From assembly GCA_951799425.1 (NCBI GenBank), contig OX637397.1, positions 8,795,001-8,859,000 of the forward strand: DNA of 64,000 bases. Reading direction: 5' to 3'. Numbering within the stretch: position 1 is the stretch's first letter; each line of letters starts with the position of its first letter. Source of the stretch: Ilex aquifolium (lineage: Eukaryota; Streptophyta; Magnoliopsida; Aquifoliales; Aquifoliaceae). Both the position numbers and the translations under genes were made by a program. This document shows positions 1 through 64,000 of this stretch, piece by piece. A model generated the notes under the pieces. It was not told the DNA's origin. It ran no database searches and saw only the letters and a list, made by a program, of their open reading frames with translations.

Positions 1-1946
1 TCATCATCCACAATTTATACAACATCATCCAAAATGATATGCCCAACTATGACAATTACATCCAAAAATAAATCAACTATTATCTTGCAGCGGAATAACG
101 AAAATATTAGACTTCACATTGTCTCAAAATAAATTTTTTAGTCTAGAACATAGGGGAATATAGCTCTAAATGTCCACCTCAGGATTCACGTTCCCATCTA
201 TTGGAGCTTCCCAATGTACCGGCTCATCAACTCTGAGCTCCTCCTCTAGGCGATAATCTGAAAAAGATATTGTTTGTAGGGGGTGAGCACTAAGCTCTGT
301 AGGAAAATCCTCCCAAACTTGAACAAGATTTCGAAAGCATATAAAACAGTCGGTCTCATTTTACAAATATCATATATAGCTTTTGAAGGAAAACAGTGAC
401 ATTTCAATGGATCTCAAGTTTACACAATAGCAATGATTAAATGAAATGTAAAACCAATTCCCAAAAATAACAATTCTAACGAGTTACCATTTCCACAATA
501 ACCATGTCCACACTAGACTCCTTTCCACAATAAACCATAATCAACCATTTGCACAATAAACAATAGCCCAAAATGTATCTCAGGTATGATGTAAGATATC
601 GTATGAATAAACACATCGAGAATATCCTGGCCCATACACACACACACCCAAATCCTCTCAAGGATATACAACTTTAGGAAGGGCGCATTCCAACACATGG
701 CAAATGACGAATCCAACCCAGGAATAGTATACTAACCCTCAGCCTCGATACCCGTGAGGGAATAGTGGTTTGGTCCTCACAAGGCACCAACCCCACTACG
801 AGTGGTAAGAAAAATTCAAACCCGCATGGAGTAAAAAACGCATCTACCCACTCTACGATACCCGGTCAACGGCCACCCATGGTCATCCAAACATCCACAC
901 AACAGATACAATACCAACCAATTTCTCAAATCACTAGTAAAATTCAAAATCCCAAATTTCACATGTATTATTCCAATAGAACAAATTAAGAAAATATGCA
1001 AGAGATCCTAAAAAAAATACCATTTTATTGTTCAATACCAAGCACTAGAGTTTTGAAATCAAGAACAAAGGAAAGATCAAGAGAAAAATTCATTTCTCTT
1101 GAAAATTAGGGTTTTAAGACAAGAAAAGAGATTTCATTGCTATCCAACCATAGCTTTGTTTAAAACATGATAATATTTGCAATAATATTAAGAATCAAGA
1201 ATTTTCTAACATATAAATAGGATTTAAAGTCAAAACATACATATATATAAACCTTAGCCTCAATGGAAGAGAATAGGAAGAAACCCCTACCTAGAAATCA
1301 AGAATTCCTAGGAAAATCCAAGCTTTAGAGACTTTCTTCTTCCCTTTTTTTTTTTCCCTTTATCTTCTCCTAGGGTTCTAAGAGGTTTGGGGTGAGAGTG
1401 GAATGAAAGAATGGAAGAAAATGGGCTGAAATCTGTGTTTTAAACACAGCAGTCCCGAAAGTTACTGTTCATGGGCTGGAATTTGGGTTTTATCCAAAAT
1501 TACGGTTTTGCCACTAAAAATTTTCAATTTGATCCATATGACTACCCTAAGGTTTTTCGACGTTCTGGATTCATTTTTAATGTTATTTTAACCTAAAAAT
1601 ATTTATTTTTATGATTTATCTCAAAACTAAAGTAAATTTATACTCGAAATACTAAAATTATTATTTTATTCCTGCGAACCGCTATATGTGCTAAACGGCT
1701 ATTCCAAGTTTTTCGAATCTCCCAGGTTCAATGATAATATTATTTTGACCTAAAAAAATTAATATTTTTACTTATTTTCTCTTATCAACCTTAAACACCT
1801 CCAAAAATTAAATTTTACAATCAATTTGCCTCCCTAAGTATTTATTCCTACTATTACAATCTATAAGGTTCATGCATACCTCATCACCTATATTAGCATT
1901 TCAAAAATAATTACTTGCTATATAAAGATAAGAGTGTGGGGGTTTA
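1..1946 (-). repeat. LTR of a Ty3/gypsy element, cut by the window start
   Basis: The block ends on the right at a TG-type LTR edge. Read on the minus strand it starts TGTAAACCCCCACACT at 1946, next to the internal region of the element that follows. It carries the long AT-rich body and the GTGAGC-type signature seen in Tekay/Del LTRs (around 277-290), and a pyrimidine-rich stretch near 1330-1370. The other LTR edge lies outside the window. It does not align by eye over long stretches with the right-hand LTR, so it may come from a diverged or different copy. Relic, no gene. Confidence 0.6.
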
Positions 1947-4559
1947 CACAACCCTGTCCAACTAGAACTCACATTTGCTAAATTTGGTAAATAATTATCT
2001 ATCCCTCAATGTCTGCAGTATCACCATTAAATGTTGCATATGCTCCTCTTCACTATGAGAGTATATCAATATATCATCAATGAACACTATCACAAATGAA
2101 TCAAGATCTGGTCGGAACATCCGGTTCATCAGATTCATAAATATAGCAAAAGCATTAGTCACACCAAATGGCATCACCAAAAACTCATAGTTACCTGGTA
2201 CGAAAAGCAGTCTTCGATATATCACTATTCCTTACTCTCAACTGATGATAACTTGATTGAAGATCAATCTTTGAAAACACCTGGGCACCCTATAGCTGGT
2301 CCAACAAATCATCTATACGCGACAATGTATACTTGTTCCGGATAGTCACCCTATTCAGTTGTCTATAATCAATGCATAACCTCATAGTGTCATCCTTCTT
2401 CTTTACAAATAATACTGGTGTACCCCAAGGAGATACACTAGGCCGTATGAATCCCTGATCTAACAAATCCTGTAACTGCACTTTAAGTTCCTTCAATTCA
2501 GTTGGAGTCATCTTGTATGGAGTAATAGATGTGGGACTAGTTCCTAACACAAGCTCAATAGTAAATTCCTTCTCCCGATCAACTGGTAACCCTGGTAACA
2601 CTTCAAGAAACACATCAGTGAATTCATTAACCACAGGAATATTCTTCAATTCAGGAGTACCTCTCTGAGTATCTTTCACATAAGCCAAGTACCCATAGCA
2701 TCCTCTCCTGAGTAATTTCCTGACTTTAATTGCAGATATCAAATTCTTCAGCTCAGGGCGTCGCTCTCCAAAGAACCGAAACAAAGGAACATGTGGGATT
2801 CTAAACACCACATCTTTACGAAAATAGTCAATAATGGCATGATATGCAGCCAACCAATCCATCCCCAAAATCAAATCAAAATCCTAGAATTCAAGAGGTA
2901 ACAGATCTGCAGGTAATTCTCTATTACCCACCTCAATTAGGCACCCCCTATATACTACCCCAGCCGTCACACAATCACCCGTGGGAGTAGCTATAGTCAA
3001 TCCACAGTCTAACATGGTAGGTGGTTTATTAACATGCATGGAGAATAACAGTGATATAAATGAACGTGTGGCACCTGAATCTATAAGTACTCGTGCCTAC
3101 TGACCAAAAATAGATATCATACATGTGACCACATTCGGGGTTGCCTGAGCATCCCAGTGGGTAAGTACAAAGACACGACCTCCAGTCTCAGGTCCGCTCG
3201 GTCCATTGCCATCAGCATCACTACCTCTAGTGCCAGTACTGCCTCCTCATCCTCGACCTCTGCCACTCGCTGCTCCTCTTGACACCGTAGATGCACAGCC
3301 CATCGATGAACTCTGGGTAGAATACTACGGACAATCCCTCTGCATATGTCCCTCCTGGCCACATAAAAAGCAACGTCGTGAAACAGCAAGTCCTGGTCCT
3401 CCCATAGGACAGTTCCATATAATTTGCTCAATCTACCTGCAACGGTAACAAGTAACTGCACTCCCCCGAGACTGTCCCATCTCTCGACCCGGTGCAAATG
3501 AATATGATCCACTCACTCCTTGTCCTCGACTCTGGAATGGAACTCCTGATCTCTTGTTGCTTGTACCCTTCGGAAACATTCCTCTCCAGACTCTGCTAAA
3601 AGAACTTCCCTTGGAACCCTGTCCACTTGGCTCATATCTTCCCCTTCTTGCCTCCTCACTTGCACTTTCCATCTCTTTCAGCTCAACTTCCACAATCAAG
3701 GCTTTGTTGTATAATTATGAAAATGTTGTTAACTCCAGCATCGAAACACGGGATCGAATATTGTAGTGTAGCCCCATCTAGAATCTCATGTATCTTTCCC
3801 CCTCATCTGCTACAACAGAAGGCATAAATCTAGACAAAGTACTAAATTTACCCTCGTACTCCAGCACTGACTGATTTCCCTGTTGCAGATGTAAGAATTC
3901 ATTCTATTTCTGGTATCGGTAACTCAAGGGAAAATACTTCTTATCGAAAACATCTGTAAGCTGTCACCATGTGGGAACTCTAGGAACTGAACTGGCCTCC
4001 CCCTTAGTGCACACAGACATCAATGCTCTCTCCGTGGCCTCCCACCAATACTGGGCCTCCTCTACTAGCATGAAAGTGGCCAACAACAATTTATCTTCCT
4101 CGCCAACTCCCATCACCCTGAATATCTTCTCAATGCGCTGTAACCAATTCTTTGCTTCCAATAGACCTGCGGTTCCCATGAATATTGGTGGATCTAGTTT
4201 TTTAAATTGTTCGTACAATGTACCCCTGGGCTTCACTATCTCCACTCGTATTGTGTGTTGCTCAAAATACTTAGCTACTACCTCCCACAGTTGCCTAGCC
4301 CCCTGATCACCTGGTTCCTCCTCCACCTTGGGTCTTTTTTCCCTATCTCCAGCCCTAACAGAGGACCCTTCCCCCTCCATGTATCGTTATAACAAATGTT
4401 AATATCGTATATGGGTAACAATGGCATGCAATGTACATTACACACACTCACACGTACCTCTAACACCCCACCTAAATAGACCAATTCCTAAGTCCACTGT
4501 CACACTAGACTCAACTCGACTACAAAACTATAAACTCTAGCTCTGATATCAACTAATTT
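1947..4559 (-). mobile_element. Broken Ty3/gypsy chromovirus internal region (Tekay/Del-like)
   Basis: Fossil retrotransposon on the minus strand. Parts in element order: a retrotransposon gag domain (about 4380-3964, with the WLQRIEKIF and AQYWWE motifs), a zinc-knuckle region (about 3510-3430), an aspartic protease region (about 3110-2880) running into GMDWLAAYH, and reverse transcriptase (about 2874-1995) with LCIDYRQLN and the catalytic FIDDILIYS box. RNase H, integrase and chromodomain are not visible, so about a third of the element is missing before the left LTR. It is clearly broken, with several interruptions. Lineage is inferred from gag/RT style and the LTR end; Tekay/Del is the best guess. 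Confidence 0.85.
4537..4553 (-). other. Primer-binding site of the Tekay-like element
   Basis: On the minus strand the sequence just inside the LTR end reads TTGATATCAGAGCTAG, one base off the usual plant tRNA-Met primer site TGGTATCAGAGC. It sits a few bases from the LTR edge at 4560, which fixes the element as minus-strand with its 5' LTR on the right. Confidence 0.7.
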
Positions 4560-4969
4560 GTTACACCCCATCCCGGTCTCCCAAGGATGAGACGCGACTA
4601 GGTTTTTGATACACCTGTTTACATTTATAATATGGATTAATAAAACACTAAATAATCTCACAGGTGCAACAACACCACCCATCACCTTAGTCATTAAGCA
4701 TGATGGTAATACTTGACTCATAACCTGTACCATATATAACACATGCACTATTTTTTTTTTTTTTTTAGGTTAAATACATATACAAAATTTCACACCCACA
4801 TAGCATACATCACAAAAGTATGCTTGTTGAGTCTGTTTACAATTATACACTATTAACCTGCTATAATAATCTCTCACTCAACATAATATACAACCTAGCA
4901 AATAATTATACAGACACTCAACCTGTATCACTCAACTCATTAAAACTAGATACATAATTAACAGACATA

Positions 4970-6656
4970 TGCTTGATTGTTTCCATTGTATTCCCTAATC
5001 TCTACACATCACCCTCAAATGTGTATATGGCTTATGTGTGAAGGGAAGTTTCACTCTCCCTTTGGAATGATGTGAGAAATGGGGCAACGGATGTATGGAA
5101 TGAATGAGTGAAATGTAATGTTGGGATGAAATGTGTGTGTGTGTGAACAAAAGTGCTCCCCAAGCGCAGGGAGACCTTCAGATGTTGTGTTTTACTTGGA
5201 ATTGGTATTCCAAGGTCGTCTCCTCGGGAAAGGAGGTGAATCGTGTTGAATGTGTTTTTAGTGTAAAAGGGTAAGGTGTAAAAATCTTTTTGTTGTTTGA
5301 GTTTAGTTTGTGATTGTATCTTGATGGAATTGAAATGGGACAAGTGTTGGCTAATCCGAAGGGTTCATTCCAATGGGAATGCCGACTCAACTCGAGACTG
5401 TCCTCCAATGGTGTCTAGATGTTTGATTGATTCGTGGGAAGTGAGGGACTAGAATGGAGGTAAGGATCCAAGCATACCCGGTGACAAGTCTACGAGATAT
5501 CAAAGACTCACAACCACATCCACACTCAACCCAGTCCAACCGAATCAACGTACACTACGAGGAGGAAAGAAAATGAGTTGAAATGGCATACCCAAAGGAG
5601 GTTTCCCTTGGATTAGCCAACTTAGAAGCTTAGCTACTCATAATGAAAGCAAGAACATAAACATAATGAAAAGACATTGTAAGAAATGAAGCTTGGAACT
5701 TAACTAATGCAAGAAAACACAAAACTACATGAAAGTGCATTTAAGACCCATTTGAAGAGCTTTGAGATGGAAACTTAAATACATTAATGGTAAAAGCTAA
5801 GATACTCAACTAAACTTGAAATGTACTTGTGATAAATGACCTTAAAGACATTAAACAAAGCTTAAACAAGTCTTACAATAAATTACAAGTGAAAGGATGG
5901 AAGAAAATGCAAAAATCTCAACTTCTCTGTAGCACTATTCATCTTCTTCCTTGGGAGCTTCTCTCTCTCTAATGTAAAGTATATCCAATAATGCTGAATT
6001 GGGAGCCTTCCAAAACGTCCATGGTGCTTCCTTAGCCTGTGTGATGTGATACCCATCAATAGGGGCTGAAAGGGATAGACTGAGCAGGCTAGTGCAGGCC
6101 TAGCCTGCACACCCAGCTTCCTCCCTTCTCTCTCTCCTCATTTATGTCAAAACATCCAAAAGTCCAAGCTAGGGTAAAAAGGGGGTGTCTTGTGTGTAAG
6201 GAGTGTCAAGGACAAGTGGGAGACCCAATGGTGGGACCCCCAAAGTTGCAGAGTTTGAGATGCAAAATCTGTCATGTTTCAGTAAAACCTATCGGTAGAT
6301 CGCGGAAAACCTACTGGTAGGTTTTACTCCAGTAGACAAAAAATACCGGTAGCTTTGAGGTAGGTGCAAGTCCAGTAGCCAAAACCTATCGGTATGGCCT
6401 ACCGATAGGTTTTTCCTTGTTTTGCTGATTTCTTGGGTCCTTCCCCTCCTGAGCTCTCATCAAGCCTCATTCTCAACTCCAATCATCTTGAGCACCATGA
6501 GAGGGCTTATCTAGCATCATTTAACCCCTTTTATCTGCAAACATACCGAAACTCCATTAATAGCATAAACATTGCAATTCCGCTCATTTTAACCGCAAAA
6601 GAAAGTATAAAAGGGATGTAAAAGTACATAAAATATACAATATTTTGTGTTAATCA
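4970..6656 (-). mobile_element. Nested solo LTR, Tat/Athila-type, with 5-bp target duplication
   Basis: A 1687-bp TG...CA block flanked on both sides by ACATA (4965-4969 and 6657-6661), inside the older gypsy LTR. No internal domains are present, so it is a solo LTR, as left by LTR-LTR recombination. Read on the minus strand it begins with a TGATTAACACAAAATATTG-type start followed by a CTTTCTTTTGCGGTT motif, as in Tat/Athila LTRs. It contains a cluster of CTATCGGTAG-like inverted words (6285-6413). Lineage is inference; the boundaries are seen directly. Confidence 0.75.
6381..6413. repeat. Perfect 14-bp stem-loop in the solo LTR
   Basis: AAAACCTATCGGTA (6381-6394), a 5-base loop, then its exact reverse complement (6400-6413). 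Related words (CTACTGGTAGG, TACCGGTAG) occur at 6285-6360, so this is a locally repeated palindromic motif rather than a lone hairpin. Confidence 0.7.
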
Positions 6657-8100
6657 ACATACGACCTCAGTAATATCACACTAACTTTGTTGGACTACTC
6701 TGGACTGAACTCAACTCGACAAGACAGTACTCAACCGACTGGACAGTGAACTAATCTACAACTCCTTTTATAATACCTAAGAAAAAACAAAGAAACTATA
6801 GGGGTGTGAGCTAAACCACGCGCTCAGTGAGTATACATGTTGTATATGAAATGGAAATGATAGTAATACACAAAAGTAAGTAGATACTATGCAGATACAC
6901 ATATCAAACAATAACATCAATCCAATTCCAAAGAATTCACAAGCCACAACACATCCACACTACCCCTCATTGAGTAGTTGATCCCACATGAATCCGTGTC
7001 TCCCGAACCTCCTGAGAACACCACAATGCTAGCACACCACTGCACGCCCAGTGATCAGGCATCGACCCTCCTGTTTCAGACAATGCGCCACATTCCACAA
7101 TACACAATACACAGTACAAAACATCATTCAATCACATAAGCACGTAGTACATAATCCTGAAGAATTACTATTAAATTCTGTCATTTACTATCATCTTATA
7201 ATAGCATTTTCAAAACATATAAAGATATATACCCACCTCAAATGTACAGATCTACAGGCCTTCGGACCCATCGGTGAATCCCTTTGGTGTTACCGTATCT
7301 ATCTCAACACCGACTGTCCCACCTGTTCCACCTAACACATTTGTAATTACAATATCAATATGTTTATCACATTTAATAGTTACTCATGTACTAATGCATG
7401 CAAAATTTCGGGTCAATTGGATCAAAATTCACACATGTGATAATAACGTTTATAATTCAAGGTTTCGGCATTACCGGCACCCATTTTCTACCTCTATCGC
7501 ACTTGTCTTTTAAAACAGTCACACTTAAACTCACATACACATTTGATCATGCAAAATAACCCCTTAATTGAACCCTTAAACCCTCCATTCCACTCCCACA
7601 AATCTCGGTTTCAACCTAGCCCACCAAAAGCATCCCGAGCATCTCAAATGTTTATTTTCCACACTTTCCTCACACCCGATTGAATACCTATTTGAAACCC
7701 TTCCTCAACAGCCCTTTAATTATGCTTAACACACTTAATTAGACTTACACAAAGTCTCTTTTGAAATCTAATTAAAACTGCCCACACACACGCATGTTTA
7801 AAATTAATCACACACACACACACTAAAATGAACACATACACACACCCTTATACCTTTCTCTTGCTTCCTTCTTCTTTACCCACCTTCTTCTTAATCTCTC
7901 TCACTTTCGGTTTGGCATGGAGGTTTTCCCCAAGTTCCTCCCTTTTTGTTTTCTTTCTTCTCCCTCTCGGTTTGAACTAGAAACACCCACCAAAAGCTTG
8001 GTTCCTCACTCCTTCTCTCCCTCCTTGCTCACGGCTCAAGAATACATGTCTAATGAATTAGAAAAATTGGCATGATTTAGGCAACTAATAACTCTAAAAT

Positions 8101-8500
8101 ATTCCAAATTAAATCTCATTCTAAACAAATAATAGAAAATAAAATAATTATTAATTCTCGTTCTACATGTTAGATTCTCATAGAAAAAAAAAAAAGAAAA
8201 ATTTTCTTCAACTTTCTTTGCTTGATAACTTCTGGCAGGCTCCCTTCATCATCAGAAGTTCGCTCGCTAATTTCATTACACCTTCTCTACAGTCTAAAAA
8301 GATTATATCATTCAAAGAAAATGCTCAAAAAATTCCACTAATTAGGGCTTAGTCAGTTTTCTCCAATATGAGCTTTGATAATGCTAGGCACTGCACACTA
8401 CTAATTAAGCAGTGGTAATGAACCCACTGGATTTGCCCCTACAATTAATGGAGATACATAAAACTCATTTACAAATATGCATTTATTTTCAAGGAAAAAT
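8101..8500. other. No gene seen
   Basis: AT-rich sequence with a poly-A run at 8183-8196. The short ORF starting at 8167 is low-complexity and has no family look. Nothing supportable. Confidence 0.5.
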
Positions 8501-8504
8501 TATG

Positions 8505-8850
8505 CTTTGTACGCTTTAACTATGGTCGTGATCGCATTTTACCAAATCTTTTTTTTTTTTTTTGGGGTTCAATGGTCTGTGGTGTCTGGGTCAACTAGCA
8601 CGCACCTCGACTAATCCCTTTCCGGTCCAAATTATTCACACCGAGACTAGGATATTTATAAGAAATAAATACCTTATGGCCTGATTCCAAATGATTACCA
8701 ACATTAAAATTCAGAACGTCTGAATTTGGAACTTGTTCCTATTACCAAATCTACTATTAAGTTTCTCAAATTGTCCTGATCAACTACTTGAACTAATATC
8801 ATGCTATTAGATTCTGAAGTAAAGTGAAACAAAATCATAGTTTGGGAAGT
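8505..8850. mobile_element. MITE-like inverted sequence, interrupted by a SINE
   Basis: The outer arms (around 8505-8548 and 8743-8850) share words such as GCTTTAACTATG / CATAGTTTGGG and the 'constant-length column' look of the other MITEs in the window (14.3, 20.2, 23.4, 32.2 kb). A SINE-like copy with its own target duplication sits between them. Confidence 0.4.
8550..8741 (-). mobile_element. SINE-like retroposon with 11-bp target duplication
   Basis: Flanked by identical TTACCAAATCT at 8539-8549 and 8742-8752. Begins on the plus strand with a T-tract (a poly-A tail on the minus strand). Next to the tail, the minus strand carries GTCGAGGTGCGTGCTAGTTG and then ACACCAC, the conserved 3' end known from many angiosperm SINEs. 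About 190 bp. No clear box A/B was recognised, so the head may be decayed. A second, more diverged copy lies near 19.7 kb. Confidence 0.65.
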
Positions 8851-8859
8851 AAAGTGATG

Positions 8860-9369
8860 TTGTGTAATTTATTTAATAAAGCAATGAAATGGTGGAAAAA
8901 CAACTCTTGCACAATTAATTTCTTAAAACAAAGACTCAAGAATTTAGACCCAAAAATAATATGCCCTAAACTCACAATTTATAAAATATAAGTAAAAGAA
9001 CAATCTCACCAAACTATAGATCAAGTCGAAGCTTTTTCTTTAAAGATTAATTCGCATCCCTCAATGTCGATAACTCGATGTGATAGGTCCTTAATACGAC
9101 AACTTCCCAAGATTTCTATAACTTCATCTCCACCAACACACACTTATTGTGAAGAGTGCGTCACAACCTTTTTTGATAGTTCCTTATTGACGCACAAGTA
9201 GATTTTTCCAAAGAGAGAGAAAGATGATGAGCCAAAGCAACAGATCAAGTGCCGAAGTCTACTGCCCAGGAAAAATTAAGACAAAAAAAGTGAAAGCTTA
9301 CTTTGTAAGCTGCTCCAACGGTAAGGAAAATAAAGTGGGTTATGGGCTTGTAATAAAATCAAGTTAATG
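8860..9369. other. No gene seen
   Basis: AT-rich intergenic DNA without convincing ORFs or repeat structure. Confidence 0.5.
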
Positions 9370-10515
9370 GGTTTAATATAAGGGTAATTTAGAAGCCGGT
9401 ACAAAAATTTAGACTTATTTGAGTTAAACTACATTAAAAAAACTTATTTGGCTCTAAGTGCATTTTTTTAAAAAAAGACTAAAATGGTATTTATTACTCC
9501 ATTACTCTCTCTCCTCTCTCTTCATTACTCTTTCACTCTCTCTTTCCTATTTTCTCTCTATCTATTTCTCTCTCTCTCTCTCTCTCATATTGATAAAAAC
9601 ATTTTAAATATGTAAAGATTTGATTTAATTTTTTCATCTCTCTCTCCCCTTATTTTTTTTTTCTCTCTCTCTCACTCCTCCCCTTATTTCCTTATTCTCT
9701 CCCTTTTTCTCTCTCCTTATATCAATATTACACAACACAATTATACTAATCAGTTACACAAATTAGTTACAATTACCCTATAATACACTAAACAGTTACT
9801 CATGTGTTCTAATAAACTAAACAGTTATACTAAACAATTATACGAAATTACAACACCAACTCAATTTGTCATTTTGTTATTTACATAAATCAAAGAGTTA
9901 CACCATTTAGTATCACGACATGGTTACATCAATTATATACACCAAATTGGATTTATCATTACACAAAAGACTTTATCATTATACTAAATTTGATATATAT
10001 GATTGGTGTAACGATGTCGCGATACTAAATAGTGCAACTATTAAGTTTATGTAAACAATTGAATGACAAATTGAGTTGATATTATAAATTTGTGTAATTG
10101 TTTGGTGTAACTGTTTGGTTTATTAGAATGCATGAATAATTGTTTGGTGTATTATAAGACAATTGTAACTGATTGATGTAACTGATTAGTATAATTATGT
10201 TGTTGTAATGTTGATATAAATAAAGAGAGAAAATAGGGAGAGAGAGAGAAATAGTTATAGAAAATAAGGGGAGAGAGATGAAAAAATAAATCAAATATTT
10301 ACATATTTGAAAATAAAATAAATTATCAATGATAGATATAGAGACACAATCAAATGGGCCCAAATTATAAGTGTTGGAAAAATTGTGTATTATTTATTTG
10401 TGAGAAAATACCTTAAAAAAATATATTGTAGTTAAGTCCAATTGGGTGGAAATATATTGTGTCTAAATACACAATCACGGGTTTTTAAATATTTTCTTTA
10501 CTGAAATGTCCTTTG
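9370..10515. mobile_element. Large foldback (inverted-repeat) element, about 1.1 kb
   Basis: The left arm (about 9370-9960) and right arm (about 9985-10515) are reverse complements of each other over hundreds of bases, by eye roughly 80-85% identical. The best part pairs 9720-9950 with 9990-10215 (for example ATTATACTAATCAGTTACA with TGTAACTGATTAGTATAAT). Each arm carries a CT or GA microsatellite. No transposase ORF. Outer ends resemble AGGGTAATTTAG / AGGACATTTCAG, suggesting a Mutator- or hAT-type foldback, but no target duplication was found, so the class is open. Confidence 0.75.
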
Positions 10516-12530
10516 TCATAATTTATGGACCGTGCATTTTGAATGTTATTTCTTTCATGGGATTTGATTTTATTAAATTAGCCGTTTCCCTATTTTTGGA
10601 GATCTTTTTTTTTTTTTAATTTTAAACGTCTTCTTCAACATCTTGATTATTCATCAACGTCATGGCAGTTCATGGAAGTCCTTTTTTTTTTTTTTTTGAA
10701 TTTCATAGCAGTTCCTTTTATTTTTTTCGAATCTTCCTCAACGTCTTCTTCAACATTTTCTTTTACTTCAACTTTTCTACTTCAACGTCTACTGCTCGTC
10801 TTTTACTTCAACGTCTGCGGTTTTCACTCACAGGTTGTGTACTTCTGCTTCCTCAACATATGTTGTTTTCCATTCACAAGTCATGTTTTTCTTTTACTTC
10901 AATGACTTATTAACACCATTTTTTTTAATGGGTAGAATATAACGTCATGTCGTCATATATGCAACTTGTAGAATTTTATGCTTCAAATAAATGGATTTAT
11001 GATTGGAATTTAATTTTTTTTTTGGAAGACACTATGATTGTTTTTAAAGGTAGTTGTAAATGATTATTACACTTGATTGTCAAACCTTTTTATACCTAAT
11101 TACGGTTGTTGCATTGTGTTATTACAATGTGATGTGACACTGTAATTCTTAAAAGCAATATATGTGTTTGTTGAACTATAGATGTCACATTTGTGATGTC
11201 ACACTGTGTAAATCATACCATTTAGATTGTGCATGAATCAGATAATTCAATTGCACATCTTTTATCAGTTATTAGTGTTAATGAAGTTGTTACACTGTGT
11301 TGTATCACTGTCATGTGGATCCAGATCCTTTCTATTATCTCTTCCCTTCAATTTCACTCAATACACGACTAGATGAATGACACGTGTCTAAATTTAATCC
11401 AACAGACTAGATTTCTACAAAGCAACTACACTGCTTAAACCATAGTTAATTGTATAGCTGGAGATATTCATTGAGATAACTAACTTTTATCCAAATCCAA
11501 TAAAAATTAGAAGCTTGATCCAAAAATGTGATCCAATCCGAATTCTAATATTACGCTGAATAACAAATTATGTCAAGTTTTAATAAAATTTGATTGAATA
11601 ATCACTTGGCTTCATCACACGTTTATATAGATATAGACATATGTATATATTATTAACAACAATTATAATCGGATAAGGTTTCGGTATATCTGAATAATTA
11701 TTGGCATAAGCACAACAAGATAATTCCTTTCGGTATGTATAATTAGTCGTTCACTGATAATCCCATTTTTTATATACAAGAAGGTAATTTTGTAGGGAAA
11801 AATTCTGAAATAATTTCAAGGAAAAATATAAGGTCAATAAAAAATTTGAGATATATTACAAGCTAATGAGATTAAGTTATAACTCAATGACGTTAAAGTT
11901 ACTACTCAAAGAGGGCCAAAAAAATTGGTATTGAGCAAGAAAAACTTACTGACCAGAAAAAAAAAAAAAAAAAAAACAAGAAAAACTTGGGATTGATTCT
12001 ATACAAAAGTTGGAATCAATCATTAGTTTTTTTGGAACAATTAAAACTTGATTTCATTGAATCGTAACTTGACGTTATTTGATTTATAACATGACCTGAG
12101 TGGATCATACCTTCCTGTACATTACCAAAAACTTAGGAATGCTTAGAGACTCATAACAAACGCTTATAAAGTTCTTCTACAACTTACTGGTGTGCAAATG
12201 GGCTCTTTTGCTCCTCCGGCCGCCTTCTCTCTCGAGCTGATTAATTTAATGGGAATAAAAAAATATTGATGGCAAAACAAGGAAAAAGGAGCCATTAATT
12301 TATAGGACTTTTCACACTTTACAATTTGAAAGATGTCTCGATTTTTATTTTGTATTTCAAAAAATTATTTTTTCTACATTGCACCCTGAATGTCATAAAT
12401 TAGTTCCAATGTGACCCTCGGATTAACATCCGTTTCAGAATTCCGTTAAAAATTGATATACATGCCACCGACGTGTGTTGCAATACATTCCATTGGTGGA
12501 CCTAATAAATTGATGTAGATTTTTAAATAT
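10516..12530. other. Intergenic, low-complexity patches
   Basis: Contains a T/C-rich patch with repeated CTTCAACGTCT words (10620-10830), an A-tract at 11960-11976 and a possible MITE remnant at 12300-12470 (words like 'ACATTGCACCCTGAATGTCATAAATTAG', here broken up by decay). The ORFs at 10662-10913 are low-complexity and not credible genes. Confidence 0.5.
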
Positions 12531-12535
12531 AAAGT

Positions 12536-12917
12536 TTATGTCCAATACACTCCACTGGTGGACTTAATATCCAACGAACTAATACTTCCCTCGGCCTTAT
12601 TTAAATGAATTCCGGCTTCTTGGTGCTCTGTGGTACAATTTATGAACTCCCACTTTCCATCATCATAATCATCAACACTTCTATGAAAACCCATTTCAAC
12701 AAACAAAAAACACAGACAACTATGTGCCAGACCAAGTAGATGATTGACATCTTCCATTGACGTCCAACCGGAATATCTGTATTTTTTTAAAAAAATTATG
12801 AAAGAATGCGGCTACAATGGCATAGCCATCCATTACATGAACTAGGATAAAAATGGCAGTTTATTTTAGAATTAAAATTACTCATGTAGCAGGTCATATT
12901 GAATTTGACACAATTGA
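12536..12917 (-). pseudogene. DUF247 gene remnant
   Basis: Minus-strand remnant of a DUF247 (PF03140) gene. The open stretch 12757-12536 carries MEDVNHLLGLAHSCLCFL and EFINCTTEHQEAGI. These match the middle of the intact neighbour at 14832-16112 (DVNHLLGLAHDFLCLSLAQ, EFINCTTELQEAGIQL). DNA homology continues to about 12917, with the region matching 15540-15680 decayed and full of stops. Only about 120 of 430 residues survive; both ends are lost. A hAT element sits 9 bp beyond. It is closest to the gene at 14.8 kb, so it probably arose by local duplication. Not functional. Confidence 0.8.
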
Positions 12918-12925
12918 CAGATAGG

Positions 12926-14110
12926 CAAGGGCGGAGGGAGGCATGGGCCAGGGTGGGCAAGTGCCCCCTCAAATTTTTTTTTTTAATTAGTTATGTATAT
13001 ATATTATATATTTATATAATATATTATTTGTGCGCACCTAAAATAAAAAATAAAAATATTAGGCCCACATTATCTACCCAAAAAAATTAAAAAATTAAGC
13101 TCATTTAAAACAAAAAAATTTGAACCCACCACTATCTACCCAAACTTATTAAAAAATCAAATTTATGACCTATCACAATCCACCAAACCTATTAAAAAAT
13201 AAAACTTTTGCACCACCATTAAAAAACAAATTTTTGGCCACTTGACAGACATCACCTAACCCTTATAAGAAACACATGGGAATCAGGGTGGTCACTTGCC
13301 CCCCTCACTTTTGGATCACCTTAGATGAGGACCCATAAAATTATTTTATACATTATATTTGCCCTCCTAAATTTTTGAAAATTTCAATGGTTCTAGTTTT
13401 TTTTTTCAATAAATTAGTGGACCACTAACCCTCTAAAATAAATATGTTAGTTTTGGATTGAGTCAATGATCTATTTGTATATTGATGAATATACAATATT
13501 TATATTTATCTAACACAATATTCATTATTTTTTAAGAACAATTTTGAATTCTCATTTACCATTTTTTAAGTAATAATAGTCTATAACCTAATAAAATACG
13601 ATTGTATACAAAAGACAAAAAGTTGTAACCCAAAAATATTTCAAATTATTTTAAATAGGGAATTTCTCTATAAGATTATAATGACCTCAACCAAAATTTG
13701 CAACTAAATAAAGAATAATTTTACTACAAGACTTGTGATTGTACACATTAAAAGAAATTTAGTGAAAAATTAATTTACATTTAATTCATACACAAAATTT
13801 AGAGATTTTAAAATTTTATATATTATATTGAAATATATAATTAGGTTAAAAATGTACTAAATTTTTTTTTAGTGTCTTTTTGTTAGGATTTTATTTCGGC
13901 TAAATAAAAATTGAATTTACTATTTCACAATAATTTTGTTTTAATTCTTACTTTTTTGTTATTCTTGAACTGAATTTTTTTATATCAATTTCGGCTAAAT
14001 ATAATATAATAAAATATAAATATATTATATAGTGTGATTGGTTTGGAGGAAAAAATTAGAGTGCGTAATTAAAGTGTCCACCCTGATCAAAATTTATGGC
14101 TCCGCCCTTG
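12926..14110. mobile_element. Non-autonomous hAT element with 8-bp target duplication
   Basis: A 1185-bp element with perfect 11-bp terminal inverted repeats, CAAGGGCGGAG at 12926 and CTCCGCCCTTG at 14100-14110. The exact 8-bp duplication CAGATAGG flanks it (12918-12925 and 14111-14118), the hallmark length for hAT transposons. The GGGCGGAG terminus and the 'GGGCAAGTGCCCCC' segment just inside are common among plant hAT elements. No transposase ORF remains; the interior is AT-rich. Confidence 0.9.
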
Positions 14111-14278
14111 CAGATAGGATCATGCACACGTGTTGCAATTGGAAAAAAAAAAGGTACTTATAATCAATTCAACGAGAAAGCACCCAGCCAATGGCCATTT
14201 TCTTCAGGTGTGTTTTCAACATTGCATAGCTAAGTTCATGATGTGTGCGGGATCATACCGTGCATTAGTCGTGTTTAG

Positions 14279-14649
14279 GAGATAAATGTCCATTCACTTC
14301 CTAAACCTGTTTAGGCTAAACTCGCTCATTAAAACCTTGAACTATGCCCCTTATGTTCATTGCCCCCAACCTATGAACTATCTCACATTGCATCATAAAC
14401 TATTATTTTGAGTCTCGCATTGTCTCAATCACTTATTTCTATCCAAATTTTTACAGCCAATCGTTTGGTCAGTTGGGTAGCATTTTATTTTTGCTCTGAT
14501 TTGCCATGAAAAATTGGACGGAAGTCAATGATTGGGGCAATGTTAAACTTAAAGCAATAGTTTAAGGTGTAATGTGAGACAGTGAATGGTGTAGGGGGCA
14601 ATATGAAATGAGGGTATAAATCAAGGGGGTGTGAGTGTCATTTTCTCTA
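14279..14649. mobile_element. Foldback MITE
   Basis: The left arm (14279-14460) and right arm (14500-14649) are imperfect reverse complements. The ends pair GATAAATGTCCATTCACTTCC with the complement of GGGGGTGTGAGTGTCATTTTC. The arms hold words like CTCACATTGCATCATAAACT, which recur in other copies at 20.2, 23.4, 24.0 and 32.2 kb. No coding capacity. Probably a Mutator-type MITE; the class is inferred. Confidence 0.6.
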
Positions 14650-14831
14650 TTCCCAGAACATCGATTTCCTATTTATTGGAAACAAACTTGTTGCTGAAAT
14701 AAACTAGGGGTATAAAAAATCAATCAAATAAAATAGTTTTACAATACAATTTTTTTTATTATAAAATTATGAATTCGTAGAACATCCATTTCACTGATGA
14801 ATCAGTACAACTTATTCATACACAATATTGG

Positions 14832-16112
14832 CTAAACATGAGGAAGAACGGAAAATACAGTCTGTATAAAAGTAAGAAAAAGCAAAAGAACAGCAGCAAA
14901 AAAAGATATGATTGCCCATGGAGTGTTGAAATAATTCCTCCTCAGATTTGCCATCCATACATTTCGACGTCGCCGGCAGTGCAAGTTCACATTCTTGCAA
15001 ACTTTGGAGTAATAAAAGTAGCCCCGTCTCGCGGCATTCTTTGCAAGGTTGGTTAGCATGGCGTGAACAGCTACATCATTTCCTAACCAGTCAATGATAA
15101 TTCCACAGCGGCGGAGTAACTCAACATCCTTTGAGGAATTGATGAGACGATACATGAAGATTATATAATCAGTAACATATTTGATAGTTACTGTTGGACA
15201 ATACTGCTCGTACGCAATTAGATTTCTAAATAAAGTTTCTGTCCAATCCTCAATAAATAAAGATGGGATTTCCAATACTCCATTGGTGAACTTAATATCC
15301 AACAAACTAATACTTCCCTTTGCCTCCTTTAGCTGAATTCCGGCTTCCTGGAGCTCCGTGGTACAATTTATGAACTCCCACTCCTCAACATCATCACCAA
15401 CATTTCTATGAGACACCATTTGAGCAAGCGACAAACATAGAAAATCATGTGCCAAGCCAAGTAGATGGTTGACATCTTTGATTGTCATCCAAGCGGAAAC
15501 GTCTGGATTTACGTTCAAATTACTGAAGAATTGGGCTAGGAAAGAATGAGTTAGACTCATGATGGAGTGTTGTGGGTTTAAAACTTTGATCATGTCAAAC
15601 AATTGAACTACGATAAAGAATGGAAGTTGATTTTCGTATAAAAATAAATCATGAATTAGGCCAAATTGAACCTGATCCATGGTGAAAGGGTCACCCTCGT
15701 TTACCAAATTACTGAAACTATACTTTAGGATATACTCAAGGAGAAAGCACCCGTCAAGCAACATCATTTCCACAAACTCATCATCACTAAGGCTAATTGG
15801 TTCTGCATAACATTTGCGTGCTCTATCTTTTAGGTCTCTCATGGCCATGTAGTATCTTTCGACACTTGACTCTTGCGCTCGTATAAGGAGCTTTTGTAAA
15901 TACCACAATTTGTGTTCCTCCATCGCCTGCAGGTTGGGTTTCCCACGGTGATATGGACCAATAGCGATTATTTCGGGTTCATATGCTTTCACATTTATCC
16001 TGCGCAGATGATCATGCACTCTGAAGAGGTTACGTTCAGAGGGTATTGGAGATAAGCGAGCAAGTTTTTGGTCTATACTTGTATAGGAATGATCAGCACT
16101 TTGTTCGGACAT
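14832..16112 (-). CDS. DUF247 family protein, intact
   Basis: An intact single-exon ORF of 426 aa, the usual length for plant DUF247 (PF03140) proteins. Visible landmarks: EPEIIAIGPYHRG (residues 45-57), MMLLDGCFLLEY (116-127), the conserved HDLFLYENQLPFF (154-166), RNLIAYEQ in the second half, and a C-terminal hydrophobic segment (about 400-423) that should anchor it in a membrane. The start MSEQSADHSYTSI lines up with the start of the paralog at 21782, which supports this ATG. The molecular function of most DUF247 proteins is unknown; grass members are the male S/Z self-incompatibility determinants, and others affect growth. Transcribed away from the paralog at 21782, and nearest to the relic at 12.5 kb. 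Expression and function cannot be judged from sequence. Confidence 0.9.
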   Translation of the reverse strand: MSEQSADHSYTSIDQKLARLSPIPSERNLFRVHDHLRRINVKAYEPEIIAIGPYHRGKPNLQAMEEHKLWYLQKLLIRAQESSVERYYMAMRDLKDRARKCYAEPISLSDDEFVEMMLLDGCFLLEYILKYSFSNLVNEGDPFTMDQVQFGLIHDLFLYENQLPFFIVVQLFDMIKVLNPQHSIMSLTHSFLAQFFSNLNVNPDVSAWMTIKDVNHLLGLAHDFLCLSLAQMVSHRNVGDDVEEWEFINCTTELQEAGIQLKEAKGSISLLDIKFTNGVLEIPSLFIEDWTETLFRNLIAYEQYCPTVTIKYVTDYIIFMYRLINSSKDVELLRRCGIIIDWLGNDVAVHAMLTNLAKNAARRGYFYYSKVCKNVNLHCRRRRNVWMANLRRNYFNTPWAIISFFAAVLLLFLTFIQTVFSVLPHV

Positions 16113-16485
16113 GATTCACTCCTTGATGCAAAATATAAGGTCCCTGTGGCAAACAAGTTTTGATGAAAAGACAGTTGAGTTCTCATCCCTAAAATCGAAA
16201 TTTGGAAAATATTACCACAACATGGCAAAGTTTGAAAGATATTTCCCATCAAACATCTACTCAAGTAGTTTTATGTTGTACATGGATGATTGCTCTTTTT
16301 AAACGAAGCAAAAAAAAAGGTAAAATAATATCATTTTCTTCTTCATTATTTGAAAGAAAGAAAGGCATACATTTTCGATTCATGGTTGAAAAAATGTTTA
16401 ACATAGATTTCAGATAATATATATATATATTTTTTTCAATTTTCTTCAAAAGTAGAGCACTCAATGTGCATTGGTGAAAAGCTCA
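16113..16485. other. Upstream region of the DUF247 gene
   Basis: AT-rich DNA upstream of the minus-strand gene. Contains an ATATATATATAT run at 16418-16430 but no clear promoter element at a typical distance. Small ORFs here overlap each other and show no family features. Confidence 0.35.
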
Positions 16486-18601
16486 ATTACATATAATGAG
16501 TCCTACTTGAATTTAGGAAGGGCAGTCTACACTTGAAAGAAATCATATTGGATGGGATCGAAATCCGTCTCCAATTAGTGACTTCATTATGCCTTGTCAT
16601 GTTTACCAAACCAATGTGATCAAGGACTAATATTGATGTACAAATGGTCTTTTTTAAAAACTTGATCATTTTCATGTTTAAAATTTCCAAATCAAAACTA
16701 AACACATATATGAGGTTTTGACAATTATATCAAATAATCCATAAGTAAGTTGATTAGAATTTTTTATCTCATGACCTTTCAAGGCATAGAATTAACATAC
16801 TAAAAATGAATGCAAATAAGCCGAGTTAATTCACGTCATCTTGTTAATGAAAGAGAATGAGTATAATAGTATTTTTTTTAAATACAAGCGTATATCAGTA
16901 TTAAAGGCTAATCAATAGTATCACAATCATACACAATGAGTAAAGGAGAAAGCACCAATAGATAAAGCAAAGAAGCAATAATCCAGAGAGGGACCGGACA
17001 GAGGTCCTCATAGAGGGCAGAGTAAAACATCCAAAGAGGGATAGAGTAGATCAATCTTTGTGTTTGACAATAATCGACCCCTGACCTTCCGTTTCAGAAA
17101 GTTGACTTGGCCAATTTTATAGACCTTGTTAATTGATCATGGGAGTGATTTGGGTACTAATTATCTGGCATGTGAAAACTGTGAAACAAAAAGAAAATAA
17201 TATAAGGCAAACAAAGGTTTGAAACTTAACTGTTTGAATCTTCACTCACATGCTCCTCTGCTATATCTTTTCTTTAGACTTGGTTTTCCCTTCTTTCTGT
17301 ACTTGATTTTATAGTAGTTTAGAATTCTTTGATACTCACTTCACGCAATCTATATGGTTCAAAGAATTTTCTTTAATAAAAGTGAGACAAAGGACAACAA
17401 TTGTCCTAAGCCAAGAATATCTTTGTGAGCGCATTGTGTGAGATACGAGACCATTTACAATATCAAAAACTATTTGAGTTTGGAATGTGAAACTGATTGA
17501 TAGAGTTCACAAGACAATGTGATAAAATCAATAATTTTCATCGGCATATCAATGTCATTTTTTCTGAAACCAAAAAGAAAAAGAGGACAATTGCCAACAA
17601 ATGCTTGTAACTTTACATATAGTACTTGAAAATTTATGTAAAGTTTATCATTTCTAGCCAAATCGACTTGTTTTTACATATTTATGTTTTAATGATGGAA
17701 TATTATTTGTCCAAAACTGATTTCTTTTTTTTTTTTTCTAAATGATTGGCTAAAATTTCTATGGGGGGTTTTGAACAATAAATCATGTTATTACCTCCCT
17801 GTCAGTATATTTTTTTTTCTTTTGTTGCTTACATTGTTGAGAAACTAAACTAATCCCAGACTAATGTTGGTGTAGAGATTTTATGATGAAAGAAGAAAAT
17901 AATTTAATACTTGAAGCCACGTTAAAATGTTGCTTTCCTTAGGATGATATTAGTCCCGAGCGATTTGGAGAACAGTGTGCACTGTGTTACAACAAATTCG
18001 CCTTCAGAATTCAAGGAGACTTTGATTAAGTCTTATGTTTGACTGTATCATATAGAAACGAAATAAAACCAAAATATCTTCAGATTTTCTAACTGGCCAA
18101 GACACCAAAATTCTGTTTTTTTTTTTGCAGAAAAACATATTCCAACTCATTATTAGTGAAAAATAGAAAGAGTTCAAGCCTTTGGGAGAAGAGATTGGAG
18201 GAGATTAGTCTCTTGAAATGGCTGATTTCTAAGATTTCACAACTTTTAATGAAAACAAACAGTTAGTATTTTGAAAACCCATTAATGTACATTCTATATA
18301 ATTTGCCAAATACACAAGTTCATTCTCTTTTCATGCCTCTGAAAACTATAATGCAATGGTTAACACAGGAAACCTTATAGAACTTTGGAAATTCATCAAG
18401 ACCTCTTCTCTTTCATATGATTCCAAAGTAATTGTTCCTACAAAAATAATATTCACTTTCACAGATGGAACATACTTGGCTTGTGAGTTTTGAACATTTG
18501 TTGTTCTTAGTTTCACTTTTGATAAAGAGAGCTCAACAAGATTACGTGAATTGAGCGAAATGTATCTACCCTATTATAAAATAGTATGGGTCCTCATTAC
18601 T
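16486..18601. repeat. Tandem duplication, copy A
   Basis: Matches copy B (18786-20955) in the same order and orientation. Paired anchors: 16486 with 18786 (ACATATAATGAGTCC / ACATATAATGGGTCT), 16640-16800 with 19455-19620, 17300-17420 with 19890-20010 (AGTGAGACAAAGGACAACAA, identical), and 18350-18600 with 20685-20955 (TTTGATAAAGAGAGCTCAAC, identical). By eye 80-90% identical in aligned parts. It has an extra 0.3 kb segment (about 16870-17150) not in copy B. No ORF of substance; it looks like DUF247 flanking DNA. Confidence 0.8.
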
Positions 18602-18864
18602 TTGTCATAAAAAAAAAGTTTTATTACAATCTTCCCCTTCCAACTATGTCCCTTTGTTGCAATCGGCTTCTTGTGATTTCAAATATTGTAATTTGTCCCC
18701 TCCAAATTTCAAGTGGATTAAATCGATTAATAACAATGGCTGAACACCTAAAAAAATCATTACGCCATCCGTCTTATACATTATTTTACATATAATGGGT
18801 CTTATTTGAATTTATGACAGATAGTCTACAATTGAGAGAAATTAAATTTGATGGAATAGAAATC

Positions 18865-19395
18865 CGGCTCGGGAGGCAGCCCAATAATTAGGTCAATAAA
18901 TTTAGGTTTTAGGTCCCACTTTAAAGAAGATCCCATAATTTATAAGTGTGTAGTAATATTCAAAACAAAAAATGTGAATCCATTGAAAATTGGCTTAACA
19001 AAATCTTCGATTTATGCCCAAATATCTCAACTTTAGTATATTAGGCCTATTAATTCAGCCTACGAAATTAAAAGGCCCTAAAATTCAATTTCTTGGAAAA
19101 AAAAAAAGAAAAAGAAAAAAAAACTAACAATAAATCTGAAAAATCAAGTTAACCCCCAAAAATGTCAAGTTCAAATTTACCATCATAATTTTTTCAATCA
19201 TCCTCTCCTTGCTCTCTTTCTCTCTGTCTCTTTCTCTCTTACCTTGAAGTTCAAATATGGTAACCAAAATTTGAATATATAATTTAATTAATATTTTTAT
19301 AATTCAAAAATTTTAAAATTAAATTTATTACTAATATTAAAAATAAAAAAATCTCATTTATTGTTTCCACTTTATACTCCAAAATGTCTAGGGCT
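18865..19395. mobile_element. Insertion in copy B, possible hAT-like element
   Basis: About 530 bp absent from copy A. Bordered by CAGCCC (18876) and GGGCTG (19391), weak inverted ends of hAT type; no clean target duplication was found. The interior has a poly-purine run (19095-19123) and AT-rich filler, and no ORF. A segment near 37.54-37.65 kb has similar wording. Class uncertain. Confidence 0.4.
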
Positions 19396-19704
19396 GATGC
19401 CTTGTCACGATTACCAAACCAAGGTGATTAAGGACTATTTTTGACGTACAAATGGCCTTTTTTCAAATCTTGATCATTTTGATGTTTAAAATTTCCAAAT
19501 TAAAACTGAAAACATATATGAGGTTATTGACAATTATATCAAAATAATCCATAAGTAAGTTGATTACAATTTGTTATCTCATGGACTTTCAAAGCATAGA
19601 ACTAACATACTGAAAATGAAAACCAACTATAATCCAAGTTATTTCACACCAGCTAGTCAATGAAAGAGAATGATTATAATAGTTATTTTTTAAATAAGGA
19701 AGTA

Positions 19705-19840
19705 GTTTTTTTCTTTTTTTGTTTAACGGTTAGTGGTGTTCGAGCCAGTTTACACGCACTTTGATTAATCAATTTCCTGATCCGGTTAAAGGCAGGTTAT
19801 CCACGTCAGAAATAAGAAAGTGACTTGGGTCATGCAAAAA
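19705..19840 (-). mobile_element. Diverged SINE-like copy
   Basis: A T-tract followed on the plus strand by GGTGTTCGAGCCAGTTTACA and CGCACTTTGATTAATC, a diverged version of the tail-proximal domain of the SINE at 8550-8741. Absent from copy A of the tandem duplication. Confidence 0.5.
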
Positions 19841-20227
19841 ATGTGAAACACATAAGCCAAACAAATGTCTAAAACTTAACAAGAAGTATTTGATTTTATA
19901 GTAGTTTAGAATTATTTGCTCCTCAGGTCATGCATTCTATATATGGTACATAGAATTTTCTTTAATAAAAGTGAGACAAAGGACAACAATTGTCCTAAGT
20001 CAAGAATATCTTTTGGGGCCATTGTGTGAGACACATGACCATTTCTAATATCAACAAGTATTTGAGTTTGGAGCTATTTGAAATTGATGACATAGCTCAA
20101 GAGACATTGCGAGAAAATCAATAATTTTCTTCGAAACGCCAATAACACTCTAACTTCCCAAAGTATTTTGAAACCCAAAAAATTAAGAGGACTTCTACCA
20201 CCAAATGTTTGTAACTTTACATAGTAT

Positions 20228-20536
20228 TTGAAAATTTAGGATTTTTTTGCATTTTGCACCCTAAATTTTTTTAAAATTTTTACTTTGTACTTCAAATATT
20301 AAATTTTTCATATTGCATCCTCAATATATCAAAAGTGTTGCAATGTGGCCCTTTTGCTAGTTTCTGTTATTTTTTCTGTCAAAAGTCAACTTATTGACAC
20401 TGACAGAAAAACTAGCAGAATGGTCACATTGCAACACTTTTGATATATTGAGAGTGTAATGTGAGAAATTTAATCTTTAAGGATATAAAATGAGAATTAT
20501 GAAATCTTTTAGGGTATAAAATAAAATTCACCCAAT
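20228..20536. mobile_element. Foldback MITE inserted in copy B
   Basis: Arms pair over about 140 bp: AGTGTTGCAATGTGGCC (20335) with its near-complement in GGTCACATTGCAACACTTTT (20431), and CAATATATCAAAAGTG with CACTTTTGATATATTG. Copy A reads straight through (TTGAAAATTTATGTAAAG near 17630), so this is an insertion younger than the duplication. A related 9-bp AT-rich word flanks it, in keeping with a Mutator-type duplication. Confidence 0.7.
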
Positions 20537-20955
20537 TATTTATGTAAAATTTACCATTTCTAGCCAAATTATCATTGAAACTTTTTTAAAAAATCAACTT
20601 GTTTTTACATATGTAGTAATGATGGACTATTATTTGTCCATAACTGATTCTTTTTTTCTAAATGATTTGCCAAATTTCTAAATAACACAATGGTTAACAA
20701 AGGAAACATCATAGAACATTTAGAAATTCATCAAGAACTCCTCTTTCATAGTATTCCACAATAATTGTTGCCACAAAAATCATCTTCACTTTCACAGATG
20801 GAAGATACTTGGCTTCTGAGTTTTGGATATTGTTATTCTTGGTTTCATTTTTGATAAAGAGAGCTCAACAAGACGCGACATAGATTACGTGAATTATGCG
20901 AAATGTATCAACCCTCTACTATAAAATAACGATGGATCCTCATTAAATTGTCAAA

Positions 20956-21781
20956 AAACAATTCTATCCCGATAATATCAATCAGCGTAGAAGGCATAGT
21001 GGATGAGCAAAGAACGAAAGGCGGAACCAGTAAGTAGTTGAATTTATTTGCACATATGCTTTGATTGTTATGGTCTCATTCTATATAAGGTGTCGTGAGC
21101 ATATAGGGCACAATTTAGACTATGTTTTGAGCTTAAGCTAGCTAGAAGCCTTCCGGCTCGACTCCAAAACTATCATACGATACTCCATCTTATTTTAACT
21201 ACGCTAATTTTTTGATCCCCTTATTTACGAATTATTTTTGTTGTGATGAAAATTCTCCTGTGTAATTTTATCAGAGAACAATGTTGAAATTATATTAATC
21301 GGTGTTATAGCATGTACAAAAGATAATAACACCTCCTATAGCTTTGCTATGACAACAATTTTGTTGTTGTGATATATATGTTTACTTTGTTACTCCTACA
21401 TGTCACACGAACTTTACTAATATGTTGTGTCTATTAATAGCTCGATTTTTCAAATTGTGACAGTGATGAAAAGAACCAAGCATTGATTGAAAGGGTGTAC
21501 TAGGATCCTCCGCGACATTTAACTTTGTTCTTTGGGTACAATTGGAAATGATACTACCATTTTGTTGTATATAAAATCTTTTAAAACTTCAAAATAGAGT
21601 TGTCAACTCCATCCCATTGTCCTTTGAGGTTTCTTCTTTTTAATTTTGGCCAAATAAGAATTGTTTTGACATTTTTCTTTTCATCTATAATTGTAGGTTC
21701 TAATTATTTTTTACCCCACCCCCTTTCTTTTGCATATGTATGCCACATGCAGAGTTAACTATCTACTTGTGGGAGCTAAAT
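20956..21781 (+). promoter_or_regulatory. 5' flank of the DUF247 gene at 21782
   Basis: Non-coding. A TATA-box-like TATATAAAA lies at 21568-21576, about 205 bp before the ATG. The block 21275-21430 recurs almost word for word at 40285-40439 (for example GACAACAATTTTGTTGTTG, and CACACGAACTTTACTAATAT). This suggests another DUF247 unit once stood there. Core promoter function is inference. Confidence 0.45.
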
Positions 21782-23104
21782 ATGTCCCAAAGAGCTGATC
21801 ACATCTCCTTAAGCATAGACAAAGAGCTCGCTTGCTTATCTCGTACACCCGCGGATTGTTGCATCTTCAAGGTGTATGATAAATTGCGTGGAGAAAATAA
21901 GAAAGCCTACGAACCAGAAGTACTTGCCATTGGTCCTTATTACCATGGTGACAAAAAGCTGCAAGGGATGGAAGGGCAAAAAATGTGGTATGTGCAGCAG
22001 CTTCTTGAACGAAGAAATGAGACGAGCGTGAATAAATACGTCACGGCCTTGAGTGACATGGAAGAGGGAGCAAGAAAGTGTTATGCAGAGTCTAGTAGCC
22101 TGGATAAAGATGAGTTTCTTAAAATGATGCTTTTTGATGGGTTATTTATGATTGAATTGTTTCGCAGATATGAGGTTGAAACGACAAACCCGGATTACCA
22201 ATTTTTTGAGGCTCATAACAAAAATGACCCTATTTTCCAATTCTTTCGGTTTCGAAATGAGATAAGGCGTGATTTACTATTACTAGAAAATCAGCTGCCA
22301 TTTTTTATTCTTGTCAAATTGTTCGACATGACGAGGAATCCAAACGCACAAGAAGACATTAGTTATCTAGCATGTTCTTTTATGGATGCTATATTGCCCG
22401 GACCATCTATTTTAAAAGTTGCAGAAATCTCAGTCAATGATGTCAAGCATCTACTTCACCTGGTACACAACACTATGTGTGCTTCATTTGCTAAAGTGGC
22501 ATCATATGGAAATGAGGACTACAAATTGGAATTCATAAGTTCCATTACGGAACTCCAAGAGTCTGGAATTGAATTGAAGAATGTTGAGAATAGTGATAGT
22601 TTGTTTCATATTAAATTCAATAATGGGTTAATGGAAATTCCCAAATTTGTTATTAATGATGAAACTGAATCTGTCCTGAGAAATCTAATTGCATATGAAC
22701 AGTTTCTTCCCGATATCCATACAAGATATGTCACCGATTATACCAGGTTCATGGATTGCCTTGTCAATTCTCCACAGGAAGCCACATTGCTTTGCTCTTG
22801 CGGGATTATCGTTAATTATTTAGGTGATGATGTCATGGTTTGTGACATGTTAAACAACCTTCTCAATGGTGTCACACTCTCTAAGAATTTCTCTTACGCT
22901 GAAGTTTTCGACAAGGTGAATAAGCATTGCAGGTCCCCTTGCAACAAATGGATGGCAAACTTGAGGCGAAATTATTTCAATAGTCCGTGGGCATTCATTT
23001 CATTTGTTGCTGCTGGTTCACTACTTGTACTGACAATGGCACAAACTACATTTTCTGCTCTTCCCTATTTGTCCCCCCACTCCCCTCCCCCGCGCGGGAT
23101 GTAA
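21782..23104 (+). CDS. DUF247 family protein, intact
   Basis: An intact single-exon ORF of 440 aa from the ATG at 21782. An in-frame ATG 14 codons upstream (21740) is less likely, because the MSQRADHISLSID start matches the other cluster members. Landmarks: EPEVLAIGPYYHG (residues 44-56), MMLFDGLFMIELF, RRDLLLLENQLPFFILV, NLIAYEQFLP, and a C-terminal hydrophobic span (SPWAFISFVAAGSLLVLTMAQ) as in membrane-anchored DUF247 proteins. A short proline/serine tail (SPHSPPPRGM) follows, absent from the neighbour. More similar to the broken gene at 51-57.6 kb (shared MSQRADHIS-type start and NTQEDI-like region) than to the one at 14.8 kb. Biochemical role unknown. Confidence 0.9.
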   Translation: MSQRADHISLSIDKELACLSRTPADCCIFKVYDKLRGENKKAYEPEVLAIGPYYHGDKKLQGMEGQKMWYVQQLLERRNETSVNKYVTALSDMEEGARKCYAESSSLDKDEFLKMMLFDGLFMIELFRRYEVETTNPDYQFFEAHNKNDPIFQFFRFRNEIRRDLLLLENQLPFFILVKLFDMTRNPNAQEDISYLACSFMDAILPGPSILKVAEISVNDVKHLLHLVHNTMCASFAKVASYGNEDYKLEFISSITELQESGIELKNVENSDSLFHIKFNNGLMEIPKFVINDETESVLRNLIAYEQFLPDIHTRYVTDYTRFMDCLVNSPQEATLLCSCGIIVNYLGDDVMVCDMLNNLLNGVTLSKNFSYAEVFDKVNKHCRSPCNKWMANLRRNYFNSPWAFISFVAAGSLLVLTMAQTTFSALPYLSPHSPPPRGM

Positions 23105-23204
23105 CAATTATATGTAAATTCATTATTTTGAATAATCAAACAAGTAGATGTTCTACCTACATGCAAGATAAAACTGCTCAACTTAATTAGATTCTTAAGC
23201 ATAT

Positions 23205-23345
23205 CATTTGAAGTTGGAACCTGCAACCTATAATGCTATTGGCAATGCTGGAAACCTTACCCAGGAAACCTATATCTGTTCCTGTGAACAAAAATCTTCA
23301 CTTTCTAGCATGGAACGAACATACTTGGCTTCTCTTCTTTATGCT
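23205..23345 (+). repeat. Third partial copy of the duplicated block
   Basis: Words matching 18350-18480 and 20690-20820: TATAATGC, GGAAACCTTA, AAATCTTCACTTTC, GAACATACTTGGCTTCT. The similarity starts about 100 bp after the DUF247 stop codon, so the block in copies A and B is probably the 3' flank of lost DUF247 genes. Confidence 0.55.
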
Positions 23346-23404
23346 AAAAATTCCCCCATATGAATCTATGAAAGACTAGAAAATTGAAATAATTTTTACC
23401 CAAA

Positions 23405-23797
23405 CTTTTCAAGATATGGGAAAATTACATCTAGACCCCTGAAACTATGTCTTTATTTCATTCACTTTAAATTATCAACTTTTTCATATTGCACGTTAAA
23501 ATATCGGTATGAGTTTCACAATGACCTAACCATTGACTTTTGCCCAATTTTTCACAGCGAATATGGATAAAAAAAAACAGGATCCTACAGTGTGGGGAGA
23601 TGTGGTATTTCCCTCCTCAGTTGGGCAGATTCTTATTTCTTCCCTAATATGTGCCCTGAAAAATTGGATGGCAGTTAACAATTGAGGCAATGAAAAACCA
23701 AACCTATAATTTAAAGTGCAATGTGAGAAAGTTAATAGTCTATAGGATAATTTCAAACAAGTTCATAGATTAGGGGGTCTAAGTGTAATTTGATCCT
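23405..23797. mobile_element. Foldback MITE
   Basis: Ends AAATTACATCTAGACCCC (23411) and GGGGTCTAAGTGTAATTT (23774) are near-perfect inverted repeats, and the arms pair inward for over 150 bp. The ORF on its minus strand (23526-23756) is a product of the fold, not a gene. Confidence 0.7.
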
Positions 23798-23964
23798 AAG
23801 GTATTTACATTGTTCTAATAAAAATTATAACAAATTGAAATACCTTTTTAGTATCCAACTCGCTTTCATCCAACTCCAATCGAGCACCCCATTTCTTACA
23901 ACCACCAAAGATTACATTAATGAGGACAAAGCTACTCACTTTTTCTCCACTCTTATCGGTTTAT

Positions 23965-24300
23965 TTTATTTGGGTAAATTATATTTTGACCCTCTTAAAT
24001 ATGGACTCAATTTCATTTTTTGTCTTAAATTATTGAATTTTTCATATTGCCCCCTCAACAAATTGAGTTATCTTATATCACCTCAAACGCAAATGTCCGC
24101 TATCTTTTTGGACAAAAATAACAAACATATAAGGATAAAATGAAAAAAATCACATACGTTTGGGGGGCAATAGAAAAAAAAAATTGTCAAAGTTTTAACA
24201 AAAGTAAATAATTGAGGTGATGTGAAAATAATCTCGGGTACAATGTAAAAAATATGATAATTGAGGAGACAATATATTGCAATAACTGTTTTATTTTTGT
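23965..24300. mobile_element. Second MITE of the same kind
   Basis: Same layout as the previous one: GGTAAATTATATTTTGACCC, 'TTTTTCATATTGCCCCCTC', then inverted GGGGGCAATA and GAGGTGATGTGA. More decayed; the right end is only approximate. Confidence 0.5.
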
Positions 24301-24667
24301 TAATTTTTCTTATAATAAAAAATGTTAAACAATTTCAAAGAATCTTTTTGACTGCTAGAACTACTGGACTTGGACCAGAAATAAATAGGTTTCATCTTTC
24401 TTTTCTTGAATCAAATTTCTAATCCCAACTCAAAGGCAGATTGACATTTAATTTATTGGAAAATTCTAAGAATCAAAATTTAATAACAAAGGAAAAAGAA
24501 AATGATTTATTTTACTTCCCTTCATGTTATATTTTTCTCCTTATTTCCTATGGCATTCTTTTCATCTCCCATATTAATTCCATGAACCAGACAAAGCATT
24601 AAAGCAAAGAGAAGAAAAGTAAAATGAAGTCTTCTCTAGTCTCAAATGACTGCTGAACAACAGCTTT

Positions 24668-24862
24668 TGCGAAAGAGTAATGTTATTAGGATCTAAAAAT
24701 TTAACTTAATTTGATGATCAAATGATGTGTAAAATGATAGAATCTCAGTGAAGAAGTCCAAGAGTTATTATCATAATAACACTATTGAACCTCGTCACTG
24801 TCACATCATTAGATTAATTAATTACTCAGTTTTTTAAGTTTCAATAGCATTACACTCTTTGC
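24668..24862. mobile_element. Short MITE with about 20-bp inverted ends
   Basis: Left end GCGAAAGAGTAATGTTATT pairs with right end AATAGCATTACACTCTTTGC. About 195 bp with no ORF. Superfamily not determined. Confidence 0.6.
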
Positions 24863-26031
24863 GAAATAATAGAGGAAAACAACTGTGGAAACATTTACTA
24901 GTCAGTGAAGTCTTTAAGAGTCTTCTTTGTATTAATCGTACAGAGAAAAACGAAAAAGAAGACAGAGGTAGACTTGAAAATAACGTTTTTCCACCACTTT
25001 TTTGTGGAGCTGGTATGAGTAATATATGAAATGGTAGAAAATAGCTATTTTTCGATTATGAGTAATTATTTAAATAGCATAAAATACTTTTAGATTATGC
25101 CATTTTACCTTACTCTGTTTTGTTGAATTATAGGCTACTAATTTATCGAAAAATTTATTTTTGAAAAATGGTAGACAATGTATTGGATAGGAGACATGTA
25201 TTATTTTTGGTCAATATATATATGTAGGTGAAGAAATTTTATATCTGTTTTACTAAATTATAAAATAAAACAATTTATTTTAGGGAGCAAATAAACCACT
25301 AATTTGTTGAAATAAAAATGACTAGAATCACTACACAAGTTTTCAAAATGTGTAGTTTTCAAAATATAAGGGGGGCAAATGCAATAAATTAAATGAGAAT
25401 ATAATACTTTAAGAGAGATTAAAATCTTCTCTATTATCAATTTTTCTTCAATTTCCAGGAAAACCATACAAGGATGAATGATGAAATTGACAAATTTCAA
25501 AAGTGAGAGAATCCGTGGTCCTCGGTAATCGAGAAGAAGGCCACGTAAGCAAATTGCGACCTGGTCTCTTGAACCATACAAGCACTTTGCCTATAAATAA
25601 AGAAATCAACTAAATAATCCGTGCCTATAAATAAAGAATTATTTCTCCTTCTCTATCATGAGCAACAACTTCTTGTTTTTTCTAAGAACATCTCTTTGGA
25701 GGACTACAGAGCTCATCAAGTAAGTTATTCAAAATTAACCCATTTCTAACGATTAGTTATTATTTTTTTTATTGGCTTGCAAAAATCTCTGTATTCTAGA
25801 GATTTATATTTTTATTTTAATGAATGATACAATAAAACATGAATTTTTATTTTAAAATTTAAAATATTTGATATTCTACCTTTTATTGAAGTATTTTTTG
25901 TCTAAGTATAACATTTTAAACTTGAGGGATCTAGGTATTATACGCTTACAAACTTTAGGAGATAGGAGTGTAATTTACTAACATATATATTAAACTTAAG
26001 AGAGCTGGATGTAATTCTCTCAAAATTTTTT
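24863..26031. other. No gene seen
   Basis: AT-rich intergenic DNA. A minus-strand ORF at 25258-25581 has no family look and atypical composition; I do not support it as a gene. Confidence 0.5.
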
Positions 26032-26636
26032 TGATGAGCCCAGTTCTAACTAGGTCAGACCCAATAAATCAAGCAGACCCAAATCAGTTAAGAGGAAGGT
26101 CAATTCCGGTTCGTCAATCCGACCCAGTCCAAGATCCAAGGAGCCCGGGAAGATAAGAGCACGTGGGAGAGAGATTATCGGGATACACACTCACGAAGAT
26201 CAATCCTACCTTAATTGTACTTACCCTTTGTAACTATCCTCCACGAAGAATTAGTACCCTCACACTCACGTCACCGCCTCACCATGCTTATAAATTGTAA
26301 GTCACCTCCACATGAAAGGACACGTCTTGGCATTTGACCACACCTCTCTACACCACTCTACACACGCATAGTCTCTCTCTCCTAGCTATTGTACCTCTCC
26401 CAGAACACACCTCTCCCGGAGCACACCTCTCTCTTACTTTATTCATCAATAAAGACCCCCGGCTACCGTTGTCGTTTCTCGAAATGGACTAAGTCACCCG
26501 AACCGAACCACTATATATCTGTGTGTTGACTCAATATTTACATTATTGCAATTGATTGCTTATTTATTGTCCATTAATTACACCTTATCACACACTTGAC
26601 TGTTGATCTTGCACGATACTATTTTGTGTATCATCA
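26032..26636 (+). repeat. 5' LTR of the gag-only element
   Basis: 605 bp, TGATGAGCCC...GTATCATCA. Contains TATAAATTG at 26289 as a possible TATA box. The sequence just after it (GTTTGACGCTATCTGTAGGAAA) resembles the TTTGGCGCCGTCTGTGG-type primer site found in Tat-like elements. Confidence 0.85.
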
Positions 26637-27299
26637 GTTTGACGCTATCTGTAGGAAACGACTAAGTTTTCTACTACCTTGCTACTCCATGGCAATCACG
26701 ACCATGTCGATGAGTCAACAACCGGGAGACAACAACCCAGCCCCCCGGGAGGAGACTCCGCCTACCCTCGCACCTTCGGAACCATCCATTGCGACGACTC
26801 CCGTCGTCGGGCAATAGCGCTTACAGACCATGCAGCTGCTGGTAAAATAGAACCAGCAAATCTTTTAGTTGATGCTTGTCTAAGGAGGCGTCACCCCTCA
26901 GCCCGTAGGAAGAGCAGCACTCCCTCCAACACGAGGAGCACCACTCCCTCCAACGAGAGAAGCGCAGCAATCTCTCCACTCTGGGCGCCAAGCCGCCCCC
27001 TACCATGGAGCCCAGCGCCAGAACGCGCCCGGGTGCCCCTCGCCTAGGAGTCCATCATCCGCGTGCATGAAGTTTACATGTTCCCACTCCTCATGTACCT
27101 ACACAGGAGGACGAGTGAGAAAACCAGTATGCCGATCATGAAATCCATTACAATAACCCGACGGAGGATGTCCCCAACCAATGGGATGATAAGATCAGAG
27201 AAGTGCAAAATCAACTCGGTGATGCCCTCAACGCCATCAAGGCATAGGCGCCCGAGACGGTGGACTACTTGGTAAGGCACACTGATACCCCGTTCGTTG

Positions 27300-28179
27300 C
27301 AGATATTGTCAATTACCCCCTACCCTCGAAGTTTAAGATGACTGCCATCGAGATCTTCAATGGTCAAGGACCCTCTGGATCACCTCGACACCTATAAGTC
27401 TCTGATACAACTCCACAACGTGCCTGAGGAGATCATGTGTAGAGCCTTCCCCACCACCTTGAAGAGGTCTGCTCGACAATGGTTCGCGAAGTTCAAACCC
27501 TCATATTTCCACTCCTTCGCGGAAATTGAGTAGGTCTTTTGTCTCCCACTTCATTGGGGGACGCCAACACCAAAAGCCTGTTATCCACTTGCTCACCATC
27601 AAGTAGGACCGGGATGAAAGCCTTAGGAGCTACCTCACTTGTTTCAACGAAGAGGCTCTCCATGTCGAGGAGCCAGACGATAAAGTAGCACTGGCCGCCT
27701 TTATTGCTGGTCTGCGCTCCTCTAACTTCATGTTTTCCGTCCTCAAGAAGCCGTCTTCCAGCATGCCTGAGTTGTTGTCGAGGGCACAAAAGTACATGAA
27801 CGCCGAGGATGTCACCAAAGCAAGACGAGGTGAGTCCTCCCACGGGGGTGAGAAGAGGGAAGACACCCGTGAGGACAAGCGGGAAGTAGAGAACAAAAGG
27901 AATAGGACAGAAAAAATCTCTGTCAAGGACTGCCTTGGTCCCCCGCCTTTGAGAGAGCGGAAAGCCTTTACGCAGCTCAATGCTTCCGTGGAGCATATCT
28001 TGTTCCAAATACAAGATGATCCTACAGTACGCTGGCCAGAGAAGATGAGGACCGCCCCGAACCGTAGGAGCCCGAACAAGTACTGTCGTTTCCACCGCAA
28101 CCACGACCATGATATTGATGACTGCTTTAATCTTAAGAGGCAGATCGAGGAGCTCATACAACGTGGCCAGCTGAGGTAG
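27300..28179 (+). pseudogene. gag-like part of the LTR element, broken
   Basis: Readable gag sequence of Ty3/gypsy type, Tat/Ogre-like. It includes the 'LKRSARQWF'-style core around 27460-27490 and a C-terminal piece (27730-28179) with KYMNAED, PLRERKAFTQL, and YCRFHRNHDHDIDDC followed by LKRQIEELIQRG. That histidine-rich zinc-binding signature is usual in this lineage. Fossil, with several interruptions. GC content is higher than in the flanks, as is common for this lineage. Confidence 0.7.
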
Positions 28180-28567
28180 TACGTTGCTGGCAGAGGACAA
28201 GCCTCACCACCTGGCCGGGATCAGGACGATAGAGAACACCAGCAAACCCTCGGAGCTCGGACTCTAGTTTAGCGGTCCTCTCACGGAACGTCTGCAGCTC
28301 TGACTCTACTCTCACACAGGTAGTCTCCTTACAAGCCTCTGCCACAGTAGCCATCTCCCGAGCTATACGTAGCACGGCCTCCAGCTTAACGGCCCTCTCA
28401 CGGGACGTCTGCAGCTCTGACTCTACTATTGCGCATTTAGTCTCCTTATAAGCCTCTGTCATGGCAGCCCTCTCCCGAGCTATACTTAGCTCGGCCTCCA
28501 GCTTCCTAGCCCTCTCGTGGGATGCCAAAAAGCTTGGCCTCAAGTGGCGTGAGTCTCTCATGAGCAA
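28154..28567 (-). CDS. Antisense coiled-coil ORF inside the LTR element
   Basis: A 137-aa minus-strand ORF made of 39-aa repeats (117 bp; equivalent points at 28296 and 28413). Each has an ESELQT-RER--KLEA-L-IARE pattern with heptad spacing, rich in Glu/Arg/Ala, so it should form a long coiled coil. It overlaps the end of the gag part on the other strand by 26 bp. A following minus-strand ORF (28848-28558) may be an adjoining exon or chance. Similar antisense coiled-coil ORFs are known in plant non-autonomous LTR elements. It could be a captured host gene fragment or an element-specific gene. Function unknown. Confidence 0.45.
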   Translation of the reverse strand: MLMRDSRHLRPSFLASHERARKLEAELSIARERAAMTEAYKETKCAIVESELQTSRERAVKLEAVLRIAREMATVAEACKETTCVRVESELQTFRERTAKLESELRGFAGVLYRPDPGQVVRLVLCQQRTTSAGHVV

Positions 28568-29499
28568 TCCCTAACTATTCCTCGGCAGTCTCTCGAAGCC
28601 CACCTCTCTTTCGCCAGATCCCTGGATGCCTCTCCAAGTTTGATCGATCTTGAAAAGAGGCAGGGAAACTGGAAGTCACCTACAAGAATCCAAAAAGCAT
28701 AACATGAAGAAAAGGAGGCTAGAACAAAATCAAAGTTGATAATGTCCTCTGGACCTCGAGATCCAACCTCTCCGATATCCCCAGGAGTCACATACCTCCA
28801 AAGCTGCTCCTTGGCCAAAGTCACGTCGAATGATGAACACCAAGCCACTACTAGAAGCAGGACAGCTATGTGGAGCTACAGTCCCGTAGAAGACCGCACT
28901 AGAGTCTCAACTCCTACAGCGGTACAAGGGCTAGCTCTGGTACATACAGAAGTCCCAGTCTGGGAAAGAGTGGGGGCACCACCTGATCACGCTCCCGAGA
29001 AGTAACCTGGCCATCGGAGCTCGGCTGAAAATTACTGGGGGCATCAAACATTGCCCTCTTGAGAAGAGGGGATGACGTTGCCCTAGAAGCATAGAGAACC
29101 TCCACCTCCATCATCGCTCTATCAACGGGAGCGCCTGTAATCAGAGACAAGGTCAAGAACCATCATAGTCGAAAGCCATCATAGTCTCCCTCTCTGGAAA
29201 AAACCCAGAATGCCAACCTGTCGCCTATGAATGCTTGATAGCTGCCTACCAGAGTGCAACTTCACACCGCCGTCGATTTCACTAATTTGTGTTTAAAACT
29301 CAAATTCATAGAGATAGAAGCACTTTTTGGAAAAATTTGTTACCCAAACCGCCTTTGGCGTTTGTATGTCGTAGATCTCAAAAAAATACCCAAATTAAAA
29401 AAAAAATCGCCTCAAATGGACAACCGAGCGCAAGGTTATGGCCGTTCAAAGTTTTGCCAGTTTTTTATGATTTTTTCTGACACTCCGTGCTCCCTTCTG

Positions 29500-30310
29500 C
29501 TGGCTTTGCCTGGGTCCTCCCTAATGTTGCCCAGATCATATAACATCTCTAGCGTCGCCTCCTGTTCCAAGGCAGCACCCAACCGGCGCCCAACGCTAGC
29601 TAGTGTCCAAGCAACCAGCGCCAAGCGCCAAGACTGTCTGGCGCCACCCAGGCTAGCCAACACCCAGGTCAGCCAGCGTCGCCCAGGCCCGCCAACGTCA
29701 GTGCCAGCGCCCAGGCTGCCTGGCTTCCAGCACCTAGGACAACCTGCTGACGTCGTCACTGTCAGTTGTGAAGTTGTCTGAAGAGCCAACTATGGCGCCG
29801 CCCATACAGCCTAGGCGTCTCCTGCATCCCCAAGGCGCCCAAGGCGTCAATAATCCTCATGGGCGTCGCCATTCAGCCCATACCCATCATGGGCGTCGCC
29901 CTCTCTTCCCTCATTCTCGGCATTGCCTCCTCTCTCTCCTGCGTTGGCATAGATGCCCACGCTCAAGGCTCCATCAGGATCAACCCCCATTTCGACTAGA
30001 CTAGCCTCAGCGCCGCCAATAGCGCAACCCTTCCCTACGTCTGATGCCATGCCAGAGCCACCCGCAAAGCTAGCGCCGCCCAGCGTTGCACTGGCATCGC
30101 CCACCACTTGAGCCGATGCACCGCTGGCCATTGAAGACGCCCCAGTGTCGATCTCCACTCCGACAAGGCCCCTGCTCACCGTTCCTCCACATCCGATGCC
30201 TACAGGACCACTAACCTATTCATTGATCTACCTAGGGTCAAGGAGCTCCATGGCGCTACCCTTGGGAATCACCATGGATTTCCCTGGCTTTGAGGCCATC
30301 CTCCTCACTT
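29500..30310. other. GC-rich degenerate repeat segment in the LTR element
   Basis: Strikingly GC-rich compared with the window. Full of GGCGCC/AGCGCC words and a repeated CATGGGCGTCGCC (29858 and 29887). Open in several frames because of composition. A minus-strand frame (30179-29847) reads Gly/Ala/Ser-rich low-complexity protein. It may be the 5' part of the same antisense unit as the coiled-coil ORF; this is a guess. Confidence 0.4.
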
Positions 30311-30736
30311 AGCTTTCCCTTCTCAAAGAGTGAAAAAGGGGTTTCAAGGTCCTCTGAATCCTAGGCACAGGGAAGGTATTTTATGAAGGATTTAAAATCC
30401 TAAAAGGTTGAAGCCTTCTTCCCCAAATCCCTCACCTTCAATGGAAGTTTACAGATTTAAAGTGAAAAATGGGAAAATGGGGTTTTAAAGATTTTTAAGC
30501 CTTGGGTACGTACGAGAAAATATCCAAGAAAGGCCTCTGAGGTCCTAAACGATGAATCCTATGTGAATGGAAATCTTCTACAGAGATTCAACATAGAGAG
30601 CAATCGTGATGGTGGAACAAAATGGGAAAAGGATTTTTACAAACAAGAATGGGTAGCCGAGGAAGCTATACCGTGAAGAACAAGAAACGAAAGCTCACTC
30701 ATGCCCTCAAAATCTTTGACACAACAAGAACTTGGG

Positions 30737-30750
30737 GCATGGGGGGAAAA
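30737..30750 (+). other. Polypurine tract of the gag-only element
   Basis: GCATGGGGGGAAAA directly before the 3' LTR start at 30751, as expected for plus-strand priming. Confidence 0.75.
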
Positions 30751-31372
30751 TGATGAGCCCAGTTCTAACTGGGTCAGGCCCAATAAATCAGGTAGGCCCA
30801 AATCAGTTAAGAGGAAGGACAAGTCCGGTTCGTCAGTACGATCCAGTCCAAGATCTAAGGAGCCCAGGAAAATAAGAGCACGTGGGAGAGAGACTATCGG
30901 GATACGCACTCACGAAGATCAATTCTACCTTAATTGTACTTCCCTTTTGTAACTATCCTCCCCGAAGAATTAGTACCCTCACACTTACGTCACCGCCTCA
31001 CGTCACCACCTCACCATGCCTATAAATTGTAAGTCCTCTCCACATAAGAGGACACATCTTGGCATCTGACCACACCTCTCTACACCACTCTACACACGCA
31101 TAGCTTCTCTCTCCTAACTATTGTACCTCTCCCGGAGCACCCCTCTCCTGGAGCACCCCTCTCTTGGAGCACACCTCTCTCTTACTTTATACCCCCGACC
31201 ACCGTTGCCATTTTTCGGAGTGGAGTAGGTGACCCGGGCCGAACCACTATGTATCTGTGTATTGACTCAATATTTACATTACTGTAATTGATTACTTATT
31301 TATTGTCCATTAATTACATCTTATCACACATTTGACTGTTGATCTTGCACAAGACTATTTTGTGCATCATCA
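30751..31372 (+). repeat. 3' LTR of the gag-only element
   Basis: 622 bp, TGATGAGCCC...GCATCATCA, matching 26032-26636. Compared with the 5' LTR it has short tandem expansions (CACGTCACC near 30993, and GGAGCACCCCTCTC near 31135) and many transitions. Confidence 0.85.
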
Positions 31373-31377
31373 TTTTT

Positions 31378-32220
31378 GATTAGATATGGAATTAACAAAT
31401 CATTTGATAAAAGTTTTGATAAGTATAATATTACTCTGAGAAAAAATTTCGCAAGGATGCCTTTGTCCACGAATCTAGAAGACCAAGTCAATGAAGTCCT
31501 CCCCTATCGAGTTTCAAAATAGAGGTAGTTAATCAATTGCTTTCATTTCTCTCTCATTCTTCCACCCGTTTCTAATGAATATTATTAAAAAATGACTAAG
31601 CTCAATAGACAATTGACCTGTGTTGTCCACCACCACTGCATTACCTATTGTGCAATGATACCTTCCCCTGATCGATTCTGCGCTACAGCATGAACAATGA
31701 AGCATAGATACTGTTTAAGTCGAAGTTTCCTTGTGGATCATATTCTCAATGATAACTATCGGATATGCACCCCATGTATCTCCCAATTGATGAAATACTT
31801 TTTTTTCTTTAATGTGTCTCGATTATGAATATCAACACGAAAAATGGATAAGTGGATAAATACATATATATGTCTTTCTTTGCTTTCAATTCATTTTCGA
31901 ATCAGTCTTTCGTAGGAAGCTTGATTGCAAACTCACTTTTTGTGAACAATCAGAATAGTTAGGATTAAAACTCCTCTAATTTCTTTCATTTATACAACGA
32001 ACTAGATTCAAACTCAATTTTAAATCTCGTTTAGTAAAACAGTCAAATCTAGGTAGTGTTTAATAAAATTGAAACCTAAATACTGAAAATTGAATGCTGA
32101 ATTTTAATTGTTAGATGTCGAATTTTTAAAAAAAACCCTCATACATTTTCAATGACAAATAAAAAAGACCAAGGAGACATTGACCGAGTCTCTCTCCCAC
32201 TGCAGTACGAGTTAGAGGGA
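31378..32220. other. No gene seen
   Basis: AT-rich sequence without a credible ORF or recognised repeat. Confidence 0.45.
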
Positions 32221-32224
32221 AGAC

Positions 32225-32560
32225 GTACACTTTGATTCTTTGAACTATAGCCTCTATCTCATATTGCCCCCTCAGTTATTATGTTTCTCGCCTTACTCCT
32301 TCAATTATTGTTTTTAGTTTTACATTTCGCTGCAAATTTGTGGGAAATATGTCTGAATTTTTCCTCTGAGTTAAGTCATTTTTTCACTGTGCTCAGATAC
32401 ATGGATGTAATCCATATAAAATGATGATGGACTTTTACATATGGGCTAATATAAAACTAATTCAAGTAGTTGAGGAGTAATGTGAGAGATTCAATAGTTG
32501 AAGAGTGCAGTGAAACTAAAGTTAGAGTCGAGAAGATCAAAGTGTAATTTATTTAAGTAA
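32225..32560. mobile_element. Foldback MITE
   Basis: Begins TACACTTTGATTCTTTGAAC and ends GATCAAAGTGTAATTT, which are inverted repeats. The arms carry CTCATATTGCCCCCTCAG and GAGTAATGTGAGAG, the same wording as in the 14.3 and 23.4 kb copies. Confidence 0.6.
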
Positions 32561-33092
32561 TAAAAAAAGGATAGGGGATACCTCCACCAGATTGCTACTC
32601 CACTACAGTGTGAAATCTGGAAACTATGTTATCTCATGTTCTATTCCTTGACATTTCTTTGACTCTAAGTTTTTGTTTCCATTCAAGAATTTCATATAAT
32701 ATTCTGGTCAAAAAAAAAAAAATTTCATATGAAGTGAATAAAAATACCTACAATTATATTTATACGATATCTTAGACATATGTGATGGTTGTGAAACTCC
32801 CTTTTTTTTTTTTGTCTCTTTGGTGCTTTCTCATGCCAAGATTTTAGTCGATCACAACCCTTGTAACCTCCCTATTTTCTTTTTAAACATTTAACTTGGA
32901 GAATGTTTGGGTCAACATTTTCTATTCCTTCTTCATGGATTGAATCATCGCAACCATCACCAATTGATGCATACATAATATCCACTTGTTTGAACAATTC
33001 CTCAACACCACGTGACACCAGTTGATATGCAGGTTGAAGACCAGAGTAACGAGCAGCTAGTTATACAATTCTAGGACAAAGCTGCCTGTAAC

Positions 33093-33461
33093 GTGACGCC
33101 ACAGGAGTCTGGGGACCCATCGGAGCCTCCTCAGCCTGCTGCTGCTTCATCCCAGTCACCTATGGAGAGTCTAATTGATGAGATGCGTGGATTGCGTCGA
33201 GAAACACAGGAGTTACACAGAGAGACACAAGAGTTACATAGGGAATCTCGACGTGAGTCTAGACGCAATGATCAACTTGCACATTGTTTGGACTCATTCA
33301 TGGAGTACTCAACGACCTTCAATTCCTCACTAGTCCAGATGTTTACCAACCATGGTTTCTACTCGGGCACATCTCCAGTACAATTTCCTAGTCCACCTAT
33401 GTTTCCCGAATACACTCCCGACTCAGCGGACGATGAGGACGCTGACGATGATGCGAACTAG
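33093..33461 (+). pseudogene. C-terminal coding remnant of the Athila/Tat-type element
   Basis: 122 residues. A Pro/Ser-rich start, then a short heptad-like repeat (ETQELHRETQELHRES), a hydrophobic/aromatic stretch (FMEYSTTFNSSLVQMF), and an acidic tail ending DEDADDDAN. This matches the usual last coding segment before the 3' UTR in Athila/Tat relatives. The upstream coding part is missing. Confidence 0.5.
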
Positions 33462-34028
33462 CGAAGTCTCAGGGAAGTCCTCTGTCTTAATTTTTTCTAC
33501 TTTACACATTGAGGACAATGTTTAGTTTAAATTTGAGGGTGTTTTCTTGTTTGCATTTGCATTATTAGGTATGCATTTAGATAACATATTTTTGCATGTT
33601 TTAGTACAACTTGAGCAATGGGTTGATTGAATTTGATCATGGCCAATGATGAATGTGATTAATTGTTAATTCAGGGGAAATTGATGAACATTTTGAGTTT
33701 TAAGTTTGACATAGTAGTTGGTTTTACACTATTTATGATCTTTTCATGCATAAGCACATATCCATCTGTTTGGTTAGTTATCATCTAGAGAATTTATTTG
33801 GCTAAGTGCTTGTGGAAGATATCAGTGAAACTCTAGAAAACTTATTTAAGCATCATTCAAAGCAAATTGAGGTATTCATATAAGTTTGGGGGAAATATTG
33901 GTTATGATGAGTTAGTATAAAAAAAAAACAAAAGAGTTTTTGAAAATTATTTTGATTTGATCCTTCATGAGTTAGAAAAAAAAAAACATAGGAAGACAAG
34001 AAACAAGAAAGGGGCATGTGGTGAGTAG

Positions 34029-34180
34029 AGATGAAGCGTAAAACGCACTCACTCATAAACACATGTTGAGAACGAGATGGAGCGTAAAACACACTCGTTC
34101 AAGAAAATGCGAGATGGAGCGTAAAACGCACTCGCTCAATAGGAAGTGAGATGGAGCATAAAATGCACTCACCGAACGAA
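34029..34180 (+). repeat. Short tandem repeat in the retroelement 3' UTR
   Basis: Four units starting at 34029, 34075, 34112 and 34149, period 37 bp (the first unit is 46 bp). Each has AGATGGAGCGTAAAACGCAC or a close variant. Tandem arrays in the 3' UTR are typical of this lineage and can seed satellite DNA. Confidence 0.8.
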
Positions 34181-34607
34181 TGAAAAAGAAGAAAAAGAGA
34201 GAGAGAGAGAAGAAAAAAAATTCTTTATACCTTCTAATTATATGTTTTGCCTTTATTAGCAGAGGATGATGTGAAACGTAAGTTCATAGAGTTGATATTG
34301 AGTATCTCCTATGGAGCGCTTGACTACATAAATTTATCTAGGTGATGGCTAGTTTAAACAGTTAGAATATGAACATGTATTTAAAGGGTCATGAGCGGAG
34401 GTAACATTAAGGAGTATGTTGAGCTGTTGGACTTTGCATTGTTTTTGAAGTTTCCTGTGAATTATTATTTGTAGTAACTTTTGGGGCCATTATTCAGATT
34501 CATATTGATCCATTGTTTGAGTAGTTGGTTGTTATGGTTAATTTTTTATAGTTCTTGTTCTTAGTATTTTGCTTGAGGACAAACAAAGATTTAAGTTTGG
34601 GGGTATT

Positions 34608-35949
34608 TGATGAGTGGGTTTTATACCTACGAATTGAGTACTTTCGGTTTGATGAAATGGCAAGTTTTTAATTATTTTATGTTCCTTTTTATTTTTTTTT
34701 TGTGTGTTTTAATGTTATTTTGTAGGAATCATCATTTGGAAGGAAACAAGATGATTTGGAAGGAAACAAGGTCAATTTGGAGCCTAAATGTTGGATTTTT
34801 TAAGGCTAAACAACAAGGGAAGATGCTAGGCTTAAAAGGGATCAGCGCCCCTGCGCCAAAACTAGCGCCCCTGCGCCACAAGGGCAGTAACTCAGCGCCC
34901 CTGCGCTGATTTATGGTGCAGCTGCGCTTGTGTCGGAAGTTGGACGCGAATTCAACTTGTTTTTGACCCGAAATTGGACTCTAATGCCTCATATATGCTA
35001 GGGTTTGAGGGAGATATATATATATATAGATTGACTTTAGGGGCTGAAAAGAAGGAGGAGAAGACCAAGGATTGATAGAAAATTGAAGGCAAGAATCGAA
35101 GGAACCGACGCGAAGAAAATCGGACTTGAAGGCTAGAGAGGAGTTGAAGATTGCAACTAAGTTTTCATTCTTTTCTCTTAATTTTACTTCTTGATTTTCT
35201 AAGATGTTGTTTAATTTGAGAAAGATGTTTTTCAATTACATTATGAACTAAATTTTTATTAAGATTGCAACGGAACCTAATGTCTAGTTAAATTGATCTA
35301 CTCTCGTTTCTAGTTCTTGTTGATAATATATAAGTTGTTTGTCATATTTTGTGCTTAATATATGATTGTGTGGCCAACAATTAATTTGATAACTTAGATG
35401 AAATTGGAAGATGAATTCTTAGTCTAGATCTGAATATGATGACATGCGTCTGGTTAATTCTTCTTAGGATTGAATTGCTGGGTTTGTGTATAGGATATGA
35501 ATATATCTATATGCCGTGTGTAACTTTTATGAGAGTTTGAACTTAATGAATCTATTCCAACTTATTTTGCATATGAATATAGCAATTTAATTGGGAGAGA
35601 TATTTTTATCTAACTATCGGAAGATGTTTGATAAATAGTTTTGAGTTCTCAGTTAACAACTTATTTTGATCAATTAGCTGGAAAGAGAGTGGAGAGATTT
35701 ATACGAAGAATTAGGGGAAGTTGTAATCTTACATCTTTTATCAGTTAAATTCAATCTTTGATTATTAAATTTAGGTTTAGTTTTAAATTAGTGAATTCAT
35801 AGTTTAATTTCTATTGTTTAAATAAAATCGAATTGATATAAAGTTAGTACTTGAAAGTTGTTAGCAATAATTCTCCGTGGGAACGATACTCTACTTATCA
35901 CTTTATTACTTGTTGATCGTGTATACTAGCACGTAAATTGTCAATACCA
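34608..35949 (+). repeat. LTR of the Athila/Tat-type element
   Basis: Starts TGATGAGTGGGTTTTATACC directly after the polypurine tract. The end (about 35949, ...GTCAATACCA) is approximate. Contains a three-fold CAGCGCCCCTGCGC motif (34841-34905), a TATATATATATA run (35013-35025) as possible TATA box, and the 'CCGTGGGAACGATACTCTACTTATC' type end (35875-35900). Confidence 0.65.
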
Positions 35950-36170
35950 AATTTGGATAACACTCACCAATTATCTGGATGCCCGATTTTCAAAGGAAAC
36001 TCTACCGATATTTTCAAAAAAAAGAAAATGATTTATTTAAACTAAAGACATATTTTTCTAGATATTTTTACAACAAACCGGCATGTGTTTTTGGAATAAC
36101 AAAGTATTTTTTTAATCACGCTTTTGTGAAATTTGGACGTGACAAGTTGGTATCAGAGCTTAGAGATTAG
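35950..36170 (+). repeat. End of a gypsy 5' LTR with primer-binding site
   Basis: TTTGGACGTGACAAG followed by TTGGTATCAGAGCTTAGAG (36150-36168), a near-perfect tRNA-Met primer site. This marks the 5' end of another plus-strand Ty3/gypsy element. Its LTR is cut on the left by the Athila/Tat-type piece. Confidence 0.7.
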
Positions 36171-37430
36171 ATCTTATATGGGAGCTGTAGGGAAATGAGT
36201 GTGTCACTATTGGAGATAGTTAGAAACATGTGTGGTGACAAAGAAATTATTTTTGCATCATGAATTTTGGATGTCATAGAGAGTATTAGTGTATTTTGGT
36301 TAAGAATGTATGAAAGTAAAAGGCTTCAAGGTCTGACGATTTATGATGTTATAACTTTTTTTAGGTTATTTCAATTTTCATTATTTTGTCTGACCCTTAG
36401 TTGCTTTACTTTGTGAAGTCAAGCATGTGTGGTAATTCTGTTTTGTTGCTTGGAGATAAGGTCAACTATGACATTCTTTATATAATTTTTGTTAGGTGAA
36501 GTTATTGGAATTAATAGAGAGGTTAAGAATTGAAGAAAAATTGGAAAAATATGGTTTGATTGTAAAACCTTTGAGATGGATATATCTTCTATGAAGGTGA
36601 CTAAATGACTATAAAATAGTACAATGCTCAAATACAATCAATTGGAGGAGTATGATAAAAATAACTAAGGACTGGTGTCGGTTTTGAAATATGAGTAAAA
36701 ATTGTGATTTTGATTTTGAGTGGATTAGAGGTTGTTTTATGACCATGAATTTGATTATCGATAGTAGTTTAGAAGTCATATGGATAGTTGGCTAGTATTA
36801 CTTTGGGTAGAATTAAATTTTAAGTAACGGCTTAATTTTTGTACAATTGGGTTATAAGAATTATTCAGAAAGAGTATGATTGGAGGATCGTGGTGTAATA
36901 ATTGATGAGTTAAATTAGATGACTTTGCTTGAAAATTTATTGAGAATGACATGGTAAGCCTTTGAAGGGAAAGAAATATGGAGTAAGAAAATTAGTAATG
37001 AAATGAAAAGGTAGGAGGGATTAGAATACAGTGAGCATTATTGGACAATAACTCTCTAAAGTACATGGAAGGTGTTATCCTTGGGGGCAGAGCATAAATT
37101 AGTTCGGTTCTTATGCGATTGTATTTTGTGGTGTTTGTAGTTCACAACATTTATAGAATCTAAAGCTAGTGATAATTGGGAATCCCTTGGTTGAGTGTGG
37201 GGTTGATAGTTAAGTTGTACTCATGGACTTTAAATGAAAATGGTGATCAAGGGTATGAACTAAAATTTTGCAGTCCCGTGTCATGGAAACCTACAAAGTT
37301 TAATAAATTTTTGGCACTTAATATTGTTAGAATGTGGAGCATAGATGTTCAAAAATTTGAGATCATTTATATTGAGTAACTAGTAGAACAATGATGATAT
37401 TCAATATTCGACTCCCAGCCAATACCCTAC
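36171..37430 (+). mobile_element. Decayed interior of the gypsy element (uncertain)
   Basis: Follows the primer site, so it should be retroelement interior, but no domain can be read with confidence. It is AT-rich and without long ORFs. Heavily decayed. Confidence 0.35.
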
Positions 37431-37436
37431 CGTTGT

Positions 37437-37530
37437 TTATTGAACCACCAAGCTTACATTAATGGGGACAAAGCTATTCATTTTTTCTTCGGTCTTCTAG
37501 GTTTCTTTTTCGGATAATTTTTTGTGCACT
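37437..37530 (+). repeat. Block matching the 3' flank of the DUF247 gene
   Basis: Matches 23896-23965 in the same orientation: AACCACCAA..., then TTACATTAATG-GGACAAAGCTA (one base different), then TTTTTCT. At 23.9 kb this lies about 0.8 kb past the DUF247 stop, so the block is probably the edge of a lost DUF247 unit. Confidence 0.55.
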
Positions 37531-37759
37531 GAATTTTGTTGGACCAAATCAGATTTTTTAAGAGTAAAAACTGAATTTTGGTCGACTTTGAGCCTAAATT
37601 AAAGTGGGACCCAATTATTATTTTGAATAAAATTTCGTGGGTTCATATTCTACTCCATGAGGAGAATAATGTAGTATATTCATTTGCTCAAATCGAGTAA
37701 GAAATGAATGAGAAAATAGGCTTCAAAGTGACCCTCTTGAAATGAGAAAATAAAGGAAA

Positions 37760-38730
37760 GTGTAATGTGGGATTTGACACCAATCTCACATTGGTTGAGG
37801 AAGAGATCTAACATGGGTATATATAGGCCAAGTTTGCTCCATGGGTTGGGCCCCAAGGGGTACCACAGTTTTATGAGCAGAGCGAGCACCTACATGCCTT
37901 CGGTTCGACCACACACGCGTGCGCCGCCCGCCCGACCCGGCGGAGGTCGGGTGTGGGTCAAGCCCTATATTTTTGGAGAAAATTCATTTAAATAAATGGG
38001 CAAGAATTTCTTAACCGAAATTGTACCCGTAGATCGCACTAGTTCGGATTTATTCCGAAATTAAACTGTGACTGTTCATGACCAAACAGTTATTCCAAGG
38101 TGTCTATTGGCTGTTATAGTTGTCTTCCTAGGTTGTGTCTTTTAGTGTGGTGACTGTCCGGAAAGTCACCAAAGAGTCAATAACTACCCAGGTTCATTAC
38201 CATTCTGATTAGTTCGGTGATTTATTTTAAGTCAGTCCGGTTTTTCACCATTAAGGCAGAAATTAGTGCATTATAATAAGGCAGTCTGCATTTCGGCATT
38301 AAGGCAGTGTATTTGGAGAGTACACAACACAAGTTTGGTTCGCTGGACAGATAGATTGGAGTGCTACTTCTATCTATGTAAAGATCATTGTATCTTGGGA
38401 GGCAGGCGCTCGATATTCCATAAGCACTGTGTGTGGGGCGAAATCTGTCTTAAGGACATAGTGTCAAACACTAGCTTTGATCTACCTAAAGTTCAATAAC
38501 AGTTATTGTTCTACAATCGGGTTAGTTTTTATATTTGTTATACAAATAGTTACGTGTAACTCTTTTGTGTAACTATTTCGTTAATACTATATTCTGTATA
38601 ACTGTTTCCTATTCTATTGTTACTATTTTGTTATACAGTACATGTTTCAAATCAGAAAGTTCAATAAGTGATTTTACTATATTTGAAATACCACACGGAC
38701 AACAAATTTGAGCGTCAAAACTTATACCAA
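37760..38730 (+). repeat. Copia-like LTR (probably solo)
   Basis: Has the look of a Ty1/copia LTR: TGTAATGTGGGATTTGACACC at the start, a TATATATAGG TATA box (37817-37826), the GGGTTGGGCCCCAAGGGGTACC block, and a very GC-rich leader with GCGTGCGCCGCCCGCCCG (37917). Ends are approximate and no target duplication was identified. No internal region follows. Confidence 0.45.
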
Positions 38731-39144
38731 ATTAACTGTAGTCATTGGATCACTTATGGGACCCACTAATCCAATAACTGCAAGTGATTTGATGCAAGTT
38801 TTTGGTGCTAATATAACTGTACGTCTCAAAAGTAAATTCTTTTAGGTGCCCATTCAAGACCAAGAGTCGAGAATAATAAATAGTTCTTTTATCTTTCTCT
38901 TTTTTTGTTGTTGAGTATTTGAGCTCTACTACTGTAACTTATTATATCCATTATCCAGCTCAATTTAATGTTTTATCGATCTTTCTACAAAATATCCAAT
39001 CTATTTTAGTGTCAGAGCAAGTATGACCTAATGTAAAATTTGGTAATACTTTCGCTTACATGTATGATAACTATTTTCGTCTAGATGTATTTTAGCGCAT
39101 AAATATTTATGCTTTATATACATGTATAAACATATCTATATCTA
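38731..39144. other. No gene seen
   Basis: AT-rich sequence between the copia-like LTR and the Helitron. Confidence 0.5.
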
Positions 39145-40127
39145 TCTATACTACTAATAAAAGTACTTTAACATGAAAAACTTTTAATTCTATATTTTAC
39201 CCTTTAAAAAATTATAAAGACCACTTTATCCTTTTACAATTAAGTATCTAAATTATCTATTATCTTCTTATGTATTTAAATCTCTAAATTACCACTAACA
39301 TCTCTTTTAATTATCTATTCTCTCTATATAAATATAAATTTCTATGAAACTTTTTGATTGACTATATCATCTTTAAAAAATATGCATCATTATATTTTCA
39401 ATAAAATATTCAAAAAAAACTTCATCAATCTAATATTATTCATCTCATATGTAAAGATTACATTATCCGCACATATGTATATTTTCTTTTTTATTTAAAA
39501 ATTTTAACTCTTTTATTTTTAAGATAAAAATTAATTATATATATAATTTTTTAAAATTAATTTATGCTACATCAATATAATTTTTCAGTTTACAATAAAT
39601 TTTTTAAGTTGTATTAAGATTTTATGTGAAATAGTTTATAGTGTATTCTTAATTAAAACTTGAATTTTTTAAAATTTTGATATGGTTTAAAATATATATT
39701 ATAGAGTATTATACTAAATAATATCCTAATTGACCGAATTAATTCTTAATTATAGTAAAGTTCTAATATAATAAAGTATTATATTGACAATTACTTTTAT
39801 TATTCAAGGAATTATAAGTGAAATCCTAATCAAAAGAATTTCAAAAAAATTTAATTTCTCAAATATTACTAAAAAAATACTCCCAATCATAATATTCTAA
39901 AGAAAATAGAACTTTATCTATTTTTTTTATTTTTTTTCTTATAGTTAGAATAGCGAATTTTAGAAATATATCAAGTTGTCATAATCCTATAATAAAATAT
40001 GAGCAATGAAAAATTAAGTCTGATAAATTTGAGATAATATTTAATTCAAATACACATATACTAATATATTATATCAATTTTTATGTAAGAAAACTATTCA
40101 TGTGCAACGCATATTGTGCATTACTAG
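39145..40127 (+). mobile_element. Non-autonomous Helitron
   Basis: 983 bp. 5' end TCTATACTACTAATAAAAG and 3' end ...GTGCATTACTAG followed by a host T, the standard 5'-TC / CTAG-3' Helitron ends. The expected hairpin just before the 3' end is present in weakened form (GTGCAACGCATATTGTGC). Extremely AT-rich, with no Rep/helicase ORF. No target duplication, as expected. Confidence 0.75.
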
Positions 40128-40284
40128 TTACTATAGATGTTATTAAGGTTAGATGAAGAGACCACTTAACAAGTCCCGACAAGGAAAAAATAAAAATCCT
40201 AAAACAAATACTACTTAAAAAGAGCAAAAAAGATAAACAAAAAAATACCTAAAAAAGTATTAGCAAATAATACCTTATACATAC

Positions 40285-40439
40285 ATCTACTTTGATTGTT
40301 ATGGTCTCATTATATTAACCGGTGTTATAGAATCTACAAAAATTTAACAACACCTATAGCTTTGTTATGACAACAATTTTGTTGTTGTGATATATGTTTA
40401 TTTTGTAACTCCTACATGTCACACGAACTTTACTAATAT
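40285..40439 (+). repeat. Block matching the 5' flank of the DUF247 gene
   Basis: Nearly the same as 21275-21430, with the same order and strand. Shared GACAACAATTTTGTTGTTG and CTCCTACATGTCACACGAAC. The match stops exactly where the CACTA end begins. The gene that should follow is not found. Confidence 0.75.
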
Positions 40440-42190
40440 CACTACAAAAAAACAAAAAGAAATTTATTAGCGTTTGTTAAACGCCATGAAATAACAATTA
40501 AACGCCACTTATTATTTTTTTCGACGTCTGTTTTAAAAGTCGTCTAAAGCTCCATCGGTAATTTTGCCGGCATTTATGTAAACGTCGAGAAAGTTATGTC
40601 TGACGTTTACACAAACGCCACATAGCTATTTTAACTCCGGTGACCAGAAAGTTATAACCGAAGTTTATGCAAACGCCGAAAATTTATTCATTGCTTTGTG
40701 GCACTTGAATAAACACTAGGTATTGCTTTTCATATCTTTTTTTTTTCTTTTGGTCTGGATTGCTTTTCATATCTAAACACCAGCCATTGAACAAATTCGG
40801 TCACATCATTCAAAATATATTAATCAATTAACATTCTAATCTTCCTAAAAAAATAGTTAACAGTCAAATACTCAAACAATTCTAGTACAAGAAATGCATC
40901 AAAAATTCATTAAAGAACTTTTGTACATCAGCGTTAAAGCAACTGTTATTGTGAAAATTTAGTGTTCACTGTAAGCATTTAATAATCATCCCAATGACTT
41001 GTCCAATTGTATTACTTTTTTTGGATAACCTGCAATTAAAGGAGAAAAATATAATTAATCAAGAGCATGAGGACTTATTACTATATCAACATGAGAACCA
41101 CCATATGATAAGATAATTAAAAGGGTGCCGATGCTAATATAATATAAAGTAAACCACAAAATTCCACATTAAACAATATATGGAACGAAGATAATATATT
41201 GTTCCATAAAATACACAGGCGGCAATATCAACAGAAGGAAACAAGAGAATACGAAACAATTAACAAACTAAGAAAAATCACTTTTGGACATGGGTAAATG
41301 CAAGCCCTAACTGAATAGTATGTTCAGATTGCTGTTAGCCCTAAGCTTGAATCCATTCTCGAAGGAATCGAGGTATGCTCGACATAGGAAAGTAGTTAGG
41401 TGTTCTAGTATTTGGCTAGTCATGTTTTATGAATTACTGTTGACATAAAAATCAGGACACATAGTAGAAGAAATAGATGTAAACTAGGAAACAGTTGTCT
41501 TAGTGATTCATCTAGATGAAATCCTAATACTCAAGCCACAATATAATGCACACTATAGAAAACCTCCTTGGCGCAGTTTATTGAGATATTCACATCTCAA
41601 TAGGGCCCTCCCCAGATCTGTCCATTGCTGCTAGCAGCCAAGGTGCCAACTAATCTCAAAATCACAGTCACTAGTCACTAATTTGAAGACCTGGGAAGTT
41701 AGAGGACTAGGAAAAAGTGAATCACAAACACAATTATATCAACACCAAATCTTTTATTAAAACAATCAACAAAAGGAGAAATTAACCAACTTTCCATCTC
41801 ATGAAGAACAAACAGGTGAACATATATAAGATTCAGAAAACAAATATACAAGAGGTTCTTGAAAACTTACTCCATAGCTATTAACATGCTACAATTTTGC
41901 TCTCTTTTGCCGATGAACCTACATTTAATATAAATCAACATATGAATTCCACATAAAACAATAAAAGGAACAAATGCATATGGATCACAAGTGCAGGACA
42001 ATAATCCCATCAAACAATTTCCAATAACACAAATTCAATCCAAACATAAAACCCGACAAGCACCAAAAATCCATCAAACTCATTCAAACCAAAGTAATTA
42101 CAACAAGATCAATACCAGTCAATAAACTCATGTAATATTTGAGCTGTTATTCCATTATTTAACTCACCATTCCATTTATAAACTCAATAC
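40440..42190 (+). mobile_element. CACTA (En/Spm) transposon, left end and interior
   Basis: Starts CACTACAAAAAAAC, a textbook CACTA terminal repeat. It is followed by subterminal words of the AAACGCCA / AACGTCG type in both orientations over about 250 bp (40470-40680). No transposase was recognised. The matching right end (...TTTGTAGTG) was not found before the copia fragment, so the element is truncated or split. The right limit given here is where copia sequence begins. Confidence 0.7.
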
Positions 42191-43930
42191 CACTCTCTAA
42201 GAATTTTGAAATGAAAGATATGGGTGAAGCAATCTATGTGATAGGAATTGAAATATTCCATGATAGATCACGTGGACTGTTGGGGTTGTCTCAGAAATCA
42301 TATATTGATAGAGTTTTAGAGAGTTTCAATATAGAGAATTGTTCAGATAGTGTTGCCCCAATTCAGAAAGGGGAAAAATTCAGCCTTATGCAATGCCCAA
42401 AGAATGAATGGGAACGTAAAGAAATGGAAAGGATTTCTTATGCTTCTGCAGTAGGAAGCCTAACGTATGCACAGACTTGCACTAGGCCAGACATCAATTT
42501 TACAGTTGGTATGTTAGGGAGATACCAAAGTAATCCTGGAATGGATCATTGGAAGGCTGCAAAGAAAGTGATGAGGTACTTGAAAGGAACAAAAGAATAT
42601 ATGCTCACATTTAGGAGGTCTAAACATCTAGAGGCTATTGGTTACTCAGATTCGGATTTTGCCGGATGTATAGATAGTAGAAAGTCCATTTTTGGTTATT
42701 TGTTCATTCTAGTCGAAAGGGCAATCTCATGGAAAAGTGCTAAGCAAACTGTCATAGCTTCATCCATAATGGAAGCTGAATTTGTGGCATGCTTTGAGGC
42801 TACAGTTCATGGATTGTGGTTGCGGAATTTATTGTGATAATTCCGCGGCAGTGTTTTTCTCCAAGAACGACAAATTTTCTAAAGGTGCCAAACACATGGA
42901 ATTGAAATACTTTGCCGTCAATAAGGAAGTTCAAAAGAAACGTGTCTATAGAGAACATTAGCACTGAGCTCATGATTGCAGATCCATTAACAAAAGAGTT
43001 ATCACCAAAGACATTTAAGGAACATGTTAACAGAATGAGTCTTGATTATAACCCATGTTTACTTGATGTTGGATTATTTGTTATGTTTATTTACTAGACA
43101 CTTTAATTTTAATGTGTTTTATGATATTTCATGTTTCCATTATGTACGTACATATGTTAGAATTGGATGAATGATAACAAGAGTAGCCTTTGGCACAAGG
43201 CAAATTATTGTTGGACCTCTTTTATATACACTACTCACTTATAAATCATGTTAGACAAGTTACTAGTGTTGTGGTACATGAAAGGGACTATATCGTGTTA
43301 AGGATGTACGACCGTCATAACTCGCATTAGTGATTTGTTTAATTGTGGTATTATGATGACCAAATTAAGTAGTGACGGATTGGATTTAATGTGCGCGTAT
43401 GTTAACCTTGCTAGACTCAACTGTAAGATAATCATATGAGCCAAGTGGGAGAATGTAAGACTTAAATGTGTGGCCCACAGGATTTTTTGGCACATGTGAT
43501 ATTTACTAATGACTAATTAATCGGTGAATTGGTTGGGTCAAGATAATGATAAGACTGTCAATCCCAAACTAACCAGGTAACTGATGTTTTCTGATTGGTC
43601 AAAGAGAAGTAGTAGTTTCCTGATATTCTACTTTGATGGGAAGTAGAGTTCATATTGATTTAGGAAACCGATCATCTCTCTACCTATAAATGTGCACATG
43701 CCCCATTGATTTGTGTATCTTACGTTAAGGGTTAGAGGAGAAAAACTGTGTTTTCATGTTATCCTAAAATACTGTTCTTTTTGTTCAAGAAACTGAAAGG
43801 TTTACATCAATGGCTTCAGGTATGTAAATTATAATGTTTTAATTCTGCAATATGACTATGTGCAAATCATGATTGTTCTAAATTTTGAAATTAGGATTTG
43901 ATTGATTCTTTTGATCAAATAAAATTTACA
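42190..43930 (+). mobile_element. 5'-truncated copia element with 3' LTR
   Basis: Fossil Ty1/copia piece in plus orientation. The end of RT and the RNase H region occupy 42200-43080 (motifs SYASAVGSL, CTRPDINF, IGYSDSDFAGC, SKQT-type AKQT, MEAEFVA). A polypurine tract AAGTGGGAGAA (43443-43453) and a probable LTR (43454-43930; TGTAAG...TTTACA) follow. gag, protease, integrase and most of RT are absent. Broken, with at least one interruption in the remaining part. Confidence 0.8.
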
Positions 43931-44175
43931 TTCAATCCTAAAAGCTTAGCTTCATGCATACAGTCAACGAAGTCTTGCATAGATTGGCACCACCTGTTAC
44001 AACCTCGCTGATTTTCTTGTGTGTTTCTCAATGCATTGAAATCCCCAGCAAGCAAACGAGGTACGACACTAAAGGTTCTTGAGTAGTAACTCAAGTTTCT
44101 CGAAAGCCTGTTTCTTTCATTGTCATAATTTGCTCCATAAACAAAAGAAACAATAAATCTTGGTCTATATACCAA
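43931..44175 (-). mobile_element. LINE (L1-type) endonuclease fragment
   Basis: A minus-strand stretch coding VSFVYGANYDNERNRLW-like sequence and LLAGDFNALRN, the exonuclease-endonuclease-phosphatase signature (GDFN) of plant L1 LINEs. It continues into FVDCMHEAKLLGL. Only about 80 residues remain. It abuts the copia LTR, so one probably interrupted or deleted the other. Confidence 0.75.
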
Positions 44176-44569
44176 GATTGATGTGCCTTATATATAGTTG
44201 GAATTCCACTCAACAACTCGTAACTATAGCACCATAATATATAATGTTTATATATTTATATTAGTTGCATGTGCATGAAACCAATTATCATTGACCTCCT
44301 GGAAAAATTCAAAATAATGATTTCAGAGATGTCGAAACTCTAACGCTATGTTTGGTACATGGTATTAGACCTTAGGAATGGAATGAACATTCCATGGGAA
44401 TGCCTATTCTAATGTTTGGTTTACAGGATTTAAAATTCATTCCCTTTCCAAAGGAATACCTAATTCCACAAATTATGGGATTAAGCATTACCAAATCCAA
44501 CATGTTATTCTTCATTCCCAATCCACTCGGTAATGGTCCAATCCATCTAAAAAAAAAACCCCGATCGCG

Positions 44570-44944
44570 CAGACTGTTTTTCTCTCTCTCGTCTCATCTG
44601 GTCTCTCTCTCTCTCTCGTCTCATCTGGTCTCGTCTTTCTCTCGCCTCATTTGGTCTCGTCTCTCTCGCACACATTCTCATCAGATCTGCATCTCTCTCT
44701 CTGAGATCTAAGACTCCATCTCTGTAGAGGTCCGCTGCTATCAATCTTGGAGCTTCTCTCTCGACGAAACAAGGATAAGATTTGTTACAAAGAACAATTA
44801 AGACGAGCGCAAATCTAACACAATTTCAGGTAATTTTTATATCTAACCTAGAATTGTAGAATGTTATAATTTTTATATCTACAAACAATTACTGTAGATG
44901 CTTTCGTTGTATCTAAACAATGGAATCAAGTTGAGTTATTTTTT
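44570..44944 (+). other. CT-rich leader and possible intron before the PPR segment
   Basis: CTCTCTCGTCTCATCTGGTC repeats (44580-44665) look like a plant 5' UTR microsatellite. At 44829 CAG|GTAATTT resembles a splice donor, and TTATTTTTTAG at 44946 an acceptor immediately before PPR coding homology. The element may therefore hold a 5' UTR exon and intron from a host gene, possibly not the PPR gene itself. Confidence 0.4.
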
Positions 44945-44947
44945 AGG

Positions 44948-46517
44948 TACTTTGAAACCATGGGTGTGTCGCAAAATTTGGAAACCTACAATCTTTTGCT
45001 CAAAATTTCATGTAAAAAGAAGCAATTTGATAAGGCAATGGGGTTGTTGAACTGGAAGTGGGATCGGGATTTGAAGCCCGATGTGTGTAGTTATGGAACT
45101 TTGATCAATGGACTGGCCAAAAGTGGGGAATTACTACAAGCGTTGAATATGTTCGATGAAATGTTCGAGAGAGGGGTGAGTCCGGATGTGATGTGTTATA
45201 ATATTTTGATTGATGGGTTTTTCAAGAAAGGTGATTTTTTGGGGGCTAATGAGATTTGGGAGAGGTTGATCAAAGGATCATCGGCATATCCAAATGTTGT
45301 TACTTATAATGTGATGATCAGTGGGTTGTGCAAGTGTGGGAAGTTTGACGAGAGTTTGGAAATGTGGGAAATGATGAAGAAGAATGAGAGGCAAATGGAA
45401 TTGTTCACGTACAGTGCTTTGATACATGGGTTATGTGAGTCAGGGAATGTTGATGGGGGTTTAAGAGTTTATAAGCAAATGATTGAGAGTGGGGTGTCTC
45501 CTGATGTGGTAGTATATAATGCATTGCTGGGTATTGTGGAGTTGGGAGGATTGAAGAGGGTTTTGAGTTGTGGGATTTGATGGGAAGGGTGGGTTGTCGA
45601 AATGTTGTAAGTTTCAATATATTGATTGGAGGGTTGTTTAAGAACGGGAAGGTGGAGGAGGCTATTTCAATTTGACAGCTCTTGCAGAGCAGTGGTTATG
45701 TTGCGGATTCAACAACTTATGGAATACTTGTTCATGGAGTTTGTAAGACTGGGTACTTGACCAAGGCTTTATGGGTCTTGAAAGAGGCAGAAGTTAGAGG
45801 AGATGATCTGGGTATTTTTGCATATTCTTCAATGATCAATGGATTGTGTAGAGAAGGACGATTAGATGCAGCAGTTATTATGCTTGACCGGATGGCTAAA
45901 TGTGGCTGTAAACCAAATCCTCATGTTTGCAGTGCGCTTCTCAATGGGTTGATTCGAGCTTCTAAAATTGAGGATGCAATTCAGTTCTTTGGTGAAATGA
46001 CAACGAGGGGTTGCATTCCAACTGTTGTCACCTATAACATTCTTATTGATGGATTATGCAAAGCAAAGAGGTTTAGTAAAGCCTATATCATTGTGCAGGA
46101 AATGCTTGCAAAAGGATGGAAGCCGGACATGGTTACGTATAGCTTATTGATTGATGGTCTTTGTGAAGACAAGAATGTAGATGCAGCTCTCAACTTGTGG
46201 TGTCAAGTGGTTAATAAAGGTTTCAAGCCTGATGTAACTATGCATAACATCATAATTCATGGGTTGTGCTCTGTCGGAAAAGTTGAAAATGCTTTGCAGC
46301 TATATCTGAATGAGTCAGTGGAACTGTGTCCCAAATCTTGTAACCCACAACACACTAATAAGGGATTTTACAAAATTAGAGACTGCAAAAACGCATTAGT
46401 GATTTGGGCCTATATTTTTAGTCATGGGCTTCAACCAGACATCATTTCCTATTATATCGCTCTGAAAGGGCTTTGTTCTTGTAACAGAATACCGGATGTC
46501 ATTGGGTTCTTCAACTC
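44948..46517 (+). pseudogene. P-class PPR protein segment, broken (At3g09060-like)
   Basis: A captured piece of a pentatricopeptide-repeat gene; such proteins bind organelle RNA. The sequence runs through about a dozen 35-residue repeats with the typical YNILIDGFFKKG and VTYNILIDGLCKA wording. From memory it resembles Arabidopsis At3g09060, here starting at the YFETMGV part, so at least the first 120 residues (with any targeting peptide) are missing. Breaks: a frame change near 45545, an in-frame TGA at 45673 where Trp is expected, and two compensating shifts near 46305 and 46362. Homology stops near 46517 (VIGFFN), after which the frame runs into transposon sequence. Not a working gene. Confidence 0.85.
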
Positions 46518-47084
46518 TTATTTTTGGACTTGCTTTATTTTTTGGTTCAACCTACATGTTTGGATAAGATTCTTAGTTGTCTCGATAGTTTTCTTTTTGG
46601 GTTGGCACATGTGTTCTATTGAATTCATTATGAACTATAGTTATTCATTTGAAATGAATGACCAATTAAGAATAGTTTTTGATTTTAATTTTTTTTTGTG
46701 AGTCTATTTTTAAAGGAATTTGTTTTCTAATTTTTTAAAATTTATAGGGATTTAATTTTTTTCAATGGATTCTTATTTTTTCTAATTATAAATTTTTTTC
46801 CACAACTTTTAAAGACAATCGCAATCATAAAAATAAAAAAAAAATGTTATTAATTATTTTTAGTCACTATGAATATTTTGGTTAAAGTTGATTCCATTCT
46901 AATGAAAAAATTATTTTATCCAAACATAAGAATGGAATGAACATTCTATTCCAGCACTTAATCCTAAACAGCTGTCAAATATTAGAATGGTAATGCGCAT
47001 TCCATTCAATTTCTAAGTTCATTACATTCCAAAATTCATTCCATTCCTACTGAAAAGCATTACCGCGTACTAAACACAGCGTAA

Positions 47085-47772
47085 GAGACTTGTCGGGAGT
47101 TTTCTAAAATTCAACAAGAGTTTTTTTTACGGTGTATATTATTGGACATCATGTTTGGTTTTATTTCAGTTAGATAATATTTATATTTATATAGCATTTA
47201 ATGATTATTTAAAGGCAGATATGGTGACAATGTTTTATAAAGATGAGAGAAAAAAATGATCAATAATGGCGAGAATTATGATTAATTTTTAGATTAGCTA
47301 CTGTGTTAGATCACAGGTTAAAAAGTTAATGCCCAAATGACCTCCCAAACATTTACTCAATGATAAAGAATTGCAATCGAAGCCAGTCCTTCAATCACTA
47401 AACACTTGGACATGGATAATTTTTCCTCAGATGATTTTATAAAGCAATCAGTTCTGTGATTGAAGGATTTGCATGTATGGTAAATTTTTCCTATTATGGC
47501 AACTATTGGCGAGAGATAACCGATTTACAGGTTTCTAGTTAAACATTGTTCGACTTTTGCCTTGCTTTTGCTTTTATTTTATTTTTTTTGTTCAATACAA
47601 AGTAGACATCAAAATTGTATTTTCAGTTTGAAATGTAATGTATAAATTTACGGCTTACGTTGATCTGAGTCATTGTTGATTATGCCTCCTAAAACACTAG
47701 AATATATAGTTTTTTTCTTGATCACAAGACATTAGTTGTCATCACCGTGATGATGTAACAATACAAGATTTC
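47085..47772. other. No gene seen
   Basis: AT-rich intergenic sequence, no supportable feature. Confidence 0.5.
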
Positions 47773-48192
47773 TCATAGGCCCAGGTTGGTCCCTAGAAGG
47801 TTGTTCAAAGTCACAACCCCCGTCACTATCTTGAAGAAGTGAGGACAAAGTTGGGGAGGGCAGAGCCGCTTTAGTGCAAAAAGCACCCTGAGAAAAAGAG
47901 GATGGAGAGGGAAACGAACTCCACCCTCAGTAATAGAAATGGTGTAGATAGCGATGGAATCCCTAGAGCCAATAAGAGCTACGTTGGCCTTGGGTACCCT
48001 AATCCCAACATCGGCCTGGACACCATAAGTGACCTTGAAGACGGGTATGTCCTCTTTTACAAGGGGGGCCATGGAAAGCAGGAAAAGAAGAATTGAGGTT
48101 TGCAGGAAAGTAAAGGCTTTGAAAAGCTTCAATGGAAGAAAGGAGTAAAAATGAAGAAGACGACCCTTTAAATAGAAGGGAAAAAGCGCCAA
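47773..48192 (-). pseudogene. Transposon-related domain relic (PF04195-like)
   Basis: A minus-strand ORF whose second half reads GGVRFPLHPLFLRVLFAL and PQLCPHFFKIVTGVVTLN. It resembles the N-terminal 'putative gypsy type transposon' domain found in many plant repeat-derived proteins (FPLHPF-V-L...PAQLHPN-W pattern). The rest of such a protein is not seen. A relic of a non-autonomous element is likely; assignment is from wording alone. Confidence 0.4.
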
Positions 48193-48480
48193 AGAAATGG
48201 TGCCTGCAACGGCGTCTGATTAGTGGTCTTTAGACATGCTCTCCCTACAACATGTGGTCTTAGTGTATCTACATGTGATGGTAGGTGATTTAAGAGTGGT
48301 TTGTTTCGTAGGACATTGCTAGTTGGTCACTGAACCATATGACAACTATAACTATAACCCGAGCTTTTTAGTATGCATCTGTAGAAGCCAACCCCCAATT
48401 ATCCCATCTCTCACTTGGTTTTTCTGCTGCTCTTAATCTATTTCTTCCTATTCAAACCTTGATTTTCCACTAATGCAGGT

Positions 48481-48602
48481 TCAAGAGAACATGAAGGCTA
48501 TTACTGTGATGGAGAAGATTGAGGCTGTTGTTCAAAGCAAGCCAAAGCGTTCAGATGCATATCGACAAACAAGATGTATGCATCAAATCCCTGTGTTTTC
48601 TT
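48481..48602 (+). other. Exon-like coding stretch, unidentified
   Basis: After CTAATGCAG (acceptor-like) a 40-codon open stretch reads ENMKAITVMEKIEAVVQSK, then PKRSDAYRQTR, and ends at a TAA after FSW. Codon use looks protein-like and unlike the AT-rich surroundings. It may be a stray exon of a host gene carried in by duplication. I do not recognise the protein. Confidence 0.3.
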
Positions 48603-49320
48603 GGTAATGCTCTGCAGATTCTATGGGCTTTTTGTTTACTGTTATATGAAGACAATGTACTTTTTTTATTTTAATGATATGCTCGACAATTATCAATCAT
48701 TCTTGCCCTCTAGATTTTCACTTGAATAGTGTTTCAGGTTTCATTTTCTTTTTTGTGCAAACCATGCACTGTAGCAATGGTCGAAAGTCTGTTCTTACTC
48801 GTTTATAAGTTGGGTTCTACATAATTTCATAGGAACATCCAACTTTGAGTTGAAATTATCATCTTTGTGGAGCCAAGCTTTTGCAGCATGCATATGTTTG
48901 TTCTGTCTCATGGGAACATCCAACGGTGAGCGGAAATTATCATCTATTTTTCAATATTGCGGTGTTTTTATTGGCCCTTTTTAATACATTTTACCTTGCC
49001 CTCCCCATTTTCAATTCAACAATTGTTGGGTTGATAGTAGATCCAATTTGACATTGAGACTCACTGTGATCCAATGGTAGGGGTTGATTATCATCACTCT
49101 TTTTGATTTGATTTAACTGACCCAAAATCATGTTATCCAAAGAGAGAAACAATCATCCAGTAAACGCCAAGGGCCCTACTTGGCCAGGCCCTTGCTTGGC
49201 TGGTGCTCCAGTTATAAATAATAGTATATTTATTTTAAAAAAATAATTAAATATTGAATGATAAATTATTAAAGTCTTTGTGACTTTTGAGAGCAATTAA
49301 AAAAATGTGAAGTAAATATA
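48603..49320. other. No gene seen
   Basis: Contains two similar phrases, 'CATAGGAACATCCAAC' (48829) and 'CATGGGAACATCCAAC' (48919), each followed by GAAATTATCATC, so a short partial duplication of about 90 bp. Otherwise featureless. Confidence 0.45.
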
Positions 49321-49324
49321 ACTT

Positions 49325-49605
49325 GAAATACTGCTAATTCAAAATTGGTGACTTTTGATTAAAGACAACCATTCAAATAGTTATATATTTTCATAAAACC
49401 ACCATTAACACTTTTTTATTAAAAGACAACACCATTAAAAATAGTCACAACTTTTCATAAAGTCACCATTGATATCTCTTGGATTAAAAGACACAATTTC
49501 AAATGGTTTTACTTTTTAAAAAAATCACCATTGATACCATTTGGACTAAAATATACTATTACATATGAATACACTCTTTATAAAAAAGCGTAGGTGACTT
49601 GTTGC
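49325..49605 (+). repeat. Degenerate tandem repeat, period about 62 bp
   Basis: About four diverged units. Recurrent words: GGATTAAAAGACA, then a CAAATGGTT-like word, then TTTTAAAAAAATCACCATTGATACC or variants (TTCATAAAGTCACCATTGATAT, TTCATAAAACCACCATTAACAC). No gene. Confidence 0.6.
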
Positions 49606-51177
49606 ACTCTCAAAAAATATCATTGAACAATTCAAGAATTGCTATCTTATTCTAGTTCTTTCAATTATCCAAAATACTGAATTAAATATTCAGTTTTTCT
49701 TCTCTCTTTGTATGTATATTGTTGCATTATTATTTCCAGTTCAGTTCAAATATAAACACATAATTGTGTCTGTTAGAGTCTTGCAGATTGAAATGCTGCA
49801 TCTTCAAGAACGAAATACGTTCTATTTTGGGAGATAGTTGTTTATCAACCTTAAGTACTGAGAGGAAACAAATCTGTGTTAAGGAAATTGTTATTACACA
49901 GAGCTCAAATTATTGTATTTATTATTGGATTTCTGGTTTTTTGAATTTTATTATTCGTGATGTTCTGCGTCAATGAGAGTGCACTGATTTTGTTTACTTT
50001 ATGTTTTGTTTTTGCATGCTTTAGATTTAAAGCAATATAGTATAATCTAATTATATACACATTTTCTATAACAGCTCTTACCCCCTTGGAACCCCCTTCC
50101 CCCCCAAGCCGAAACACCCCTCCCTCCTCCCCGCTGTCCCAAAGCATAACCCCCAGACCCTTACAAGCTTCTGTTTGAACCAGAACCATTGGTGTGGTTT
50201 CTAGTTTCTACATCACTTCCTATCTCGATGTTTTTTTTGGGTGCTTTTCTACGAGTGTCTAGATACAGTACCTTTGTGCTCGAGAGGGGGAGAGGGAGAG
50301 AAAAGAAGAAGAAGACGCGCGTTTGGATACTGCGAAGCAAAATCGGCCCGTTTCATGCCTCAAAGTGTATGTGCGCGCGCTATAGATACCTAATTAAATG
50401 TAGTCATTGCAGTTGTGAGTTCTAATATTAAATGGAGCCGACTTTCAATCTAATAACAACATTAAATTAGATTCGCAAATTTTATTCAAATAGGATTTTT
50501 TATATCTTTATTCCTTGTGCAATTCTTGAATACCAATGTTACTTTTTTTAGTGTAACACAAGACAAAAACTAGAAAATAGCCAAATTGGCAACTAAGTAG
50601 ATATCTCTAATTTCTTCTATGCTGTCATGGTAAACCCAAATTCTGCTTAGTATATATACTTTGTTTTGTTTTCTCCTTTTAAATTTAGATCGTGTCATCT
50701 CATATTTTTTTCCCCTGTTGTACACCACAGTGCATCATTGGTTCCACAAATGCTTGTTAACATGAACACGCGTCAAATTACAAAAAAAATGGACAGGAAC
50801 CCAATTCAAAAAGTTAGAGGACATAAATTTGAGTCTCCTCCTTGGGGTCGTCCAAAAAATTTTCATTAATTGTGGCATTGGTTGTTTATTATGATGCTTT
50901 AAGATGTCTAGACATGAAGGTCACAAAAAAGAAGCGATAAAGGAAATATGCTAAAAAGAATAATTCTAAAAGCAACCATTTACTTCTTATACAATAATTG
51001 AATTGGTAGTTAGCTTCACATTGTGGCTTAAGAATCTATTCAACTTGAGCAATTTTATTATATATAAAAACTGAAGTTCCATTTCACTGATTATTTGATA
51101 CAACAAAATCATTTGATACAACACACGGACACATGATATCTCTCCCGGGGGAGGGAACAATGAATCTTGGGATCCAT
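49606..51177. other. No gene supported
   Basis: Includes a C-rich patch (50070-50160), a GA-rich patch (50283-50320) and short ORFs on both strands with no family signature. I see no gene. Confidence 0.45.
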
Positions 51178-52323
51178 TTAGATATAGGAGAGTGCAGAAA
51201 ATATAGTCTGGGCCACAGTGAGTAGAAGGAGCACAACAGCAGCAACAACTGAAATGGATGCCCATGGACTGTTGAAATAATTGCGCCTTAAGTTTGCCAT
51301 CCATTTGTTGCAAGGCTTCCTACAATGCTTATGCACATCTGTGAAAACTTCAGTGTGATAGGATTTTTTCAAGAGAATGACATTGTTGGAAAGCTTGTTG
51401 AACATATTGCACACATCAATATCATCACCTGACAAGTTATTGATAATTCTAGAACAATGAAGCAATGCGGCATCTTTTGGAGAATTAACAAGAAAATCCA
51501 TAAAATTGGCATAATCGGAGACATAATTTTGATGATCCCTGGGAATAAACTGTTCGTATGCAATTAAGTTTCGTAAAATGGATTCAGTCCAGTCATGAAT
51601 TTGCAACCGAGGAATTTCCATGGACCCATTAGCAAACTTAATATCGAACAAACTGTTACTTTCCTCTGCCTCCTTGAATTCAATTCCAAACTCTTGGAGC
51701 TCTGTAACAGTATTTCTGAACTCCTCTTCTTTTTCGTCTTCGTCTTTGTCTTTGCCTTTGTCTTTGTCATTTTCGTTTTTGTCATCATAGGACTTGAACT
51801 TTTTAGCAAATGAAAGTTTTGAAATCATATGTTTAACAACTGGACATCATCAACTGGGCTATCTGAAACTTTTGAAATAGCTGGCCCTGGCACTACTCTA
51901 TCTAGAGAAGGCAACGCCAGATAAATGATGTCTTCTTGTGTGTTTGGATCCCTCGTCATGTTTAACAACTGGACAAGGATAAAAAATGGAAGTTGATTTT
52001 CCAATAGTAATAAATCACAAAATACTTGACCCTGAATTGCCCAAAATTGGAAAAGAGGGTCATCTTCATAATCTGATTTTGAATTGCACTAGCGAAATAA
52101 TTCAATGACAAATACCCCATCAAGAAGCATCATTTTCACAAAATCAGCTTTGTTGAGGCTACTTGATTCTGCATAACATTTTCTCGCCCTCTCTTCCATG
52201 TCACTCATGGCCATGACGTATGTATCCACACTACTCTCTTTTCTTCGTTGAAGCAACTGTTGCAGATACCATAGTTTGTGTTCTTCCATCTCTTGCAATT
52301 TGCCTTTTCCATGGTAATAAGGA
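51178..52323 (-). pseudogene. DUF247 gene, C-terminal and middle part, broken
   Basis: The 3' part of a third long DUF247 gene, split by a copia element. Visible: EEHKLWYLQQLLQRRKESSV, MMLLDGVFVIELF, LLLLENQLPFFILVQL, ILRNLIAYEQFIP, and the C-terminal NSPWASISVVAAVVLLLLTVAQ anchor. It ends at 51178. Own defects: a stop right after the VFVIELFR segment (near 52090), and a frame change with missing sequence near 51830-51850 where the HLLHLVHNT part should be. The highly charged run DDKNENDKDKGKDKDEDEKEEE (51735-51800) replaces a much shorter loop in the intact paralogs. Closest to the gene at 21782. Not functional. Confidence 0.85.
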
Positions 52324-52843
52324 TGTTGGGAAAAATAGGCTTTCTCACAAGTGTAAATCAATGGAAGCAATATAAATAAAATAACAGAAAATAAATAAGC
52401 ACACAAGATTTACGTGGTTCCCTCAAATTGAGGTACGTCCACGACAACCGGCAGGTCAGTTTCTTCCACTATCACCAAAAGAGTTTACAAAGTGGCCAAA
52501 AGGCATAAGCCTTACAAACACACCAAGGTGTAAATCACAAAAGGAAAATACCTCACAAAATAAGTAAACCAAATCTCCAAGAACAAACCGCAAGAAAAAT
52601 GTCTTCTTGCCGAGCCAACGGAGAAGAGAGGAACCAAGGAAATAACAAAAGACTTGTGGTCTCTATGTGGCTGCCGAAATTCCTTTTATCTTGAAGACTC
52701 CAAACCAAACCTTGGATATGCCAAGAGCCATGCATTGGAAAGCCACCAAATTAAAAGCCATGTGCTTACCAAGGTGCATGCCAAAATTAACAAACCTATA
52801 TTTAGGAAATAGAAGGATCCCACAAAGGAGGGAAAACCCAACA
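52324..52843 (-). repeat. 3' LTR of the Tork-like copia element
   Basis: 520 bp, TGTTGGG...CCCAACA. The polypurine tract (minus strand GGGAGGGGGAGAAT) directly follows at 52844-52857. Confidence 0.95.
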
Positions 52844-55800
52844 ATTCTCCCCCTCCCGACTTATGTGGAGGATTTGACCATTCCCGCCAAAAGTCGACAC
52901 TTTTCATGCTTGTCCTTAGTCAATACCTTAGTCAACATATCCGAAGTGTTATCATCAGTGTGAACTTTTTCAAGTTGCAACAACTTATCATTCAAGACAT
53001 CACGAATCCAATGATATCTAACATCAATGTGTTTCGATCTCGAATGAAATGAAGAATTCTTACTCAAGTGGATTGCACTCTGACTATCACAATGAAGGAC
53101 ATACCTTTCTTGTTTCAAACCCAACTCTTGTACGAATTTCTTCAACCACAATAATTCTTTGCAAGCTTCTGTGATGGCGATGAACTCAGCTTCTGTGGTG
53201 GAGAGAGCAACACATTTCTGTAATCTTGATTGCCATGCCACTGCTCCCCCTGCAAAAGTAATCAAATAACCAGAAGTAGATTTTCGACTATCAACATCTC
53301 CAGCCATATCAGAATCTGTGAACCCATCAAGAATAGGCTCGCCTTTACCAAAACACAAACTCATCTTTGAAGTACCCTGAAGATACCTCAGAATCCATTT
53401 CACTGCTGCCCAGTGTTCTTTCCCCGGATTAGACAGAAATCGACTACACAACCCCAACTGCGTGAGCAATATCCGGTCGAGTACAAACCATGGCATACAT
53501 CAAAGAACCAACTGCTGAAGCATAGGGAATTTTCTGCATCTCATTTTTCTCTTCATCACTTGTAGGACACTGACTTGAGCTAAGTTTGAAGTGGCCTGCA
53601 AGTGGACAATTAACAGGCTTTGCTTTGTCCATATTGAACCTCTCAAGAACCTTTTAATACAATTCTCTTGAGATAACCAAATCAGCCCATGTGATCTGTC
53701 ACGAACAATTCTCATCCCAAGAATTTGCTTTGCTGGACCCAAATCCTTCATGGAAAAGGACTTGCTCAACTCTGACTTCAACTTGCTAATCTTGCTCGTG
53801 TCTTGGCCCACAATAAGCATATCATCAACGTAAAGCAAGAGAATAATAAAATTACCATCTGGATATTTCTTCACAAACACACAATGGTCTGAAGTGGTTC
53901 TTGAATACCCATGCTCAGTCATGAAAGAATCGAATTTTATGTACCACTGCCTCGGTGCTTGCTTCAATCCATACAAGCTCTTCTTCAATTTGCAAACTAA
54001 CTGATCATTACCCTTATCTATGAAGCTCTCAGGTTGCTCCATATAAATTTCCTCTTCTAAGTCACCATGCAAAAATGCGGTCTTCACATCAAGTTGCTCA
54101 ACTTCTAAATTCATACTCGCAGCTATACCAAGCACAGTTTGGATGGAGGACATCTTCACAACTGGTGAGAAGATCTCATCAAAATCATCAACTCCCTTCC
54201 TCTGACCAAGACCTTTCACAACAAGTCGTGCCTTGAATCTCGGTTGAGAACTGTTCCCATCATTCTTTCGTCTGAAGACCCATTTATTTTTCAAAATTTT
54301 CTTCCCTTTAGGCGGCTTCACCAAATCATAGGTGTGATTCTCATGCAAAGACTTCATTTCCTCTTTCATTGCCTTAAGCCATTCAGTTTTGTTCTCATGC
54401 TTCAAGACTTCTTGATAAGTCTTTGGCTCCCCCTGATCTGATATCATCACATACTCATTTGAAGAATATTTTCTGGATGACTGTTTTTCTCTGGTAGATC
54501 TCCTTAACGGTGTCTGTGGTAGTGGCTCTTGGGGTGGCTGCTCCCCCTCAATCTCTGTCTCAACATCATCTTCTGCTGCATCATCATGAGGTGTCTGCAC
54601 TTCCTCATCAATATCATGAACAACAGGTGGATCAAGAGGATCTAAATCAACAAGATCATCAGTACTAGACTCAGCTGACTCAAGCTTGTCAATGTCTTCA
54701 ATAGTCTGATCTTCCAAGAAAACAACATCTTGGCTTCTAGCAACTTTCTTGTCAACTGGATCATACAACCTGTAGCCAAATTCTTCATGCCCATAGCCAA
54801 GAAATATGCACTGTTTTGCTTTTGGATCAAGCTTGGACCTCTCATCTTTTGGAATATGAACAAAAGCTCTGCAGCCGAATACCCTCAAGTGATCATAGGA
54901 GACTTCATTCTCTGTCCAAACTTTCTCTGGCGCATCACCATTCAACGGAACTGAAGGAGACAAATTGATAAGATCAACTGATGTCCTCATTGCCTCACCC
55001 CAAAAGGATCTTGGCAATTTAGAATGTGAGAGCAAACATCTGACTCTCTCAAGAATGGTGCGATTCATTCTCTCTGCAACCCCGTTCTGTTGAGGTCTTT
55101 TTGACTGTCTTTTCATGCCTGATGCCGTGATTGGTGCAATACTGATCAAATGGTCCAATATATTCACCACCATTATCCGAGCGAACACACTTCAACTGTC
55201 TACCAGTTTCTCTTTCAACCTTGGCCTGAAAGTGCTTAAACACATCTAGAACTTGATTTTTAGTTTTCAGTGTATAAGCCCAAACTTTTCTAGAGTGATC
55301 ATCAATAAAAGTGACAAAGTATAGAGCACCACCAAGTGTCCTAACTTTCAAAGGACCACATACATCAGAATGTACCAAATCTAGAACATGAGATTTTCTA
55401 GATGCAATGTTTCTACGGAATGATATTCTGTTTTGTTTACCATGGAAACAATGAACACATGTTTTCAAAGGCGTACCTTTTATCCCTGCTAGAAGCTCTT
55501 TCTTGGACAAAACTTGCAATCGTTTTTCACCCATATGTCCAAGCCTTCTATGCCATAAATCGGTGGATGAGTCATTCTCTAAGGTATTCACAACACCCTT
55601 GCAGATTTTTGCTTGCATAGTGTAAAGGGAACAAGTCTTCTTTCCTTTTGCTACCACTAGAGAACCTTTGGAGAGCTTCCATTTTCCATCACTGAAATTG
55701 TTGTTGTAACCCTCATCATCTAACTTTCCAGTAGAGATTAAATTGAGCTGAATATCCGGTACATGCCTCACATCTCGAAGCAACAATTTGCATCCAATAT

Positions 55801-56884
55801 TTGTTTCCAAGCAAATGTCACCCATGCCGACAATTTTTGACACATCTTCATTTCCCATACGGACATTCCCAAAATCACCTTGCGAGTAAGAAGTAAAGAA
55901 ATTAGCCCGCGAAGTAACATGAAATGAAGCTCCAGAATCAATTACCCAATCCGTCTCTTGGCTAATCAAATTAACGCTAGCATCATCATGGATAATCGTG
56001 AATTCACCATCGGTAACTACAACTGTATCATTTTTCTTTTTCTCTGAATTTTTCTCTTTGTTCTGCTCCTTGAACTTGAGTTTTCTGCACTCCCGCTTCA
56101 TGTGCCCTTTCTTGTGACAATAATAGCACTCAACATCTTTCTTTGAAATTGAGCTTGAACGACCTCTAGATTCATCACGGTTGTGCGGAGCCCTACTCTT
56201 ACTCCTGCCTCTCCCCTGGTTTTCCATCACAAGTGCCTCGGAGTGAGAAGAACCTGATGATTTTCTTCTTGTCTCTTCATTCAACAGGCTGCTGGTAACT
56301 TGACTTATTGTTACCACTCCATCAGGTGCGGAGTTACTAACTGTGATCACCAAAGTTTCCCAGCTTTCAGGAAGTGAACTAAGAAGTAACAAAGCTTGCA
56401 ACTCATCATCAAAAGTAATTTTCATGGCGGCCAACTGATTCACAATGCTCTTAATCTCATTCAAATGCTCTGCAATAGGAGCACCCTCCTTATTTTTAAG
56501 ATTCACAAGCTTTCGAAATAAAAAAGCTTTATTCACGGCCGTCTTTCTATCATAAAGACTCTCCAATTTGGTCCAAAGACCATGTGCTGAATTTTCTGTA
56601 GAGACGTGATGAAAGACACTATCATCAATCCATTGCCGAATAAAATCGACAGTTTTTTGGTCTAGCTTTTTCCACTCGTCATCTTTCATCCCTTCCGGTT
56701 TGCCACTATCACCCTCTATGGGTCCATTCAAATCTTTACAAAACAAAAGGTCTTCCATTTTAGTTTTCCAAGTCACCCAATTTGTGCCATTGAAACTAAC
56801 CATACGCCCAACGTTGCCGTCCATAATTCACACACACAAATATAACGAATCGGAACCGAATTAACCAATTGCTCTGATACCAGA

Positions 56885-57405
56885 TGTTGGGAAACATAGG
56901 CTTTCCCACAAGTGTAAATCAATGGAAGCAATATAAATAAAATAACAGAAAATAAATAAGCACACAAGATTTACGTGGTTCCCTCAAATTGAGGTACGTC
57001 CACGACGACCGGTAAGTCAGTTTCTTCCACTATCACCAAAAGAGTTTACAAAGTGGCCAAAATGCATAAGCCTTACAAACACACCAAGGTGTAAATCACA
57101 AAAGGAAAATACCTCACAAAATAAGTAAACCAAATCTCCAAGAACAAACCGCAAGAAAAATGTCTTCTTGCCGAGCCAACGGAGAAGAGAGGAACCAAGG
57201 AAATAACAAAAGACTTGTGGTCTCTATGTGGCTGCCGAAATTCCTTTTATCTTGAAGACTCCAAACCAAACCTTGGATATGCCAAGAGTCATGCATTGGA
57301 AAGCCACCAAAATTAAAAGCCATGTGCTTACCAAGGTGCATGCCAAAATTAACAAACCTATATTTAGGCAATAGAAGGATCCCACAAAGGAGGGAAAACC
57401 CAACA
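56885..57405 (-). repeat. 5' LTR of the Tork-like copia element
   Basis: 521 bp, nearly the same as the other LTR. The tRNA-Met primer site (TGGTATCAGAGCAATTGG on the minus strand) lies at 56865-56882, two bases from the LTR edge. Confidence 0.95.
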
Positions 57406-57602
57406 ATAAGGACCAATTGCAATTATACTCGGTTCTTAGGCTTTCTCATTATAAGTGCGTAGTTTGTCATGCACTCTGAAAATGCAACGCTCAGATGGTA
57501 TAGGAGGAAAGCGAGCAAGGTCATCTTGTATACTTAAGGAGATGTGATTAGCAAGCTCATCGTGTATACTTAAGGAGATGTGATCAGCCCTTTGAGCCAT
57601 CT
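57406..57602 (-). pseudogene. DUF247 gene, N-terminal part
   Basis: The first part of the same DUF247 gene, on the far side of the copia insertion. It begins MAQRADHISLSI (ATG complement at 57600-57602) and reaches the PSIIAIGPY motif at the insertion point. It contains a 33-bp in-frame tandem duplication (NHISLSIQDDLA-type words twice, around 57530-57590) that lengthens the N terminus by 11 residues relative to the paralogs. The N-terminal half of the conserved domain is otherwise like the gene at 21782. Confidence 0.85.
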
Positions 57603-58398
57603 AAAATAGGAATTTACTTTCTCCTTGTGGCCTACATATGTCAAATGTTAGTGGAATTGTCATGCCTAAAATACATTTTAAGGTTGCCAATGGTAAACAA
57701 CATGTCTAAAACTAAGAACGAATATAACTGTAGTAATATATACTAACTTCAACCGTATAGCCATGTATAAATCTAATAGGTTGTTTGTTTAACTTTAAAT
57801 AGACAAAGTGTCCCCATCTTTTATACATGTTGCATTATATGGATAAATATTTATTAAGATGTGAGATCCATTTATTCACTTGTTGCCTTATTATTGAAAA
57901 GTTACACCATGTCAGCATAGTGACATGGTGTAACCATGACAGTCAATAATTTCTCTCCATGAAGATGAGAAAATATTTATTATAGCTATCATATCGACTT
58001 AATATTGTCACATGGTTCCATGTAAGATAATAACCATCCTATATGTGGGAATGAGGGTTCATATTGTCTACTTGTTTGCTTATTAATTGGTAGGCAAGAG
58101 AAAGGCTTAGACTGCACCACTACTCTAGCACAAGTCTTCGTAGTACTACGTTGGTAAGTATCATGACAAAGTCCTTGAAAGGATTAGATTATAGATGATT
58201 GATATATGTGTGTAGATTGTTTCAATCGATAAATCTTATTTTTATATCCTAAGATCAAATTGTGTGCCCAAATTCAGGATTTTATAACTGACTAAAGAAA
58301 TAATAAATTATATAATAAAATTAAATTAAATATGACGTGTTTAAAGTCAAATAAGACTGACTCGATGGTAGCCCATTAAAGACCCATCATGACCGGCA
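57603..58398. other. Intergenic, with one strong hairpin
   Basis: Non-coding upstream DNA of the broken DUF247 gene. The only structure seen is the stem-loop at 57901-57934. Confidence 0.5.
57901..57934. repeat. Perfect 14-bp stem-loop
   Basis: GTTACACCATGTCA, a 6-base loop GCATAG, then TGACATGGTGTAAC: an exact inverted repeat. It could be the core of a small foldback element; the inverted similarity does not clearly extend further out. Confidence 0.8.
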
Positions 58399-59060
58399 TG
58401 TTGGGAGGAGAGATCTTATACTCCACAAACTCTCCTCCCTGCACCAGTGGCACAAGTTATTTAGGCATGAACCTGAAATCATATAAATGTCTTGCCTAAT
58501 TGTAGGTTTGTAAGAACTAGTCAAAGCTAGCTACTTTCATCTAAGGCATAAAATGGACTCTTAATACCAGTTTATCAGAATCAGACCTGTCTGACCAAAA
58601 AAAAAAGATTCGAACCTGTGATAACCACCCGATAGTGTCCTCTAGATAGCAAGAGTCCTAATGGGTTTAGACTCTTCTTCATTATCCTAATCTTATCACA
58701 TTAATTGAGATAACCCATAAGTTGGGATTGAGATAGGGGATTTATATATATCATCTAAACTCTTGTATTATAAAGGTAAACGGAATACAATGAATTATAT
58801 ACCAAAATTCGTCACTCTCTCTCCTCAAATATTTCTCTCTCTAAGAATCAGTATTTGAAGGACTCTTAGGTTTTGTGGGTGTAGGTGCTTAGAGGACTCT
58901 AGTAGCCCTCTTTTCTACATATTGACAAGCTTGTTAAGGACCAAATCATCCAGGCCGTGAGGATACAAGCAAAGATTCTAAAACAAGTCGATTCGATCTG
59001 CTTCCGCGCGTCAAGAGACAACTCGTTTATAACATCTATTCCCAACATTGGTATCAGAGC
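58399..59060 (+). mobile_element. Copia LTR with primer-binding site, element truncated
   Basis: LTR 58399-59047 (TGTTGGGAGG...ATTCCCAACA, 649 bp) in plus orientation, then TTGGTATCAGAGC (59048-59060), a full tRNA-Met primer site. A TATA-like TTTATATATATC lies at 58741. Only a short leader follows, so the coding part is gone. A different family from the element at 52-57 kb despite the same LTR ends. Confidence 0.75.
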
Positions 59061-59412
59061 TATATTATTTGCCTTCACCTATAGATAACATGCTTGAAGA
59101 CTACAAGTGTTATAACATGCTTAACAATGGAGACAATTGAACCCAGTTTTTGAGTTTTTGTAATGGTGACTAAAGGATGTGTTTGTTTGGTAGGGAAAGA
59201 AATTTCGGATCTATGTTGGACCCTTATATTCTGACCAAATTTTGTTACCTTAAATCTGGTTTTTATGAAACAAAATTCAGATGGTTAGAAAGTATGATGA
59301 AAAAGCTTTCTAACAATATCTTATATGCATCAAATGGACTGCTGTAGTGAGAGATATAGTGATACGAAGTTGTCATCGAAACTAGTTTTTTTATTCAATG
59401 AAAACGGTTTTA
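59061..59412. other. Leader remnant, nothing coding
   Basis: The first part is probably copia leader; after about 59170 the origin is unclear. Confidence 0.4.
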
Positions 59413-59762
59413 TCGGGAAAGAATATATATATAATAAATCAGCTAGCAAGTTGAATCTTTATCCTCTATACATTTTTTCCCTAAAAAACATCACATCACT
59501 CAATTCTGCCACATGTTCAATTATTTAATATTTAGTTAATTTTTAGTTTAACACAACTTTTATTTTATATATTATTCATACACGATTATGTACACATGTT
59601 AAAAAAAATTTATCGAGTTATGCATTTTGAGAAAATTTTAACGCTATTAATTTTAAATGATCTAAGCAAATAAGTTAATTTTAAATTTGGTATAATGGGA
59701 TCAATTTTTTGAACGTTAGAATCTTATGTTTCATCGTGCCTTCAGGCACGCGATACGACTAG
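59413..59762 (+). mobile_element. Small Helitron (3' end firm, 5' end tentative)
   Basis: The 3' end has a perfect 7-bp hairpin CGTGCCTTCAGGCACG (59735-59750), then CGATACGACTAG and a host T, the canonical Helitron terminus. A possible 5' TC lies at 59413, just before AATATATATATAATAAATC, giving about 350 bp. Unrelated in sequence to the Helitron at 39.1 kb. Confidence 0.6.
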
Positions 59763-59776
59763 TATATATATATAGT

Positions 59777-62700
59777 TGTTGGATTTTCAACCCTTAACCC
59801 CAGACTGATGGTCCCAGACGTAATACAAGCAGCAGAAAAATCTCGTTAGACTGTTGATCACGTGCACTCGGAGAGGAAACAAATATAGCGACTTGATGAT
59901 TTGATCGGTATGAGAATTTTTTTTAGATGAAGTCTTTCATGATCAAAGATGTATTTATAGACTTCCAATGGTTTACCAATATGCAACCATTCAAACAGGA
60001 GACACAACCTTTGATGAAGTCTTTCATGACAAAAGTTGTGTCCATTGCCGACCCAAATCACCACCAACGGTTGTAGCCGTTGCCAATCGTAACCGCCGTC
60101 AACCGCTTCCTCTCCTACCCGTACACGGGAAAACACCACCGGTTAATGTCCATGAGTTCACCGACTTATAGCTCCCACTTAAACGTATATGCACATGACT
60201 CATGAGTTTTCCAAGTTGGTGTTTACCCTTGGTACCAAAAATTTGTTTTCACCAACTTTTTATCCGTAACCATTTACAGATTGACATCAAAACATGGCAA
60301 TAGACTTCGTGCGCACGTTTTTGCCTTCGAGTCTGACTGCACCCTTCCACATATGTTATCCTTGCTGATAACATACTCCAGGTGACTTCAATTCACTCTA
60401 TAACTAAGTGATTGGCATCAATGCTCCAAACTAGGGATCATAAGGTCCACACCCTCAGTATCATTGACGACTTCAGCCAAACACAAATTTAATCAATGTG
60501 TCGATCTGCACCCAAAATTTTGATCAAGTACTTCCTCTAAAGCCCATGCAAAGGCTTTCTTCAATACACCTTATTAACGAATTAATACACCATGCACCTT
60601 AGGTGACTATGAAGAGATCTCATGGTGCCTCAAAGTGGACTTTACACTCATGAGCATGCGATAGCCCTGGAATGTTTGCTGTTGTCCTCTACCTTTTATC
60701 TAACCAATTCATATCCCCAATCAGGTAGAGTCGCATCTTTCTATAAATTTTAGGTGTCCCCAAAATTTCTCTAAAAATGCCCTTCACTGCGTAATACTGC
60801 AATACCTAGGTGCTTCTTAAACCCATCGCAGTTACATGCTCTCTGAATTTTTTCAGAGTCAACCCCTTGGTCATAGGGTCAACCACCATCTCTCCCGAGG
60901 GTATATAGTCGACTTTTATTTCACCCCTCTCCACTATATCTTGAATATAGTGATAATTTACATCAATGTGTTTTCCTTTAGCGCTATTAGCTCCACTTTT
61001 TATTAAATAGATAGCGGACTTATTGTCACAAAACACATTGACTGGCCTACTAGGTATACCTAACTTTAAACTATCAACAAAGTGTTTAATCCAAACAGCA
61101 TTACTTACCGTTGTACTGCACGTTATGTATTCGGCCTCCATTGTGTACTTTGCAACACAACCCTGCTTCTTACTTAGCCAAGAAACAGCCGTTCCACCAA
61201 ATAAAAATATATGGCCACTTGTAGATTTTTTGTCATCTACATCACCTGCAAAGTCTGCATCCGTATAGCCAATAATTTCTAGATTATTTAATCCAAAACA
61301 CAATTTCATACCTGTCGTGCCTCTCAAGTATCTAAAAATTCTCTTCACTCCCTGCCATTGTGCCCTTCCTGGATTGGATTGATATCTACTTACTAATCCT
61401 ACCACATGACAAATGTCGGGCCTTGTACTTGTCATAGCATACATGAGACTACCCACAGCTTGTGCATAGGGGACCTTACTCATTTCAAATATTTCCTCAT
61501 TTGAACTAGGGCACATACCTTTACTTAGACTTTGACCCTTGCAGACAGGAGTGCTCAACGGCTTACTATTATTCATACCAAATCTCTTGAGCACCTTTTC
61601 CAGATACTTTTCTTGATCTAAATATAAGAGTCTAGAATTTCTATTTCTAGAGATTCTAATTCCCAAGAAATAATTAGCCTTACCCATGTCATTCATTTCC
61701 AATTTAGATCCCAGTTACGCTTTGGTTTCTTTGATCATATTTGGACAATTTCCAGCCAATAAAATATCATCTACATAGAGTGACAAAATTGTTAGTTTAT
61801 CATGGTGTGTCCAAATATATACACAATAGTCTAAAGCACTAACTTCAAATCCTATTTCAAGGATTGCCTGGTGGAATTTTAAATACCATTAATGTCTAGA
61901 GAATTGTTTGAGTTCATACAGAAACCTTTTCAATTTATAGACTTTGTGTTCATGTCCTTTAACCTGAAAACCAGCAGGTTGAACCATATAGATGTCTTCT
62001 TTTAATTATCCATTAAGGAAGGCCGTTTTCACATCTAACTGATGTAATTCAAGATCCATCTTAGCTACAATTGACATGAGTATCCTGATTGAAGTAAACT
62101 TGGCAACATGAGAATATGTATCCACAAAGTCTATTCCAGGTTGTTGAGTAAATTTTTTAGCAACCAACCTTGCTTTATACTTATCTAGAGACCCATATAC
62201 TTTCAGTTTCTTTTTAAGGACCCATTTGTAACCAATGGCTTTCCTCTCTTTGGGAAGATCTACTAAATCACATACATCATTTTTCTTAATTGAATCAAGC
62301 TCTTCTTTCATAGCTTGAAGCCATTGATCTGCATCACTACTATTGACTGCCTCCATAAAGTCCTTAGGATCATCTTCTAATATTATGTTTTCATCTCAAC
62401 TAAAAACGAAATGATCCTTTAATTTTTGAGATGGTACCCTCTTCCTTTTACTCCCACTTTTATCGGCCTATGAACCGTGTTCACCTTGGTCATCTATCAT
62501 TTCCTGATCATTAATTTTATCAATAGGACTCGTAACATCATCATCTAACAATTTGACCTGATCAATGGGAGTTATTTGATTGGTAGACTCATTGAAAACA
62601 ACATCCCTACTTTCAATTAATCCCTTATCTGAATGGAAGAATCTATATCCACTTTCATTTTCAACATATCCTATGAATTTGCATTCCCACGTCTTTGTTC

Positions 62701-64000
62701 CTAGCTTATTCCTGAGAGGCTTCGGAATAAGTACATGAACTTACACCCCCAAACTTTAAAATTAGATATGTCAGGTTTTGTTCCAGTCCAATATTCATAA
62801 GGAGTTTGAGGTTTAGCCTTTGTCTGGACTCTATTTAAAATATAAGTTACAGTAGACAAGGCTTCTCTCCAAAAATGGACGGGGAGATCAACATAAGCCA
62901 TCATTGACCTTGTCATATCCAATAGAGTTCTATTACGTCTTTCTGCAATGCCAATTTGTTCAGGTGTGTATGGCATGGTAGATAAATGACGTATGTCATT
63001 CTCTTTACATAATTCGTCAAAAGCTTCATATTCACCACCACTATCATTATTCAAGGCTTTAATTGGTCTACCCAACTGTGTTTCTACTTCCTTTTTATAT
63101 TCTTTGAATCTATCAAGTGCATCAAACTTATGTTTGACTAAGTAGATATGACCAAACCTTGAATAATCATCAGTAAATGTTACAAAATATTTCATTCCTC
63201 TATGAGTTTTTGTTCTTAAAGGTCCACATATGTCCGAATGGACAACCTCCAATAAATCCAAAGACTTCCAATGTTTGTTAAAAGATTTTTTAGTCATTTT
63301 GCCTTTCACGCATGACTCACAAATATCAAAGTCTATTGTATTCATTTGAGGTATAAGGCTCAATCTACTCATTCTGAGCATCTTGTCCTTATTGATATGA
63401 CCTAATCTTAAATGTCATAGATAGGAATTATTTTCACTAGTTGAAACATTCATGTACTCAGAATAAGAAATTTTATTACTGTGGATAAGGTACATAACTT
63501 CAACCCTTGAACCCTTTACAATGACATCATCATCCTTTCAGATGTAAACAAATCCTGACTTGAACCTTACATCATAACCCCTTTTATCCAATACAGACAC
63601 CGATATAAGGCTCCTTCTAACATTGGGTGCATACAACACATTCTTAAGAATCAAGACTGACAACTCACACTCCACTTTGCAAGTTCCTTCTCCTAGGACA
63701 TCACAATATGCATTATTTCCCATGTAAATACGATGCTCACCTGGTGCCTTTTCATTGATTTCTGAGAAGATCCCTCTGTCCCTTGCAATGTGTCTAGTTG
63801 CACCAGAGTCGATCTACCATTGTTCTTTTGAATCTTCAAGTAGCATCGCTTCAGAAATAGTCATAACTGCCTCCTTTTGTTTGCCCTTTTGCTTGTTCGG
63901 ACACTTTGTTTTGAAATGCCTTTTTTGTCCACAAGCGAAACACGCCCCTTTTCTTTTGTTGTTGAACTTTCTGAATTTGAACCGTTGCTTTCCATTTTTC
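59777..64000 (-). mobile_element. Broken copia element, continues past the window
   Basis: Fossil on the minus strand. A probable 3' LTR at 59777 to about 60160, a purine-rich AAGTGGGAG tract (60172-60180), RNase H and late RT at 60806-61702, earlier RT at about 62006-62356, integrase at about 62701-63381, a protease region around 63538-63830 and a zinc knuckle (CFACGQKRHFKTKC) near 63900-63950. gag and the 5' LTR lie outside. Many interruptions (by eye five or more), so clearly dead and older than the element at 52 kb. The sub-lineage is uncertain (Tork/Ivana-like wording). Confidence 0.85.

Follow-up and report, generated by a model that had tools for sequence, protein, structure and literature searches.

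The DNA analysed here (the window, 64,000 nucleotides in length) corresponds to C7:8795001-8859000 of an 800-Mb plant genome. One transposon spans window positions 44344-47081, and its coordinates are exact. These limits, together with the inverted ends and the flanking TAA, had been named in the original prediction and were borne out in full, with 13/15 positions of the ends pairing and TAA present on both sides. The features of the element are listed below in window coordinates:

44341-44343 (no strand): left target site duplication, TAA
44344-44358 (+ strand): left terminal inverted repeat, CGCTATGTTTGGTAC, of which 13/15 positions pair with the inverted right end
44344-44861 (+ strand): PIF/Harbinger left end region, 84-88% to L029, L030, L031, L034, and others
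44862-44897 (+ strand): left-junction filler, containing at 44867-44881 a 15-bp copy of element positions 44831-44845
44898-46514 (+ strand): captured PPR gene segment, with 1579/1624 aligned columns equal to C9:5315026-5316649(-)
46515-46517 (+ strand): right-junction filler, CTC, 3 bp, common to copies L009 and L011
46518-47081 (+ strand): PIF/Harbinger right end region, 86-90% to at least 35 further places
47067-47081 (- strand): right terminal inverted repeat (GTACTAAACACAGCG on the + strand), in inverted pairing with the left end at 13/15 positions
47082-47084 (no strand): right target site duplication, TAA

The interior of the element encodes PPR repeats, recovered as Pfam PPR_2 in two ORFs (E = 1.8e-59 and 6.2e-62), and a protein-match scan inside the element gave no match to PIF family transposase or Myb-like proteins. 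Both parts of the prediction of a PPR coding interior without a transposase were thus upheld. The likeness of the left end to transposase-bearing members of the family runs on to about position 44873. The right end region is of a type that is present at high copy number in the genome and is located 3' of a DDE transposase in other members. Directly left of the element, window 43544-43931 matches at least 37 other places at 85-91% and is presumably an LTR end; what we take to be the end of a copia-like ORF is located at 42912-43097.

Window 44898-46514 was aligned to C9:5315026-5316649(-), to which it is 97% identical (1579/1624 columns). The C9 PPR gene is a single open frame of 764 codons from stop to stop, and the captured part begins and ends within this frame. 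When the genome was queried with just the PPR part, every candidate was scored (5/5), and the matches were confined to the window, its C7 duplicate (described below), C9, and C2. Given this open frame and the result of the search, C9 is considered to be the parent or the closest relative in the genome, and the piece was not captured along an exon edge. Such an edge had been proposed at the start of the PPR part, where an "acceptor-like" CTGTAG is present just 5' of it. This motif is filler DNA. Exon-edge capture was rejected, since the C9 parental frame is open and uninterrupted across the left edge and the AG belongs to the filler. The parental PPR locus that had been expected was found, on C9 and without element ends (no end-like match in 9.9 kb of this locus, L010).

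A second copy of the unit, consisting of this PPR piece between these ends, is located on C2 (L011 3247-8060), where TGA is present on both sides and the flanks are unrelated. The right join, which runs from TTCTTCAA (PPR) through CTC to TTATTTTT (element), is identical in the window, in L009 on C7, and in L011. Across 1153 gap-free columns, six substitutions relative to the parent are common to all three element copies and five more are common to the window and the C7 duplicate, while private substitutions number 12 in the window, 12 in the duplicate, and 18 on C2. A 4-bp deletion is also common to the window and the C7 duplicate. Because the C7 and C2 sites are unrelated and have their own duplications, and because the join and the six substitutions are held in common, the PPR-carrying unit moved after one capture.

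L009 (C7:8555245-8563371) is a segmental duplicate of window 41679-49134, located 281 kb away on the same contig and mostly 94-97% identical. This duplication takes in the flanks and TAA, and L009 is not a separate insertion. The left end of the element copy in L009 contains a nested MITE from the same family (L009 3208-3653), which is 446 bp long, reversed in orientation, and has a TTA duplication. A search of this genome for an empty site with the C7 left flank gave none among the best 40 of 248 candidates, which were mostly repeats; 37 of the matches fell to a repeat in the first 388 bases, and the only other full match among those listed was the C7 duplicate, which also bears the element. 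For the C2 site, the full-length flank matches were the flanks themselves only, and no empty site was seen (best 40 of 708 candidates, mostly repeats). An insertion in the C2 PPR piece (L011 4228-6081) has TG...CA ends and a 5-bp duplication, TCAAC, and looks like a small LTR retrotransposon. At C2, a tandem duplication covers the right end and about 50 bp of the adjoining flank (L011 8102-8221).

The C2 copy also contains a second host gene. In place of about 286 bp of PPR (46220-46505), it has 890 bp with 97% identity to C14:30041413-30042301. The C14 source is a DUF3511 gene, and the captured copy (Pfam E = 2.3e-23) retains a complete 113-codon frame. PPR is contiguous in the window, whereas on C2 the order is PPR, DUF3511, and PPR tail. 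Since the final PPR bases and the CTC filler persist to the right of the DUF3511 piece, PPR was captured before DUF3511. The DUF3511 piece joins flush, with overlaps of about 4 bp (one later substitution allowed; strict count -3) and 1 bp.

Relatives of the element were sought by DNA searches of the genome. With the whole element as query (best 40 of 449 candidates scored), the C2 and C7 copies were recovered along with at least 35 other places that match its right 0.55 kb at 86-90%, and the left end was also found across the genome (best 40 of 201 candidates scored). Family members with common ends differ in their interiors, so that the anticipated set of many copies with the same ends and unlike interiors was recovered with both queries. 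Target duplications were compared in 11 elements selected for having both end regions found. Matching 3-bp duplications were present in 10/11 of these, nine being TAA or TTA and one TGA (C2), which exceeds what chance would give; the one exception is L016, whose right end is lost. Among elements sampled by their left ends, five were readable at both flanks, of which two match (L047, TAA; L043, CAA) and three have unmatched flanks (L038, L042, L046). Five elements of a 2.65-kb subfamily (L014, L017, L018, L022, and L024), compared across their sites, are 99.1-99.8% identical to each other, a degree of sequence likeness that suggests recent movement.

Some members with window-type end regions encode a DDE_Tnp_4 transposase in two exons (in L016, Pfam E = 3.7e-21). 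Both transposase exons were matched without stops in L019 and L021, and L015 combines window-type ends with transposase exons. Window-type end regions are also present in L029, L030, and L034. A Myb/SANT-like ORF was identified in L031 (Pfam Myb_DNA-bind_3) and matched also in L033, L038, L040, and L041. Transposase and Myb-like ORF1 occurred together in 0/42 sources scanned, a set in which some loci were covered in part only, and their separation could possibly reflect either split helper functions or a sampling effect. The element is placed in PIF/Harbinger on account of its ends, the 3-bp duplications, and the family members with a DDE_Tnp_4 transposase. The PIF partner that had been expected for the window element is represented by the transposase-bearing members, which have its end regions.

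Pieces of five host genes (PPR, DUF3511, KCS, MRS2-like, and GST) are represented in elements of the family. The 2.65-kb subfamily carries a gene piece in reverse orientation (Pfam FAE1_CUT1_RppA), which we take to be from a 3-ketoacyl-CoA synthase (KCS). Its parent is an open frame on C6 (98.9% over 567 columns), and at least seven places match the KCS query at 99-100% over its full or almost full length (best 40 of 55 candidates). An MRS2-like piece is common to L047 and L039, and a tandem pair of its close relatives is present on C5. Its two exon pieces joined gave a Pfam E value of 4.9e-5, under the family cut-off; the single exons had no Pfam match, and comparison with solved structures returned nothing useful (one match, E = 0.098). 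In L047, a high-copy repeat of about 167 bp, MITE-like and with matches in both orientations, is inserted in the MRS2-like piece (query 1875-2042). L042 carries a GST gene in which both domains and the intervening stretch are present. The best-matching pieces of this gene reach 91-92% to members of a C12 tandem cluster, no single one of which covers the whole at that level. Both the MRS2-like piece and the GST piece run colinear with the genomic sequence of their donors, between coding blocks as well as within them, and were therefore copied from DNA.

The places examined by their left ends numbered 17 (L029-L034 and L037-L047) and were taken from the left-end match list. In 8/17 the right end was absent from the examined sequence (L032, L033, L037, L039, L040, L041, L044, and L045), L039 with its MRS2-like piece being one of these. 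Among the nine places with a right end, a recognised host-gene piece was present in two, namely the GST of L042, which has both ends and unmatched flanks (ACA/TTA), and the MRS2-like piece of L047. Capture is thus repeated in this family and is not the rule. In L041, an antisense ORF at 3736-4242 (reversed locus) is presumably aldehyde-dehydrogenase-like; the ORF 3' of the left end of this locus was not counted as a capture, with no right end within 8.8 kb.

In comparison with the parent, the window PPR piece shows three deletions (of 4, 2, and 1 bp) and one premature stop. Synonymous changes relative to the parent make up 13/38 in the window, 12/35 in L009, and 8/24 on C2, where the expected fraction is 0.237. 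Purifying selection was undetected in any of the three PPR copies, none of which differs significantly from this neutral value. Of the 20 changes common to the window and L009, nine are synonymous, which is above expectation (p = 0.034, one of six uncorrected tests) and could be due to changes on the parental branch, where constraint acts. Judged by its sequence, the window PPR piece looks like a decaying passenger.

The predicted PIF/Harbinger transposon with a PPR fragment is supported by the family ends, the DDE_Tnp_4 members, the C9 parent, and the C2 insertion. We conclude with high confidence that the element is a non-autonomous Pack-PIF, in which PIF ends enclose an interior copied from an unlinked PPR gene, and that the unit moved later. 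Weighing against this reading are the lack of an empty site among the candidates scored, the TGA in place of TAA or TTA at C2, the unmatched flanks of three of the five readable left-end elements, and the failure of transposase and Myb-like ORF1 to coincide in any source scanned. Two separate MITEs flanking an old resident PPR locus by chance would give a similar outline, and MITE-size copies of the family do exist, such as the 446-bp one nested in L009. The same PPR-plus-ends unit, however, recurs with its right junction and six substitutions at the unlinked C2 site, the limits of the PPR piece fall inside the C9 frame, and the outer TAA is identical on both sides, which makes a chance pair of MITEs extremely improbable. 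For the reverse direction of copying, with the C9 gene as the copy and the C7/C2 locus as the source, there is nothing but the symmetry of pairwise identity; given that the C9 frame is full and open over 764 codons and that the element has a broken inner 1.6 kb only, we assign this direction a negligible probability. It is also very improbable that the PPR sequence within the element serves as a working or domesticated gene. Its reading frame does survive in two pieces of 206 and 339 codons, a chance GT...AG pair at 44830-44897 might permit splicing, and 9/20 of the changes shared by the window and L009 are synonymous (p = 0.034, uncorrected, one of six), but the window copy has three deletions and a premature stop, and the synonymous fraction relative to the parent is not significantly above 0.237 in any copy.

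The manner of capture was considered within this Pack-PIF reading. Break repair with template switching is expected to leave templated filler and short overlaps. In the left filler, 15 bases repeat element sequence 36 bp upstream, and the repeated bases include the variant ATATC, which is absent from 6/6 other aligned members (L009 excepted); 0/2000 control 36-mers reached 15, and the longest was 12. The 1-bp overlap at one of the DUF3511 joins is little informative. Parental stretches of the five genes were searched for end-like matches, which were found in 0/6 (L010, 9.9 kb; L035, 2.3 kb; L036, 2.6 kb; L051, 3.4 kb; L052, 2.0 kb; L053, 1.7 kb; all but L010 short). Under the proposed mechanism, a PIF element would have suffered an internal break or excision gap, and copying repair would have closed it, during which the polymerase changed template to the PPR gene and then returned, leaving filler at the joins. 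A separate, later event placed the complete DUF3511 frame within the PPR portion of the C2 element. Movement of the elements would depend on transposase from relatives, and the PPR piece would decay as a passenger. Gap-filling capture is described for animal Pack-TIRs in the available text of PMC8277862.

Neighbour fusion offers a different route, in which two PIF copies flanking a PPR gene are mobilised as one unit and their inner ends are lost. According to the available text of PMC8903248, this model was put forward for Pack-CACTA and other Pack-TYPE elements and is backed by maize PIF clusters, and the accessible portion of a 2026 review restates it and allows another mechanism (PMC13317346). 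The left and right parts of the window element could stem from two copies. Against this stand the 0/6 parental stretches with end-like matches, five of them only 1.7-3.4 kb long, and the left-join filler, which is templated from the element itself. In addition, the DUF3511 piece is bordered by PPR to its left and right, about 286 bp of PPR being absent between, so that fusion would call for two PPR-carrying copies beside the C14 gene. Neighbour fusion is accordingly judged unlikely, and copying repair, as read from few joins, is preferred as the probable route. We advance more tentatively, as a proposal that we hold somewhat doubtful, that the PIF family habitually copies unlinked genes in series, a complete small gene included, through template-switching repair within the element and not through neighbour fusion.

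Pack-type PIF elements are already known, and the family here is an unusually clear example. Plant Pack-MULEs likewise have gene pieces between transposon ends and unlinked parents; their Mutator ends have 9-bp duplications, unlike the window element. Pack-PIF elements of maize and rice have been published (Gisby and Catoni 2022, PMC8903248), and as described in the available text of that paper they likewise have PIF/Harbinger ends, host gene pieces inside, and amplified clusters; 52% of the rice PIF elements and 81% of the maize ones have TAA/TTA duplications. One maize cluster described there includes a subgroup with an added second gene piece, the pieces being 163 bp and 58 bp (PMC8903248). 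By comparison, the pieces here are 1.6 kb of PPR and 0.89 kb with the complete DUF3511 frame, the second is inside the first, and the joins lean towards copying repair over neighbour fusion.

Grapevine Pifvine-3, in the portions of the 2008 paper available (PMC2528002), is likewise a PIF with host exons and introns, some common to several copies; its gene pieces are in the long 5' regions of elements described as having transposase, whereas here they replace the transposase region. A PPR piece is reported in the same text as well, in a CACTA element (PMC2528002). The animal Pack-TIRs (2021, PMC8277862) resemble the present case, in the text available, in gap-filling or template-switching capture with short overlaps, and they include one join with a new insertion and some interchromosomal multicopy cases. 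They differ in belonging to animal families and in a bias of captures to the same chromosome (PMC8277862). A literature search, with most subscription journals outside its scope, found no publication titled on this PIF family.

The means by which DNA transposons acquire host genes are still under debate. Close parents of four of the pieces (PPR, DUF3511, KCS, and MRS2-like) are still present in this genome, as is a cluster of close relatives of the GST piece. The capture joins of the window and C2 copies are resolved at the level of single bases, and within one lineage the order of two captures is apparent. With parents surviving, joins readable, and captures ordered, this family is a good test case for copying repair versus neighbour fusion, and it adds a PIF/Harbinger family with kilobase-sized gene pieces.
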